A stretch of DNA of 64,000 bases from Chloroflexota bacterium. Lineage in GTDB: Bacteria > Chloroflexota > Ktedonobacteria > Ktedonobacterales > JADMIN01. The position numbers and the translations under genes were made by a program. The stretch is from the NCBI GenBank assembly GCA_021323855.1, contig JAJPKE010000025.1:22432-86431 (forward strand), read 5' to 3'. The notes under the pieces were generated by a model. The model was not told where the DNA came from, made no database searches, and worked only from the letters and a program-made list of their open reading frames with translations. Below are positions 1-64,000 of this stretch, piece after piece. Numbering within the stretch: position 1 is the stretch's first letter; each line of letters begins with the position of its first letter.

Positions 1-36
1 TCAATCAGCCAGAATCAGGCGAGCGGAGGAATCACC

Positions 37-441
37 TTGGCGGAGTTTCAAGGGGCTTACTATTACGGGACAGGACGGCGCAAGACCGCCGTTGCGCGGG
101 TGCGCCTGTACCCCAACGGCGATGGCCAGATCATCGTCAACGGGCGCGGCGCGGATGAATATTTCCCGCGCGAGACGCTGATGCAGGCGGTACGCAGTCC
201 GCTGCGTATGCTGGAGCTAAACAATCGCTTCAACATTTCAGTGAAGGTGGTCGGTGGCGGCGTCAGCGGCCAGGCCGGCGCTGTGCGGCATGGCATCGCG
301 CGGGCGCTGGTGCGCGCGGATGAAGAGTTCCGTCCGACCCTGCGCAAGAACGGCTTTCTCACGCGCGACCCGCGCATGCGGGAGCGCAAGAAGTATGGCT
401 TGAAGCGCGCCCGCAAGGCGAAGCAGTACACCAAGCGGTAA
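37..441 (+). CDS. rpsI: 30S ribosomal protein S9
   Basis: [16 protein letters not shown]-terminus and [25 protein letters not shown]-terminus are characteristic of S9; TTG start. Confidence 0.97.
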
Positions 442-459
442 TTTTCTTACGAGCGGGAC

Positions 460-502
460 GACAGCCAGATGGCATAATCGCCATCTGGCTGTCGTTGTTT
501 TT
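460..502 (+). terminator. Rho-independent terminator of rpsI
   Basis: 14-bp perfect stem gacagccagatggc / gccatctggctgtc followed by gttgttttt. Confidence 0.85.
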
Positions 503-840
503 GGAACTGAATAGGACTTCTGCAAAGCTATTCATCAGCCACACTACCAACTCAACTATCAAAGCCAGTTCCCTTTTGCAAGATATAGTCATGACACCTG
601 AATGACTCCTACATGACTCCTGGATGACCTTCTCATCTCACTATTGCCCGGGTACAGTTGCCTTACCTTCTCTACTGTTCGTAGTGCAACGTCCCGGCGA
701 TGGAGAACAGGAGATTACATGAGTATAGCGTAGGAACTAATGTCGTCTATGACTGGCCAGTACTGTCCTTACATGCCTCCTTCTGGCTTGTAGAAAGGTG
801 GCATGTGCCAGTATCGAAACCTGTTAAAACCCTCAGTGCG

Positions 841-1560
841 ATGATCGAGGAGACACTACCTATGGAATCTACCAGCGCCCATGTTCACGACACGCAACCA
901 GATGTTTCTGTTACCTACGACCAGCAGTACACTTCGCGCTACCACCATGTCTTGGTGAGCCGTGTGGTGAACCAATGGGGCCGCATACTCCTGGCGCTCA
1001 GTGCGCTTCTTCTGGGGGTACTGGCTACCAACGCCGGTACCGCCCTCGCTGCGCCTGTGCAGACGCGCCAAGCACAGCAGACGCATCTCCAGCACGTTGT
1101 GAGCAGGCTCGACGCATCAACGGTGCATGTCATGGCTTTTGCCAGTTGCTCAGGCGTCCATTGCGATAATACCGATCCCTACACTACCAACTGTGCCAGT
1201 GGCAGCTATTGGGTAGTTACGTCATCTCCGCTGACCGACGTGGTCACACATACCACCAGTTGGAACTATGGCTATCTGCAATTGTGGTGGTCCCAGACCT
1301 GCCAGACCAACTGGATTCGCGGCCAAGTCTATGAATCTGGGTCAGTGGACAACTACTATCGGATGCAGACACAAGCTGGCAGCCCGTCCGTGGTCCATAG
1401 CAATCGAGGTACCCTGCCGGATTGGACCAATCAATGGTATACCGGCAATGCCAGCGCTTGCGGTATCGTCGAGATTTCCTTTAGCTCTGGTGGACCCAAC
1501 TACGTGAGATACGAAGCGGAAGTGAATAATCCCGGCTACACCTGCTCCTACGACTTTTGA
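841..1560 (+). CDS. Secreted protein, DUF2690-like Cys-rich domain
   Basis: Signal/TM segment ILLALSALLLGVLATNAGTALA, then CSGVHCDNTDPYTTNCASGSYW; start could also be 862. Confidence 0.6.
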   Translation: MIEETLPMESTSAHVHDTQPDVSVTYDQQYTSRYHHVLVSRVVNQWGRILLALSALLLGVLATNAGTALAAPVQTRQAQQTHLQHVVSRLDASTVHVMAFASCSGVHCDNTDPYTTNCASGSYWVVTSSPLTDVVTHTTSWNYGYLQLWWSQTCQTNWIRGQVYESGSVDNYYRMQTQAGSPSVVHSNRGTLPDWTNQWYTGNASACGIVEISFSSGGPNYVRYEAEVNNPGYTCSYDF

Positions 1561-1626
1561 TAGCGGTTGCTTTGTGAGCAACTTCATCCCTTTGTCGTCG
1601 AACACATGATTGCAGGAGGAGTAGCT

Positions 1627-2655
1627 ATGCGAAGATCACTTCTCGCCCTGATACTGGTTGTTGCGCTGGCGGTGATGACCTGGGCGAACTTCCGTTTTTC
1701 GGGCACGGCTCATGCGGCGCCGCTGACAACGAGCCTCTCTCCCGTCGTCACTAACAGCTACTACGTGGATAGCAACTGGTACGCCAACACCAACCCTGAT
1801 AGTTACGCGAGCAAGCTCGGCGCATCTGATGCTCTCGGAGAGAATCAAACCCTGGTCAACAAGGGCATTCATTGTACGAAGGGCGAGTACCTGATCTACA
1901 CCATCCTCGACTTTGGCTCCCCCCGCGATGGCAACATCTACAACTGGGCAGGAGCAACCATTGATTACGGTGGCGGGCCGAATCAGGTGTGGACCATCGT
2001 TGAGGACTACGCCAACAGTTGGTACGCCAACTCGTACAACTGCTTTACGCTCAATCTCCTCATCGGGGTCAACAACTCATCCATCTGCGGAAGCAATGAC
2101 ACGATGGCCAGTTGCGACCAGGCAGCAGGTTTCGATCTTGCTACTGCCGTCGAGGAGGTAAACTACGATCTTGCTACCGCCGGAGAGGGCTGGCAGATTA
2201 CCAGTAAAGGCGCGATTGACGCGGAAGGCTGGTATGACCCTCCATACGACTACTTTGGTAGCTATGGCAGCGCCTCCAACTTCGCAGATGGATTCGACAA
2301 TTACGACGTCAAGAACGGCGTAGCCTGGAACCTCTACGACTTTGGCGATGCGCAGTCTAACTGCTACGAGTACACGAAGGATTGGTGCGAAGGGCCTGGT
2401 GTGTACGGCAACGTGTATCAATTGGCCTGGGGTATCGGCTATGACGAGCCGTTCCCCGAAGCCTACAGCAGCACCCATAACGGCTGGTGGGCACAGGTGA
2501 GCAGTTACTCCAATAAAGGCAACCAGGGGCGCATCCAATACTATGTGGTCATGCTTTCCAGCAGTGGCGACACCTCAGACTGGCAGAACTTCATCAACCA
2601 GAACGCTGGCTATATCCCCTATAGCCTCTTCGATGGGTCGGTCCAATATTGGTGA
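1627..2655 (+). CDS. Secreted hypothetical protein
   Basis: Signal peptide MRRSLLALILVVALAVMTWANFRFSGTAHA; GGAGGAG upstream of ATG 1627. Confidence 0.7.
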   Translation: MRRSLLALILVVALAVMTWANFRFSGTAHAAPLTTSLSPVVTNSYYVDSNWYANTNPDSYASKLGASDALGENQTLVNKGIHCTKGEYLIYTILDFGSPRDGNIYNWAGATIDYGGGPNQVWTIVEDYANSWYANSYNCFTLNLLIGVNNSSICGSNDTMASCDQAAGFDLATAVEEVNYDLATAGEGWQITSKGAIDAEGWYDPPYDYFGSYGSASNFADGFDNYDVKNGVAWNLYDFGDAQSNCYEYTKDWCEGPGVYGNVYQLAWGIGYDEPFPEAYSSTHNGWWAQVSSYSNKGNQGRIQYYVVMLSSSGDTSDWQNFINQNAGYIPYSLFDGSVQYW

Positions 2656-2701
2656 TCGTGCCTCGGTGATCGTAGCAAGCAGTGCTGAAAGGAACACATT
2701 G

Positions 2702-3331
2702 GTGTCTCATACTGTATCAAAGGCGTCGAAACAGCGCCACCTGCCTCAACGGACGAAACGCCGCCAGCGCATTACAAGGCGCATGCCTGCGAAGAATTTG
2801 CCCACGCGCGCGCTGCTGATTGCTGGCATTGTCGCCGCTGGCGTCCTCGTACTCGTCGTTGGCGTGACGATTGCCAGCGCCAGCCCATCCGTCGCGCTCA
2901 ACCGTAAGCAGCAGGCAGTTCAGATGCAAGCGCAATGGAAAGCCGCGCATGATCGTTCTCCGGCTGCCAAGCAGGGTGGGCAAAGTGCGATTGCCTGCGT
3001 GGTTATTCAGAATCAGCCGCCGCAAATTGTCAACCTGAGCGGTCAGGCGCCGCTCCCTGGGCAGAACTACAACAGCTACATCAGGATGACCTCCACCGAG
3101 GGAACACCTTATACTGTGTTTGGTGAGGTGAATCAGCTTGCTGTACAGGTGCGGCCCCAGAATCCGTGCAGCGCCAGTGGCGCGCTGGCGCCGATCCACT
3201 TCTATCCGGCTCCGCAACGGGTCGGTCAATTGACCCTAACTGCTGTGCAGGGCGATGTCGTCACCTTCACCACCGCAGCCCATACGACTGGCCGGTTCAA
3301 CTATGTGACTGGACAGTATTTAGACCACTAG
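2702..3331 (+). CDS. Hypothetical membrane-anchored/secreted protein
   Basis: Single N-terminal TM (ALLIAGIVAAGVLVLVVGVTIASA); GTG 2702 preceded by a purine-rich stretch; start uncertain. Confidence 0.55.
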   Translation: MSHTVSKASKQRHLPQRTKRRQRITRRMPAKNLPTRALLIAGIVAAGVLVLVVGVTIASASPSVALNRKQQAVQMQAQWKAAHDRSPAAKQGGQSAIACVVIQNQPPQIVNLSGQAPLPGQNYNSYIRMTSTEGTPYTVFGEVNQLAVQVRPQNPCSASGALAPIHFYPAPQRVGQLTLTAVQGDVVTFTTAAHTTGRFNYVTGQYLDH

Positions 3332-3347
3332 CGCCAAGCTGGTGAAG

Positions 3348-3390
3348 TCTCTCGGTGGCCTGGATAGAAATATCCTATGTCACCGAGAGA
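3348..3390. terminator. Bidirectional terminator hairpin between convergent genes
   Basis: 10-bp stem tctctcggtg / cacc gagaga with inner stem ggata-gaaa-tatcc. Confidence 0.65.
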
Positions 3391-3397
3391 TCAACCA

Positions 3398-4045
3398 TTA
3401 GTAGTTGTGTTGCGCGTGAAACTCCTCGATAGCGGCAATCGCCTCATCACACCAGGCAATGTAACTCTCCTGTACGCCGACGCCACGCCGCGCGGTCAGC
3501 CGTTGCCCCAGCGCCGCCGCTGCCTTGTGCGGATCGCCTGTTCGTTCTTCCTCTTCTCTGCGACGCGCCAATTCCTCATAGTGCGCCTTGCGCTCCACAT
3601 GCCGCGCTCGTGCCATGCGCAATAAGGCGATGGCGCGCTCCGGCGGCAAGAATCCATAGCAGAGCGCCTTCACCAACTGTTCGTCGCGCACCTCGGCATC
3701 GGCTGCCGGCAGCTCCACCCACTCCATGAGCATTTCAGTGCCAGACGGCGTGAGATGATACACCTTGCGTGTTGGTCCCTGCTCGCTCGGCACCTCTGTG
3801 TACTCCACTAGCCCGCGCTGCTCCAGGTCCGCCAGCGCCGGATAGATGCTGCTATGTCCCACACTCCAGAAATGCTTTGTCACGAACGCGAACCACTGCG
3901 CAATGTCGTAGCCGGAACGCGGCTCCTGCGCCAGACTGGCGAGAATCGCGTACTGGCACATCGTAAATTGCTTTGACTGCTTGGGCTGTTTTGTATGCTT
4001 CGATTGTTTTGATCGTTCAAGCTGTATTTCTCGTTTCGTAGTCAT
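3398..4045 (-). CDS. PadR family transcriptional regulator
   Basis: YAILASLAQEPRSGYDIAQWF...FWSVGHSSIYPALADLEQRGLVEYTEV...RKVYHLTPSG is a PadR winged-helix signature. Confidence 0.92.
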   Translation of the reverse strand: MTTKREIQLERSKQSKHTKQPKQSKQFTMCQYAILASLAQEPRSGYDIAQWFAFVTKHFWSVGHSSIYPALADLEQRGLVEYTEVPSEQGPTRKVYHLTPSGTEMLMEWVELPAADAEVRDEQLVKALCYGFLPPERAIALLRMARARHVERKAHYEELARRREEEERTGDPHKAAAALGQRLTARRGVGVQESYIAWCDEAIAAIEEFHAQHNY

Positions 4046-4060
4046 GTTGCCATCTCCTCA

Positions 4061-4080
4061 CTATGTCTCCCTTGACATAG
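4061..4080. promoter_or_regulatory. Putative PadR operator 1
   Basis: ctatgtc-tccctt-gacatag inverted repeat; contains ATGT-N8-ACAT. Confidence 0.65.
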
Positions 4081-4098
4081 TTATACCACGCGCGTTAC

Positions 4099-4116
4099 TA
4101 TGTCTGTGCAGACATA
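4099..4116. promoter_or_regulatory. Putative PadR operator 2
   Basis: tatgtct-gtgc-agacata perfect inverted repeat; ATGT-N8-ACAT, 37 bp from operator 1. Confidence 0.7.
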
Positions 4117-4151
4117 CTCGTGCGTGACTACAAGGCTGAGGGAGAGATGAC

Positions 4152-5768
4152 ATGTTTGCAGAGAATCGCACACAGAAGCTCGGCACATTGCTCGTGACGT
4201 GCATCGGCTTCTTTATGGTGCTGCTCGACGCCTCCATCGTGACGGTGGCGCTGCCGACCATCCAGCGCGATTTGCACGCGCAGCTTGCCGATTTGCAGTG
4301 GGTGGTGGACGCCTATACGCTGCCCTTCGCCGTGCTGCTGTTGACGGCGGGCACGCTGGGCGACCGTTTTGGGCGCAAGCGCGTGTTCCTGATTGGATTG
4401 TTGGTGTTTACCATTGGCTCTGCCATCTGTGGCGTTGCGCCATCGCTCGGCTGGCTGATCGCAGGGCGCGTGTTGCAGGGCGCCGGTGGCGCGGCGCTCT
4501 CGCCGGGGAGCCTCTCAGTGCTGGCCGCCGCCTTCAGTAATCCCCGCGAGCGAACCCAGGTCATTGGCATCTGGTCGGGCGTTTCGGGCATTGCGCTAGC
4601 GGCGGGGCCGCTGCTCGGCGGTTTGCTGATCCAGATATCTGGATGGCAGGCGATCTTCTTCGTCAACCTGCCCATCGGCGTGATTGCATTGTTGCTGGGC
4701 CTGCCGCTACTGGCGGAATCGCGCAATCCCAGCGCCAAGCGCATTGATGTGCCGGGGCAGGCGCTGGCGATTGCAGGGCTGCTGGCGTTGATCTATGCGT
4801 TGATCGAAGGGCAGGCCGATGGCTGGGGGTCGCCGCTGATCGTCGCGCTCTTCATTGCGGCGGCGGCGCTGCTGGTGGTGTTCCTCTTCGTGGAGGCGCG
4901 GGTACGCGAACCGCTGTTGCCGCTGGGCCTCTTCAAGAGCGCCACGTTCTCGACCGCCAATTTCGCGGCGTTGATCGTCGGTTTCGCGTTGATGGGTGCC
5001 GTCTTCTTCATTGCGCAGTACTTCCAGGAGGTGCAGGGCTATACGGCGCTGCAATCCGGTGAGCGCACGCTGCCCAACACCATCGGCATCTTCATCATGG
5101 CGCCGCTGGCCGGGCGCATCACCGCGCGCTTTGGCCCACGTCTGCCGGTAGCGTTCGGCGCGTTGCTCTCCGGCGTGGCGCTGCTGCTCCTGACACGCCT
5201 CACGCCGACAACCGGGTACGCCGCTATCTGGTGGAACCTGGGCATGCTAGGGGTCGGCTTCGGGCTGATGCTTACACCGATCACATCAGCGGTCCTCGCG
5301 GCCACGCCGCCACAACGCGCCGGACTGGCCTCTTCGATGGTCAACACGAGCCGCCAAGTCGGCAGTGTCCTGGGAATAGCCGTCCTGGGCGCAGTTGTCG
5401 AGAACCAGGAGGCGCAGAACCTCGCCAGCAACTTCACTGGTCTACACATACCGGCGCATCTTGGTGATACCCTCGCCAATGCCATCGCCACGGCGGGCGC
5501 GGACGCCGGACAACTTCATCTTGCCACCCGGTTGCCGTTAGCTGTTTCGGCGCTACGTGGCATCATCGGCCAGTCGTTCACCGAGGCGCTACACCCGTCG
5601 TTTGTGATCTCCGGGGTGGCGTTGCTTGTCGTCGCGGCGCTGGCGGCGCTGCTGCTGGGGCGCGGCGGCCACCTCACCACACAGAACACACAAGAGATGA
5701 GCGAGATTCCCGGCACACTCGCTGGCACAGTTCAAGAGATTCAGCAGCCTATCGTGGTGGATGCGTAA
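4152..5768 (+). CDS. MFS transporter, DHA2/EmrB-QacA type (14-TM drug efflux)
   Basis: LDASIVTVALPTIQRDL, LTAGTLGDRFGRKRVF motifs; divergent from padR. Confidence 0.92.
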   Translation: MFAENRTQKLGTLLVTCIGFFMVLLDASIVTVALPTIQRDLHAQLADLQWVVDAYTLPFAVLLLTAGTLGDRFGRKRVFLIGLLVFTIGSAICGVAPSLGWLIAGRVLQGAGGAALSPGSLSVLAAAFSNPRERTQVIGIWSGVSGIALAAGPLLGGLLIQISGWQAIFFVNLPIGVIALLLGLPLLAESRNPSAKRIDVPGQALAIAGLLALIYALIEGQADGWGSPLIVALFIAAAALLVVFLFVEARVREPLLPLGLFKSATFSTANFAALIVGFALMGAVFFIAQYFQEVQGYTALQSGERTLPNTIGIFIMAPLAGRITARFGPRLPVAFGALLSGVALLLLTRLTPTTGYAAIWWNLGMLGVGFGLMLTPITSAVLAATPPQRAGLASSMVNTSRQVGSVLGIAVLGAVVENQEAQNLASNFTGLHIPAHLGDTLANAIATAGADAGQLHLATRLPLAVSALRGIIGQSFTEALHPSFVISGVALLVVAALAALLLGRGGHLTTQNTQEMSEIPGTLAGTVQEIQQPIVVDA

Positions 5769-5850
5769 CAGGCTGCCCATGAGAGAAAGATGACTATGAG
5801 GCCCGATAGGCATACGCTGCTCATCAGGGCTGCTGTTGGAGGAGTTTGTT

Positions 5851-6396
5851 ATGAACACCACGCTATTCTTCGTCGTCCAGGTGGCGCTCAATGCGCTTGT
5901 CTTTGTCCTCATCGCGCTGTGGTATGTCGCGCCGCGTCTGGCGCGCCTGCCGCGCGCTCGTGCCCTTGCGCCGCTGCTCTTCCTGAGCGCCTTCCGCAGC
6001 GAAGGAACCGTGTTTCTCATCTCCGGTGTGGTTGGCTCACGTCTGCCGGAGCAGTTTGCAACCCCAGCGGCGTATGGCGACCTGCTGGCGGCGGTCCTGG
6101 CAGTTGCTGCGTTGCTGCTGCTACGCGCGAGATGGCGCGGAGCGCTCGTATTCGTTTGGCTCTTCAATATTGAGGGGACGTTCGATTTGCTGAACGCGAT
6201 CTTCCAGGGCGTGCGCGCCAATGTCCCCGTTCAGCCACTCGGACCGGGTTGGTTCATCCTGACGCTCTATGTTCCCGCGTTGCTCGTGGCGCATCTTGTG
6301 ATCTTCTGGGTGCTGCTGCGCCGCGAACATCCGTTAGGCGTGAACGCCACGAGTCCAGACAAGTTAGAGACACTGGTGACTATCGAGAGTCGCTAA
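5851..6396 (+). CDS. Hypothetical integral membrane protein
   Basis: Multiple hydrophobic segments; GGAGGAG before ATG 5851. Confidence 0.65.
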   Translation: MNTTLFFVVQVALNALVFVLIALWYVAPRLARLPRARALAPLLFLSAFRSEGTVFLISGVVGSRLPEQFATPAAYGDLLAAVLAVAALLLLRARWRGALVFVWLFNIEGTFDLLNAIFQGVRANVPVQPLGPGWFILTLYVPALLVAHLVIFWVLLRREHPLGVNATSPDKLETLVTIESR

Positions 6397-6440
6397 GCAG
6401 ATCAAATGTCGCGTAAGTGCGACAAAAGGAGATGTCCGTT

Positions 6441-7193
6441 ATGAAACTGGCCAATCGCACGATACTCATTACTGGCGGCGGTTCCGGTATCGGTCTGGCG
6501 CTCGCGCGGGCGCTGCTGGCGCGGGGCAATACGGTTGTGGTCACTGGTCGCAATGCGGCGAAACTGGAACAGGCGCAAAGAGACACACCCGGCCTGCATA
6601 CGGTGGTGAGCGATATCACGAACGAAGAAGAGATCAGGTCGCTCCTCATGCGCATCGAGGTTGAATATGGCGGTTTGGATCTGCTGGTGAATAACGCCGC
6701 CATCCTCAATTCCTATGATTTCCTGGGGCAAGAAGATCACTTCTCGTTGCTCGAACAGGAGGTTGCTACCAATCTGCTGGGAACTATCAAAGTCACCAGG
6801 CTTGCCCTCCCATTGGTGTTGAAACGTCCCCAGGCGGCTATCGTCACTATGTCGTCGGCGGTAGCATATGTTCCGGCGCCATCGTTGCCTGTCTATAGCG
6901 CCACCAAAGCTGCTGTTCACTCCCTGTCTCAGTCGCTACGCCAACAACTGGCAGGAACTCCGGTCAAAGTCTTTGAGGTGGCGCCGCCAACGGTGGATAC
7001 TGGGCTAGTCAAAGGGATGGGTGGCGCAAAACTTTCTCCTGATGTTGTAGTCCGTGAGATTGTCCATGCGCTCGAACACGAGACCTATGAGGTACGTGTG
7101 GGACAGGTGAAGGCGCTGTCCCTCGCTAACAGACTCTCTCCAGCCCTGGGGGCGCGTCTGATGGCGCGGGCAACAGCAAGCGATCATCACTAG
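6441..7193 (+). CDS. SDR family oxidoreductase (DltE-like)
   Basis: TGGGSGIGLALARALLARG, NNAAIL, YSATKAAVHSLS motifs. Confidence 0.9.
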   Translation: MKLANRTILITGGGSGIGLALARALLARGNTVVVTGRNAAKLEQAQRDTPGLHTVVSDITNEEEIRSLLMRIEVEYGGLDLLVNNAAILNSYDFLGQEDHFSLLEQEVATNLLGTIKVTRLALPLVLKRPQAAIVTMSSAVAYVPAPSLPVYSATKAAVHSLSQSLRQQLAGTPVKVFEVAPPTVDTGLVKGMGGAKLSPDVVVREIVHALEHETYEVRVGQVKALSLANRLSPALGARLMARATASDHH

Positions 7194-7316
7194 CAAGAGC
7201 CGCTTGCGCATCTTTTCGCCAAGCGTCTTGCGCTTACTGGCTTGGCATGATAGCCTATGCGTACGATACGCCTGAGTTGCGACCAACGCATTGTAAGCTC
7301 CGAAAAGGGTGCTATC

Positions 7317-7970
7317 ATGCCAGACCTCCTTGCCTCGCTGCATGCCCTCAAAATATGGACACTGCTCGCGGGTGTCTGCGCCGTCGTCGCTGCTATTGGG
7401 GCGGCATTCCTGCTTGCCTGGGCACGGCGGCGTTCGCGCGCATGGTGGATGGGCGTCGCAGCCTGTATACTCAGCGCCTGTGGCCTTGCCCTTGCCGAAC
7501 GCTGCTATGGCGCGTATCAAGACTTGCAGCCGGTCGCATCTTGCGGCGTATCAGGCTGCAAGCAGTGGTATCCCTGGATTGGACAGGCTATAGATCGCGC
7601 GCAGGTACTCGGTCTTGCGCTCATCATTGCCATCGCAACGGCGCTGGCGCTGGGGGCAGTCTCCGTGTTGCGAGATAGAACTCGACAGGCAGAACCAATA
7701 CTCCCGGTTCTACGCCGCATGGCGAGAGTTTTTATCGGTGTCTTGTTGCTAGATGGCGGCGCCTTCTGGCTGGTTCAGGGCATCGCCCACTGGCTCCAGT
7801 ATGCCTATCTGGCGGATATCAGCAACGCAGGCGACGGTTTGGGACAAATTCCGCTCTATCAGGCGATCTTAGAAACGTTTTGGGGTACTGCCGTCACCAT
7901 CGGCGGCATCGCCCTCCTGGCAGTTATTGCCGGTGCGACATGGAGACGCTCGCAAGCAGCAGCTCGTTGA
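7317..7970 (+). CDS. Hypothetical membrane protein
   Basis: Four hydrophobic segments; ATG 7317. Confidence 0.6.
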   Translation: MPDLLASLHALKIWTLLAGVCAVVAAIGAAFLLAWARRRSRAWWMGVAACILSACGLALAERCYGAYQDLQPVASCGVSGCKQWYPWIGQAIDRAQVLGLALIIAIATALALGAVSVLRDRTRQAEPILPVLRRMARVFIGVLLLDGGAFWLVQGIAHWLQYAYLADISNAGDGLGQIPLYQAILETFWGTAVTIGGIALLAVIAGATWRRSQAAAR

Positions 7971-8151
7971 GCCATGCGTATCTACCGTTCCATTCATCCT
8001 CTGCACCCACAAACTCCCGTTAACCGGACATGAAATTTCCGGTTATCACGCTACCATGAGAATAATAGTGTGGCGTCCATGTCATCCCGATGCTGGCCTG
8101 ATAGTGGCGATGCGGGGAACGGCTGCATACACGCCACGCCGGAGGCTTCAC

Positions 8152-8685
8152 ATGACACCGCATAACCCGGCAGGTTCGGCAGATGAGGGACAAGATCAAC
8201 AAGATCACGATGGGCGCAACGACTTCGACTTCTATCTCGGCGCCTGGGATATCCGGCTGCGAAAGCTAATAGAACCCCTGAACGGCGATCACGAGTGGGA
8301 GGAATCCAATGCAGCTACGGTCGCGCAAAAGGTGCTTGGCGGTCTCGGTCACATTGATGATTTCACCATGGAGACAGCGGAAGGCACGGCGCGTGAATTG
8401 ACCCTGCGCCTCTTCGATCTACAGACGCGCTTGTGGAGCATCTACGGGGCAGATGGCACCAGCGCTGCGCTGCCGCCGCCCGCCATTGGGCGCTTCCAGA
8501 ATGGCGTTGGCGAGTTCTACAACCGGGACACCTTCGATGGCCAGAGCATCCTCATCCGTCTGACCTTTTCTGGCATCACCGCCAACTCGTTCCACTGGGA
8601 GCAGGCGCTTTCAGCGGATGGTGGTCGCACCTGGGAGACCAACTGGATGGCAGATTTTACTCGTCGCTCACCCGCACAGGAGTAG
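8152..8685 (+). CDS. Hypothetical protein (DUF1579-like)
   Basis: DFYLGAWDIRLRKL...GRFQNGVGEFYNRDTFDGQSILIRLTFSGI...WEQALSADGGRTWETNWMADFTR pattern. Confidence 0.65.
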   Translation: MTPHNPAGSADEGQDQQDHDGRNDFDFYLGAWDIRLRKLIEPLNGDHEWEESNAATVAQKVLGGLGHIDDFTMETAEGTARELTLRLFDLQTRLWSIYGADGTSAALPPPAIGRFQNGVGEFYNRDTFDGQSILIRLTFSGITANSFHWEQALSADGGRTWETNWMADFTRRSPAQE

Positions 8686-8758
8686 AACGAATTGCGCTGG
8701 CTGGTGAGCAAGATCACAACGACAACGCGCCCAATCAACCGTATGCGAGGAGAACATT

Positions 8759-9340
8759 ATGACCGCGATCTACACCTTCGACGTTTTTTCCAGCCTCGAC
8801 GGCTTCGGCTCCATCAGTGGCGGCGACTGGGGTGGCTATTGGGGCAAGCAAGGCCCTGAACTGCTCGCCCACCGGCTTGCCCAGTACAACGCGGAACAGC
8901 GGATGGTCTTCGGGGCCACCACCTATCGGGACTTTGTGCAGATGCTAACCCCGGGCGCTGAGGATCCCGATGCACGTGACCCGTGGGTCACACGGATGCG
9001 GAGCCTGCCGTTAACGGTGGTCTCGAACACACTGGAAGAACCCCTCGACTGGCCGAACGCGACCGTTGCTCGCGGTAACGCCGTTGATGTCGTCGCCCGG
9101 CTCAAAGAAGAGTCAGATGTGCCGTTGCGCTCGCACGGCAGCCTATCAATGAACCGTGCGCTGATGGCCGCTGGTCTGGTAGACCGGGTTCAGGTGACGA
9201 TCTTCCCTGTCATCACCGGCCAGACCGGAGATGCCCCGATTTTCAAGGGAGCGGCTGACTTCGACCTCGAACTGATTGAGACCCGGACGCTCGATGGCCG
9301 TACCCAGGAGCTTATCTACCGGCCCACCCTGCATGTCTGA
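8759..9340 (+). CDS. Dihydrofolate reductase family protein (RibD C-terminal domain)
   Basis: FDVFSSLDGFGS, VFGATTYRDFVQM, LRSHGSLSMNRALMAAGLVDRVQVTIFPVITGQTG. Confidence 0.88.
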   Translation: MTAIYTFDVFSSLDGFGSISGGDWGGYWGKQGPELLAHRLAQYNAEQRMVFGATTYRDFVQMLTPGAEDPDARDPWVTRMRSLPLTVVSNTLEEPLDWPNATVARGNAVDVVARLKEESDVPLRSHGSLSMNRALMAAGLVDRVQVTIFPVITGQTGDAPIFKGAADFDLELIETRTLDGRTQELIYRPTLHV

Positions 9341-9412
9341 GTTTCTCTAATGTGCATGCGGATAGAGAACTATAGCAAAGAACTGTTATACGTTCGCACC
9401 AGCGAAACAACT

Positions 9413-9437
9413 GCCCTTCCCGTCTGCCAGGAAGGGC
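9413..9437 (-). terminator. Terminator of tyrS
   Basis: gcccttcc / ggaagggc stem, followed on the minus strand by agttgttt. Confidence 0.6.
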
Positions 9438-9453
9438 ATCGCTATTCTAGCGG

Positions 9454-10749
9454 CTATTCGGCCAGCAGCAGGTGATATTTGTTCTTGCCGGTGCGCAGCA
9501 GGATGGCGCGGCCAAAGAGCTCCGTCTCCGTGGTCAACGGGCGCTCGGCGTCTGTCCAGCGTTGATCGTTGACGTAGAGGCCACCCTGCTGTATCAACCG
9601 GCGCGCCGCGCCTTTGGAGGGCTGTGCGCCAGTGGCGACCAGCATATCCAGCACCGGCAACCCCTCGGCCAGCGCGGAGGCGGAAACCGTAGTCGTTGGC
9701 ACCGCGCTCGCCAGATGCGGCAGCGCCTCGGGCGTCAACTCCGCTACGCCCGCGCCGAACAGCACATTTGAGGCGCCTCGCACCGCCTGCGCCGTTGCTT
9801 CGCCGTGAATCAGCTTGGTGATCTCGAAGGCCAGCAACCGCTGCCCAATCCGCTGCTCTGGATGCTCCGCCTGCTCGTGCTCGATGGCGGCGATTTCCTC
9901 CAGTGGCAGGAAGGTGAAGATTTTCAGGTAATGGCCGACATCGCGGTCATCGGTGTTGATCCAGTACTGGTACAGCGTGTAGGGCGTGGTCATCTCCGGG
10001 TTCAGGAAGAGCGCGTTGCCCTCGCTCTTGCCAAACTTCGCGCCAGAGGCCGTGGTAATTAGCGGCGCTGTCAGCGCATGGACGTGCGCCTCATGCTTGC
10101 GGCGAATCAGTTCCACGCCGGAGATGAGGTTGCCCCACTGATCGTGCCCGCCCACCTGCACGGTGCAGTTGTACGTCTCGTAGAGATGCAGGTAGTCAAT
10201 CGCCTGGATAATCATGTAGCTGAACTCGGTGTACGAGATGCTCTGATCGGGGTCTTCCAGCCGGTTGCGCACGAAGTCCTTCGCCATCATCGCGTTGACG
10301 GAGAAGTGCTTGCCGATGTCGCGCAGGTACTCGAACAGCGTCATCTTGCCGAGCCAGTCGGCGTTATTCACCATGATGGCGGCGTTGTCGCCCTCGAACG
10401 AGAGGTAGCCGGAAAGCTGCTGGCGGATGCGTTCAGCGTTCTCGCGTATCTCTTCAGGCGAAAGCAAGGGGCGCTCAACCGATTTGCCGCTGGGGTCGCC
10501 AATCATGCTGGTGCCCCCACCGACGACGAGGATGGGATGATGGCCGCAGCGCTGAAAGTGCGCCAGCGCCATCACCGGCACCAGATTGCCCACATGCAGG
10601 CTGGGGGCGGTCGCATCGAAGCCGCAATACACGTAGAGCCGCCCGTCCGCCGCCGCTTCGGGCAGGCCGCTCTCGGTGATCTGTGACAACAGGCCGCGCT
10701 CTTTCAGCACGGTAATCACGTTCTTGCTGTCAGGCGTTCGCTTCGACAT
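9454..10749 (-). CDS. tyrS: Tyrosyl-tRNA synthetase
   Basis: YCGFDATAPSLHVGNLVPVM, GKSEGNALFL (KMSKS-equivalent KFGKS), C-terminal S4 domain. Confidence 0.96.
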   Translation of the reverse strand: MSKRTPDSKNVITVLKERGLLSQITESGLPEAAADGRLYVYCGFDATAPSLHVGNLVPVMALAHFQRCGHHPILVVGGGTSMIGDPSGKSVERPLLSPEEIRENAERIRQQLSGYLSFEGDNAAIMVNNADWLGKMTLFEYLRDIGKHFSVNAMMAKDFVRNRLEDPDQSISYTEFSYMIIQAIDYLHLYETYNCTVQVGGHDQWGNLISGVELIRRKHEAHVHALTAPLITTASGAKFGKSEGNALFLNPEMTTPYTLYQYWINTDDRDVGHYLKIFTFLPLEEIAAIEHEQAEHPEQRIGQRLLAFEITKLIHGEATAQAVRGASNVLFGAGVAELTPEALPHLASAVPTTTVSASALAEGLPVLDMLVATGAQPSKGAARRLIQQGGLYVNDQRWTDAERPLTTETELFGRAILLRTGKNKYHLLLAE

Positions 10750-10809
10750 GATCTCTCACAACTCTTTCTCTTGTGTTTGTGCATACGCTTACGCAGCGTA
10801 GCGGCTTCT

Positions 10810-10841
10810 CAGTGGCACGGATACACGGCGGCGTGCCACTG
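10810..10841 (-). promoter_or_regulatory. 10-bp leader hairpin upstream of tyrS (possible T-box-like or other leader structure)
   Basis: cagtggcacg / cgtgccactg perfect stem about 60 bp upstream of the tyrS start; minus strand reads AGTGGCACGCCG. Confidence 0.3.
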
Positions 10842-10938
10842 CTCATTGTATGCCAGCGCAAGCATTTTTGCATCATCTGGCCCATGTCTGGCTCAGTATC
10901 CATCAAAGCCAAGAAGAAGCTGATCTGATCGGGAATCC

Positions 10939-11601
10939 CTAGAAGTGCCCAAGTAATTCTAGTAGCCCCAGCACGACATCTGGCGCGGCCTGAATGGTAA
11001 AGATACGCCACCATTGTTTGCGTGCCTCTTGCTTGCCGACCTCGGCGGCTATATCGCCAGGGTGCAGCGCCAGCGCGCGATCAAAAGCGACGATAGCCTC
11101 ATGTGGCTGGAGCAGGCGCGTCAACACGATTCCCTTTGCCCTCCACGCTGGCACAAAGGCATCATCGAGCGTTAATGCCTGTTCGATGGCTTCCAACGCT
11201 TGCTCTTCCTTTCCCAGCCCTATCAGAAATGTGCCTTTGCTGAGCCAGGCGAGAGCTGATTCCGGCGCGTATTCGAGTTCGACTTCAGCTACCACCAGCG
11301 CATCCTCGTAGCGTCCCATATCTGCCAGTAGTAGTTCGTTGGAGTTGAGCGCCCGCAATGCCAACATCCTGGCATCAGTATTGTTTGGCTGGCTGCCGGT
11401 CAAATCGAGCGCATGTATGCTCGCCGTTAGCGACTCCTGATGGTGGCCGAGTCGCGCCAGCGCCAGTGCTTTGCCAGCCCAGGCCGCCGCATCAGAGGGG
11501 TCAGCGTCTATGGCGTCGGTGAAGGCCGCCAGCGCCTCGCCATAGCGATGTTCACGCAGAAGGAATGTGCCTACCGATCCCTCTGCTGCCGATTCACTCA
11601 T
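10939..11601 (-). CDS. Tetratricopeptide repeat protein
   Basis: Repeated TPR pattern (YGEALAAFTDAIDADPSDAAAWAGKALALARLG, etc.). Confidence 0.85.
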   Translation of the reverse strand: MSESAAEGSVGTFLLREHRYGEALAAFTDAIDADPSDAAAWAGKALALARLGHHQESLTASIHALDLTGSQPNNTDARMLALRALNSNELLLADMGRYEDALVVAEVELEYAPESALAWLSKGTFLIGLGKEEQALEAIEQALTLDDAFVPAWRAKGIVLTRLLQPHEAIVAFDRALALHPGDIAAEVGKQEARKQWWRIFTIQAAPDVVLGLLELLGHF

Positions 11602-11614
11602 CCGTTTGCCCTAT

Positions 11615-12049
11615 CTACTGCGGTTCGCGGCGTTCGAGTGAGATAACGGGAATCTGGCGCGTGACTTTCGCCTGATGATCGGCGAAGAATGGGTATTTTT
11701 CGATGATGCGCGCCCAGGTCTCTTCGCGGTCCGCGCCCGCCAGGGCGACGGCGGTGGCGTCGTAGGTATCGGCGCCGATTTCGACCGTCACCACTGGATG
11801 GGCTAGCAGGTTGTAATACCAGGCGGGGTGAGCCGGTGCGCCGGAATCGGAGGCGATGACCAGCAGCCGGTCGCCATCACGGATATACATCATGGGAGTG
11901 GTACGGCGCTGGCCGGTTTTCGCGCCGGTCGTCGTCAGCAGGAGCAACTGCCTGCCGTTCATCGGGCCGCCAGGAGCGTTGCGGCTGGCGCGAAACTCCT
12001 CGATCAACTGGCGATTGAATGCTTTTATATCGGAGGGAATATCTGGCAT
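11615..12049 (-). CDS. Nitroreductase/deazaflavin-dependent oxidoreductase family protein
   Basis: LLLLTTTGAKTGQRRTTPMMY...HPAWYYNLLAHPVVTVEIG is a DDN-family signature. Confidence 0.9.
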   Translation of the reverse strand: MPDIPSDIKAFNRQLIEEFRASRNAPGGPMNGRQLLLLTTTGAKTGQRRTTPMMYIRDGDRLLVIASDSGAPAHPAWYYNLLAHPVVTVEIGADTYDATAVALAGADREETWARIIEKYPFFADHQAKVTRQIPVISLERREPQ

Positions 12050-12094
12050 GCTCTCTCCTGCTGTCTCCTACGATGCTCGTGGCGGCACGCTGTC

Positions 12095-13147
12095 TCAGTT
12101 CTTCAGCGCCTCGTCTGCGGGCACGTGGCTGTGGCCGCTATGGTCACTATGGTCGTGACCGTTGTGGTTATGGTCATGCTGCGCAGTGGGGCGCAGATCG
12201 CAATAGATGGCGTCGCAGCTTCCCGGCGGGCAGACGCAGAATCCCTCATGGCTGCCATGCGCGGTACTCTCGAACTGGATGGTCGTATGCGTGATGCGAT
12301 AATTGCGCCGTAGCATCGCCGCCACCGCGTCGAGGATTGGCGCGCTACCGCTCGGCGGCAGGTCATCTATCACGGCGTGGCAGGAGAGCGCCAGCATGCC
12401 GCTGGTGATGGACCAGACGTGCAGATCATGCACATCGCGGATGCCTGGCACACGCAGCATATCGCGCACGAGGTCCGGCAGCGAGAGGTCGCGCGGCGCG
12501 GACTCCATCAGGATGCTCACCGCCTCACCAATCAGGCGTATTGCGGTGATGGCGACCAGTACCGCAATCAACACGCTTATCAGCGGGTCCACCCAATACG
12601 CTCTGGTGAAGGCGATGGCGATGGCGCCAATGATGACGCCCAGTGACGCGCCGATATCGCCAAGAATATGGAGCAGCGCCGCTCGCGCGTTGAGATTGTG
12701 TTCGTCGCTCTGCTGAAGGCCAAAGACAATATAGAGATTCAGCAGGATGCCGATGGCCGCCGCCACCACCATGATGCCTGGCGCCACTTCCTGCGGATGC
12801 TGGAAGCGTTGATACGCCTCGAAGACGATCACCACAGCGATGACCACCAGTGTCATGCCATTGATGAGCGCCGTCAGAATGCCGGTGCGATGGTAGCCGA
12901 AGGTGCGCCGCTCGTCCGCTGGACGTTCGGCCTGGATGGCGGCGAACCACGCCAGCCCCAGCGCAGCGGCGTCTGTCAACATATGGCCGGCGTCGGAGAG
13001 CAGGGACAGCGAATGCGCCGCGAAACCGCCGGCCACTTCGACCGCCAGAATCGCCAATGTCAGGATGAAGCCCAGCCGCAGCTTATCGCGCGTGAGCTGA
13101 TGCGCATGCGCGTGCGTATGGTTGTGGGCGCTTATTCCCTGTGCCAT
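12095..13147 (-). CDS. Cation diffusion facilitator (CzcD/ZitB-like zinc/cobalt exporter)
   Basis: SLLSDAGHMLTDAAAL, N- and C-terminal His-rich segments; ATG 13147. Confidence 0.93.
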   Translation of the reverse strand: MAQGISAHNHTHAHAHQLTRDKLRLGFILTLAILAVEVAGGFAAHSLSLLSDAGHMLTDAAALGLAWFAAIQAERPADERRTFGYHRTGILTALINGMTLVVIAVVIVFEAYQRFQHPQEVAPGIMVVAAAIGILLNLYIVFGLQQSDEHNLNARAALLHILGDIGASLGVIIGAIAIAFTRAYWVDPLISVLIAVLVAITAIRLIGEAVSILMESAPRDLSLPDLVRDMLRVPGIRDVHDLHVWSITSGMLALSCHAVIDDLPPSGSAPILDAVAAMLRRNYRITHTTIQFESTAHGSHEGFCVCPPGSCDAIYCDLRPTAQHDHNHNGHDHSDHSGHSHVPADEALKN

Positions 13148-13494
13148 AGCTATCTCACCTTCCTCGTCTGTAGTATACCATAATGGATGCCAGAAAACAT
13201 GAGAAAATACAGCGATAACAAGGAAGTGTGAGAGGGTGTGAGCGAGCGAATAAGAGAGCCGCCCCAGTATGGTCTCAGCGCGGTTGACCCCAATGCACAC
13301 GGCAACTACAATGAGTGCGCGCCTTGCTCTCGGCTTTGAAAAGCCGGAGCAAGCGTGAATACGGCTGAAGCCACAGCAGCCCACGGATCAACGTGGACTT
13401 CAGTCCAGTCTATCGTGCCCCGGCAGTTTACTGCCGTGACATTGGCCTATTACGTGACATCCGCCTATTATTGGAAGTTATTGGAAGCGCCCAC

Positions 13495-15000
13495 ATGAGC
13501 AGCACAGCAGAGCAGCTATTCGCGCCTCCGTCGCGCCCACAGCGGCCAGGTCAGCCACTCTGGCGGCGGATGGCGCGCTGGTATGCGCATCTGGCGGGAT
13601 TCCTGCTGGCGCTCTTGCTGCTCATTGCCGCGTGTTTGCCGGTGGCTCCTGGTGAGCAGTCGTACCTGCTGGCGGCGGCGCATCTGCGGGCTGAATTGCG
13701 TTACGATCTGGCCATTGCCCAATATGCCGGGGCCAGCGCCGTCGCACCTGCCGATCCACTGCCCTATTGCCGGGTGGGCGATGTGCGGATGCTCCAGCAG
13801 GAATGGTCCGCCGCCCGCGCCGCCTATGCGCGTTGCGCCAGCCTGGGGCCGGACCAGGGAGACGCCTGGCGCTCGCTGGGTGACGCCGACCACGCTGGCG
13901 GAGACAACAACGCTGCGCTCGCTGACTGGGGACGGGCGGCGGCGCTTGGCGACCAGGAGGCGCTGCGACGACTGGCGCAGGCCGCCGAGGCGCGCGGCGA
14001 TGTTCCTGCTGCGGTGGCCTTCTGGCGGCGTTTGCCCGCGCATGATCCGCAGGCGCTGGCGCATCTGGGTATGTTGGCGCTCTGGCAGGGCGATGCTGGC
14101 GCGGCGCAGGCGGACTTTCTGGCCGCTGGCGCGCACGCCAACCCCGCAGCCGATCAACTGGCGAGTGATGGCTTTTTGCTGCTGGCGGCGCTGCCACAGA
14201 ATGCCGCCACAACGCAGAGCCGGTTGGGGCATGCTTTCCTGGCGGCGAATCTGCCGGCGCTGGCGCTCGCGCCGTTTGCGCGCGCCATTGCGCTGGCCCC
14301 AGCCAGCGGCGCGGCCAATGACACTGGCGAGACGCATGCGTATCTTGGCTGGACGTTGTTGCTGCTGGGCCAATCTGCGCGCGCTGCACAGGAGATTGCC
14401 ACAGGGCTGGCGCAGGCGCCGGATAGCAGCTTCGCCTGGTTTGCCGCTGGTGAGCTGGCGCTAGCGAAGCAGCAACCAGCGCTGGCGGTCCAGCGGTTGC
14501 AGCAGGGCGCATTGCTCGACCCGAATAACCCGCTCTTCTGGTCGGAGATCAGCCGCGCCTCGCTGTCGCTACATGACTATCTCGGCGCTGAAGCGGCAAT
14601 GACGACGGCCAGCGCCCTCTCCACCCGGCCCGTTGAGACGATTGCGCTGGTGCATATCTATGTAGACTTTCATCTAGGCTTTGGTGATGGCAGCGCCTTG
14701 CGCGCCGGCATCGCCGCTGTTACCCGCTGGCCGGGAAATGAGCCGTTGGAGTTCCTGCTGGCGCAAATCTACACCGGCCTGAACGAACCCGCGAATGCGT
14801 ACTATGCGCTTCAGGCGGCGCAGGCGCTCGACCGCACCGATCCTGGCCCGTATGTCTTGCTCGGCGCGCAGGCGGAGAACGAGGGGAACTATGTCAGTGC
14901 TGCGCTGGACCTGCGCACGGCGCTGGCGCTGCGCCCACATGGGCCATTCGCTGCGCAGGCGCAGACGTTGCTTGCGCCTATACAGGATATCCCTGTTTGA
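13495..15000 (+). CDS. Membrane-anchored TPR-repeat protein
   Basis: N-terminal TM (LAGFLLALLLLIAACL) then multiple TPR-like repeats; ATG 13495. Confidence 0.8.
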   Translation: MSSTAEQLFAPPSRPQRPGQPLWRRMARWYAHLAGFLLALLLLIAACLPVAPGEQSYLLAAAHLRAELRYDLAIAQYAGASAVAPADPLPYCRVGDVRMLQQEWSAARAAYARCASLGPDQGDAWRSLGDADHAGGDNNAALADWGRAAALGDQEALRRLAQAAEARGDVPAAVAFWRRLPAHDPQALAHLGMLALWQGDAGAAQADFLAAGAHANPAADQLASDGFLLLAALPQNAATTQSRLGHAFLAANLPALALAPFARAIALAPASGAANDTGETHAYLGWTLLLLGQSARAAQEIATGLAQAPDSSFAWFAAGELALAKQQPALAVQRLQQGALLDPNNPLFWSEISRASLSLHDYLGAEAAMTTASALSTRPVETIALVHIYVDFHLGFGDGSALRAGIAAVTRWPGNEPLEFLLAQIYTGLNEPANAYYALQAAQALDRTDPGPYVLLGAQAENEGNYVSAALDLRTALALRPHGPFAAQAQTLLAPIQDIPV

Positions 15001-15134
15001 CGGTTCGCCTGCGATAGACTAAAATGACGCCAGATTCCTGATTTTTCGCTGGTCGGCAGCATAGAAACCGCTATTTGAAGTTCCCTATTTGTGCGTGCCA
15101 GTGGGTGTGGGGAAAGTGAGGCCAAAGGGCAGCT

Positions 15135-17279
15135 ATGGATTCACAGAGAGGCTACGGCCAGTATAGCCAATACAGCCAGAGCGCGGTGAATGTGGGGATG
15201 TACGGCGATGGCGCAACTGGATCTGCCCAAAATGCGGCTGCTGATCCCGCCGAGGGGTTCGCCATTCCCACGCCACCTCCCGTCAGCCCCTGGACCACCA
15301 CCGGCGATGGCGGTGTCGGTGGCATGGCCAACGGCGCCATCGCCGATATGCACCACACGGCAAGTAGCCCGCTCGAATATGGTGGCCGGGATATCACTGC
15401 GCAGTTACGCAATGGCACCCTGACCGAACTCGCGCCGGGAACGCTCGTGCTGGGACGCTTTTATGTGGAGCGCGCGCTGGGTAAAGGTGGCATGAGCAAT
15501 GTCTATCTTGCGCAAGACTATCACTTTGAGCCGCCAAATAACCGCCGTTCGCTCAAAGAGATGATCTCTGGCCTGGACGACCCCACCCGCCTCAGCAACT
15601 TCAAGCGTGAAGCCAATGTGCTGGCCCGGTTGCGCCATCCGCGTATCCCGCGCGTCTTTGATTATTTCACTATCTATCAGCGCGCGTACCTCGTGCTGGA
15701 TTACATCGAGGGAACCGATCTGGAAGCCAAGCTCGAAGAGTCGCAAGACATGCTGGCGCCGGAGATGGTAGTAGACTGGATGCTCCAGCTCTGCGACATC
15801 GTTGAATATCTGCACACCCAACCACATCCGATCATTTTCCGCGATCTCAAACCCAATAACATCATTCTGACGCTGGACGGGCATATCGTCTTGATTGACT
15901 TTGGTATCGCCAAACTGCTCTCTGGGGGCCGCGATACCAATGTCGGCACGCCTGGTTACGCCGCCAATGAAATGTATGGCGGTCATGCCGATACGCGGTC
16001 GGATATCTTTGCCCTGGGGGCGATGATGCACCATCTGCTGACCCGGCAAGACCCGCGAAAACGGGATCTCTTCACCTTCCACCGGCACCCCATTCGCCGC
16101 TACAATCCGGCGGTTCCGCCAGAACTGGCTGCGGTGGTGATGCGCTGTGTCGAGCAAGAGATGGACAAACGCTACCAAACCATCAGGGAGGTGCGCCAGG
16201 CGCTCGAAGAAGTCTACGGCTACAGCGCGAAGCGCACAACTACCGATGGCATCGGATCACGCCCAATCATCAATACGATCCTCGATGAGCACAATGTGCG
16301 CATGGCGCCCAGCTACACCACCACCCAGATTTGGCGCTATCAAACCGAAGACGAGGTTCGCGCGACGCCAGCCGTTGATGGCAACACCGTGTATATCGGG
16401 TCCTACGACCATAATGTCCATGCAGTAGATCGCATGACTGGACGGCTGAAGTGGAAGTTTGCCACCGATGGCGGTGTCTGTGTGACGCCTGCTCTCTGGC
16501 AGAATGATGTCCTCATTGGCTCGCAAGACTTTAATATCTATGCGATTGACTGCACAACCGGCAAAGAGGACTGGCGCTATCGCACCTGGCAACGGGTTCA
16601 CTCGTCGCCACGCATCTTTGACAACCGGCTCTACATCGGCTCAGATGATACCTACATTCACGCTATCGAGCCGCGTACTGGCGTGATGATCTGGCATCAT
16701 CAGACGTTCCGCGAAATTTGGTCCTCTGCGGCCTATGACAATGGAGTGGTCTTCATCGGGTCCAGCGATAACTCCGTCTATGCGGTTGACGCGCTGACCG
16801 GCGAATTCAAGTGGCGTTTTCAGGCGCAGGGGAGCGTCATATCTTCACCCATTGTGGTGGATGGCAATGTATTCTTTGGCTCGAAGGATTTCGGGATTTA
16901 TTGCCTGGATAGCAAAACCGGCTGGCAAGCCTGGCGTACTCCTACTGATGGCGGAGTGATTTCTTCACCGTTGATTGTGGGCGACCGGCTCTATATCGGC
17001 TCGGCAGATAAGCATCTCTATTGTCTGGACCGGCATACCGGCCATCTCGTCTGGAAATACGCCACTGGCGGTCAGGTCAATTCCAGCCCGGCCTTTGCGG
17101 ATGGCGCGCTCTTCTTTGGCAGCAATGACAGAACGGTCTATTCGCTGGATCTAGAGGGCAAACTGCGCTGGCGGTTCACCACCGGTGGTATCGTTCCTGG
17201 CTCTCCGGTCGTCCGTGATGGTGTGGTGTACATCGGAAGCGCCGATGGCTGCCTCTACGCCTTGCGCGCCAATGGATAA
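15135..17279 (+). CDS. Serine/threonine protein kinase with C-terminal PQQ-like beta-propeller
   Basis: LGKGGMSNVYLA, FRDLKPNNIIL, DFGIAKLL, GTPGYAANE; repeated xxVYIGSxDxxxYAxDxxTGxxxWxF blades. Confidence 0.95.
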   Translation: MDSQRGYGQYSQYSQSAVNVGMYGDGATGSAQNAAADPAEGFAIPTPPPVSPWTTTGDGGVGGMANGAIADMHHTASSPLEYGGRDITAQLRNGTLTELAPGTLVLGRFYVERALGKGGMSNVYLAQDYHFEPPNNRRSLKEMISGLDDPTRLSNFKREANVLARLRHPRIPRVFDYFTIYQRAYLVLDYIEGTDLEAKLEESQDMLAPEMVVDWMLQLCDIVEYLHTQPHPIIFRDLKPNNIILTLDGHIVLIDFGIAKLLSGGRDTNVGTPGYAANEMYGGHADTRSDIFALGAMMHHLLTRQDPRKRDLFTFHRHPIRRYNPAVPPELAAVVMRCVEQEMDKRYQTIREVRQALEEVYGYSAKRTTTDGIGSRPIINTILDEHNVRMAPSYTTTQIWRYQTEDEVRATPAVDGNTVYIGSYDHNVHAVDRMTGRLKWKFATDGGVCVTPALWQNDVLIGSQDFNIYAIDCTTGKEDWRYRTWQRVHSSPRIFDNRLYIGSDDTYIHAIEPRTGVMIWHHQTFREIWSSAAYDNGVVFIGSSDNSVYAVDALTGEFKWRFQAQGSVISSPIVVDGNVFFGSKDFGIYCLDSKTGWQAWRTPTDGGVISSPLIVGDRLYIGSADKHLYCLDRHTGHLVWKYATGGQVNSSPAFADGALFFGSNDRTVYSLDLEGKLRWRFTTGGIVPGSPVVRDGVVYIGSADGCLYALRANG

Positions 17280-17431
17280 TGATTGATCGCGCGCATGCGA
17301 AAGCGCCTACCATATTATCTGTCGCTAGCTATTCTGCATGTGCACGTGGCGCAGGGCGATAGCAGGAGTGTATCACTACTCTCATCACTTTCACTGCTAT
17401 CACCCTGGCGTCTCCCTATCTATCCAGCCAG

Positions 17432-17632
17432 TCACTCATGAGCGGCTGGCCGCCTGGAAGGGGAATCAGGGCACGGTGTCGGCGACCCAGGGCAGTAGCC
17501 ATAGGTGTGAACACGCGCGACCGAGGTGTGTGGCTGCTGGATGGCAGCAGCGGTTGCAATCGTTGGCGTCCCGAAGGCCAGTCCAGCGTAGCCGCTCACC
17601 AGCAGGACAAGCAAAAGCCCAATTTTCCGCAT
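17432..17632 (-). CDS. Small secreted peptide (66 aa), hypothetical
   Basis: MRKIGLLLVLLVSGYAGLAFGTPTIATAAA signal peptide; GGAGG upstream; short, so tentative. Confidence 0.45.
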   Translation of the reverse strand: MRKIGLLLVLLVSGYAGLAFGTPTIATAAAIQQPHTSVARVHTYGYCPGSPTPCPDSPSRRPAAHE

Positions 17633-17964
17633 AAGCGAGAACGATCCTCCGATGGACAACTACGACGTGTCCATCAACTGTCAAAGGAATTTACAAAGCG
17701 GTAAGTGGCCATCACCGTTATTTTGACAATACAGCAAGTGTAAGCGTATGTGGAACTCACAGCCTTGTGACTCTTGCTTTTCTCGTATTCTTTGCGCTGC
17801 GGAGCAGAGGCGAGGGAGGACTTTGCATATTCGATTCAGTGAGATATAGTGACACTACATACAATTCCGTGCGTCCGTTATTGCGTATCTTCCTGTCATT
17901 CTGTTGTCACGCTATTTCGCTGTTTTTCCGCAAAGACACTGCTTTACAAAGGATCTCTTGCCCT

Positions 17965-19842
17965 ATGCGCCAGAAGATAGTGATCCTTACCTATACTGAT
18001 GATTCACCACGTATGGCTGCGCGTATAGCAGCGGCATGTAGACGCCACTACGGCGCCCGCCATGTGCAGGTCATCAGCGCCGCATCTTCTGCTCTCGCTG
18101 ACACTGGTACTGGTACCACTCCTATTGCTGCTGGCACTGACACGATCATTGCCGTGATCGGCCCTCGTTGGCTCGGCGCGAGTTCCCCGCATGATCCAGC
18201 GCATGATCGGGTGCTGGCGACGCTGGCCAGCGCCATTGCGCAGGGAACGCTAGTGATTCCAGTACTGGTGGATGGTGCGAGCGTGCCGCCTGAAACGGCG
18301 CTGCCGCAGGCCCTCGCGCCGCTTGCGGAGCGCCACGCGCCGGTGGTGCGCGCGGGATGGCGGTTCGCCGGTGATATGCGGCGCCTCTATCGCAGCATTG
18401 CCATTCAACACAACCGGGGCGGCGCGCGACCTTTCACTCTGTGGGCAGCGGTTGCCATGCTGATTGGCACACCGTTTATCATCTTGCTCTCCATCGCCAC
18501 CTATCGCCCGCAACTGGTCGTTTATTATGTGCTGGTTATGCTGGCTTTGACGTTCCCAACGCTCATACAAATGCTGCGTGAGCATCATTGGAGCTGGGCG
18601 TTTGCGCTCATCCTGTTTACGGTGATCGCGGTTTTTGGTCTGCTTGCCCTCATCAGCGCGCTCTCGATACCTGCCAATGCAGCGCGCCCGCTCAATATGC
18701 CACTCGCCTTTTCTCTGCTGCTGGTGGGCGGTTGGGCGCTGACGCTCGCGCGCTACATGGAACGTTTTCATGCGCTCAAGTGGGAGTATCTGCCGCGCCG
18801 CTCTCGCACATCACCCGATGCTCACGATGGGCATAACTCACACGCAGCAGCAAATCAAACGCCCGCTGCCCAACAATCCAAGCCTCGTTCCATGCCTCGT
18901 TCGCGCCGGGCGGCGCGCGCTGCTTCGGTGGCGACGACTACGTACTTCCTCTCGTATCGCCGTGCTGATAGCTTCGATGCCTGCAAAGCCTTTTACCATC
19001 TGCTCGCTCGTGGGTATGGGCCGAGTAATGTCTACCGTGACCTCGATATGAATCTGGGGGGTGAATTGTTCCCCGCGAGGCTGGAGCGTACGCTGGCGGG
19101 ATGTCGGGTCGCGCTCATCTTGATTGGCCCGCAGTGGCTCGATATACGGGATAACAATGGACAACGCCGTCTCGACAACCCAAACGACTTCGTGCGTATG
19201 GAAATCGCTATGGTATTGCGCCTAAGAAAAATTGTCATTCCAGTGCTGATTGGCGGCGCGAGCGCACCCGACGCAGCCAGTCTGCCGGAAGATATCAGAG
19301 CGCTGGCGAGTCTGCGGATGTTTCGCATACGCGCACTTGGGCCGCGCTGGACAGGACTGTGGTGGGAATTATGGCCGATACGCTGGTATGCCAATGCCCG
19401 CTTCTACCAACAAATCCGGCGTCATCCACTGATCCTCTATAGCGGGGTTGCGCTGTACTTTGGCCTGTTGGTGATGGCACTGACCGGCATCTGGGTAGGT
19501 ATCCGGCAGGCGGAATGGGTTGCGCTGGTCTTCTTGCTGATGCAGGCGCTCACCTGGGCAGGCGCACTCTTCGCCGCCGCGCGTGAACGCTTCTGGGGGT
19601 GGTGCGCTCTATTCGTTGGCCTCATGGTGCTGCTGGTGGGTGCGCTTGGTATGTGGCTGTTGCCCCTGGCGCCTACCAGCCAGCTCAACCGGCGGCTCGT
19701 GCCGGTAGGTGGATTGCTGGCGCTGCTCGCCTATGTGATTCTGACCTGGGCGCTGATCTTCTTTGGGCAGGGCCTTCGCAGTGGACGTTTCGAGTCTCGC
19801 GCGCCACCAACGCCACCCGCAACGCCGGTGGATACCTCATGA
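17965..19842 (+). CDS. Tandem TIR-domain multi-TM protein
   Basis: Second TIR: FLSYRRADSFDACKAFYHLLARGYGPSNVYRDLDMNLGG...ALILIGPQWLD...NDFVRMEIAMVLRLRKIVIPVLIGGA; first, degenerate TIR with IIAVIGPRWL...VIPVLVDGASVPPETALP; each followed by about four TM segments. Confidence 0.85.
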   Translation: MRQKIVILTYTDDSPRMAARIAAACRRHYGARHVQVISAASSALADTGTGTTPIAAGTDTIIAVIGPRWLGASSPHDPAHDRVLATLASAIAQGTLVIPVLVDGASVPPETALPQALAPLAERHAPVVRAGWRFAGDMRRLYRSIAIQHNRGGARPFTLWAAVAMLIGTPFIILLSIATYRPQLVVYYVLVMLALTFPTLIQMLREHHWSWAFALILFTVIAVFGLLALISALSIPANAARPLNMPLAFSLLLVGGWALTLARYMERFHALKWEYLPRRSRTSPDAHDGHNSHAAANQTPAAQQSKPRSMPRSRRAARAASVATTTYFLSYRRADSFDACKAFYHLLARGYGPSNVYRDLDMNLGGELFPARLERTLAGCRVALILIGPQWLDIRDNNGQRRLDNPNDFVRMEIAMVLRLRKIVIPVLIGGASAPDAASLPEDIRALASLRMFRIRALGPRWTGLWWELWPIRWYANARFYQQIRRHPLILYSGVALYFGLLVMALTGIWVGIRQAEWVALVFLLMQALTWAGALFAAARERFWGWCALFVGLMVLLVGALGMWLLPLAPTSQLNRRLVPVGGLLALLAYVILTWALIFFGQGLRSGRFESRAPPTPPATPVDTS

Positions 19843-20032
19843 CCCCATAAACAGCGGCGCAGGCGCGCCCTCCCTTCACACACAACGCTGTGACTGGCAG
19901 TGCGCCCGCGCCCACGGTATTGTCGCATTGAGCGACTCCGTTCGATAGACCGATGGAACTCCACCAATTGCAAGCAATTGTAAACAACTGAATGTGCAGG
20001 TATACGACACACTCAACGAGGGGAGGGCACGC

Positions 20033-21388
20033 ATGAATCGCCGTGCGCTGCTGGTTGGCATTAGCAGGTATGACTATCTCAAACCCGATCTGAACTGGTG
20101 CATAGACGATGTGCAGGCGATGCAGGAGGTCATCGCGTCTCACGCCAACCAGGGGGCTAACTTCTCCACCCGTACCCTCAAGGGGGTTGTGTCGCGGGAT
20201 GGCACTGCTGATGAGAAGATTCCTGATGGTGAACGGGTCACATTTACCAGGTTGAACACGGCGCTGAAAGAATTGTTTGACTTCGATGGCACGATCCTGT
20301 TCTATTTTGCAGGCCACGGCATTCCCAAAGAGAAGGAAACCTACCTGGCGGTGCAGGACGGAACGCTGGCGTTGCCCGGCATATCGCTGACAAAATTGCT
20401 GGACATGGCGAATACGTCGTCTGCCGAAGAAGTCATCTTGATTCTCGATGCCTGCTATTCGGGGGATATTGGTGAGCCACAGGATGAGGCAGATATTCCC
20501 AACATGTATCTGCGTCCTGGGATTACGGTGCTGGCCTCCACCAGCCCCAATCAACAGGCGAATGAAGACCGGAGGCTGGGTGAAGCGAGCGGGCATGGCG
20601 TGTTTACCCGCCTGGTGCTGGATGCGCTCAAAGGTGGCGCCGCCGATGTGCGCGGGCTGGTGTCGGTGGCCTCGATCTACGCCTACGCTGAGCAGGCGCT
20701 TGGCCCCTGGCAGCAGCGCCCCGTCTATAAGTCCAACGCCAAGAAACTCTCGCCGATTCGCTTTTGCAAGCCGGATATCACCGATGACGACCTGCGCCGC
20801 CTGCCGCTCTTCTTTCGCCAGGCAACAGACAAATATGTGCTCGACCCGACGTATGAAGTCACGCGCCCAGAGGCGTTGCCGGAGCATGTCGCGATCTTCA
20901 ATCTCTTCAAACGCTATCAAGTGGCCAGGCTGCTGCGCCCAACGATTGACGACCACCTCTATTTCGCAGCGTTATCGTCGCATCCCGTTGAATTGATGCC
21001 ACTTGGTCAGTTTTACTGGCAATTGGCTAAGGAACATCGGCTTGGCGATGTTCCTGCCTTTCCTTCACTCTGGGAGAATCCTATGAAATCAGTGCCTGAT
21101 GCAGAATCCGTCGCCAAACTCTTTCACACGACCTATGAGCGTCTTGCCCCGCACTACGGCTATGGAACCCGCCTCGCAACGCGCGTGCCCTGGGAACAGG
21201 TGCCGGAGCAGAACAGACAATTGATGATCGCCACCGCTGCCGAAGTGCTGGCAGCGTTGTTCCCACTCGAAGACCCCTCTGCGCCAGAAGATGCTGCGGA
21301 AGCGGTGTCGCCAGCAGACCCGCCAGAGATAAATGAAGAAAATGTGCCAAAGACGATAGGATACAGCCGACCCAATAGTATAGAATAG
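20033..21388 (+). CDS. Caspase-family (peptidase C14) protein
   Basis: RRALLVGISRY, catalytic His in FYFAGHG (codon 20315), catalytic Cys in LILDACYSGD (codon 20453); additional C-terminal regions. Confidence 0.93.
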   Translation: MNRRALLVGISRYDYLKPDLNWCIDDVQAMQEVIASHANQGANFSTRTLKGVVSRDGTADEKIPDGERVTFTRLNTALKELFDFDGTILFYFAGHGIPKEKETYLAVQDGTLALPGISLTKLLDMANTSSAEEVILILDACYSGDIGEPQDEADIPNMYLRPGITVLASTSPNQQANEDRRLGEASGHGVFTRLVLDALKGGAADVRGLVSVASIYAYAEQALGPWQQRPVYKSNAKKLSPIRFCKPDITDDDLRRLPLFFRQATDKYVLDPTYEVTRPEALPEHVAIFNLFKRYQVARLLRPTIDDHLYFAALSSHPVELMPLGQFYWQLAKEHRLGDVPAFPSLWENPMKSVPDAESVAKLFHTTYERLAPHYGYGTRLATRVPWEQVPEQNRQLMIATAAEVLAALFPLEDPSAPEDAAEAVSPADPPEINEENVPKTIGYSRPNSIE

Positions 21389-21551
21389 GGATGCGGATGT
21401 GCTGCGCCGCAGAGTACGCTATACTGAGGCAATTATGCGATGGCGGCTGGCAGCGTGGCTAATCTAGCTAATCTGGCTGTCCTGGCTAAACAGGGTATAC
21501 TGGCGATACTGCGAGAACTGTAGAGGATAGGTTCCCAACGAGGGGGATGGC

Positions 21552-23822
21552 GTGGATCAGGGCGACGAACAAAGCACAAGCGTACCTACTGGGGTACATA
21601 CGGCTGATAGCGCCGAAACGGCTGCAATGGTTCCTGGCAACACGAGCAACACCGGAGACGATGGAGCCGCAACGGCGCCTGCGCCCCAGGTACATGGGAC
21701 GCCAGCGTCGCCCGATGAACTGGACGATGAACTGGACATTGCACGGGAGGGACAGAAAACGCTGCCCCTGTCCGCAACGGATACACTAGCGCCGGACGAG
21801 GCGGTTGAGCAGGATCAGCAGGCCGATGCTGCTGATCCAACGGAGGAGCAGGGAGACGCATCCACAGAGAGCGAGGCCGCGCCGGAGCTGGGCGCGTCCG
21901 AAACATCTGAAACGCCCGAAACATCGGGGGCTACAGCACCGGACACCGCAAGCGCGAGTGAGGAGCCATCACTGACGGAGGCTATCGCAGCCAGCGAATC
22001 CGCTGAATCCGCCTCGCCCTCGATGCCGGAGCCAGAAACGCCCGTAGCGGAGCAAAGCGAGGATGCAGACGCTTCTACCGAGTCTAAAGCGCCCATGCGG
22101 CTGGGCGAGCCGCTGGCAGCGGGAGCGATGGTCGGCCCGTATTTGATTGAGCGTGTGCTGCGCGTGACGCCGGATGAACATAGCTATCTTGCCATCGGCA
22201 TCCGGGAGGATGGCGAGCGTGGCCCATATGTTACGCTGGTGGAGCGCGCCGAGGGTGGCTTCAGTGATAACGTCTTGCGGCTGATCGCCATGCGGCTGCG
22301 TCATCCACGCCTGCTGGCGCCGCGCACGCTCTTTTCGCTGGAAGGGCGCGATTACCTCGTCGTGGAGACGCTGGTGGATGAAGACGGCGAACCGGCGCAA
22401 TTGGTCAGCCAGGGTGGGCGGCTGCCCATCGTCAATGCGCTGACGGCGGGCGCTGGTCTGGCGGATACGTTGAGCTATCTGCATCGCAACGGCGTGGTAC
22501 ATCTGCATGTCTCGCCGGATACTATCGCTGTCTTCAATGGCCGCGCCTATCTCACTGGCATGGAACAGGCGAGCTACCTCGATCTGACCACGGCGGATTC
22601 GGCATCGTTGACTGCGCGCGACACCAACTTCCTGGCGCGCACGCTGGCGATCATTGGCGATGTGCCACCCGAAGAGGTTCCTGGCGAGGACCTCGTGCAG
22701 GACAACCTGCGGCGCATCGCAGCGCATGGCGCAAGCGATGGTTTCGAGTCTCCTGGTGAACTGGCAGGCGCCTGTAGTGTCGCGCTGGAGTCGGTGGCGC
22801 ATGCGCTGCCTAACCTCACGAGCGGGGTTGCAGCGCCGGTGATGCTGGAAACTGCCACGGCCACGACCGTCGGGCGCGTGCGCTCGCAAAATCAGGATGC
22901 CAGCGCCTACGCCACCTTTGACATTACCGATGATTGGACACAGGGTGAGCCGGTAGGGGTCTTCCTAGTGGCGGACGGCATGGGCGGTGAGGCGCGCGGC
23001 GAACTGGCGAGCCGGATTGCCGCGCGCACGGTGCTGGCGGAGATGGCGGCGCACTTTGCGTTGCCCGCGCTCATCTTGCCCGCGCGCGATCTGGACGACA
23101 GCGCAGAGTCGCGCCGCAACAGCGCCCGCGCGGACACCGGCGATGAGAACGACAGCAACAACGGCGAGGTGAGCAATAGGCAACAGAACGATGCGCAACA
23201 GCAGGAAGCATCTGAACTGACCAAAGCATTGGTGCAGGCAGTGGAGCGCGCCAACCAGCAAGTGCGCGAACTGGCGCAACAGCTCGGCAAAGTGACTGGG
23301 ACGACGCTCACTGCCATCGCCGTTCAGGGGCAACGTGCGTCGCTGGCGCACCTGGGCGACAGTCGCGCCTATCTGTTGCGTGGCGATGTCATGGTGAAGT
23401 TGACGGAAGATCACTCGGTGCTGGCGCGGCTGCAAGCGTTGGATCATCCATTGCTCAGCGACCCCGATATGTTCATTCCGCGCAATACCCTCTATCGTTC
23501 GCTTGGCCAGGAAGAAGAGACTATCCCCGATACGCTGGAGTTTACTCTGGCTCCGGGCGACCGGCTGCTCCTCTGCTCAGATGGCCTCTGGGATGAACTG
23601 GACTCGCAGACGCTGGCGCAGACATTGGCGGGCGCGAAAGACCCGCGTGACTGCACGGAGCAACTGGTGCGCATGGCCAACGCCGCCGGTGGTAGCGACA
23701 ATAGCACGGCGGTGGCGGTCTTCGTGCATCCCGTGCTGGACGACGCCGACCGGCCCAGCGTCGCGGATATCGCGGACGCTTGGAATCCGCCGGGCATGGC
23801 CGGTGAAGACGACGGTCAGTAG
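21552..23822 (+). CDS. Pseudokinase-PP2C phosphatase fusion
   Basis: Kinase-like region with degraded HRD/DFG (VVHLHVSPDTIAVFNGRAYLTGME); PP2C motifs RSQNQDA, VADGMGGEARGE, LGDSRAYL, CSDGLWDEL, GGSDNST; GTG start. Confidence 0.9.
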   Translation: MDQGDEQSTSVPTGVHTADSAETAAMVPGNTSNTGDDGAATAPAPQVHGTPASPDELDDELDIAREGQKTLPLSATDTLAPDEAVEQDQQADAADPTEEQGDASTESEAAPELGASETSETPETSGATAPDTASASEEPSLTEAIAASESAESASPSMPEPETPVAEQSEDADASTESKAPMRLGEPLAAGAMVGPYLIERVLRVTPDEHSYLAIGIREDGERGPYVTLVERAEGGFSDNVLRLIAMRLRHPRLLAPRTLFSLEGRDYLVVETLVDEDGEPAQLVSQGGRLPIVNALTAGAGLADTLSYLHRNGVVHLHVSPDTIAVFNGRAYLTGMEQASYLDLTTADSASLTARDTNFLARTLAIIGDVPPEEVPGEDLVQDNLRRIAAHGASDGFESPGELAGACSVALESVAHALPNLTSGVAAPVMLETATATTVGRVRSQNQDASAYATFDITDDWTQGEPVGVFLVADGMGGEARGELASRIAARTVLAEMAAHFALPALILPARDLDDSAESRRNSARADTGDENDSNNGEVSNRQQNDAQQQEASELTKALVQAVERANQQVRELAQQLGKVTGTTLTAIAVQGQRASLAHLGDSRAYLLRGDVMVKLTEDHSVLARLQALDHPLLSDPDMFIPRNTLYRSLGQEEETIPDTLEFTLAPGDRLLLCSDGLWDELDSQTLAQTLAGAKDPRDCTEQLVRMANAAGGSDNSTAVAVFVHPVLDDADRPSVADIADAWNPPGMAGEDDGQ

Positions 23823-23899
23823 GCGCGTATACCCGGCGCTTCGCTATGTGGAATTGTCAGGCGATCTCGCCGAGAGAGCCAGGATACTAGCCAGGATTG

Positions 23900-25573
23900 A
23901 TGCGCATGATACGTCCGGATTTTTACGCTGTGCTTGGGGTTGCGCCCGCCGCCTCAGCCGAAGAGATTCGCCAGGCGTACTATCAGCTTGCCCGCCAGCA
24001 TCACCCCGATGCTGGCGCCAGCGATGCCGATGCCGAACGCTTCAAGATCATCAACGAGGCCTATCGGGTGCTGAGTACGCCCCAGTTGCGCGTCGCCTAT
24101 GACAATGCGCTGCTCATGATGGGGCAACATCAGGCAAACCAGACGAGTCAGTCTGGTCGGGCGCGTCCGGTGGATTCTGCGCCGCTCACTAGAACCCAGA
24201 CCACCGCGCCGGTCATGCCATCGGTCTTCCCCTCGTTGGGCCTTCAGGTGACGCTGGGGCAGCAGCGCATTCTGCCTCTGCGCGAGATGACACGCTGCTA
24301 TCTGCTGACGGAACTTGGCCCATTGAGCGAGCCAGCCATCATTGACCCACAGCCGCTGGACCTGGCGCTGCTGGTGGATCGTTCCAGTTCGATGCGAGGC
24401 GCGAAGATTTTCGAAGCGATACGCGCTCTCCAATCCATCCTCGATCAACTGCACATGGATGACCTGCTCACCATTGTCCTCTTCGATGACTTCGCCGAAG
24501 TGATCGCCGACGGCGAGACGCCACGTGGGCGACCGGGCATCGAAGAGGCGCTCAAAGGCGTGATGGTGCGGGGTAGCACTGAACTGGCGAAAGGACTGGA
24601 AACCACGCTGGACCGGCTGGCGGCGCATCGCTCGCATAGCCGCGCCGCCAGCCTCGTCTTGCTGACGGATGGGCACACCTACGGCGACGAGCAGCGCTGC
24701 CTCGAACTGGCGGCGAAGGCGCGCGAAATTGGCGTCTCGATTACCACACTCGGCCTGGGGGTAGACTGGAATCGCTCATTGCTGGACCGGCTGGCGGCGA
24801 TCAGCGGTGGCAGCGCGAACTATGTGCAGCAGCCGGCAGACCTCACCGAGCATTTCGAGGCAGTGGTTCGGCGGCTGCGCGCAACGCTGGCGCTGAGCAT
24901 ACGCCAGACCTTCGAGCCGGCCCCTGGTGTGCGCATCACCCGCGCCACGCGCGTTTCGCCCGATATCGCGCAGGCGTTCAGCGTTCCCACCGGCCAGCTC
25001 TCCCTCGATACCGGCAGCAGCGATCCGTTGACGGTGGAGTTGGGGGCGCTGGCGGGGCGACCGGACCTTGAGACGGCGGCGGTGCTGTGGGAGACGCTGC
25101 TCGATCCACGGCAGATCACCACCAACCACCAGGGCGCGTATCAGGTGGGGCGACTGCACGCTACCTATATCTCGACCCAGCACAATCATCAGGTGGAGCG
25201 GTTGGGACAAGAGATTGCCATTCCAGTGAACACGGGCGGCGCGACTGAGCCGTTCAATGACGATGTGCGACTGGCGCTGCAAATCGTTACGGCGTATCGC
25301 TGCCAGGCGCAGGCCGATACACTGGCGCAGACTGGCAAACCGGCGGAGGCGCAGGCGCAACTGGACACCGCCGCGCTGCGCCTGCGCAACGCTGGCTCCC
25401 CAGATTTGGCGGCGCAGGCGCAACAGGCAGCGCAAACGCTGAGTGGCGCGCTTGCGAAGAACGATATGCAGAACGATATGCAGGTGGTAGAAGAAATGCT
25501 GCGCGTGCGCTATGGCACGAAAAACCTCGGCCTCTTCCATCGCCTGCGCCAGAGCGCCAAACACAAGCCATAA
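23900..25573 (+). CDS. J-domain (DnaJ)-von Willebrand factor A domain fusion protein
   Basis: DFYAVLGVAPAASAEEIRQAYYQLARQHHPDAG (HPD); vWA MIDAS DRSSSM, RGSTELAKGL, LLTDGHTYGD. Confidence 0.92.
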   Translation: MRMIRPDFYAVLGVAPAASAEEIRQAYYQLARQHHPDAGASDADAERFKIINEAYRVLSTPQLRVAYDNALLMMGQHQANQTSQSGRARPVDSAPLTRTQTTAPVMPSVFPSLGLQVTLGQQRILPLREMTRCYLLTELGPLSEPAIIDPQPLDLALLVDRSSSMRGAKIFEAIRALQSILDQLHMDDLLTIVLFDDFAEVIADGETPRGRPGIEEALKGVMVRGSTELAKGLETTLDRLAAHRSHSRAASLVLLTDGHTYGDEQRCLELAAKAREIGVSITTLGLGVDWNRSLLDRLAAISGGSANYVQQPADLTEHFEAVVRRLRATLALSIRQTFEPAPGVRITRATRVSPDIAQAFSVPTGQLSLDTGSSDPLTVELGALAGRPDLETAAVLWETLLDPRQITTNHQGAYQVGRLHATYISTQHNHQVERLGQEIAIPVNTGGATEPFNDDVRLALQIVTAYRCQAQADTLAQTGKPAEAQAQLDTAALRLRNAGSPDLAAQAQQAAQTLSGALAKNDMQNDMQVVEEMLRVRYGTKNLGLFHRLRQSAKHKP

Positions 25574-25575
25574 CA

Positions 25576-25612
25576 GCGGGAAACCTGGCGGACAGGAATG
25601 TCTGCCCCACCA
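25576..25612. repeat. Candidate dispersed intergenic repeat (GGCGGACAGGAATGTCTGCCCCACC)
   Basis: Recalled as a common intergenic motif of Chloroflexota genomes; only one copy seen here. Confidence 0.3.
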
Positions 25613-25697
25613 ATCCCATAACCCTGTATGAATTGGTATTATTTCTTCGAGATACACTTCTCAGACGTGCTCTCAGACATTTCAGGAAGGTGTGGAT

Positions 25698-26447
25698 ATG
25701 GCAGACGAGCAGCAACCGATGGTCCGCTATGATCTGAGTGGGCGAGTGGCGCTGATTCCTGGCGGGCTGGGCGGCGCTGGTCAGGCGATCTCGCGCGCCT
25801 TTCTGGAGTCTGGCGCGGTGGTCGTCGCCGCCGGACGCAGTGAGCATGCTGGCAACGGCGACCCGTTCCGCGAACAATTGGGCGACCTGGCGGAGCGGTT
25901 CAGCGTCTATCGCGCCGATGTCACCGATGAGGCGGAGGTCGAATCGCTGGTCTGGTCTGTAGTGGAGCGGCACCATCGCCTCGATATCCTGGTCAATCTG
26001 GTCGGCGGCTGGATGGCTGGTCAGCCGATTACCGGGCTGGAATACAGCACATGGGAGCGCATGCTCGACATCAACCTCAATGCGGCGTTCCTGCTTGCCA
26101 AACATGCCGCTCGCCCGATGACCCAGCAGAACTGGGGACGTATCATCCATGTCTCGTCGCGGGCCGCGCGCAGCGGTCGCCGCAACGCCGCCGCCTACGC
26201 CATCGCCAAGAATGCCGTGGTGACGCTGGCGGAGGTGCAGGCCGAGGAACTGCGCGACGCCAACATCACCGTCAACGCCATCTTGCCGAGCATCATAGAT
26301 ACGCCAGCCAATCGCGCCAGCATGCCCGGCTCCGATTTCAGCCGCTGGCCCAAAGCTGAGGAGGTTGCGCGTGTGCTGCTCTTCCTCGCCTCGGAGGACG
26401 CCAAACTCATCAGCGGCGCAAGTATTCCCGTCTATGGGCGTGGCTGA
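25698..26447 (+). CDS. SDR family oxidoreductase
   Basis: PGGLGGAGQAISRAF, NLVGGW, AYAIAKNAVVTLAEVQAEEL. Confidence 0.88.
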   Translation: MADEQQPMVRYDLSGRVALIPGGLGGAGQAISRAFLESGAVVVAAGRSEHAGNGDPFREQLGDLAERFSVYRADVTDEAEVESLVWSVVERHHRLDILVNLVGGWMAGQPITGLEYSTWERMLDINLNAAFLLAKHAARPMTQQNWGRIIHVSSRAARSGRRNAAAYAIAKNAVVTLAEVQAEELRDANITVNAILPSIIDTPANRASMPGSDFSRWPKAEEVARVLLFLASEDAKLISGASIPVYGRG

Positions 26448-26558
26448 ATAGTGAATAGTGAATAGGCTTGAACGTTCCAGACCAAGCTGAATGACGTGAT
26501 TGCAGAGGACATTGCAGGAGTTTGCACGAGTTTGCCGAAGATCGGAGGGTATGCTGCC

Positions 26559-27512
26559 ATGCCATCGAACCGTCCCATCAACCGCACGATTCACGTCAAG
26601 CGCGAGCAATGGCATCTGGCGTGGGATAAGAGCATCACGCCCATCGCCTTCATCGAATCCGGCGAGACGGTGGAGTTCAGCCTGATGGATGCCTCCTGTG
26701 GGCAGATCGGCCCGGACTCCAGTGTAGATACTATTCGCGCGCTGGATTTTTCGCGGGTAGATCAGGTGAATGGACCGATTTATGTCGAAGGCGCAGCGCC
26801 AGGGGATACGCTTCAGATCGAATTCCTCAGCTTTGAACCGGCGGAGTGGGGGTGGACGGCGATCATCCCTGGCTTTGGCCTGCTGGCGGATGAGTTCACC
26901 GAACCAGCGATTCATATCTGGCATCTAGAAGACGGCTGGGCGGAGTTTGTGCCTGGCGTGCGTATCCCGCTGGCGCCGTTCTGCGGCGAGGTGGGGCTAG
27001 CGCCCGGCCAGCCAGGCGCGCTCTCGACCATTCCACCCTATCGCCACGGCGGCAACCTCGATACCAAGCATCTCACGGCGGGTAGCACGCTCTACCTGCC
27101 GGTGGAGGCATCCGGCGCGCTCTTTTCGCTGGGCGATGGACACGCGGCGCAGGGCGACGGCGAGGTCTGTGGCACGGCCATCGAGACGCCGATGCACGCT
27201 ACTGTGCGCCTGAGCGTGCGCAAAGACTATCCGGTGCAGGCGCCGCAACTCGTCACCGCCGGTCCCCTGAACCCGCACGCCAATATCGCGCCGTACTACG
27301 CGACCACCGGCGTTGGCCCCGATCTGATGGAGGCAACGCGCGACGCCGTGCGCCAGATGATCGCGCACCTGGAACGGCGCTATGGTCTCTCCCACACAGA
27401 CGCCTATATGCTGTGCAGCGTGGCAGTGGACCTCAAAATCTGCGAAGTGGTGGATGCGCCGCACTGGGTCGTCGGCGCGTTCCTGCCGGAGAGCCTCTTT
27501 GCCAGCGAGTAA
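26559..27512 (+). CDS. Acetamidase/formamidase family protein
   Basis: WDKSITPIAFIESGETVEFSLMDASCGQI, GALFSLGDGHAAQGDGEVCGTAIETPM, MLCSVAVDLKICEVVD. Confidence 0.93.
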   Translation: MPSNRPINRTIHVKREQWHLAWDKSITPIAFIESGETVEFSLMDASCGQIGPDSSVDTIRALDFSRVDQVNGPIYVEGAAPGDTLQIEFLSFEPAEWGWTAIIPGFGLLADEFTEPAIHIWHLEDGWAEFVPGVRIPLAPFCGEVGLAPGQPGALSTIPPYRHGGNLDTKHLTAGSTLYLPVEASGALFSLGDGHAAQGDGEVCGTAIETPMHATVRLSVRKDYPVQAPQLVTAGPLNPHANIAPYYATTGVGPDLMEATRDAVRQMIAHLERRYGLSHTDAYMLCSVAVDLKICEVVDAPHWVVGAFLPESLFASE

Positions 27513-27717
27513 ACACCCGCAAGGGTGAGGATGTAAAATCATCCTTGCGCGGTATTTCTTGCTTTGCCGTTCCCCAAGAAACTACGTTATGATACACTCG
27601 ACAAGCACCTTTGAGCGTGCCAAGCGTATCCGCATGCCAATTTACCCGCCTACTTTGCATTCTTCCTGGCATGTGGATCACGGAATAATTTGTAGCGATT
27701 CGTAGCGAGGCGAAGCG

Positions 27718-28896
27718 ATGGCAGATGGCACACACGACGTTTCCCGTTCCAAAAGCGCCCAGGCAATGCAGGAAGCATCAAGCACGTCGCAACCGAAAGC
27801 GGCTCATGCAGATAAGGGGTCATCGCCCATCTCCATCTCATCGGGATTGAAGCTGCTGAGAGACCAGCGGTACCCCAAATGGTTCAACTGGCTCATTCCG
27901 GGTCTGGTCGTCTTGCTGCTGCTCAGCGGCATCATCGTCGTGGTGCAACGGGTGCGCGCGGCGCAGAATCCACCGCAATCAGCGCAGGAGGCCGCCTACC
28001 AGGAGGCGCTCAAAGAGGGCGTCTCGTTGGGAAATATCCCGGCGCCAGCATTCTCATTGCCGGACCAGACTGGGACTACTATTTCGCTTGCGCAACTCCA
28101 CGGGCATCCCACCGTCCTCACATTTTTTGACTCTGTATGCCCTCATGCCGACTGCTCGCTGATTGCCGAATACATCAACTGGACGGCGAAAGATATGGGC
28201 GTCAAGAGCGCCGATGTCAATTGGGTGGCGCTGAGCATTGATCCCTGGCACGATACGCCTGCCACCGCCAAAACTTTCCTCAGCACCCGCCAGGTGACGA
28301 TTCCACTCCATTATCTGCTTGGCAACCTTGCACAGATGACACCACTCTGGCAGGGCTATCACATGCAGGCGATCCTGCAACCCGATGGCGTGGTCGTCCA
28401 CACGACTGGAATCTACGTCCTTGATGCCCAGGGACGTGAGAACATGTTCTTCGACGAAGGGTTCGACCCCCAGGCACTGAGCGCGTATCTGCTGCATATG
28501 CTTGCCCAACCCGGCAACACGGCTGGCGCTGCGGCAACCGCTGGCGCAGGGCAGCCCACCGGCACGAGCAACCAGAGCCGGACAGTCAACGGCATGACCA
28601 TCTCGTTGACGGAGACACCGGGCCAGTTCGGCACCTATACCTTTACTGCGACGGTTCTGGGCAGTGACGGCACTCCGCTGGAAGGCGCGCAGGTAAACCT
28701 CGATCTGACGATGACGGCCATGCCCATGACGCCGTTGCACGTCACACTGAATCCCCTGAATCCGCCAGTGCCAGGGAGCTATCAGGCGCAGGGGGTCGTC
28801 TCCATGAACGGTCAGTGGCAGGTGACGGTTCACGTACTGCCACCCGGCGCGGCGCAACCGACCCAAACCACCTTCACGTTTACCGCTAAATACTAA
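27718..28896 (+). CDS. Membrane-anchored SCO1/SenC-type thioredoxin-fold protein with C-terminal FixH/YtkA-like domain
   Basis: LPDQTGTTISLAQLHGHPTVLTFFDSVCPHADCSL...ALSIDPWHDTP...VVHTTGIYVLDAQG; C-terminal FTATVLGSDGTPLEGAQVNLDLTMTAMPM. Confidence 0.8.
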   Translation: MADGTHDVSRSKSAQAMQEASSTSQPKAAHADKGSSPISISSGLKLLRDQRYPKWFNWLIPGLVVLLLLSGIIVVVQRVRAAQNPPQSAQEAAYQEALKEGVSLGNIPAPAFSLPDQTGTTISLAQLHGHPTVLTFFDSVCPHADCSLIAEYINWTAKDMGVKSADVNWVALSIDPWHDTPATAKTFLSTRQVTIPLHYLLGNLAQMTPLWQGYHMQAILQPDGVVVHTTGIYVLDAQGRENMFFDEGFDPQALSAYLLHMLAQPGNTAGAAATAGAGQPTGTSNQSRTVNGMTISLTETPGQFGTYTFTATVLGSDGTPLEGAQVNLDLTMTAMPMTPLHVTLNPLNPPVPGSYQAQGVVSMNGQWQVTVHVLPPGAAQPTQTTFTFTAKY

Positions 28897-28946
28897 GAAG
28901 CCCCCACCCCCTCCCCCGTGTGCGGGAGAGGGGAGCCAGACAGGGA

Positions 28947-28966
28947 CCGGCGAATTCATTCGCCGG
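28947..28966. repeat. 9-bp-stem palindromic element ccggcgaat-tc-attcgccgg (bidirectional terminator or dispersed repeat)
   Basis: Perfect inverted repeat between convergent genes, next to ccccctcccccgtgtgcgggagagggg. Confidence 0.5.
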
Positions 28967-28967
28967 G

Positions 28968-30431
28968 CTACGTCCCCGGAATCGAGGCAGAGCCGGGCGC
29001 GGGGTACTGCGGCAGCACCAGCGGCGGACGGGGCGGCTGACTGAAATCGAAGTCGTTCAGCAGGTTGCCCAGAATTGACACATTCTCGCGCACATCCGGG
29101 CGCGGGTCTGGCCGCCCGTCGGTCTTGGGATCGAGCCGCTGCCCGCCCATGAAGTCGTCCTCGATGAACTTGAGATAAGCGTCGAAGCTCAGCGTCTGAT
29201 GGTCAATGTAGCCGCGCTTGGCATACGGGCTGATGACCAACCCCGGCACGCGCAGCCCATAGCCATTCTCGTCCACGTTTGGCGGAACGACATGATCGTA
29301 GAAGCCGCCCCAGTCGTCCCAGGACAGGAAGATTGCCGTGCTATTCCACTCTGGCCCCTGCATTGCAGCATTGATGAGTTGCGTCACATACGCCTGCCCC
29401 CTGCTGATTGAGGCCGGTGGATGCTCGCTGTCAGCCCCGTTGGGCACCACCCACGAAACATCGGGCAGCGTGCCGTTCTTCGCCGCTGTGAGGTAGTTTT
29501 CCACCGGCTGGATATTGCCAAGCTGGCCGTCCTGACGCACGGTGTCGAAATAGGGCAGCGGATTCCAGATTTCCGGCACGTTCACCTTCTGCGGCTGTGG
29601 CGTGCAACTTTCCTGGTCGTCTGCGCAATCCGGCTGCGTCCCCTGGTCCAGATAATAGGCCCAACTGACGTTGAATTTATACATGAGGTAGGTGAGATCG
29701 GTCCAGGCGTAGTCCGGCGTCTGCCCCTTGCCCTTCTTGCCAAGCTGTGCCGGTGATTGGAGCGCGTTCGTGCAACTCATCGGGTCGCCAGGGCGGCTGC
29801 ACTTGGCGGACCAGGCGGAGACCATGAAGAGATGCTCGGGCAGGCTCCATGAAGCGTTCGGCTCAAACATGTGGTCTTGCAGCACGAAGTTCTGTGCGTA
29901 GGCCCAGTAATTGGGGATTTCGCGCGCATCATGCCAGCCCATCACATCAGGCACCGTCGAGTTGGTGCAGGCAGGGTTGTTCGGGTCGGTGCAGCCGCGT
30001 CTGCCCTTCTCGGCCTCCCCGATGAAGCCGTCCATCTTGCCGCCGTCAATGTCTGCCGTGGCGTTGGCCTGCCCGTGTGGACCGCCGCCATTCACGTCAT
30101 TGGGGTTGTGATAGGGCTTGTCACAGGCGCCGGTTTTGGGATTCGGCACGCAGACGGTGGGGACGCCATTCTGCATGGGAATGCCGTCGGCGCCGGGATA
30201 GGTGCCAAAATACGTGTCGAAGGAACGGTTCTCCTGCATGATGATAATGATATGCTTGATCTTATAGGCCGCCTGTGCCGGTGGCTTCTGCGTCGTCGAG
30301 CTGCTACAGGCCGCCACCAGCGGCAGCGCCACGCAGAGCAGGAGCAGCGCGCCGCCACACCAGACGCGCGCCAGCCGTCCTTGCCAGGGTGGTCGCCTCA
30401 ATCGCAATCCGCCAGATGATGCACGCTTCAT
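28968..30431 (-). CDS. Phosphoesterase family protein (phospholipase C/acid phosphatase type)
   Basis: [55 protein letters not shown]; signal peptide with lipobox-like LVAACSSS. Confidence 0.92.
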
Positions 30432-30591
30432 ACGCTTTTGGTCTCCTTTCGCTCTCTAAGCCCTGATGGCAGGCTCGATAACTACGATACAACACTAGCT
30501 CGATAGAGCAAGCGCAGCCGATATAGGCGTAGGTATGCCATGAGAGCATGAGAGTCTGTTGAACGGGAGATTAGGATGCCCTGAGAGACGA

Positions 30592-31017
30592 CTATTCCCG
30601 GTTGAGATGCAGCATGCGTTGCACCACTTCGATCAGTTCATTGGGGCGGAATGGCTTTGCCAGGTAGTCGGTGCAACCGCTTTCCAGCGCACGGGCGCGA
30701 TCATCGCTCATAGCATAGGCTGTGACGGCGACGATGGGCAGGTGCGCACCATCCGGGCGCTGGCGAATTTGCGCGGTCGTCTGGTAGCCATCCAGCAGCG
30801 GCATCGAAAGGTCCAGCAGTACGACATCCACCGGCTGCCGGTCGAGGATTTCCAGCACTTCCAGTCCGTTGGTAGCTGAGAGAAAGTGGTAGCCATTGGT
30901 CTGCAAAATATGCTCGATCAGCTTGCGGTTGTTCTCCTCATTTTCCGCCACCAGAATGATCGCATCATGCGCTTGATGTGACTGATACTGTTGTTCAGAG
31001 TGTTCTGATGGTTCCAT
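30592..31017 (-). CDS. Single-domain response regulator (receiver domain)
   Basis: ILVAENEENNRKLIEHIL, VVLLDLSMPLLDGYQ, PIVAVTAYA, DYLAKPF. Confidence 0.92.
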   Translation of the reverse strand: MEPSEHSEQQYQSHQAHDAIILVAENEENNRKLIEHILQTNGYHFLSATNGLEVLEILDRQPVDVVLLDLSMPLLDGYQTTAQIRQRPDGAHLPIVAVTAYAMSDDRARALESGCTDYLAKPFRPNELIEVVQRMLHLNRE

Positions 31018-31433
31018 GCGGGTTGTTTCTCTTTCCAGTATTCCCCAATATTCCAATAGAGGAACGCGGCGCCCGGCGCATCTGACGCAATGGCGCGAGA
31101 AAGGAAATAGAAGAATACGCGCCCATGATGGAACAGGTCGGGCAGACAATCCCCGCAACCGCCGCATCCTGCCCCTGTGTTCGTCTGCCCATACACCTGC
31201 CCAATGCGTTCCGTCCAAAGCATTGTAACAGGTTTTGTCATGCGCTCCAATGAACTGCACCACAGCCATATGAAGTTCGATGGCGCGCACGCAAAAGCCG
31301 GAATAGCTCAATGTTGAGTTGCCATCCATGCACTATGCGGGCGGAAGACATAGAGGAGTATTGCCTTCCGCCTGCCTTGCTGGGTCATCGCTGGAACATC
31401 CTGCTCGTGTACTATGGTCGTGGTTAAGAACGG

Positions 31434-32363
31434 TTAATCCTCCTGGTCGGCGGACTGCAATTGTCCCCACAAGCCCTGTTCATAGGCCTCTTCGAGCGCA
31501 ATGCGACGCGCTTCTTCCTTGACGATTTGCTCGTAGCTCTTGGTTGGCGTCTCCAACTGTTCGGGATAGATATCGTTTTCGATGAGGAACTCGCGTACCG
31601 CCTTGCCCGCCTCATAATGCGTCTTGTTGGCGATATCGGGATTCTTTTGTTGCAGCCGATGCAGCCGCCGGGCGGCAATTTCCGCGCGCATGATGTTCGC
31701 CGTCGTCTCCAGCCCGCCCATGAAACTGCTGATGCTTTGGTTGGGCTTCAATCCTTTTCGTGCGTGGATATCGTCCTCAGTTTCGCCGCCATAGAGTCCC
31801 TCGTAACCTGAATTCATGAATACTGCATGCTCGAATGGCGTAATGATGCCTGCGTCCTTCGCCTCCGCCAGCAGCCGCTTATGCGCCGCAGTCAACTCTT
31901 GTCGCCCTTTGATACGCTCCATCACTTCAACGAGTGGGTCTTGCGCTCCCCGCTGCTGGAGCAATCGCAGACGGACTTCTTCTGTCAGTTCAGCGCGGCG
32001 AGTTTGCACCGCAAAATAGGTTTGCGCCTGAGCCACCACCACTTTTTCGGGGTCCGCATTCTGCGCGACGAGGTAACAGGCATAGCGCGACAAATGCAAA
32101 TCTCGGATATGTCTCTGTCCACCTTTTCCTATTGGAACTATCTTCTCCGTGCGGAGAAAATGATCATCTACCTCCTGGCCGCTGTTCTCACAGGAAACGA
32201 TAGCCTTATCGAGTACGTTGAGGAACTTGTCCCACTTGACATACTCCAACGCCTTCGCCAGTTCGCGTGCCGACCAATATTCGACACCCTGATCGTCCAC
32301 GTGTTTGATACGCTCAAATGGTGTCGCCTGCGCGCCCTCTTGCCCTTTGTCGTCGTTCGCCAT
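31434..32363 (-). CDS. dinD: DNA damage-inducible protein D (BRO-N-like)
   Basis: YWSARELAKALEYVKWDKFLNVLDKA, DLHLSRYACYLVAQNADP, TEEVRLRLLQQRG, FMNSGYEGLYGG. Confidence 0.88.
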   Translation of the reverse strand: MANDDKGQEGAQATPFERIKHVDDQGVEYWSARELAKALEYVKWDKFLNVLDKAIVSCENSGQEVDDHFLRTEKIVPIGKGGQRHIRDLHLSRYACYLVAQNADPEKVVVAQAQTYFAVQTRRAELTEEVRLRLLQQRGAQDPLVEVMERIKGRQELTAAHKRLLAEAKDAGIITPFEHAVFMNSGYEGLYGGETEDDIHARKGLKPNQSISSFMGGLETTANIMRAEIAARRLHRLQQKNPDIANKTHYEAGKAVREFLIENDIYPEQLETPTKSYEQIVKEEARRIALEEAYEQGLWGQLQSADQED

Positions 32364-32554
32364 AGTCTTGCTCCTCTTGCGATGTGAAAGCTAAAACAAT
32401 GCTAACTATAAGTTTACGCAAAGTTTACGTTCGCGCTACTATTCTATCCTAACAGGTAGCAGTTTGTCAATCAGAACGTAAGATGAGAGTCAGAAGATTT
32501 GCTGCTGTACGCAATGGAAGCCTATACTTCGGGCAAAAACCTAGAGAGAAGTCT

Positions 32555-32773
32555 ATGGATGAACAACTGCCGCGCAGAACGTTACGCCAGTGGCGTGAGA
32601 AAGTCTATTTTGAGACGCAGGAAGAGTTTGCCCAGAGGCTAGGAGTACACGAGACTGCAATTAGCCTATGGGAAACGGGCAGACGTCATCCACGGTTACG
32701 GACCCGCCGCATCATTGCTGAGCGATTGGGATTGAAGCCGCAGCAGATCATCTTCGAGGGGGATGAGGAATAG
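32555..32773 (+). CDS. XRE-family helix-turn-helix regulator (72 aa)
   Basis: LRQWREKVYFETQEEFAQRLGVHETAISLWETGRRHPRLRTRRIIAERLGL. Confidence 0.85.
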   Translation: MDEQLPRRTLRQWREKVYFETQEEFAQRLGVHETAISLWETGRRHPRLRTRRIIAERLGLKPQQIIFEGDEE

Positions 32774-32820
32774 GGCGGGATATTAGACAGACGTTCAGCC
32801 TAGTGCCATGGCGCGCCATC

Positions 32821-33591
32821 TCATACGGGTTTGCGCGCGCTGAGGGCAACGGCGGCGACCCAGGGGCCACCATACCAGAAGCGCCAGCCGAGTCCGCGCC
32901 GCTGGATATCGCTCATCCCGCGCTGGCGCAGGCGTTCCGCGTAGGCTCCGGTGGCGTTAATATCGGCGATGAGCAGCCGGCCACCGGGTTTCAGCACGCG
33001 CATCGCCTCATCAATCGCCTTCTCGCGTTCCCCCGGCCCATGAATATTGTGGATGGCCAGGCTCGATAACACAACATCGAACGAAGCGTCCGCAAAGGGC
33101 AGTGTGCGGAGATCGGCGGTGAAGAGTTCCACACGCCCGGCCACGCCCTCGCGTTCGGCATTGCGTTGCGTCGCAGCCAGCGCATTTCCCGATTGGTCGC
33201 GCGTCTGCCAGAGGTCCACACCGACCGCTTTGCCCTCCGGCAGCAGGCGTGCCGCCATCAGCAGAACCGCGCCGCGACCACAGCCCAGATCGAGCACATG
33301 CTCATCGCCGCGCAGACCCAGGCGCGCCAGCAGACGCGCCCAGACGTAGAACTTGCCGGCGCGGGTGGTATAGAGATAGCTTGCAGCGCACAGCAGAAAG
33401 ACAACCCCAGGGAGAGCGATCCACCAGCTAAAGAGCGCCGCCAGAACCAGCAACGCCACGCCAACCACGATGAACGAGACCGGCACGGCGGGCGCATCGA
33501 AGCCATAATCGCCGCGCCGCCGTTGCAGTCGCGCCACCAGCGTAGCGGACGTTTGCGATTGAACCCCGGCACGATTGGCTGACTCGCTCAT
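32821..33591 (-). CDS. Class I SAM-dependent methyltransferase with N-terminal TM segments
   Basis: VLDLGCGRGAVLLMAARLLPEGKAVGVDLW, SFDVVLSSLAIHNI, VLKPGGRLLIADI. Confidence 0.9.
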   Translation of the reverse strand: MSESANRAGVQSQTSATLVARLQRRRGDYGFDAPAVPVSFIVVGVALLVLAALFSWWIALPGVVFLLCAASYLYTTRAGKFYVWARLLARLGLRGDEHVLDLGCGRGAVLLMAARLLPEGKAVGVDLWQTRDQSGNALAATQRNAEREGVAGRVELFTADLRTLPFADASFDVVLSSLAIHNIHGPGEREKAIDEAMRVLKPGGRLLIADINATGAYAERLRQRGMSDIQRRGLGWRFWYGGPWVAAVALSARKPV

Positions 33592-33698
33592 GATGCTGTC
33601 CTTCCCCCTACGCAGCGGATACCACCTCGTTTCAGCAGCCGTCCTAGATATGGTATCGCGCAGCGGCGTGGAAGGGCCAGTTTTGCTGGCTAGAACAG

Positions 33699-35132
33699 CT
33701 AGAACAGCCACGGCAGCGCCAGCAGCAGGAACGCGCCCCAGACCAGATACGCCACGATGCCGATGCGCACCACCGCTTGCAGCGCCTCCACCCAGGCGTC
33801 GCGCTGGGCACGCGCCTGCTTCACCAGCAGGATGAGCAGCAGCGTGATATTGATTGCGTTCCAGCCGATCACCACCAGCCGGTTCATCGTCAGCGCGCCC
33901 TGCGCCGTGCGGTAGACGATGGCCGCGAGCGCGTAGAGGCTCACCAGCGTCGCCAGCGCCGCCACCGCGATGATGCCTGCGCGCAACGCCCGTTGGTGGC
34001 GCTCCGAGAAGTCACCGGCGCGCACCGGCGTGACGCCGAGCAGCAGCCCCATCACGCCGAACAGCCCGACGTTGTAGACGATTAGCACATTACGGTTGGT
34101 AAACGGCTGCGCGAAGTTGAACGGGATCAGGCAAAGGTACACCACCAGCACGATGAGCGTCAGCGGCAGCAATACCTGCATCAGAATCGTCAGGATGCGT
34201 CCGAAGCCGCGCCGGAAATCCTGCGCCGCTGGACTGAGTTGCGGGTCATAGACGCTGGCAACCGCGAATACTGGAATGAGGCCCAGGCCAGCGGCGACAA
34301 AGAGGCGCATAATGATGTCGGGAAACTCTACGCCAATCGCTCCGAAGAGCGTGTAGGTGAGGCCGAAGAAGATGCCACCAGCAATGCTATAGACGCCAGC
34401 CGTGCCCACCGTTTCGATAGATTTATTGAGAAAGGCGAAACGGTTGAGTGTGGAGGATCGCCAGCCCAACACCGCAATGCCGAGCGCGCCCCAGGCGAGC
34501 AGTGGCACATGCGCCAGCATCAGATCGAGGTAGCTCTTCTGTGTCGCCACAGGCCGGAGCGAGGCGGCGAAGAGAACATAAGCGGTGATCGCGGCGACGG
34601 CGAGGCACATCAATACAGCACGCAGCGCCGCCCCACGCGCGCGAGCGCCAATCGTCACGAAGCTGATGAGCGCAATCGCGGTGAGTGGCGCCCAGAATAG
34701 CACGAGATACGGCGCGTGGTTTGCCATCTGCCAGGAGGTGTCCGAGAGCGCCCAAAAGGCCAGCAACAGCACGACGCTCACCTGTACCGCCAGCCGCCAG
34801 TCAACCGGATGGCGCGCCGGTTCATCGCCCTGAGCCGGCTGTTGCAGCCGGTAATACCAGGCGGCGTAGAGCAGATTCTCCGGCGCAGCGGCGGCGCAAG
34901 CCAGCATCGCGGAGGTAAATTGTGGTGTCTGGTGGCTGCGGCGGGCCGATTGATAGAGCCGTTCGAGCTGCGCGGGATTGGCGTTCGCCGCGCGAATCGT
35001 CTCCGCATACGAGCCATCCGCAGTATTTGTGGTCGCCAGTTGTGGTTCAGTGTGCTCAGGCGGCACTGGCTGTGGCATGTTTGCTTGATCTGGCTGATCT
35101 GGCTGTGCTAGTTGATCTGGTGATTCCGACAT
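33699..35132 (-). CDS. Hypothetical polytopic membrane protein
   Basis: About ten hydrophobic segments after a cytosolic N-terminus; strand-consistent ORF. Confidence 0.7.
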   Translation of the reverse strand: MSESPDQLAQPDQPDQANMPQPVPPEHTEPQLATTNTADGSYAETIRAANANPAQLERLYQSARRSHQTPQFTSAMLACAAAAPENLLYAAWYYRLQQPAQGDEPARHPVDWRLAVQVSVVLLLAFWALSDTSWQMANHAPYLVLFWAPLTAIALISFVTIGARARGAALRAVLMCLAVAAITAYVLFAASLRPVATQKSYLDLMLAHVPLLAWGALGIAVLGWRSSTLNRFAFLNKSIETVGTAGVYSIAGGIFFGLTYTLFGAIGVEFPDIIMRLFVAAGLGLIPVFAVASVYDPQLSPAAQDFRRGFGRILTILMQVLLPLTLIVLVVYLCLIPFNFAQPFTNRNVLIVYNVGLFGVMGLLLGVTPVRAGDFSERHQRALRAGIIAVAALATLVSLYALAAIVYRTAQGALTMNRLVVIGWNAINITLLLILLVKQARAQRDAWVEALQAVVRIGIVAYLVWGAFLLLALPWLF

Positions 35133-35616
35133 AGACAACACCCTCCCCCATGCAGACCATCAGGGACGCGGCAGGCCGCACATCGAGTAATTGCGTATAA
35201 GCAGGTGGTTACTCACGGCGATAATACCTTATCGCCAGCCATCTGACAAACGCAGCAGTGCCTTCTCGCTCGCACTCTTGCGACGCCCGCCAGGCACCTG
35301 AGTGCCACGCCTACTAACGCCTGCCCATGCCTATGCTCGCCACTGCCCTGTGTCCCACTGCGTTGACAGCCTCCCCGCTCCCGCGCTATGCTGCCCAGGC
35401 GGGGAAACGCGCGAAGCCAGCAGTGACGCGCGAGAGCCAGCGATCAATCGGCCAACCAGTCGGAGGCCACGGATGCGGAATGAGCAACGGAAGCAGCAGA
35501 GCGGGTCCAGGCGATCCAGGCGACCTCTCCCCGCGCTGTCTTCGGCCAGTCATAGAGAACTGGAGCGCGGCATGGACTCACTAGATTCTGTAGATTCTGT
35601 GGAGGAGGCGGGTGCT

Positions 35617-36969
35617 ATGGATAGGGCGGATATGGCGGCGGGGCAGTGGGAAGTGGATGGTAGGGTGCATTATATCATCGAGGGCGGGGTGCCGCTACGT
35701 GGTGAGGTCCGGCTTAGCGGCGCAAAGAATGCCGTCTCCAAGCTCATGATGGCCTCGCTGCTCACCGAGGATCGCTGTGTCATCCGCAACGCCCCCCACA
35801 ATCTGGGCGACGTAACGATCACCGAGCGCGTGCTGCAATCGCTGGGCACGACGACCGATTGGCCGGAGCCAAGCATCGTCACTCTCCAGACCAAGACAAT
35901 CAACAACACGGTGGTGCCGCTGGAATTGGGACGCAAGAACCGGCTGGCGGTCCTCACCGTCGGCCCGATGCTCCACCGCGAGGGCCGCGCCGTCATTCCC
36001 GCCCCTGGTGGCGACCGTATTGGCCCGCGCCCGATCAATTATCACATCGCTGGCCTTCAGCAAATGGGCGCCATTGTCGAGGAACGCGACGGCCTCTATC
36101 ACTTCACCACCAGCGGACTGCGTGGCACCACGATTGAGCTACCGTATCCCAGCGTCATGGCAACAGAAACGCTCATCATCGCGGCGACGCTGGCGCGTGG
36201 CAAGACGGTGATTCAGAACGCCGCCATCGAGCCGGAGATTATGGATCTCATCAAGTTCCTGCAAAAGATGGGCGCGATCATCGAGCAGCGTGTAGACCGC
36301 AAGATCGTCATCGAGGGCGTGCAGCGGCTACGTGGCGCGGAGCATCGCGTGCTGGGCGACCGCAACGAGGCGGTGTCGCTGGCCATCGCCGCCTACCTGA
36401 CGCATGGCGATGTGCGGCTGCGCGGCGCGGACCAGGGGACGCTGCTCACCTTCTTGAATACGCTCTATCGCGTCGGGCTGGATTTCAACGTGGAGGAAGA
36501 TGCGATTCGCTTCTTTGACAACGGCCAACCGCCGCGTTCCATTGCCCTCGAAACCGATGTGCATCCCGGCTTCATGACGGACTGGCAGCAGCCGTTCGCC
36601 GTATTGCTGACGCAGGCGCGCGGCATGTCCGTCCTGCATGAGACGGTCTTTGAGGACCGCTTTGGTTATACGCTGGAATTGAATCGCATGGGCGCTGACA
36701 CTGGACTCTACTCGAAGTGTCTGGGTGAGATGGAATGTCGCTTCCGCGAGCGCGATTTCCAGCACAGTTGCATCATTCGTGGCCCCACGCCGCTGCGTGC
36801 CGCCGACCTGACGATGCCTGACATTCGTGCGGGCGCGTCCTATCTGCTAGCGGCGCTCTGCGCAGAGGGCACGTCGCGCATCTGGGGCGTAGAGCATATC
36901 GAGCGCGGCTATGACGATCTGCAATCCAAGCTGCGCACCCTCGGCGCGCATATCGAGCGTGTGGAATAA
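35617..36969 (+). CDS. murA: UDP-N-acetylglucosamine 1-carboxyvinyltransferase (MurA family)
   Basis: LSGAKNAVSKLMMASLL, PGGDRIGPRPINYHIAGLQQMGA, HPGFMTDWQQPFAVLLTQA, RAADLTMPDIRAGASYLLAAL; GGAGGAGG upstream of ATG 35617. Confidence 0.9.
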   Translation: MDRADMAAGQWEVDGRVHYIIEGGVPLRGEVRLSGAKNAVSKLMMASLLTEDRCVIRNAPHNLGDVTITERVLQSLGTTTDWPEPSIVTLQTKTINNTVVPLELGRKNRLAVLTVGPMLHREGRAVIPAPGGDRIGPRPINYHIAGLQQMGAIVEERDGLYHFTTSGLRGTTIELPYPSVMATETLIIAATLARGKTVIQNAAIEPEIMDLIKFLQKMGAIIEQRVDRKIVIEGVQRLRGAEHRVLGDRNEAVSLAIAAYLTHGDVRLRGADQGTLLTFLNTLYRVGLDFNVEEDAIRFFDNGQPPRSIALETDVHPGFMTDWQQPFAVLLTQARGMSVLHETVFEDRFGYTLELNRMGADTGLYSKCLGEMECRFRERDFQHSCIIRGPTPLRAADLTMPDIRAGASYLLAALCAEGTSRIWGVEHIERGYDDLQSKLRTLGAHIERVE

Positions 36970-37086
36970 CCTGAGCGTTAGATTGTTCGTACTACAGAGG
37001 GCGGCAACGGTGGTTGCTCTCTCACATCATGTCTTTTATACCTATCATGTCTATCATATTTAGCGGACGCGGAGGCGCGCGGAACG

Positions 37087-37890
37087 ATGCACCATAGCCC
37101 ATCTGATAGCCCACCGCCTTCATCTCATCCGATACACGCGGGTGGCGCAGGGCATACGCCATCGTCGCCTGCGCCAGCGCATCAGCCTGGGATGATGCCG
37201 CCAGCCGTCCCAGCACTGCCTCCAAACTATCCAGGCTATCCGCCATATCCGGGCTACCCGTACCCTGGCTATCCGTATCCACCATACCCACCATACCCGC
37301 CAAATGGGCAATCGGGCTATCCCAGTTATCCCTATCCGCCGGTGTATCTGCCGCCAGTCGCATGGCCCCAGGCACAACAACCACGCCAGTCGCATAAGGC
37401 GCTCTGGATCACACTGAGCGTCGTCGGTAGCCTCTTGATCGTGCTCTGCGTCAGTTGCTCGGTGCTGCTGGCGGTGAGTCTCTCGCGCATCACCACGCAG
37501 ATTACCAGCCTGCCGCCGGGGGTTGATCCCGTGGTGGCCGCCTCAAACTTCTGCTCCTATGAGATCAACCAGGACTACGCCAGCGCCTATGGTTTGCTCT
37601 CGCCCAACCTGCAAGGGCAGATATCGCAGCAACAGTTCATCAGCGACAATCAGACGCGCGATGCCTCGCAGGGCCAGGTGATCGGCTGCTCCGCTGCCTC
37701 GCAGCAATCCACGGCGCCCGATGCGACGCCAAGCTCACCGACGACGCTCACGCTAAACATCTGGCTCGCGCCCACCGCCACCAACAGCAGCGGCCCGCCC
37801 ACCAACCTCAGCGGCAACATCACGATGGCGCAGCAGAGCGACGGTAGCTGGAAGCTCGATGCGATTGATAGCGCGTTGCCGCTTACGTAG
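37087..37890 (+). CDS. Hypothetical membrane protein with Pro/Tyr-rich N-terminus
   Basis: YPGYPPYPGYPYPGYPYPPYPPYPP repeats, one TM, extracytoplasmic DUF4878-like C-terminus. Confidence 0.7.
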   Translation: MHHSPSDSPPPSSHPIHAGGAGHTPSSPAPAHQPGMMPPAVPALPPNYPGYPPYPGYPYPGYPYPPYPPYPPNGQSGYPSYPYPPVYLPPVAWPQAQQPRQSHKALWITLSVVGSLLIVLCVSCSVLLAVSLSRITTQITSLPPGVDPVVAASNFCSYEINQDYASAYGLLSPNLQGQISQQQFISDNQTRDASQGQVIGCSAASQQSTAPDATPSSPTTLTLNIWLAPTATNSSGPPTNLSGNITMAQQSDGSWKLDAIDSALPLT

Positions 37891-38057
37891 CAGACTGGTC
37901 ATATCCATACTCCTGATCTCCTGGAACTCTCCACAAAGAATTGGCCTGGAATGTGCTGCCCCGCCGTGTGTCATATGTCATGTGCGTACACGAGCAAGGC
38001 GGCCCGCAGCGACCACCAGTAATCTGACCAGTAATGTGAAAGGACAGAGGGATCTGA

Positions 38058-41000
38058 ATGGCGGGATTTCCCACTCGCGCAGCCAATGGCCGCGCTGGCT
38101 TCTTTCGCAGCCATGTCGGCTTCATCCCCAATCCCATCAGCAAGCGCAGCCAGCGGCTCACGCCACGTATCACAGATGCCAACGTTGCTGTCTCGGTCTG
38201 CCCGTATTGCGGTGTTGGGTGCAGCCAGTTGGTCTACCATAAAGATGGCCGGATTATAGATATCGAGGGCAACCCGGAAAGCCCCATCAATGCCGGGCAC
38301 CTCTGCCCCAAAGGCGCAGCCACCTATCAACTTGTCAATAATCCAGACCGCCCGACGAGCGTGCAGTATCGCGCTCCCCATAGCAATCACTGGGAAACGC
38401 GCTCGCTCGACTGGGCAATGGACCGCATTGCACAACTCATCAAGACGACGCGGGACGCTACTTTCCAGCTTACCAACGATCAGGGGGTGCGCATCAATCG
38501 CTGCGAGGCGATTGGCCACATCGGCGGCGCGACGCTCGACAACGAAGAGAACTATCTGATTCTGAAGCTCTGGCGCGCGTTGGGTATCGTCCATATCACC
38601 AATCAGGCGCGTATCTGACACAGCTCCACAGTGCCCGGTCTGGGCATGAGCTTTGGTCGTGGCGGCGCTACTACGGCGCAGTGGGACCTTGCCAACAGCG
38701 ATTGTATCGTCATACAAGGCTCCAACTTTGCCGAGTGCCATCCGGTCGGATTCCGCTTCGTCATGGAAGCCCGCGAACGCGGCGCTACTGTCATCCATGT
38801 GGATCCGCGCTTCACGCGCACCTCTGCCTGCGCTGATCTCTATGCTCCCATTCGCCCCGGCACTGATATCGCCTTTCTGGGCGGGCTAATCAACTACGTC
38901 CTCGAACACGAAAAGTATTTCAAGGAGTACGTGACCCACTACACCAATGCCGCCACGCTGATTACCGAGGAGTACAAAGATTCCGAGGACCTCGGCGGCA
39001 TCTTCTCCGGCTTTCACGAGGACGAGCACGCCTATTACACCGAATCGTGGAGCTATGAGGGCGAGAGCATGCCACGCGCCGCCCAGCACAAAAAGGCGCG
39101 TACCGGCGAGACGTTTGCTGAGCGCGTGACGCGAACCACGCAGGCGCCACCGCCACGCGACGAGACACTCACACATCCTCGCTGCGTCTTCCAGATTCTG
39201 AAGCGCCACTTCGCCCGTTACACGCCTGAACTCGTCGAGCAAATCTGTGGCACCCCGGCTGATGTTTTTCGGCAGGTGGCTGAGGCGATCACCTCCAACT
39301 CTGGCCGCGACCGCACTACAGCCTTCTGTTACGCTGTTGGCTGGACACAGCATACCGTCGGCGTGCAACTCATCCGTACCTGTGCCATCCTCCAGTTGTT
39401 GCTTGGCAATATTGGCCGCCCCGGCGGTGGCATCCTGGCGCTGCGTGGCCATGCCGCCATCCAGGGGTCTACCGACACCCCGACGCTCTACAATCTGCTG
39501 CCGGGCTATATGGAGGTGCCGCTGGAGTCCGAGCCAACGCTTGACGACTATCTCGCGGAGTACACGGCGGAGGGCGGCTGGTGGCACAATTTCCCGAAAT
39601 ATATCGTGAGCCTGCTCAAATCCTGGTACGGCGATGCGGCGACGCAGGAGAACGAGTTCGCCTATCAGTATTTGCCAAAGCTCCACGAGCAGACCGACTA
39701 CTCCTATTACCCCATGATGTTCGGCATGGTAGATAGGCAGATCGAAGGGCTGTTCGTGATGGGCGAAAACTTTGCGGTTGGCGGCCCCGCCTCCATTCTC
39801 GAACGCCAGGCGCTCCGTAGCCTGAAGTGGTGCGTCGTGCGCGACCCTGTGCATGTCGAGACGGCTGACTTCTGGGATATGGATGGCGTTGATCCGGCAA
39901 GCGTCGAGACCGAAGTCATCTACATGCCTGCTGCCTGGGCTGCTGAAAAGAGTGGCAGTCTCACCAACACACAGCGTTTGCTTCAGTGGCATGACCAGGC
40001 GGTGGACCCGCCGGGCGATTGCCGCTCCGAGACATGGTTTATGTATCACCTGGGGCGGCGGCTCAAGGAACTGTATGCCGGAAGCGCAGAGGAACGTGAC
40101 CAGCCGCTGCTCAAGCTGACTTGGGACTATCCTGTTGAGGAGGCGCTGGAAGAACCCAGGGCGCTGGCGGTTTTGCAGGAGATGAACGGCTACCGTCTTG
40201 CCGACCATACGCTGCTCTCCGGCTACAAGGACCTCCAGGACAATGGCGGCACGTCTTGCGGCAACTGGATCTATAGCGGCGTCACACCGGCGGCAGACGC
40301 GAATCTGGCCGCTGCGCGTCAGCCAGACCGCGCTGGCGCATTTAGCAATCACCAACACTGGGGCTTCGCCTGGCCGAACAACCGGCGCATTCTCTACAAC
40401 CGCTGTTCGGCTGACCAGGACGGCAGGCCGTGGTCGGAGCGCAAACGCCTGATCTGGTGGGATGCCCAGGCAGCCGAAGGCAAAGGTCAATGGGTTGGCT
40501 ACGACGTTCCCGACTTCGAGCTGCACAAAGCGCCCCAGCAGCCTCCCGATACGCAGGGCGCGGGGATGGCCGCGCTCTCCGGCGCGGATCCGTTCATCAT
40601 GCACGCCGATGGCAAGGGATGGCTCTTCGTGCCGCATGCGCTCCGCGACGGCCCGCTGCCCGTCCACTACGAACCAGTTGAGTCGCCTATGCCCAACCTG
40701 CTCTATCCCAACTATCCGCACAATCCGACGGCGGTGTTCTTTGAGCGACCCGATAATCCATACAACGGAGCAGGTAATCCCGAATACCCATATGTCATTA
40801 CCACCTATCGCCTGACCGAGCATCATACCTCCGGGGCGATGTCGCGCTGGAACACCTGGCTTGCGGAACTGCAACCGGCGCTCTTTGCCGAAATAGACCT
40901 ACAGCTTGCTGCCGAGAAACGCCTTCAGACAGGTGATTGGGTCACGGTGTCTACGGCTCGCGGCGCAGTGGAGGCACGCGCGATGGTGACTGCGCGTATG

Positions 41001-41333
41001 CGTCCGCTCATCATCAACGGGCGCACCATTCACGTCGTCGGCATGCCGTATCATTGGGGTCCTGGAGGCGTAGTGACAGGCGATATCGTCAACGATCTGA
41101 TCGGCGTTGTCCTCGACCCCAATGTGCGCATCCACGAAGCCAAAGCGTTCACCTGCAATCTGCGCAAGGGGCGTAAAGGGCAGAAGGACGGCGCACACGG
41201 CGCTGAGAACAACGAGGTAGCTACCCGCACCCGCGTTGATCTGCACGCCGAACTCCCGGAGGGTGGCATCATCAACCGCTTCGGCAGCGAAGGCGCCGAG
41301 ATGCTTCATCGCACATCGCTGGCAGAGCGGTAG
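38058..41333 (+). CDS. fdhA: Formate dehydrogenase alpha subunit, selenocysteine-containing (TGA 38616-38618 = Sec)
   Basis: CPYCGVGCSQLVY...HLCPKGA 4Fe-4S motif; NQARI-(TGA)-HSSTVPGLGMSFGRGGATT matches the FdnG ARVUHGPTVASLAPTFGRGAMT region; ORFs 38058-38618 and 38631-41333 are in the same frame. Confidence 0.93.
38632..38646 (+). promoter_or_regulatory. SECIS element hairpin
   Basis: tgccc-ggtct-gggca hairpin 13 nt after the TGA; GGUCU apical loop as in E. coli fdhF. Confidence 0.8.
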
Positions 41334-41353
41334 CCGAAGGAGGAAGATCAGTC

Positions 41354-42313
41354 ATGGCGAACGGCTTCTTCACCGATACGACCCTGTGCATTGGCTGCAA
41401 AGCCTGCGAGGTCGCCTGTAAAGAATGGAATCAACTGCCCGCCGAAAATTACCATCTCTCCGGCATGAGCTACGACAACACCGTCGCACTTAGCGCAACG
41501 ACCTGGCGGCATGTGGCCTTCATCGAGCAGATTGGCAACGGGAGCCACGCCACCGCTGCAACAGACGGCGCAAATCGTCCAGGCGCGCAGGCCGTCAGCG
41601 AGAGCATCCGGCAGCAGCCGGGACCGCAGGTCAGGTCCGGTGATGGGCTGCTTGGTGAGCATCGCTGGCTGATGATGAGCGATGTCTGCAAGCATTGCAC
41701 CAATGCCGGTTGCCTGGACGCCTGCCCGACAGGCGCGCTGATACGCAACGAGTTTGGCGATGTGTACGTGCAGCCCGATATCTGTAATGGCTGTGGCTAC
41801 TGCGTGCCTGCCTGTCCCTTTGGCGTGATTGATCTGCAACAAGCGGATGGGCGTGTCTGGAAGTGTACCCTCTGCTTTGATCGCCAGAAAGAGGGGCTGA
41901 CGCCCGCTTGCGCTAAAGCCTGCCCCACACAATCCATCCTTTTCGGTGATCTTGCCGAGCTACGTGCCCGCGCCGAGAAACGTGTCGGGATGCTGCATGC
42001 TCGCGGTATCACCGGCGCGTATCTCTACGGCGGCCCAGACGAACACACCTCAGTTGGGCCGCTGAATGCGTTCTTTCTCCTGGTAGACGAACCACATGTC
42101 TACAATTTGCCGGTGAACCCGCAGTTGCCGCAATCGAAAGTCCTCCCGGCCTATCTGGCGACGGCGCTGACCGCCACGTTCTTCGGCGTTGCCACGCTCT
42201 ACACCCTGCTGGCCGGCAGACGATGGAGCAAAAATCCGCTCTCTGCGGGCTTTCCTTTGCGTGGCATGCGGGAGAAGACGATGAGATGGGGCGTGAGGAG
42301 GAACAGAGCATGA
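41354..42313 (+). CDS. fdhB: Formate dehydrogenase iron-sulfur (beta) subunit
   Basis: CIGCKACEVACKEWN, CKHCTNAGCLDACPTGAL, CNGCGYCVPACPFGV, CTLCFDRQKEGLTPACAKACP. Confidence 0.93.
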   Translation: MANGFFTDTTLCIGCKACEVACKEWNQLPAENYHLSGMSYDNTVALSATTWRHVAFIEQIGNGSHATAATDGANRPGAQAVSESIRQQPGPQVRSGDGLLGEHRWLMMSDVCKHCTNAGCLDACPTGALIRNEFGDVYVQPDICNGCGYCVPACPFGVIDLQQADGRVWKCTLCFDRQKEGLTPACAKACPTQSILFGDLAELRARAEKRVGMLHARGITGAYLYGGPDEHTSVGPLNAFFLLVDEPHVYNLPVNPQLPQSKVLPAYLATALTATFFGVATLYTLLAGRRWSKNPLSAGFPLRGMREKTMRWGVRRNRA

Positions 42314-43443
42314 CACAGACGCAGCGCGACCAAGCTGTCCAGGTCCAGAGGAGTGGCTCGACAGCGCCAGCCACCACGTACTACGGGCGGCCAATGATAA
42401 AGCGGCCCACCTGGAAGTGGTACATTCCGCTCTACTTCTTCATCGGTGGTGTAGCAGGCGGAGCGGCCTTTCTTGGCGGTATGGCGCAACTCTTTGGCGG
42501 CGAACACCACCGGGCAACGGTGCGCCACGCCCGCTGGATAGCGCTTATCGGCGCGTTGCTCAGCCCGCTTCTTCTGATCGCAGACCTGGGGCGTCGCGGA
42601 CGCTTTCACCATATGCTCCGCATTCTCAAGTTCAGCTCACCAATGAGCGTGGGCACCTGGATTTTGACGACATCTGGGATGATCTCAGGCGTGGCAGCGG
42701 TAAAACAGGCGGCTGAAGACGACTTTATTTTGCCGCGCCAGAGCCGGATTGGGCGCCTGGCTCGCGCAGTCCCCAATGGTCCGCTCTCGCTGCTCCAGGC
42801 GGTGTTTGGGCTTGGGCTTGGCGGTTATACGGGCGTACTGGTCGCTGTCACCGCTGTGCCGCTCTGGTTTGCCGGTGTATTGCTGCTTGGCCCGCTGTTC
42901 CTGGCGACCAGCCTGGCCTCGGGCGCGTCGCTGCTTGCGCTGCTGGCTTTGTTCCGCCGCCACAAAGCAACCGCAGTAACAGCCGCATCCGATGAGCAGG
43001 CACGAGCCGAGGTGGAGCAGGTGGCGACGGTGGCGGCGGCAGCCCAACTCGGTCTCTCGGTCGCCCGCGAGCTTGCCACTCCTCAACAGGTTGCCAGGCC
43101 GCTACGCACCGGCCTCTGGGGCGCAATCTATCAGGTGAGCGCCGTCGGAGCGGGGATGCTTGCTCCGCTGGCGCTGCGCCTGCCCGCGCAGGTACGTGGA
43201 CGGGCGGTTGGTCGCAGCATTTCGGCGGCAGCGGCAACCCTTTCGCTGGTGGGCGCGCTGGCCGAGCGATTCGCCATTGTCGAGGCTGGCAAACAATCTG
43301 CCGACGATCCGCTCGCCTACCAGGAGATGACCAAAAGCAAACCAGGCGAGGCACGACCCACCGCCACGCAGCAGGCGCAGCGCGCGAACATCCATGAAGG
43401 CTTCGAGCCGGGTCAGGTCGTGCAAGATCGTTTCGTTCGATAG
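42310..43443 (+). CDS. NrfD/PsrC-type membrane subunit
   Basis: WKWYIPLYFFIGGVAGGAAFLGGMAQ, LRILKFSSPMSVGTW; ATGA overlap with fdhB. Confidence 0.88.
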   Translation: MTQTQRDQAVQVQRSGSTAPATTYYGRPMIKRPTWKWYIPLYFFIGGVAGGAAFLGGMAQLFGGEHHRATVRHARWIALIGALLSPLLLIADLGRRGRFHHMLRILKFSSPMSVGTWILTTSGMISGVAAVKQAAEDDFILPRQSRIGRLARAVPNGPLSLLQAVFGLGLGGYTGVLVAVTAVPLWFAGVLLLGPLFLATSLASGASLLALLALFRRHKATAVTAASDEQARAEVEQVATVAAAAQLGLSVARELATPQQVARPLRTGLWGAIYQVSAVGAGMLAPLALRLPAQVRGRAVGRSISAAAATLSLVGALAERFAIVEAGKQSADDPLAYQEMTKSKPGEARPTATQQAQRANIHEGFEPGQVVQDRFVR

Positions 43444-44295
43444 TCACCAGTCTCCTCGCTTTTCATCGTGCAGTAACGGCTGAAGCCCGGATTTCTCAGG
43501 AGGAGCCACATGCCGGGCAGTAGGTGCCCGCTTGATGAGCAACGCGAGGAACGCCAGCAGTTGCATACCCACAATAGGGTAGGCGGCAATGGACAAAGCC
43601 CCATCACGCATGGGGCCTGCGAGCGGGGAAATCGCCGCCAGCAACAAGATCATCTGCGCCACACCAGCGCCGCGCGCCCACCAGGGACCACCACCAGCCG
43701 GAAGGCCACCTCGCAGCCAGGCACGGATGGGGAAAAGATAGCGCATCAGCGGAGGCGCGAGAACCCACCAGGGCAATCCACCCCACCCAACAGCGGCGCC
43801 TGCCGTCCAGAGCGTGAGCCAGGAATCTGCCTCGATATCGAGCGCCGCGCCAAAGCGTGTGGGGCCAAGACGACGAGCAAGCGGACCATCAAGCCAATCC
43901 GTTAGCGTGGCCGCCAGGAGGGCAATGCCCCAGGTTACTCCCCCAGCCAGCGTCACACGCGCGGTGAAGCCGGCGGCGACGAGCGCCAGCAGCAGCGTGC
44001 CTGCGGCAAATCGTCCTTGAGTGAGAACATCGGCGAAGGTCAGCAGTTCACGGCCCACCCGTCGCCGGATGGCGGCAATGAGCAGGTGCAGGGCAACCGT
44101 ACCCGCGAGTGCGCCGCCGAGATAGCGCAGCCAGGCGTCCGTCTGGTTGCTCAGGATGAGGCAGAGGCCCCCGAACCCCAGCGGAGCGAATTCAACAACC
44201 ATAGCGATAGTGGGAACCAGCCCTGTAGCGGAACGGGGAGCTACCGCCATAAAGGTATACCTTTCCAATTTTAATGGAAGGTTATCATACTGCAA
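43444..44295 (-). CDS. CDP-alcohol phosphatidyltransferase family membrane protein
   Basis: DGPLARRLGPTRFGAALDIEAD matches DG(x)2AR(x)8G(x)3D(x)3D-type motif. Confidence 0.85.
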   Translation of the reverse strand: MQYDNLPLKLERYTFMAVAPRSATGLVPTIAMVVEFAPLGFGGLCLILSNQTDAWLRYLGGALAGTVALHLLIAAIRRRVGRELLTFADVLTQGRFAAGTLLLALVAAGFTARVTLAGGVTWGIALLAATLTDWLDGPLARRLGPTRFGAALDIEADSWLTLWTAGAAVGWGGLPWWVLAPPLMRYLFPIRAWLRGGLPAGGGPWWARGAGVAQMILLLAAISPLAGPMRDGALSIAAYPIVGMQLLAFLALLIKRAPTARHVAPPEKSGLQPLLHDEKRGDW

Positions 44296-44313
44296 GCCGG
44301 CTAAACAATGAAA

Positions 44314-44922
44314 TCAAAACACGAATGGGATGAAGCGCTTGCTGTGGCGCAGGTAATCCACGTAGGGTTGGCCGAGAGCGCCAACCAGCGCGCGTTCTTC
44401 CACCCTGACGCGATAGAGCAGCCCAATTAGCCCGCCGGCAAGCATGACGACAATGCTTGCCCAATTCGCCAGCACGATGCCTACGCCGAGCAACATCACC
44501 AGGATCGCCGTGTAGGAGGGATGCCGCACCAGGCGATATGGCCCCGACTGCACGACCGCCTGCGTGGAGCGCACCGCCACCTCGATGGTGAAGTATCGCC
44601 CCAGGGTGAAGATGGCCCACCAGCGCAGCGCGGCGCCCAGCAGAATGATGACCAGACCAGCCAGCGTGAACTGTGGCTGGGGCAAGGCAATTGCGGCGCC
44701 TGTCCAGATGAGTGGCAGAATGCACGCTACGACCACGCCGCCGCCGGTGACAATGATCATCACCACGAGTGACCCGCGATCTTCCTGGCGCGCGGTGGGA
44801 TCGCGTTGGGCGCGTTGCGAGCGCAACCAGGCGGCGCGGATAATCTCCGGGATACGTGTGATGACGATGATACTGACGAAGATGATGGTATAGACGGGTG
44901 TTGTGTAGATGAGCGGCAGCAT
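44314..44922 (-). CDS. Isoprenylcysteine carboxyl methyltransferase (ICMT) family protein
   Basis: VVQSGPYRLVRHPSYTAILVMLLGVG...RVRVEERALVGALGQPYVDYLRHSKRFIPFVF. Confidence 0.9.
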   Translation of the reverse strand: MLPLIYTTPVYTIIFVSIIVITRIPEIIRAAWLRSQRAQRDPTARQEDRGSLVVMIIVTGGGVVVACILPLIWTGAAIALPQPQFTLAGLVIILLGAALRWWAIFTLGRYFTIEVAVRSTQAVVQSGPYRLVRHPSYTAILVMLLGVGIVLANWASIVVMLAGGLIGLLYRVRVEERALVGALGQPYVDYLRHSKRFIPFVF

Positions 44923-44978
44923 GCAGAAGGTCCTTTCGTATCCAGCCGGCTGACTGGCCTGGACGATGGCGATGTGAT

Positions 44979-46568
44979 TTACACGCCGAGGTGATAAGCG
45001 ACCACCTCCGGCTGCTGCGCCGTCGTCAATGGGAGGTCTGCCCCTGCGAGCAGCGTATTCCCCACGATGGCCAGCGGCGCATTGGAGTCAGTCGGGAGTT
45101 GCGCTGTCCAGGCGATTGACCCATTCTGGCGCGCGAGCGCAACGATTTCGCCGGTGAGCGTGACCGTGAACACCAGGTCATTCGAGACTGTTGCCCCACC
45201 CAGCGGTATCTGTAGAAGTGCCGTGGTCCACAGCGGCTTCCCCGTGGCCACGTCAAGGGCGACCACATCACCGCTGGCCTGCGTAAAATCGGGCGTGCCG
45301 GTGGGGGCCGTCGCTGAGGTATAGGTGGTCGGCACATTAACGACCGGCACGTATACCACGCCATCTGCTGCCGCCATGTTGGTCTCCACTCCGCCGACTT
45401 CCCCAGGGTACACCGTGTACGGCGTCGTCAATTGGAGCGTGCCATCCAGGGCCTGTTGATCGTCGTTGTCGTGCCCGTTATGGATGCCGACGGCAGTTTT
45501 CCATAGCAGTTGGCCAGTTGCGGCGTCAAAGGCAAACACGAACCCACCTTTGCCTGCGGCAAGCACCACTGGGCGCCCGCCTGCGGTGGTGGTATAGATA
45601 GGCGAGATTTGCAAGTCCCAGTCATGGAAGTCGTCGGGGAAGGCCTGATAATACCACTCCAGCTTCCCGGTAGCCTGGTTCAACTTGATGATGCTATCGG
45701 TATACAGCTCGCGGCTTGGGGTCGCCTGCGCCTTCTGTAGCGAGAGATAGGGGTTGCCGGTCCCTGCATAGATGGAGTTGTCTGGGCCGATCAGTATGGC
45801 ATCCCAGGCGCCACCAGCAGTCGCCGCAAGCCGCTGGCCCACCCGGTCCACGACCGTCTGGAAGCTCCAGCGTGTGGCGCCGGTGTTGGCGTCCAGGGCA
45901 TAGATGACGCCACCCCCGACCGTGAGCGCAGATGCGACGAAGACCTTGCCATTAGCCACCTGCGGAGCGATGTCGAAGTTGACCTTGCCCGCAGAGAATT
46001 GCGTGTCGTACCACACTTGCTGGCCGGTCTGCGCGTCGAGGGCGAACACGCCGTTTTCGGTGACGCCGTAGATGCGGCCATTGGCGATGGTCACGCCGTT
46101 GGGGCCGTAATCCGGGGAATTATACTGATGCGTCCAGAGTACCTGGCCAGTTGCCCAGCGCACCGCCATAACGTTCGAGGCCCCGTCCTGCACGTAGGCG
46201 ATGCCATTGGCGATCACGGGATTGGCGAAGTCCGCGCCAGTGATGCCCTTACCACGCAACCGGAGCGTCCAGGCAACCGTTAGCTTCGTCACGTTCGTTG
46301 AAGCAATGGTTGAGTGCGCGACTCGCGTGTTGTACAGGTCCCCATTCGGGGCGGGCCACTCCGTCGCGTAGCAGATATCTTCCGCTGGGGCGCCGGGCGG
46401 TACAGACGCGGCAGCGGGAGCGGACGATGTGTTACAAGGCGGACGCCACGGGGTGACTTTCACAGCCGAAGACGTGCCGCCGCATGCTGCAAGCAGAGAA
46501 AGCAGGGAGGCGAGCGCCAGAGCGACGACCGCGCCTCTATATGTGCTGTGTCGCGTCAGAATGCGCAT
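44979..46568 (-). CDS. PQQ-binding-like beta-propeller lipoprotein
   Basis: Lipobox LLSLLAACGG; WPAPNGDLYNTRVAHSTI, repeated GxVxALDxxTGxxxW blades; ATG 46568. Confidence 0.9.
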   Translation of the reverse strand: MRILTRHSTYRGAVVALALASLLSLLAACGGTSSAVKVTPWRPPCNTSSAPAAASVPPGAPAEDICYATEWPAPNGDLYNTRVAHSTIASTNVTKLTVAWTLRLRGKGITGADFANPVIANGIAYVQDGASNVMAVRWATGQVLWTHQYNSPDYGPNGVTIANGRIYGVTENGVFALDAQTGQQVWYDTQFSAGKVNFDIAPQVANGKVFVASALTVGGGVIYALDANTGATRWSFQTVVDRVGQRLAATAGGAWDAILIGPDNSIYAGTGNPYLSLQKAQATPSRELYTDSIIKLNQATGKLEWYYQAFPDDFHDWDLQISPIYTTTAGGRPVVLAAGKGGFVFAFDAATGQLLWKTAVGIHNGHDNDDQQALDGTLQLTTPYTVYPGEVGGVETNMAAADGVVYVPVVNVPTTYTSATAPTGTPDFTQASGDVVALDVATGKPLWTTALLQIPLGGATVSNDLVFTVTLTGEIVALARQNGSIAWTAQLPTDSNAPLAIVGNTLLAGADLPLTTAQQPEVVAYHLGV

Positions 46569-46842
46569 CTTCAACTCCTTCCTTTCTCCACGGGTCGCTG
46601 GGAAGGTCTTTCCCAGCGGCGTGGTATCTGTCCAGGCGGATATCACAATCCAGCACAACCCAGGAGATTGTTCCGCCGCCCACACTCCACCGTAGCACGC
46701 CGAAATCTCCGCTGCACTAATTCATGGCCGGCTGGCGCAAAAGAGAGGGCAAGAGGAGCAAAACACGCTGTGGTTGGAGCGGCTACGATACAATAGCGAT
46801 AGTGAAATCAAGAGGGGAACTACCCACAGAAAGGTGGTTGAC

Positions 46843-47241
46843 ATGGAGGACGAATCTGCCGCGCGGCAAATAGACGCCATCATTCGTATGCACAACGACG
46901 ACTGGCGAGGCGCCACCTTATCTCACCTGCGCACAGTGATTAAACAAGCTGATCCTGCTGTGATCGAGGAGGTCAAGTGGAAAAAGCCCTCGCGACCAGA
47001 GGGCGTTCCTGTGTGGTCTCACGAGGGAAATATCTGCATCGCTGATTTGCTCAAGAATGCCGTGCGGTTGACCTTCCCCAAAGGCGCGCAGATGACGGAT
47101 CCGCATAAACTCTTCAACACGCGCCTGGATAGCAAGGCCGTGCGTGCGATAGATTTCCGTGAAGGTGAAATCATCAACGAGGCTGCGTTACAAGCGCTCA
47201 TTCTGGAAGCTGTGGAACTGAACACGTCAAAAGCCCGCTAG
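46843..47241 (+). CDS. DUF1801 domain-containing protein
   Basis: IKQADPAVIEEVKWKKPS...VWSHEGNICIADLLKNAVRLTFPKGA. Confidence 0.88.
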   Translation: MEDESAARQIDAIIRMHNDDWRGATLSHLRTVIKQADPAVIEEVKWKKPSRPEGVPVWSHEGNICIADLLKNAVRLTFPKGAQMTDPHKLFNTRLDSKAVRAIDFREGEIINEAALQALILEAVELNTSKAR

Positions 47242-47265
47242 CCCTCATGATATGCGAGCCAGCAG

Positions 47266-47586
47266 TTATGATGACTTTTTAGCGCGTTTGCTGAGGACAT
47301 ATTGGACCGATGGGCTTACTGCCTTGTCTGTGCGGTGAATACAGCCATACCAGCAGCAGGGGCGGCGCATGCCCTCTTTGAGTTCCGTGCGCACTCGTTC
47401 AACGTGCTGCCGTCTGGTTTCTGGCTTTTTTACGTAGGTTGCCCAGCAGATCCACTCGTTGCGCGCAAGCGGTGTCAGCGCCTCCCATATCGCCAGCGCC
47501 TCCGCGTCGGCAGCAAGAGTCTCGCGCAGGTCGTCTGGTAATTCGTGGACAACACCGCCAGAGATGTCATTTTTGTTCGTCGTCAT
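47266..47586 (-). CDS. YdeI/OmpD-associated family protein
   Basis: LPDDLRETLAADAEALAIWEALTPLARNEWICWATYVKKPETRRQHVERV. Confidence 0.85.
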   Translation of the reverse strand: MTTNKNDISGGVVHELPDDLRETLAADAEALAIWEALTPLARNEWICWATYVKKPETRRQHVERVRTELKEGMRRPCCWYGCIHRTDKAVSPSVQYVLSKRAKKSS

Positions 47587-47623
47587 AGAGCTATCCTACG
47601 ACGAAATATTCCTCTCGCGCAAG

Positions 47624-47654
47624 AGATAGGCTCACTGGCGCAGTGAGCCTATCT
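47624..47654 (-). terminator. Intergenic hairpin, probable terminator
   Basis: 13-bp perfect stem agataggctcact / agtgagcctatct; no clear T-run. Confidence 0.5.
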
Positions 47655-47689
47655 GGGATGACAGGAAAGTTGCTTGAGTTAACCGCCAG

Positions 47690-48097
47690 CTAACCCAGGC
47701 GCGTCAGAAGAATGACCGGGATGTTGCGGGTGGTTTTCCGTTGATATTCAGCGAACCCTGGCATCAGCGCGGCATGCTGCGCATAGAGCCGGTCGCGTTC
47801 CGCGCCCTCGACCTGCGTGGCACGTGCCTGGAAGGTCTCCGTGCCCAGTTCCACCGTCACGATGGGATGCGCCACGAGATTGTAGTACCAATCAGGATTG
47901 GTGGGCGCGCCACCCTTCGAGGCGATAATGACCAGGTGATCGCCATCCCGCGAATAGGCCACCGGAACTGTGCGTTGCTGACCGCTCTTGGCTCCCGTGG
48001 TGGTCAGCAGCAACAGCGGGCCGGGAAAGTTGACGCGCCCGCCGGTGGCGCGATACTGCTCGATCATCTGCTGGTTGTAGTTGTGTGGGCTGCTCAT
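47690..48097 (-). CDS. Nitroreductase/deazaflavin-dependent oxidoreductase family protein (paralogue of 11615-12049)
   Basis: LLLLTTTGAKSGQQRTVPVAY...NPDWYYNLVAHPIVTVELG. Confidence 0.9.
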   Translation of the reverse strand: MSSPHNYNQQMIEQYRATGGRVNFPGPLLLLTTTGAKSGQQRTVPVAYSRDGDHLVIIASKGGAPTNPDWYYNLVAHPIVTVELGTETFQARATQVEGAERDRLYAQHAALMPGFAEYQRKTTRNIPVILLTRLG

Positions 48098-48201
48098 GAT
48101 TGCTCCTGAATAAGATTGACTTGGGTCATGCTCAATTGTACGAGCAGCGCACCGGCAATGACCCTAGCCAATCGGACAGGATGTCTTCTGATGCAGTATC
48201 C

Positions 48202-48561
48202 CTAGCTCGATGTCTGGTAACGGCGAATGCGGGGCCTGTTGCTGGAGAAGCCGGAGCCGTGGAGGCCGATGTCGAAGAGCAGTCCCAGCACGATCCAGAG
48301 CCAGGCGGCGCCTGAGACCGTGCCGTTGCCCAGCGCATAGACCACCACATACGAAAGCGTAGTGAGCGGCAAGAAGAGCAGGCCCAGCAGCGGCAGAATC
48401 CACCCATCGTGGAAGCCATTCTTGACCAGTGGCGTTTCCAGCCAGACGATCAGCAGCCCAATGCGGGCGAGCAATGCGAGCAGGCATCCCATGCAAACGC
48501 TCTCTTTCAGCGGCATAACGCGCTCAAACGATCTCAACAACAGTTCGATGCGATATGTCAA
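48202..48561 (-). CDS. Small hypothetical membrane protein
   Basis: Three hydrophobic segments, most protein-like frame in the interval. Confidence 0.55.
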   Translation of the reverse strand: MTYRIELLLRSFERVMPLKESVCMGCLLALLARIGLLIVWLETPLVKNGFHDGWILPLLGLLFLPLTTLSYVVVYALGNGTVSGAAWLWIVLGLLFDIGLHGSGFSSNRPRIRRYQTSS

Positions 48562-48623
48562 TCATGCCAGATTGCAGCAGCCACAGCAACCCAGAAGATG
48601 AGGAATAGGAAGCTACTTTGGGA

Positions 48624-48646
48624 TGGCTGTCAATTTGGCTGTCAAA
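48624..48646 (-). repeat. 23-nt tRNA-associated repeat, copy 1
   Basis: tggctgtcaatttggctgtcaaa on + strand; same orientation relative to its tRNA as copy 2. Confidence 0.7.
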
Positions 48647-48712
48647 CGTTCCCCATAACGAGAAGGCGGCTTAGGAGTCGTTCTCCCAAGCCGCTTCAAT
48701 TCTGGTTTTCTC

Positions 48713-48788
<76 letters not shown>

Positions 48789-49063
48789 ATACGTCCGGCT
48801 TGCGCCGGTGGAGTACCACACCGAAAATTGGTGTGTCTCCTGTTGCAAATGGTGAATCACCTGCTCTAGTGTACCACAGCCCTCCGCATCATGCAAGGGG
48901 TGGTGGACATATCTGGAGCCTCTGCCCCAAACGGTGGCTCTCCTGTAGCTGTCAGCATGATGAGCAGGAGGAACGAAGGCAGCCATGAGCAAATCCCTCG
49001 GCTCACCTGCTTGCTCCTCCGACTCCCGGAGACGGCGTATTGCCCGGTGCTGCTCAGTGATTG

Positions 49064-49390
49064 TTATCGCCTGCCTGGCATGACGCCTGTTTGCGAGGGG
49101 ATGGCGCCCGCCGGTTCCTCCAACTGCTCGCGCATCGCCCGGTAGGTGGCAGCGTCAATCTCACCACGAGCATAACGGGTCTTCAGAATACCGAGCGGTG
49201 ACGGCAGGCTGGACATTTGGCCTGGCGATTGTGATCGTTCTGATCGGGGTGTTGATGAGTTATGACTCAGCCAGCGAATCAAGGCCCAGAGCGCGACCAC
49301 CGCCAGGCCCAGCCATACCAACGACATGATGAGGCCCCAGACGGCCATGCCGCCATTGTCAGAGTAGTATCCCCACATCATGATGAACAC
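49064..49390 (-). CDS. SHOCT domain membrane protein
   Basis: One TM and C-terminal LGILKTRYARGEIDAATYRAMREQL. Confidence 0.85.
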   Translation of the reverse strand: MFIMMWGYYSDNGGMAVWGLIMSLVWLGLAVVALWALIRWLSHNSSTPRSERSQSPGQMSSLPSPLGILKTRYARGEIDAATYRAMREQLEEPAGAIPSQTGVMPGRR

Positions 49391-50358
49391 GCCTCACTTC
49401 CATATCTGCCACAGAAGCAGAACAAGGGCCGAACAAGACCTTACGGCTCTTTTAGAAGACCAATAGCGCCAGTATCACCGCAGCGCCTCACGTCGCAGTC
49501 ACAGTCTCCATGTTCCCTGTCTCACTCCCATCTCATTTCCAGCTCATTCCCATCTCAATCTCCTCGCATCCCGCTGCTCAGCATGGCTATTATGTTCAAC
49601 CCGCGCTGGGTGTATCACCGGAAGCGTGGCAAAGGCACAGAGTGGCAACTCCCAAGACGTGGGCAGGCACGAGAAGAGACATGCGTCGTTGCGAGCTTCC
49701 TGTGAAACCTCCTGTGAAACCTCCTGTGTGCCGATTGTGACCAACGCCAGGAGGAGTGTGAGCGGTCTGAGAGTGCAGTGGAGTATTGTTGTCTGTGCCT
49801 GGAAACAGACCCATTCTCTGCGGGCGCATTCAGGACCATTGCCAGACCCACCGGGCGTTTTGTTGGAGGCAAGGAGGAGCGGTAGCCCGCCTGCGGAGGG
49901 ACTCAGTGTAACCTGCAAGGAGGCAGAAGGGCGCGGAAATGAGAGTGCATGTCTCTCGATCACCCGGTTGCTCATGGGTCTACCCCCATCTTGGCAGTCT
50001 CTGTACATTTTCCATCTCTGCCCAGGTGCGCATGGAAACAGCGCATCCTGTTCCCTCAACTACCTCACTTCTGCCCGGTTTTCACATGGCGTATTCCATT
50101 GAGTCGGACTTGTGAGAACTGTGCCGCCCATTGAGACGATAGCGTGACTTCGCTGTGGCTTGCTGAGGGCAATAACGGGCAGAGAGTGAGGAAACTATAC
50201 AGGAGCCGTGCGGGCACATGTCCGCTGAGACGGCGCTTCGGGGTGCACTCCTACCCCCACGGAGTGGTGTATTCCAGGAGTGGAGAGGCGCTGGGCAGTG
50301 GTGGTTTCCCAGCAGTATGTTCGACTCATTCTGAACAATTTAGGGAGGAGGTCGTTCC

Positions 50359-51504
50359 ATGACAGCATTGACGGGATTGACGAGATTGACGACCTGGCGA
50401 CGCAGGAGTAGTTGGTTGGCGATGCTCCTGGCTGCCTTCGTGTTCATTGGTGGCAGCTTCATCGCGAGCGGTGGGGCGCAGGCAGCGCCGGTTACCGCAA
50501 GCGTGGAAGCTGGCGCCAATGCAACTATGGTGGCTACCGCACCGACATACGGAGTACCACACGAGATAAGCAAGGTCATCTTGCCAGCGACCAGTGCTGA
50601 CGGCCCGGCGCTCTGGACCCAACGTGGTCCTAGCTATCCGGTTGGTCCGTTGGCGGTGCTGGCCTGGACCAAGACCACCGGCCAGCTTGCCTATGAGGCC
50701 ACCAACGACGGCGTGACCTTCTTTGGCCAGACGACGCTGGCGGAAACGTCGTTTGTCCGGCCTGCGGTGGTGCGCGGGACAGGGGAAGGCGCGGTGGTAG
50801 CGCCGATTGCTCTGGCGTGGACCGGCACCGATGCCGGGCATCACCTCAATGTGCGCTATGCGGTGCCCGGCGCTTCGCCACTGAAGCTGACGCTCTGGCA
50901 AGACAACAGCTTTACTTCCCCGGCGCTCGAATGGTTCAACAGCACGACACTGTTGCTAGCCTGGGCGGGAACCGATGCTGGCCATGCGCTGAACGTGCTG
51001 CCGGTGAGCATCACGGACCACGGCCTGGTGCCTGGGACGAAGACGACCCTCTGGACCTTCCATAGCGCCGGGCAACCAGCGTTGATAACTGATTATTCGG
51101 TCACCCCGACGCCGGGCCGGTTCTTCCTGGGCTGGAGTGATATGACGAGTCACCGTCTAGCCTGGGCGGTGTCGCCCGATGGCAAGACGTGGACCCCGCA
51201 GTCGCCGTTCAATGAATGGAGTGGCGCAGGACCCAGCATGATGGGACTCAACGAGCAACTGGCGCACATGCCGCCCTACTGGCTGGGCTGGACGGGCCTG
51301 GATGCGGCGCATCACGTCAACGTGCAGTACGCGCTCACGCTCGGCCAGTGGCCGACCACGAGCGTGAAAGCCACGTTGCCAGAAACGGCAGTGGGTGGAA
51401 CGGTCGTCGGTTTCTTCCTTTCAATGCACGACAACCAGATGCTGGTTGCCTGGACCGGCACTGATGCGGCGCACCATCTCAACGTGGCGTGGATTGGTGT
51501 GTGA
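50359..51504 (+). CDS. Secreted repeat protein, probable beta-propeller
   Basis: Signal peptide LAMLLAAFVFIGGSFIASGGAQA; repeated LAWTGTDAGHHLNV motifs; GGGAGGAGG upstream. Confidence 0.8.
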   Translation: MTALTGLTRLTTWRRRSSWLAMLLAAFVFIGGSFIASGGAQAAPVTASVEAGANATMVATAPTYGVPHEISKVILPATSADGPALWTQRGPSYPVGPLAVLAWTKTTGQLAYEATNDGVTFFGQTTLAETSFVRPAVVRGTGEGAVVAPIALAWTGTDAGHHLNVRYAVPGASPLKLTLWQDNSFTSPALEWFNSTTLLLAWAGTDAGHALNVLPVSITDHGLVPGTKTTLWTFHSAGQPALITDYSVTPTPGRFFLGWSDMTSHRLAWAVSPDGKTWTPQSPFNEWSGAGPSMMGLNEQLAHMPPYWLGWTGLDAAHHVNVQYALTLGQWPTTSVKATLPETAVGGTVVGFFLSMHDNQMLVAWTGTDAAHHLNVAWIGV

Positions 51505-51852
51505 GGTTGGCGGTATGTGCGGATGGCGGTAAGTATGGTGGTATGTGCGGATGAAAGGGGTGGTGTGCGCGAATACTGGCCAGGATGAGGACGCAACACG
51601 TTATGTCGCTCTTCCCCACTACGCCAATCTTCGAGCGATGCCCAATGTGACGCGGCTGTGATGGTGACTGCTATACCGATGGTGCGTTGCCGCTGTGACC
51701 ATGGCAAATACAGCGGCAACGATACCGCAAAGCAACCGTCAGGGCCACTCATTGGCGTGACCTTGACGTTTCCTCTATAGATGGGATACACTGGTGGCGC
51801 GCAGAGCATTGACCATCTTCGGTCGCGCATAATATGCCCATTTGCTTCACAC

Positions 51853-51924
51853 GCCGGCGTAGCTCAGGGGCAGAGCAGCTGTTTCGTAAACAGCAGGTCG
51901 AGGGTTCGAATCCCCCCGCCGGCT
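51853..51924 (+). tRNA. tRNA-Thr(CGT)
   Basis: gccggcg acceptor pairs with cgccggc; anticodon arm gctgt-TTCGTAA-acagc; T-arm gaggg-TTCGAAT-ccccc with one A-C mismatch; CCA not encoded. Confidence 0.9.
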
Positions 51925-51952
51925 CCTCACAAAGCCTGATTTCATAGGCAAT

Positions 51953-51995
51953 TATAGAGGCTGTCCTCATTCATAGGATGGCCTTTTCTCTTTTT
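51953..51995 (+). terminator. Terminator after tRNA-Thr
   Basis: ggctgtcct / aggatggcc stem followed by ttttctcttttt. Confidence 0.55.
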
Positions 51996-52015
51996 GACAG
52001 CCAAATTGACAGCCA
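51993..52015 (+). repeat. 23-nt tRNA-associated repeat, copy 2
   Basis: tttgacagccaaattgacagcca; exact reverse complement at 48624-48646. Confidence 0.7.
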
Positions 52016-52204
52016 AAGCTGCTGAACTGGGATATGTGTCTGACGACGCTGACGCTCCTCGCCAGAGGTTGAAGGACATCTGCTTGTTCTAATGAGGAGG
52101 TGGAAGGAAACAAACGAAAGTAATAAGAATACTGCTGTGTTTAAGCCACCGCTTGGGTTGATGCTCGCATGCCGCATGGGATATATCCAAAGGAGGTATC
52201 CAAG

Positions 52205-52996
52205 ATGCGTTCTGGAACGTGGAGTCACTATTCTGGAGGCGGCGCTATCATCTTGGCCGTCGTGCTGTTTCTCGTCACGGGCGCTTTGCTCTATGTGGGC
52301 AGGCGATTACCTCATCCCATTCCAGTCAAACGACCAGGGAGGGCGCTTGGTATCGCACTCGTCGCCCTCCTGGCGTTGTCTATTTTCACGTTCTTGGTGG
52401 CAGCAGATATCTATGCGCAGGCGCTCATTCAACAGCGGGGACATCTCATCCTCCCAGGCAATCCCATCACCCCTGTGACATTTATCTCAGCAGTGGTTGC
52501 TTTTTTCTTCATCCTCTATCTTGCACAACGAGGCGGATTCAGGGTCGCTGTTGGCAGCGCCATTGTAGGCACTATAGCAGCGCCGATGATCTTCGAACTC
52601 CCTTTCGACCTCATCGTGATGTGGCATACCTATCCTCCCACTCCCCAGGTACAATTTACCTTGCTCTACTTTTTACCACTCTTTCTCATCGAGGTCTCTA
52701 GCTTCACCTTGCTCTCGTTATCACCGATCATGAAGATGTCGCGGTATACGTGTATGCTGTTGGCAAGTATGTTTTTGGTCTTCGCCGTATGGGCGCTGTT
52801 TGGCTTTGCGTACCCATCTGCTCCGCTCCCGATTGCGCTGAATGCGATCTCAAAAGTCCTGGCATTTGCGACCGCTGTTTCGCTTTTCTTTTCAGACTTT
52901 GCAGACAGGAAGATCGCCCGCACTGCTCCTCCTCAAGTTGCCCCGACCGTTGAAAGGACACCAACTCAGGCTCCATATTCATCAGGGTTAACCTGA
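52205..52996 (+). CDS. Hypothetical polytopic membrane protein
   Basis: Seven or so hydrophobic segments; ATG 52205. Confidence 0.75.
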   Translation: MRSGTWSHYSGGGAIILAVVLFLVTGALLYVGRRLPHPIPVKRPGRALGIALVALLALSIFTFLVAADIYAQALIQQRGHLILPGNPITPVTFISAVVAFFFILYLAQRGGFRVAVGSAIVGTIAAPMIFELPFDLIVMWHTYPPTPQVQFTLLYFLPLFLIEVSSFTLLSLSPIMKMSRYTCMLLASMFLVFAVWALFGFAYPSAPLPIALNAISKVLAFATAVSLFFSDFADRKIARTAPPQVAPTVERTPTQAPYSSGLT

Positions 52997-53130
52997 TACC
53001 ACATGCTAGAAACAAAGCAGGAATGGCGTACGGGAAGCACTCTCGTTAGGAAACTGCCCGTATGCCATCCGTCTTGGTCTGAGCTTAGAGCCTGTTAGGG
53101 ACTCGACGTTGAAAGGTGTAGGATGTGAGG

Positions 53131-53606
53131 ATGTCAAGCATTCATCAAGACCCATCGCCGCCACGCCTACCCTACCCCTCGGATGTGAGCGACGAAGAAT
53201 GGGCGTTCGTCGCGCGCTATCTAGCCCTGCTGCCAGAGAACGCCAGCCAGCGCCGCTATGCGTTGCGCGAGGTGTTTAACGCCGTGCGCTATATGGTGCG
53301 CACGGGAGCGCACTGGCACATGATGCTCCGCGATCTGCCCCTGTGGCCCCTCGTGTATCAGCAGATGCGCCGCTGGTTGGCTGCCGGTTGTTTCGAGACC
53401 ATCGTGCATAATCTGCGCCTGGTCCTGCGCAAGCAGGCGGGTCGCGGTGGGCAACCAACGGCGACCATTCTGGATAGCCGCACGCTGCAATTCACAGCGG
53501 AGAGTGGCGCGCGGGCGGGCTATGACGGGGCCACGAGTCCCAAGCACTGCAAGGGATTCAAGGTCCATACCGCCATTGATACCGTCGGCTACCTGTTTTC
53601 AAGCGG
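53131..53606 (+). pseudogene. Truncated IS5-family transposase (DUF4096/InsH-like N-terminal part)
   Basis: DVSDEEWAFVARYL, FNAVRYMVRTGAHWHMMLRDLPLWPLVYQQMRRW, ILDSRTLQFTAESGARAGYDG...KGFKVHTAIDTVGYLF, then lost before the rest of the DDE domain. Confidence 0.85.
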
Positions 53607-54471
53607 GTAGTCTGTAAAAGTGACGGGCGTTTTCTGCCCAGAGTTTCCGTTTTGCCTCAGTGGAGAGGTGCTGAGTCAGTGCATCAAGCGTCTCGACCCA
53701 TCGGTCAAAGGAGGAGGCAAGCAGAATCACAGGCCAATCACTCCCGAATACGACTCGGTCTTCTCCAAACCTCTCCAGCGCGTAGGTGACATACGGGGCG
53801 AGATCGTCCGGCGTCCAATGCTGCCAATCGGCTTCTGTGACGAGACCGCTTAGCTTACACCAGACATTGGGCAATGCGGCAAGTTGAGCCAGATGGTCGC
53901 GCCAGGGATCAAGCGCATGGTCTTTGATCGCAGGCTTTCCTAGATGATCGAGCATAAACCGGGTATCAGGGCACTGGCGCACCAATTCTACGGCCATTGG
54001 TAATTGATGTTGGCGGAGGCAAAGGTCAAATGAAAGCCCATATTCTCCGACAAGTTGTACCCCACGCACAAACTCAGGCTGCACACAGAACGCCGGATCT
54101 GTCTCCCCCTGAAGATTGCGGCGGACCCCTTTGATTAGCGGACCAAGGGACTGGAGCGCCGTTAAGTACGAGCGTATCGTGTTACCATGCTCAACAGGCG
54201 CAGCGGCTACGATGCCATTCAGACGCCTATCATATGCCGCCAGACCGGTTGCCCACTTCGCCTCAAGAAAAGCATAGTGGGGCGCAACATCTCCTTCCAC
54301 AAAGACCATGCCCGTCACTGTGCTACCTGTACCCTCCTGTGGATACTCAGGCAACTCAAATGGCTGGTTGAGCGCTGGTTCTTCGTCTAACCAGGGCAGG
54401 CGAAACCGCTCTGGATTCCAGAGATGCACATGCGCATCAACTCGCTCTTGCAGGTACTCTTGCTTTTCCAT
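53599..54471 (-). CDS. Amidohydrolase 2 family protein, sugar lactonase-like (L-fuconolactonase/L-rhamnono-lactonase type)
   Basis: VDAHVHLWNPERFRLPWL, GVRRNLQGE, FMLDHLGKPAIK, VWCKLSGLVTEADW, VVFGSDWPV. Confidence 0.88.
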   Translation of the reverse strand: MEKQEYLQERVDAHVHLWNPERFRLPWLDEEPALNQPFELPEYPQEGTGSTVTGMVFVEGDVAPHYAFLEAKWATGLAAYDRRLNGIVAAAPVEHGNTIRSYLTALQSLGPLIKGVRRNLQGETDPAFCVQPEFVRGVQLVGEYGLSFDLCLRQHQLPMAVELVRQCPDTRFMLDHLGKPAIKDHALDPWRDHLAQLAALPNVWCKLSGLVTEADWQHWTPDDLAPYVTYALERFGEDRVVFGSDWPVILLASSFDRWVETLDALTQHLSTEAKRKLWAENARHFYRLPA

Positions 54472-54495
54472 AGTCTTCCCATACTCTGCCTCTGT

Positions 54496-55269
54496 TCACT
54501 TGGCGGTCCAGCCCCCATCAATGACCAGCGCCGACCCCGTGACAAATGCAGCCTCATCCGCCGCTAAATAGAGCGCCGCAGACGCGATCTCTTCGGGGAG
54601 ACCCATTCGACCAAGCGGCTGGCGTGCATGTAAGGATTGGCGGACGGCCTCTTCCTGGCCGGGAAAATTGCGGGCCAGGTAGCCTTCGACAAACGGCGTC
54701 TGCACCGTACCTGGACAAATGGCGTTACAACGGATGCCGTGGCCAACAAAATCCATCGCAATACTGCGGGTCATCGCCAGTATTGCCCCTTTGCTTGCTG
54801 AATAGGGCAAGCGGCGCTCAACGCCGATCTGCGCAGCGACTGATGCCATATTGATGATGATCCCTCCCTGGGGTCGCTGTTCTGTCATGGTGCGCACCGC
54901 TTCACGAGCACAGAGAAACGCGCCGCGCGCATTGACCCGCAGCACCCGTTCCCAGTCATCGAGGCTGGTTTCGAGGATACTGCCAACATGGCTGATCCCT
55001 GCATTATTGACTAGAATGTCTAGCCGTCTATACCCCCCTAGCTGCGCGAAGGCCTCGCGCACTGGTTCTTCTTCAGCGACATCAAAAGCAACGGCGGTGG
55101 CCGAATAGCCTTGTTGCCGTATCGCCTCTGCAACGCGCGAGGCTGCTTCTGACACCACATCTGCCACGATGACCTGGGCACCCTGGCGGGCGAACACCTT
55201 GGCAATGGCTTCGCCTATTCCCGATCCGGCACCAGTGATCAGGGCAATTTTGTCGTCGAGTCGAAACAT
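54496..55269 (-). CDS. SDR family oxidoreductase (sugar/sugar-acid dehydrogenase-like)
   Basis: ITGAGSGIGEAIAKVFARQGA, NNAGISHVG, YSASKGAILAMTRSIA. Confidence 0.92.
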   Translation of the reverse strand: MFRLDDKIALITGAGSGIGEAIAKVFARQGAQVIVADVVSEAASRVAEAIRQQGYSATAVAFDVAEEEPVREAFAQLGGYRRLDILVNNAGISHVGSILETSLDDWERVLRVNARGAFLCAREAVRTMTEQRPQGGIIINMASVAAQIGVERRLPYSASKGAILAMTRSIAMDFVGHGIRCNAICPGTVQTPFVEGYLARNFPGQEEAVRQSLHARQPLGRMGLPEEIASAALYLAADEAAFVTGSALVIDGGWTAK

Positions 55270-55347
55270 GTGTCAACTCCTCTCGCCTCGTTTCTCGCCA
55301 TATCTCTCGCTACATTTCTCGCCACATGCTCAGCTTCGCTGGCAGGG

Positions 55348-56607
55348 CTAGATGACTTGCATGACAGTCATAGGTCCCTCAGGCAAGACGGCCACCCGGC
55401 AACGAGGTCCATACCCAGTGACCAGCTCATCAACGGTAGCTTGCAAGTCTGGCGCAGGGGTCAGCCAGGTAGTCTCTACTACGCTATCGTCTAAGCTTGA
55501 GTGGAGATAGACCTGCGCTTGTTCCAGCACCAAAGCTTGTTTTTGCACCTGCCACTGGTCCGCGCTTTGGAATCCTGGTTGTCGAACCATATCCAGTAGG
55601 GCAGCGAATGTAGGGGCGCTGGTCAAAAGTTGATGATAAGCCCCATGCGCAGGCAGTCCATCCCGGCACTCTGCCACCAACACAATCGTCCCACCGGGAC
55701 CTATCAGGCGTGCAGCAGCAGTCATCCCTTTGACGCTTTGGTATAGATTTTGGTCCAGGGGATATCCCGCATTGCTCGTGATGACTAGATCAAACCTCTG
55801 CTGGTCCACGATAGGGGCATCCTGGCTGAGATGCTCGCAGCCGCAGCGATGGGTGCTTCGATACTCGCCAGCGAAAATCCCTGTTATCCGGTGAGCAGGA
55901 TCAAGCGTCACATTGATCAAAAACTCGGGAGGACAAAGAGCGACCGCAGCGTGAATCGCTTGATGGATGGGGTTGTCATCCAGCAGCATCCATGTGGAGC
56001 GAGGATGGTCAATGAGCGCAGCACTGTGGAGCGCCTGTATCGTTTCCAGCCCTGCAAGACCGGGAATTATCCCTTTGGGTCCGCCAGAGAATCCGGCGAA
56101 GAAATGCGGTTCGATGAAGCCTGTGACGATGCGCAGATCGGCTTCGAGGTAGTAGCGATTGACCCAGACTGGTACTCCCGTCGCGGTGGTGCCCAAATAG
56201 GCAAGCATCGAGGGATCAGTTGCGTCGTGATTGACAATCGGGATCGTGTTGACGATATCCTCACCGAGCATCTGCACCAGTTCAGAAGTCGTCATGGCAC
56301 GATGTGACCCATTCCCCACCAGAATGACGAAGTGTTCTCGTGGGACAAAGGCAAGCGTTTCGAGAATCCAGGGGACGAGCAAGTGGTTCGGGGTTGGCCG
56401 GGTGATGTCAGAAATGACAATGGCAACCTGCGCCGCTGGTCGTGTCATGGTCGCAAGTGGTTCCGTGGCCAGAGGAGACTGGACTGCCGCCGCAAAGGTG
56501 GCGTGGGGATCGGGGAGTGGAGGCGTTACGCGCGAACGGACGACGAGGGTATGTTCTGGAACGCGGACACGCCGTTGTTGCATGCCGTATGGCAGGGCTA
56601 CCTCCAT
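55348..56607 (-). CDS. LarA-like nickel-pincer-cofactor racemase/epimerase family (DUF2088)
   Basis: VISDITRPTPNHLLVPWIL, VGNGSHRAMTTSEL, GFIEPHFFAGFSGGPKGIIPG. Confidence 0.88.
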   Translation of the reverse strand: MEVALPYGMQQRRVRVPEHTLVVRSRVTPPLPDPHATFAAAVQSPLATEPLATMTRPAAQVAIVISDITRPTPNHLLVPWILETLAFVPREHFVILVGNGSHRAMTTSELVQMLGEDIVNTIPIVNHDATDPSMLAYLGTTATGVPVWVNRYYLEADLRIVTGFIEPHFFAGFSGGPKGIIPGLAGLETIQALHSAALIDHPRSTWMLLDDNPIHQAIHAAVALCPPEFLINVTLDPAHRITGIFAGEYRSTHRCGCEHLSQDAPIVDQQRFDLVITSNAGYPLDQNLYQSVKGMTAAARLIGPGGTIVLVAECRDGLPAHGAYHQLLTSAPTFAALLDMVRQPGFQSADQWQVQKQALVLEQAQVYLHSSLDDSVVETTWLTPAPDLQATVDELVTGYGPRCRVAVLPEGPMTVMQVI

Positions 56608-56626
56608 AGGTGATCCTTTCCAGGCT

Positions 56627-57568
56627 TCAGGACTGTTGTGGAGCGAACGCGTCAATCTCCTGCCACAATTCATTGGGTATCGGATATTGAGCCAGGGCAA
56701 GGCTCTGTGTTAATCGCTCTGGCTTGCTGATGCCAACGATGGTTGATACGATGCGCGGGTCGCGTAGCGAGAATTGCAGGGCCAGGGCCGCGAGTGGTAT
56801 CTGATACCGCTCAGCAAGCGCTGCAAGCGCCTGCGCGCGTGCCAACGTCTCTTGCGATACGTCGCTATACATATAGCGAGGATACACATTGGGGCCTTTG
56901 GCAAGGATTCCTGATCCATAGGGGGCAGCGTTCAATGCAGCAACGCCATGCTGCGCACAAATATCCCAGAACGTATCTGCTTCCTGGTTCAGGAGGGTAT
57001 AGCGATTGTGTGAGATGGCCGCCGCGAAGAGACCGGTTTCCACAAACCGGGTAAGCAGGTCAAGGGGTCCGCCAGCGACCCCAAGAAAGTGAATGACTCC
57101 CTCTGCTTGGAGCTGGCATAACACCTCGACGGGACCACCTGGGGCCATAGCCGCTTCAAAGGTAGTGTACTCCGGATCATGCAGGTAGCACAGTTGGAGC
57201 GCCTCTACTCCGAGTAAGCGTACGCTGCGCTCGACACTGCGACGTATCTGTTCGCCACTAAAGTCACCTGTGACCAGATCGCGGTCCGCCTTCGTCGCCA
57301 GCACAAAGCCCGGCGGAAGGCCGCCAAATTCACGTAACACCTGGCCAATCCGCCGTTCACTTTCGCCATTGCCATAACTGGCGGCAGTATCTATGAAGGT
57401 GATAGGACCAGCGAATACCTCGCGAAGACAGGCAAGAGCTTCCTCTTCAGAGACACCATAACCAAACGTTTCCGGCATATTGCCCAAGGCGGCCAGCCCA
57501 ACGCAGAGAAAAGGAACCATCAGGCCAGTGTTGCCAAGTGGGCGTAAAGAGAGGAAACGATCAGGCAT
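56627..57568 (-). CDS. Aldo/keto reductase (D-threo-aldose 1-dehydrogenase/L-fucose dehydrogenase-like)
   Basis: FLSLRPLGNTGLMVPFLCVGLAALGN, FIDTAASYGNGESERRIGQVL, VLATKADRD. Confidence 0.9.
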   Translation of the reverse strand: MPDRFLSLRPLGNTGLMVPFLCVGLAALGNMPETFGYGVSEEEALACLREVFAGPITFIDTAASYGNGESERRIGQVLREFGGLPPGFVLATKADRDLVTGDFSGEQIRRSVERSVRLLGVEALQLCYLHDPEYTTFEAAMAPGGPVEVLCQLQAEGVIHFLGVAGGPLDLLTRFVETGLFAAAISHNRYTLLNQEADTFWDICAQHGVAALNAAPYGSGILAKGPNVYPRYMYSDVSQETLARAQALAALAERYQIPLAALALQFSLRDPRIVSTIVGISKPERLTQSLALAQYPIPNELWQEIDAFAPQQS

Positions 57569-57600
57569 AGTTTGCTTCTATCTTGGCAGTAACCCAAGCC

Positions 57601-58710
57601 CTAGCCACGTAGTTGATTTATCGCACCGACGCGCTCGGAGAGAGTACCAGCGGTTCCCTGCTCCCAGAGCTGTTCAAAGCCAAAGCCAGGGGCCGACGGC
57701 GCATGTACCAAGCCATGCTCGTCTACGCGGCTCTCGCGCACGACCGGATTACTTGTTACCAGGGACTCGTAGTAGGTGTTGTTGTTGATCGCCATGCAGA
57801 GATGCTGATGGATCAAACCTGGGCCGTGGACTTCGGCGCGCAGGCGAAAGGCGTCGGCCACGTGGGCAACTCGCACAGCGCCGGTGATGCCTCCCTTATA
57901 GTTCCAACTTGTCCGCACATAGGTGGCACACCCTGCCGCAATGAAATCTGCCGTGTTCATGTGCGAACCATCTGAAACTTCGGCGACGTTGAGCGGCACA
58001 CTCACTTGCTGCGCCAGATGCTTATACGCGGTGATACTGAATTCGCGCATTGGCTCTTCGTACCACAGGTACCCAGCATCGGCCAGGACATGGCCTAAAT
58101 AAACGGCGTCTGGGAGGTCAAATGCCGCCGAACCATCATACATGAGGGGAACGGCATCACCAACGTGGGCGCGCACTGCCACACACAGTTCGGCATCACG
58201 ATGCACCTCTCCCCATCCATGCAGTTTGATTGCTGGATATCCCAGTGCGAGGCACTGATCAATGACCTCCAGATATTCCTCAATAGAGGAAAAGGTGACA
58301 GTACTCGCATAGGCAGGAATACTCGTGCGAAAGGTGCCCAAAAGCTGATGGACGGGCTGCCCCACCAGTTTCCCCGCAATGTCCCACAGCGCGGCATCAA
58401 CTAAGCCGTGTACATAGAAAGGAAAACCCTCAACCCGATCTAGCTCCCACAGACGATGCCAGAGCCATTCACGGCGCAATGGATCCTGTCCAATCAACTC
58501 TTCACGCAAGCGACGCTCGACGAGATCGGCGACAATTCGCCCGCGAATGGCGGGAACGACCCCTTCAACGCCGTCATCTGTCTGGATGCGCAAAATGCCG
58601 CTGACGCCCGCACCATCTGATCCTGGCAGTCCATCGCGCCAACGAAAGGGAGGAGAGATGGCCTCGACGGGCACGAGATCAACCTGGACGTGTCGGATGC
58701 GCATAACCAT
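57601..58710 (-). CDS. Mandelate racemase/muconate lactonizing enzyme family protein (sugar-acid dehydratase-like)
   Basis: VHGLVDAALWDIAGKLVGQPVHQLLG, YPAIKLHGWGE, LMYDGSAAF, WYEEPM, NVAEVSDGS metal-ligand pattern. Confidence 0.9.
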   Translation of the reverse strand: MVMRIRHVQVDLVPVEAISPPFRWRDGLPGSDGAGVSGILRIQTDDGVEGVVPAIRGRIVADLVERRLREELIGQDPLRREWLWHRLWELDRVEGFPFYVHGLVDAALWDIAGKLVGQPVHQLLGTFRTSIPAYASTVTFSSIEEYLEVIDQCLALGYPAIKLHGWGEVHRDAELCVAVRAHVGDAVPLMYDGSAAFDLPDAVYLGHVLADAGYLWYEEPMREFSITAYKHLAQQVSVPLNVAEVSDGSHMNTADFIAAGCATYVRTSWNYKGGITGAVRVAHVADAFRLRAEVHGPGLIHQHLCMAINNNTYYESLVTSNPVVRESRVDEHGLVHAPSAPGFGFEQLWEQGTAGTLSERVGAINQLRG

Positions 58711-58807
58711 ACCCTTTCGGTGTCTCGGAGGCAAGGGATATCTGGCTCACATGCCTCCCAGTTGTCACATGAGCAGATTGCGAGTGAAGAATTGTGGCAG
58801 AAAATGA

Positions 58808-59572
58808 CTACTGTTGGAACAGTCCGTCGCTCATGCGACGACGCACCTCCAACTCATAATTCTCGAAGGATGTCTGTATATGCTGCTGCATTTCGCGCGC
58901 TGCGGCATCGGGGTCGCCATTGCGAATCGCCTGGGCAATGGCAAGATGCTGCTTGGCTGCGACGATAGGACTGCCTGGTTTCCCCCACTGGCCTCCGTCG
59001 GCTCCCATCGCCGTATCACCGGCCCAGAAGTTGAGGCGGATCACGGTGGTCACTGCCGCAAGTAAATATTCGTTCCCAGTCGCTTCTGCAATGCCGCGAT
59101 GGAACGTGGTGTCCGCTTCGGTCCATTGACTGCCGTCTTGATGTTCTGCGCTGTCCAGTGTTGCCTGCGCCGCGTCTTCGATCTGCCGGAGAAGACGTGG
59201 TGTGATGCGGTCCGCAGCAAGGCGAGCAGTTTGCATCTCTAACGTCATCCGAAACTCGCAAAGCTGACGTACCTGGTTGGGATCACCCTGCACCGTCACA
59301 TCAATAAAGCCTGTTGCGGTAAGCGGCGAGGTCTGCATCACATAGATGCCACTACCTTGACGTGGACGCAGCACACCGGACACCGCAAGCACCTTCACCG
59401 CCTGACTCACAGTATGGCGACTCACGCCCAGTTCGCGTCCTAATTCGCGTTCTGTAGGAAGTCGGTCTCCTGGTTTGAGGCCAGATTTGGCGATCAATTG
59501 CACGATGCGCGATGCTACCTGTTGGTAGGTTTGGCGTTCGTCTCGTAGCTCTGGTCGTGGCTCAGTCGCCAT
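58808..59572 (-). CDS. FadR/GntR-family transcriptional regulator with FCD domain
   Basis: GLKPGDRLPTERELGRELGVSRHTVSQAVKVLAVSGVLRPRQGSGIYV; FCD ligand-binding domain. Confidence 0.93.
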   Translation of the reverse strand: MATEPRPELRDERQTYQQVASRIVQLIAKSGLKPGDRLPTERELGRELGVSRHTVSQAVKVLAVSGVLRPRQGSGIYVMQTSPLTATGFIDVTVQGDPNQVRQLCEFRMTLEMQTARLAADRITPRLLRQIEDAAQATLDSAEHQDGSQWTEADTTFHRGIAEATGNEYLLAAVTTVIRLNFWAGDTAMGADGGQWGKPGSPIVAAKQHLAIAQAIRNGDPDAAAREMQQHIQTSFENYELEVRRRMSDGLFQQ

Positions 59573-59907
59573 GATAGACGATCCTCTCCATCCCGCTCAG
59601 GAGATGGCTCCGCCTGGGTTCTGAAAAGCAGCAGACCTGTGTCCAGTGAAGCACGCTAGAGCGAAGATTGGCACATATTGGCACACCAATGATGCCATAG
59701 ATACCACACCGCTGTCAAGAGTTGTCAGCGAATATGGTATGGTATTTTGATAAATTGGCTGGACAATTATAGGATCTGTACTAATTCTTCTCATCCTTTT
59801 TCTTACCAGCGCTGACGCCGAAAAGTCCATAAAAGTGCATTTTATGGCGTAATACAGGGTAATGTCCTCAGTTCCCAGTTCTCGTGTTTGGTTTGTATAT
59901 CACCCTC

Positions 59908-59936
59908 TTGACAAACACAAATTGTCCTGGTAATAT
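59908..59936 (+). promoter_or_regulatory. Sigma70-type promoter with embedded inverted repeat (candidate GntR operator)
   Basis: TTGACA (59908-59913), 17-bp spacer, TAATAT (59931-59936); GACAA-N7-TTGTC at 59910-59926. Confidence 0.65.
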
Positions 59937-60124
59937 GTCACCCATCTTGAGTAGTGGCCTGACGAGTCGAGGTTGTTTTTTCGACCCTGGTCTTATTCGA
60001 GAGGGAAGCACAGCATTGTATGGGTGCGTTTGCTCGTGCCTACTTCATCCCTGCGCGAAGCATTGTCCGCTTTTTGAGCATTGACCGTTTTCCCGCTCAG
60101 TGAATTGAGCTAGGAGGTCCCAGG

Positions 60125-61447
60125 ATGCAACGCCGCTCTCGCGTATCGGTGCGCCATATGGCACACGCTGTTGTCCTACTGCTCTCGCTCTTTCCCGTTA
60201 TGATGATTGCCCTCTCGGCCTGTGACAGCGGTCCCAGCGCATCCAGCAACGCACCCATCACCGTCTGGGTTGACGCTGATCGCATGAAAGCAATTCAAGA
60301 ATATGAGGCTGCGCATCCTGGAAGCGCAGGCAAAATCCACGCGGTGGTGGTTGATCGCACCCAGTTTCCAGCCAAAGTCCTGCTCGAAAACAACATCAAT
60401 AGCGGATGGCCAGATGTTGTTTTCGCTGAGCCTGATCTCGTCGCGCAGGTTTCCGACGCCGCCCACCATTTCCCGCTTGATCTTTCCCCTTACGTCTCTG
60501 CGGACATCCAGAAGAACTTCGCCGGTCTCGATGCCTGCCGCTTCAATGGGAAGCTGTACTGCTTGCGCAATGACCTGGCGCAATATGTTCTCTATTACAA
60601 CGCTCCCCTCATGCAGCAGTTTGGCTATTCCGTGCCGACCACTTGGGAACAGTATGAGGCGCTCGGACTTCAGGTAGCCAAAGAGCATCCTGGCTATATC
60701 ATCGGCGAATTCGCCGATGCCTATGCTCTTGACGAGTACTTCTGGGGCGGCAAGTGCCCGCTACATCAGGTCACTGGAGATACCCTCTATACCAACCTTG
60801 CCAGCCCAAACTGCATGCGTATGGCATCCTTGCTCGATACACTGATCCCTACTGGGGTTATCACGACGAAAGCAGGCTATTTTGATGCAGGGATGACGAC
60901 CCTCGGCCACCAGAACAAGATTCTGATGCTTCCTGGCGCGTCCTGGATGGGAGAGTATCTGTTCAAAGGTACCCTCTATCCCAGCTCCAATCACCAGCTC
61001 GGAGTTGCGGCTCCGCTCAAGTGGCAGGCCGATTCGCAAGCCTATACCGGCGCGCTCGGCGGGGCCGCCTGGACGATCTCGAATCACACCAAAAACGTCA
61101 AGCTAGCGGTAGATTTTGTGACCTGGGTGACTACCAATCCTACTTACCTTGGTCACGAGGCCAATTTCCCGGCCTATTTGCCGACCGCCGATATCTGGCA
61201 CCAGAGCATCGCCAGCGATCCGATCTTCGCCAGTGATCCCTACCCTGTGTTGAAACAGGCGGCAACAGAACTTGATCCCACCTACAGTTATGTTCGTTTC
61301 GATGATAGAACCATCTTTGGGACCTCGGTGGTGACCCCAGTCATCACTGCGGGTGCGACCGTCAGTTCCAAGCTTTCCGCCTATCAAGCGCAACTGGTGG
61401 CTCTCGCTCAGTCGGTAGGTTACCAGGTGACGAATACTGCGCCGTAG
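60125..61447 (+). CDS. Sugar ABC transporter extracellular solute-binding lipoprotein
   Basis: Lipobox ALSACDS; ITVWVDADRMKAIQEYEAAHPG..., WPDVVFAEPD, LPGASWMGEYLF. Confidence 0.92.
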   Translation: MQRRSRVSVRHMAHAVVLLLSLFPVMMIALSACDSGPSASSNAPITVWVDADRMKAIQEYEAAHPGSAGKIHAVVVDRTQFPAKVLLENNINSGWPDVVFAEPDLVAQVSDAAHHFPLDLSPYVSADIQKNFAGLDACRFNGKLYCLRNDLAQYVLYYNAPLMQQFGYSVPTTWEQYEALGLQVAKEHPGYIIGEFADAYALDEYFWGGKCPLHQVTGDTLYTNLASPNCMRMASLLDTLIPTGVITTKAGYFDAGMTTLGHQNKILMLPGASWMGEYLFKGTLYPSSNHQLGVAAPLKWQADSQAYTGALGGAAWTISNHTKNVKLAVDFVTWVTTNPTYLGHEANFPAYLPTADIWHQSIASDPIFASDPYPVLKQAATELDPTYSYVRFDDRTIFGTSVVTPVITAGATVSSKLSAYQAQLVALAQSVGYQVTNTAP

Positions 61448-61461
61448 GCTACCTGATGTGT

Positions 61462-61504
61462 CTGTTTCCTCAGATGTTCCACTGCGGGACATCTGAGGAA
61501 ACAG
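61462..61504 (+). ncRNA. Intercistronic stem-loop between SBP and permease genes
   Basis: Stem ctgtttcctcagatgttcc / gggacatctgaggaaacag; no following T-run. Confidence 0.7.
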
Positions 61505-61587
61505 CCAGTGTTCATAACACTATCAGGCGCACTAACAGCAATACGTTTATCAGCCAGGGTAATCAGTGGTGAACGAGGAGGTTCCTA

Positions 61588-62553
61588 ATGGCGGTACTCG
61601 AAGCGCGAAAGCAGGTTGCGCCATCACCCACGAAGACCCGTGTCAAGACAGGAGTGCGGCGGTGGCTGCCAACTGCGGCAGATCTCTTTGTTCTGCCTTA
61701 TACCCTCTTCTTGCTGGCTTTTGGCATTCTTCCAGGGGTCTTCGCGCTGATCCTGAGCTTTGCTAATTTTTCTAATGGCACCCCTCAGTATTTCGCGGCA
61801 GGCCTACAAAACTATATCACCACCTTTCACGATTTCCGTTTTGCGTCTGCATTCGCCAATATGTTCCAATTCCTTCTCATTTCGGTCCCATTTGGTGTGA
61901 TCGGCGTCACCGGCATTGCGCTCCTACTGCATATGCGCACAGGCTGGTTTGCGTCTGCGATGCGCACCATTTACTTCCTCCCCGGAGCAGTCGCTGGCCC
62001 TACCTCCGTCTTGATCTTCCTTTTCATGCTCGACCCGCAGGTTAGTCCATTTAGAGGACTGTTGACGGCCATGCACATGGATCAGACCATCATCGTGATC
62101 CAACCCAGTCATCTGCCCTTGCTCTTTACTCTGCTCGGCTTCTTCGTTGGAGCGGGCGGATGGATCGTCATTTTTTATGGCGGGCTGAAAGGTATCTCGA
62201 CGGATGTCCTGGAAGCTGCTGCCATTGATGGGGCGAATGCCTGGCAGACCGCTCTCTATATCAAGCTGCCGATGATTCGGCGTTATGTGATTTACCTGGC
62301 GATTCTCACGTTCGCGGGCAACATCCAGATCTTCACGGAACCACAACTCATTGGCGCCAGCTTCGCGTATAGTGGCATCGGCACGATCAGCCCAACGTGG
62401 TCGCCAAACGAGCTTGGTTACTATTTTGCCTTCAACGACGGCAACTTTGGGGCGGCGGCGGCAATTTCCTTACTCATGGTCGCAATTGGCCTGATCGGCG
62501 CGCTGGCCATCATTCGCGCCACCGGATTCTTCCGCACCGATGCAGCAGTCTGA
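61588..62553 (+). CDS. Sugar ABC transporter permease (MalF/UgpA type)
   Basis: Six TM; EAAAIDGANAWQTALYIKLPMIRRY EAA loop. Confidence 0.93.
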   Translation: MAVLEARKQVAPSPTKTRVKTGVRRWLPTAADLFVLPYTLFLLAFGILPGVFALILSFANFSNGTPQYFAAGLQNYITTFHDFRFASAFANMFQFLLISVPFGVIGVTGIALLLHMRTGWFASAMRTIYFLPGAVAGPTSVLIFLFMLDPQVSPFRGLLTAMHMDQTIIVIQPSHLPLLFTLLGFFVGAGGWIVIFYGGLKGISTDVLEAAAIDGANAWQTALYIKLPMIRRYVIYLAILTFAGNIQIFTEPQLIGASFAYSGIGTISPTWSPNELGYYFAFNDGNFGAAAAISLLMVAIGLIGALAIIRATGFFRTDAAV

Positions 62554-62593
62554 GGAAAGTGCATAAGAGCATAAGAGAAGAGAGGAAATCGTC

Positions 62594-63556
62594 ATGACCA
62601 GCACTACGACTCCCGCTCCAACGCCACTAGCAGCCAAGACGCCATGGCTGACCCGCTTGCGCCGCTCACGCGGGGCACCGGCGCTGACGGGGATGGGTCC
62701 AATCACGACTCTCATTCGTGCAGCGCTCTTACTCCTGTTGGGGATTTTCTTCGGTCTTCCTCTGCTGTGGCTCCTCCTCGCCCCTACCAAGACCGACGTT
62801 CAGCTCACTCAGGATTTTCCGCTCTCAATTGGCTCATGGGCCAAGATAGGGAGCGATTGGCAGAATTTGCTAACTTTTGACGATGGCGTCATCATCCAAT
62901 GGTACGTCAACTCTATACTCTATGCTCTGGCGACTCTCGTGCTAGCACTCGCGGTATCGCTACCTGCGGGATATGCGCTGGCTACGATGAAGCCGAAGGG
63001 ACGCGGATTACTCTTGTCGTTGACGCTGGTGGCCATGCTCCTGCCCATCTCGGCGCTCGTGCTGCCGCTCTTCCTGGAGATCAACCTGGTTCATCTGGTC
63101 AATACACCCTGGTCTGTGATTCTACCGACGGCATTCTTCCCCTTTGGGGTCTTTCTCGCCTTCATCTATTACGCCGTGAGTTTGCCGAAAGACTTGCTGG
63201 CTGCGGGCCGCATTGACGGCGCGAGCGAGTGGCAACTCTTTTGGCATGTCGGAATTCCTCTTGCCCGCCCGCTCCTGGGGTTGCTGATCTTTCTCAATTT
63301 CACGGCAACCTGGAATAACTATTTTCTGCCGTTTGTCATGCTGCAAGACCCATCTGTCTATAATCTACCCGTTGGGCTGCAAGCGCTCATCTCAGGAACG
63401 CCAGCGCTGCATCCTGCCCTCGTGGGCGATGTGCCGATTCACCGAGCGGAGCTGGCGCTAGCTGGGGTCATTATCGTTCTGCCTGTGGCGCTCGTCTTTC
63501 TCTTTTCGCAGCGCTTCGTCACCAGCGGCGCCCTTACCGGCAGCTTCAAAGAATAA
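62594..63556 (+). CDS. Carbohydrate ABC transporter permease (MalG/UgpE type)
   Basis: Six TM; AAGRIDGASEWQLFWHVGIPLARPLLG EAA loop. Confidence 0.93.
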   Translation: MTSTTTPAPTPLAAKTPWLTRLRRSRGAPALTGMGPITTLIRAALLLLLGIFFGLPLLWLLLAPTKTDVQLTQDFPLSIGSWAKIGSDWQNLLTFDDGVIIQWYVNSILYALATLVLALAVSLPAGYALATMKPKGRGLLLSLTLVAMLLPISALVLPLFLEINLVHLVNTPWSVILPTAFFPFGVFLAFIYYAVSLPKDLLAAGRIDGASEWQLFWHVGIPLARPLLGLLIFLNFTATWNNYFLPFVMLQDPSVYNLPVGLQALISGTPALHPALVGDVPIHRAELALAGVIIVLPVALVFLFSQRFVTSGALTGSFKE

Positions 63557-63824
63557 CTCGATGAATGCGATCACCACGAATGGCAGCACTTCGATCAGCA
63601 ATAACCGTCAGCGGTCAGTAGGGAAAGGAACCGCGTGTCTCCGCTCCTGTCTCTACGTAGTAGGCACACCTGCGCAGACGGAGTGTTGTAAACGTGTTAG
63701 TGCTTACATATGCTCTGTGCGCCGAATAGACCGGAAATCATCGCGAGGTTCAAGAGTAGCTTGAGAGAGTGGGAGCATGGGCCGTCAGAGCAGTCAGCGC
63801 CCGCCCTGCGAGAGGAGCGAGTCC

Positions 63825-64000
63825 ATGGCGGAAGTGACGTTTGCGCATATCACCAAGCGCTACAGCGAGCAGACGAAGAGTGTCATTGCTGATCTGAACC
63901 TCCAGGTGCGCGACCACGAGTTCCTGGTGCTGGTGGGGCCATCGGGCTGTGGCAAGAGTACGGCGCTGCGCATGATTGCTGGGCTGGAGGCGATTACCGA
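63825..64000 (+). CDS. ABC transporter ATP-binding protein (MalK/UgpC type), truncated by window end
   Basis: [58 protein letters not shown]; Walker A present; open at 64000. Confidence 0.92.

Follow-up and report, generated by a model that had tools for sequence, protein, structure and literature searches.

Domain layout of the fused TIR protein

The analyzed window, a stretch of 64,000 nucleotides from a soil-type Chloroflexota bacterium, contains a gene for a 625-aa protein in which two TIR domains alternate with two bundles of membrane helices. TIR is an enzyme fold of immunity that cleaves NAD+. A gene encoding a caspase-like peptidase is located downstream (Table 1). The reading frame of the TIR gene is intact over 625 codons and encodes, in order, a TIR domain, four transmembrane (TM) helices, a linker, a second TIR domain, and four further TM helices. 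The same frame has an alternative GTG start at 17767; the ATG at 17965 is favored because the N-terminal MRQ then aligns with the MRV of a full-length paralogue (C5) from the same genome. The frame, its coordinates, and the motifs quoted in the original prediction, including the pair IIAVIGPRWL and ALILIGPQWL, are all exact in the sequence.

Table 1. Coordinates of the fused TIR gene, its parts, and the adjacent peptidase gene in the window
Feature	Position	Strand	Description or basis
PseudoTIR-4TM-TIR-4TM gene	17965..19842	+	625 aa; start codon from paralogue alignment
Pseudo-TIR, residues 1-150	17965..18414	+	TIR paralogue matches 5e-12; fold model; no Pfam TIR match
Thr86 codon at the catalytic-Glu column	18220..18222	+	Alignment and HMM alignment
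First four-helix membrane bundle, residues 157-272	18433..18780	+	Kyte-Doolittle, AlphaFold2
Arg/Lys-rich linker, probably disordered, residues 273-321	18781..18927	+	pLDDT, charge count
Intact TIR, residues 322-475	18928..19389	+	PF13676 TIR_2 9e-7; SARM1 TIR profile match 4.6e-11
Glu413 codon (gaa)	19201..19203	+	Aligns with the catalytic Glu of SARM1
Second four-helix membrane bundle, residues 488-605	19426..19779	+	Kyte-Doolittle, AlphaFold2
Caspase-like peptidase gene	20033..21388	+	Peptidase_C14 4.5e-13; His (AGHG) and Cys (DACYSG) dyad

The two halves of the protein are homologous. They are aligned by BLASTP (2e-11) with 28% identity over 181 columns, extending from the TIR domain into the membrane bundle. 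The Smith-Waterman comparison of the halves yields z = 14, with none of 500 shuffles as good, and the TIR parts yield z = 14.8 in the same kind of shuffle test. Thus, the shared layout noticed initially is far above chance. For the TM bundles alone, with helices and loops shuffled separately, z is 2.65 (11 of 500 shuffles as good), which is moderate evidence. Since the halves are merely 28% identical, the duplication is not recent.

The four or so hydrophobic segments expected after each TIR are found by both the Kyte-Doolittle analysis and AlphaFold2, and TM helices are therefore present between the halves. The full-length AlphaFold2 model is weaker overall (pLDDT 61.5) and shows four helices after each TIR; the second TIR in this model has pLDDT near 85. 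Linker residues 273-308 have pLDDT below 50 in AlphaFold2, and Lys and Arg outnumber Asp and Glu by 12 to 4 in residues 262-326. The distribution of Lys and Arg is 22 versus 5 in favor of the predicted inner loops, with the majority in the linker. The even number of TM helices and the Lys/Arg-rich inner loops place both TIR domains, by prediction, in the cytoplasm.

The second TIR is the only part of the protein matched by Pfam TIR_2 (PF13676; 29.8 bits against a cut-off of 28, residues 328-436). The closest solved structures for a profile constructed from TIRs of this genome are those of the SARM1 TIRs (4.6e-11). The second TIR retains FLSYRR, the DxD..G block of the BB loop (RDLDMNLGGE), RRLDNP, and Glu413, all aligned with SARM1. 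Both elements originally ascribed to it, FLSYRRADS and the glutamate of DFVRMEI, are present, and this glutamate, Glu413, occupies the same column as the Glu in the DWVHKEI motif of SARM1, which is the catalytic residue E642 (PMC7282519). By these similarities, the second TIR is a candidate NADase, and NAD+ cleavage is its putative activity.

The first TIR taken alone has no TIR match in Pfam. The original prediction correctly described the loss of SYRR and the replacement of the catalytic Glu by Thr (Thr86); its list was incomplete, as the DxD..G block of the BB loop and the RRLDxP block are also gone. The betaC, betaD-DD loop, and alphaD-betaE segments are retained. The AlphaFold2 model of residues 1-285 is of modest confidence (pLDDT 70) and is based on a five-row alignment with intact TIRs among the rows. 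Its strands and helices occur in the order typical of a TIR, and four long helices come after them. In a Foldseek search with this model the SARM1 TIRs rank first (E 4e-4 to 5e-3, TM-score by target 0.6-0.69). Together with the similarity to paralogues, the model and the Foldseek matches support a TIR-derived fold of the N-terminal half. The sequence, the model, and the homologues described below thus back the description of the protein as a membrane-embedded TIR that has a pseudo-TIR half.

Paired TIRs in related genomes

In the host genome, about 15 domains clearly belong to this TIR type, and several of them form pairs of intact and degenerate copies. The C5 paralogue (C5:17281-19275) shares the pseudoTIR-4TM-TIR-4TM layout, is 30% identical to the window protein over the full length, and has Ala at the catalytic-Glu column of its pseudo-TIR. 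In the C21 locus of the same genome, an intact TIR-TM protein (C21a) and a degenerate TIR-4TM protein (C21b) are encoded by adjacent genes. C21b has FLISRYDD and lacks the BB-loop block, yet retains the Glu; thus, catalysis is incompletely lost in at least one pair. A two-gene arrangement similar to C21 is observed in another genus of the same family (G007:C245), with Glu and Ala at the catalytic columns. The pseudo-TIR is first in the fused proteins and second in the two-gene pairs. All paired loci other than that of the window consist of stand-alone genes with ordinary neighbors, an arrangement compatible with a self-contained sensor-effector.

In the mixture-model tree, the intact TIRs of the window protein and the C5 paralogue (W_C and C5_C) are sisters with support 99/86, as are C21a and its intact counterpart G007_1 (98/83), and all four intact partners form one clade (98/87). 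The pseudo-TIRs of the two fused proteins (W_N and C5_N) are joined with support 95/73, the C5_N branch being very long, and the degenerate C21b and G007_2 group at 86/92. A tree constrained to have the eight paired TIRs as one clade scores 10.6 log units above the free search (p-AU 0.67). Independent duplications in the window protein and the C5 paralogue are not rejected by the AU tests (p 0.37-0.47). The simplest reading of these relationships, and a likely one, is a single family of paired TIR-TM modules with both fused and split members.

Outside the family of the host, scoring of at most nine candidates per genome in 399 Chloroflexota genomes revealed no more adjacent pairs; at this limit, a pair elsewhere may have escaped. 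No relatives were found by protein and two-sequence alignment in the named genome collections scanned. Viral contigs contained three single-TIR proteins only, which were taken in as alignment rows; plasmids contained four single-TIR matches only, and phages zero. The architecture, considered unusual from the start, is indeed so for Chloroflexota at large, but the protein is not a singleton and belongs to a small group within the taxonomic family of the host.

Possible roles of the degenerate TIR

To describe degeneration by segment, retention was scored against a profile of intact TIRs and averaged over the degenerate TIRs. The mean retention is 0.74 for betaC, 0.88 for the betaD-DD loop, and 0.87 for alphaD-betaE. 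It is about -0.07 for SYRR and -0.28 for the BB-loop block; the CC loop (0.34) and alphaC (0.35) have intermediate values. Retention is inconsistent for alphaE, which also belongs to the acceptor face. TIR NADases depend on contacts between TIRs. In SpbK, a composite site forms where one TIR packs its BB loop against the DD loop, betaE, and alphaE of its neighbor (PMC12847820); in TIR-STING, an Asp in the DD loop of the partner TIR, together with the catalytic Glu, completes the pocket (PMC9402430). Compared with these known contacts, the segment profile suggests that the dead TIRs have lost the donor and catalytic side and kept most of the acceptor side. The retention of the DD loop could result in part from constraints of the fold. 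The catalytic Glu is lost in 6 of 7 TIRs with a TIR neighbor versus 8 of 41 without one (Fisher p 0.0014, with relatedness ignored), and a test of the same association by independent pairs, with 1-4 pairs only, is underpowered.

One explanation is that the first TIR is merely decaying after the duplication and has no role. In favor of this explanation, every catalytic motif of this domain is gone, and no close orthologue suited to a selection test was found. We consider simple decay quite improbable: the frame is open, the duplication is not recent, the layout of one dead and one live copy recurs in the C5 paralogue and in two adjacent-gene pairs, and the loss is segment-specific, with the betaD-DD loop retained. 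The recurrence of the pairing in relatives suggests that the dead copy is a built-in regulator. A regulatory function of the pseudo-TIR is thus indirectly supported by the kept pairing and by the segment-specific loss.

Our preferred reading, held tentatively with a probability of roughly 0.45, is that the protein is a membrane-anchored candidate TIR NADase with the pseudo-TIR as its built-in regulatory pseudoenzyme partner, the activity, the repression, and the trigger all being putative. The pseudo-TIR, with its acceptor side kept and no BB loop to donate, would bind the active TIR once and halt the assembly. In the resting state, the active TIR would be capped by the pseudo-TIR. A cue from the membrane or from infection, transmitted via the TM bundles, would rearrange the pair and allow active TIRs to self-associate. 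The self-associated TIRs would then cleave NAD+, leading to cell arrest or to a signal, and the caspase-like neighbor may have a role in the same response.

A natural precedent for such repression comes from plants, where the Glu-less TIR of RRS1 represses the TIR of RPS4 (PMC7282519, PMC9528088). The combination of a Glu-less and a Glu-bearing TIR corresponds to Thr86 and Glu413 as a functional analogy only: RPS4 and RRS1 are two separate NLR receptors, whereas the window protein has no NLR part, and the TIRs of its family reside on membrane bundles, fused or in adjacent genes. Restraint of a TIR NADase by a membrane anchor is possible, as demonstrated by TirC from amoeba (PMC13142454), and conflict systems with inactive enzyme domains as effectors or regulators have been described in multicellular prokaryotes, Chloroflexi included (Kaur et al., 2020, PMC7159879).

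Another scenario is that the pseudo-TIR acts as a positive partner, its DD loop completing the site of the intact TIR in an obligate active/pseudo heterodimer rather than in a homo-filament. Retention of the betaD-DD loop and alphaD-betaE near the level of active TIRs agrees with this scenario, as do the physical linkage or adjacency of the paired TIRs and the completion of the TIR-STING site by a DD-loop residue of the mate (PMC9402430). We nevertheless regard it as unlikely, since retention of alphaE in the acceptor face is inconsistent and the natural Glu-less precedent, RRS1, represses. The sequence evidence does not separate a cap from a composite-site partner, and the cap is preferred because the RRS1/RPS4 precedent is repressive. 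A further version, which seems rather improbable to us, extends the positive role to the whole family of paired modules: the pseudo-TIR, with the DD-loop/betaE acceptor face kept and the BB loop and Glu lost, would be an obligate one-sided partner, catalysis would proceed via heteromeric instead of homomeric TIR assembly, and at the window locus a cut by the caspase-like protease would be additionally possible.

How TIR NADases are restrained until needed is a general question across animal, plant, and bacterial immunity, and the known Glu-less TIR that represses its partner, RRS1 with RPS4, is a plant case. A live and a dead TIR within one 625-aa protein, together with paralogues showing this combination in fused or two-gene form, would offer a compact system for asking whether the dead copy caps, templates, or completes the live one. 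Among bacterial proteins, TIRs combined with membrane helices and several TIRs in one chain are already known; in a limited, open-access literature survey we found no bacterial pair of active and pseudo TIRs on membrane modules. SARM1, the closest solved TIR by profile, is similar in the catalytic Glu and the LPED region of the DD loop. Unlike the window protein, SARM1 is regulated by ARM-SAM, lacks membrane bundles, and has a single TIR in each chain, all copies being equivalent and active. The bacterial TIR NADases SpbK and TIR-STING, which act against phages, use contacts of the BB loop with the DD loop and betaE between TIRs; they differ from the window protein in having one intact TIR per chain and homo-filaments, with no pseudo-TIR and no four-helix membrane modules. 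Membership in Thoeris, CBASS, or SPARTA was rejected: the best PADLOC matches have E 0.011-0.04, the Thoeris ThcB4 model scores 12.6 bits with the window protein (cut-off 220), and no partner components were seen among the neighbors scanned.

Gene neighborhood and other TIR arrangements

The TIR gene is located within a cluster encoding a TPR membrane protein, a Ser/Thr kinase with a PQQ propeller, a PP2C phosphatase with a kinase-like region, a DnaJ-VWA protein, and an SDR protein, and the order of these genes is kept in most of six relatives. The spacing between the kinase and PP2C genes is 72-129 bp in the six relatives versus 4,272 bp in the window, where the 4.3 kb block is filled by the TIR gene and the caspase-like gene. 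Since the cluster is present without the TIR gene in the six relatives, the latter is an addition, dispensable for the cluster. Neither long direct nor long inverted repeats, the signature of a simple mobile element, were found flanking the block. The interval between the kinase and TIR genes may encode a secreted 66-aa peptide (17435-17632, reverse strand) with a signal-peptide-like N-terminus; the rest of the block contains nothing beyond this possible peptide and the two genes. The kinase-PQQ/PP2C/DnaJ-VWA cluster (15135-25573 in the window; L123-L128) is conserved across the family of the host and includes a PP2C/pseudokinase fusion.

Many TIRs work through assembly alone. Accordingly, neither TIR of the window protein may be an NADase in practice, and both could be membrane scaffolds that recruit the kinase, phosphatase, and caspase encoded nearby. 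The composition of the neighborhood (Ser/Thr kinase, PP2C, DnaJ-VWA, caspase-like peptidase) is the local argument for such scaffolds. We do not think them likely, given that the second TIR keeps FLSYRR, DxD..G, RRLDNP, and Glu413 in alignment with SARM1, that the kinase-PP2C-DnaJ cluster is TIR-free in six relatives, and that the other paired TIR loci have no kinase, PP2C, DnaJ, or caspase neighbors.

In the improbable version with an obligate one-sided partner, the caspase-like protease may cut the Arg-rich linker (273-321), separating the TIR pair. Within the family, its gene has a homologue (64%) in a single other genome (G010), with no TIR nearby. In that genome (L131:7617-9617, G010:C1) the gene in the place of the TIR gene encodes 249 aa and has no Pfam match. 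The notion of the TIR and caspase genes as a fixed pair is weakened by this homologue following an unrelated gene.

The position of the caspase-like gene, 3' of a gene for a membrane protein, resembles the two-gene EACC1-caspase system (PMC7159879). The 5' gene of that system encodes the single-TM protein EACC1, whereas the 5' gene of the window encodes a TIR-TM protein with no match to the EACC1 model. The caspase-like gene scores 88.4 bits with the NCBIfam model of the EACC1-associated caspase, below the cut-off of 140, and the MoxR-vWA-VMAP trio was not seen beside it. Thus, membership in the EACC1-caspase system was rejected.

Longer TIR arrays are exemplified by a 1468-aa protein of the host genome (L011:5007-9413; G000:C9:152006-156412) with three TIR-TM modules, whose catalytic columns contain Glu, Glu, and Arg; it also has an extra TM helix and a C-terminal region. 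Three consecutive TIR genes at L081:5088-9258 (G010:C1) have Gln, Glu, and Leu at this column, and the products of the second and third contain a single TM helix and, after it, a long C-terminal region. On a short contig, a gene (L091:3221-4261) encodes a Clp_N domain joined to a TIR whose Glu column contains Ala; no other Glu-less TIR was seen to lack a TIR neighbor. An intact TIR is fused to an apparent superfamily 1 helicase, as judged by eye, at L015:5694-8801 (G000:C23), and further TIR proteins of the host genome contain TPR-like repeats.
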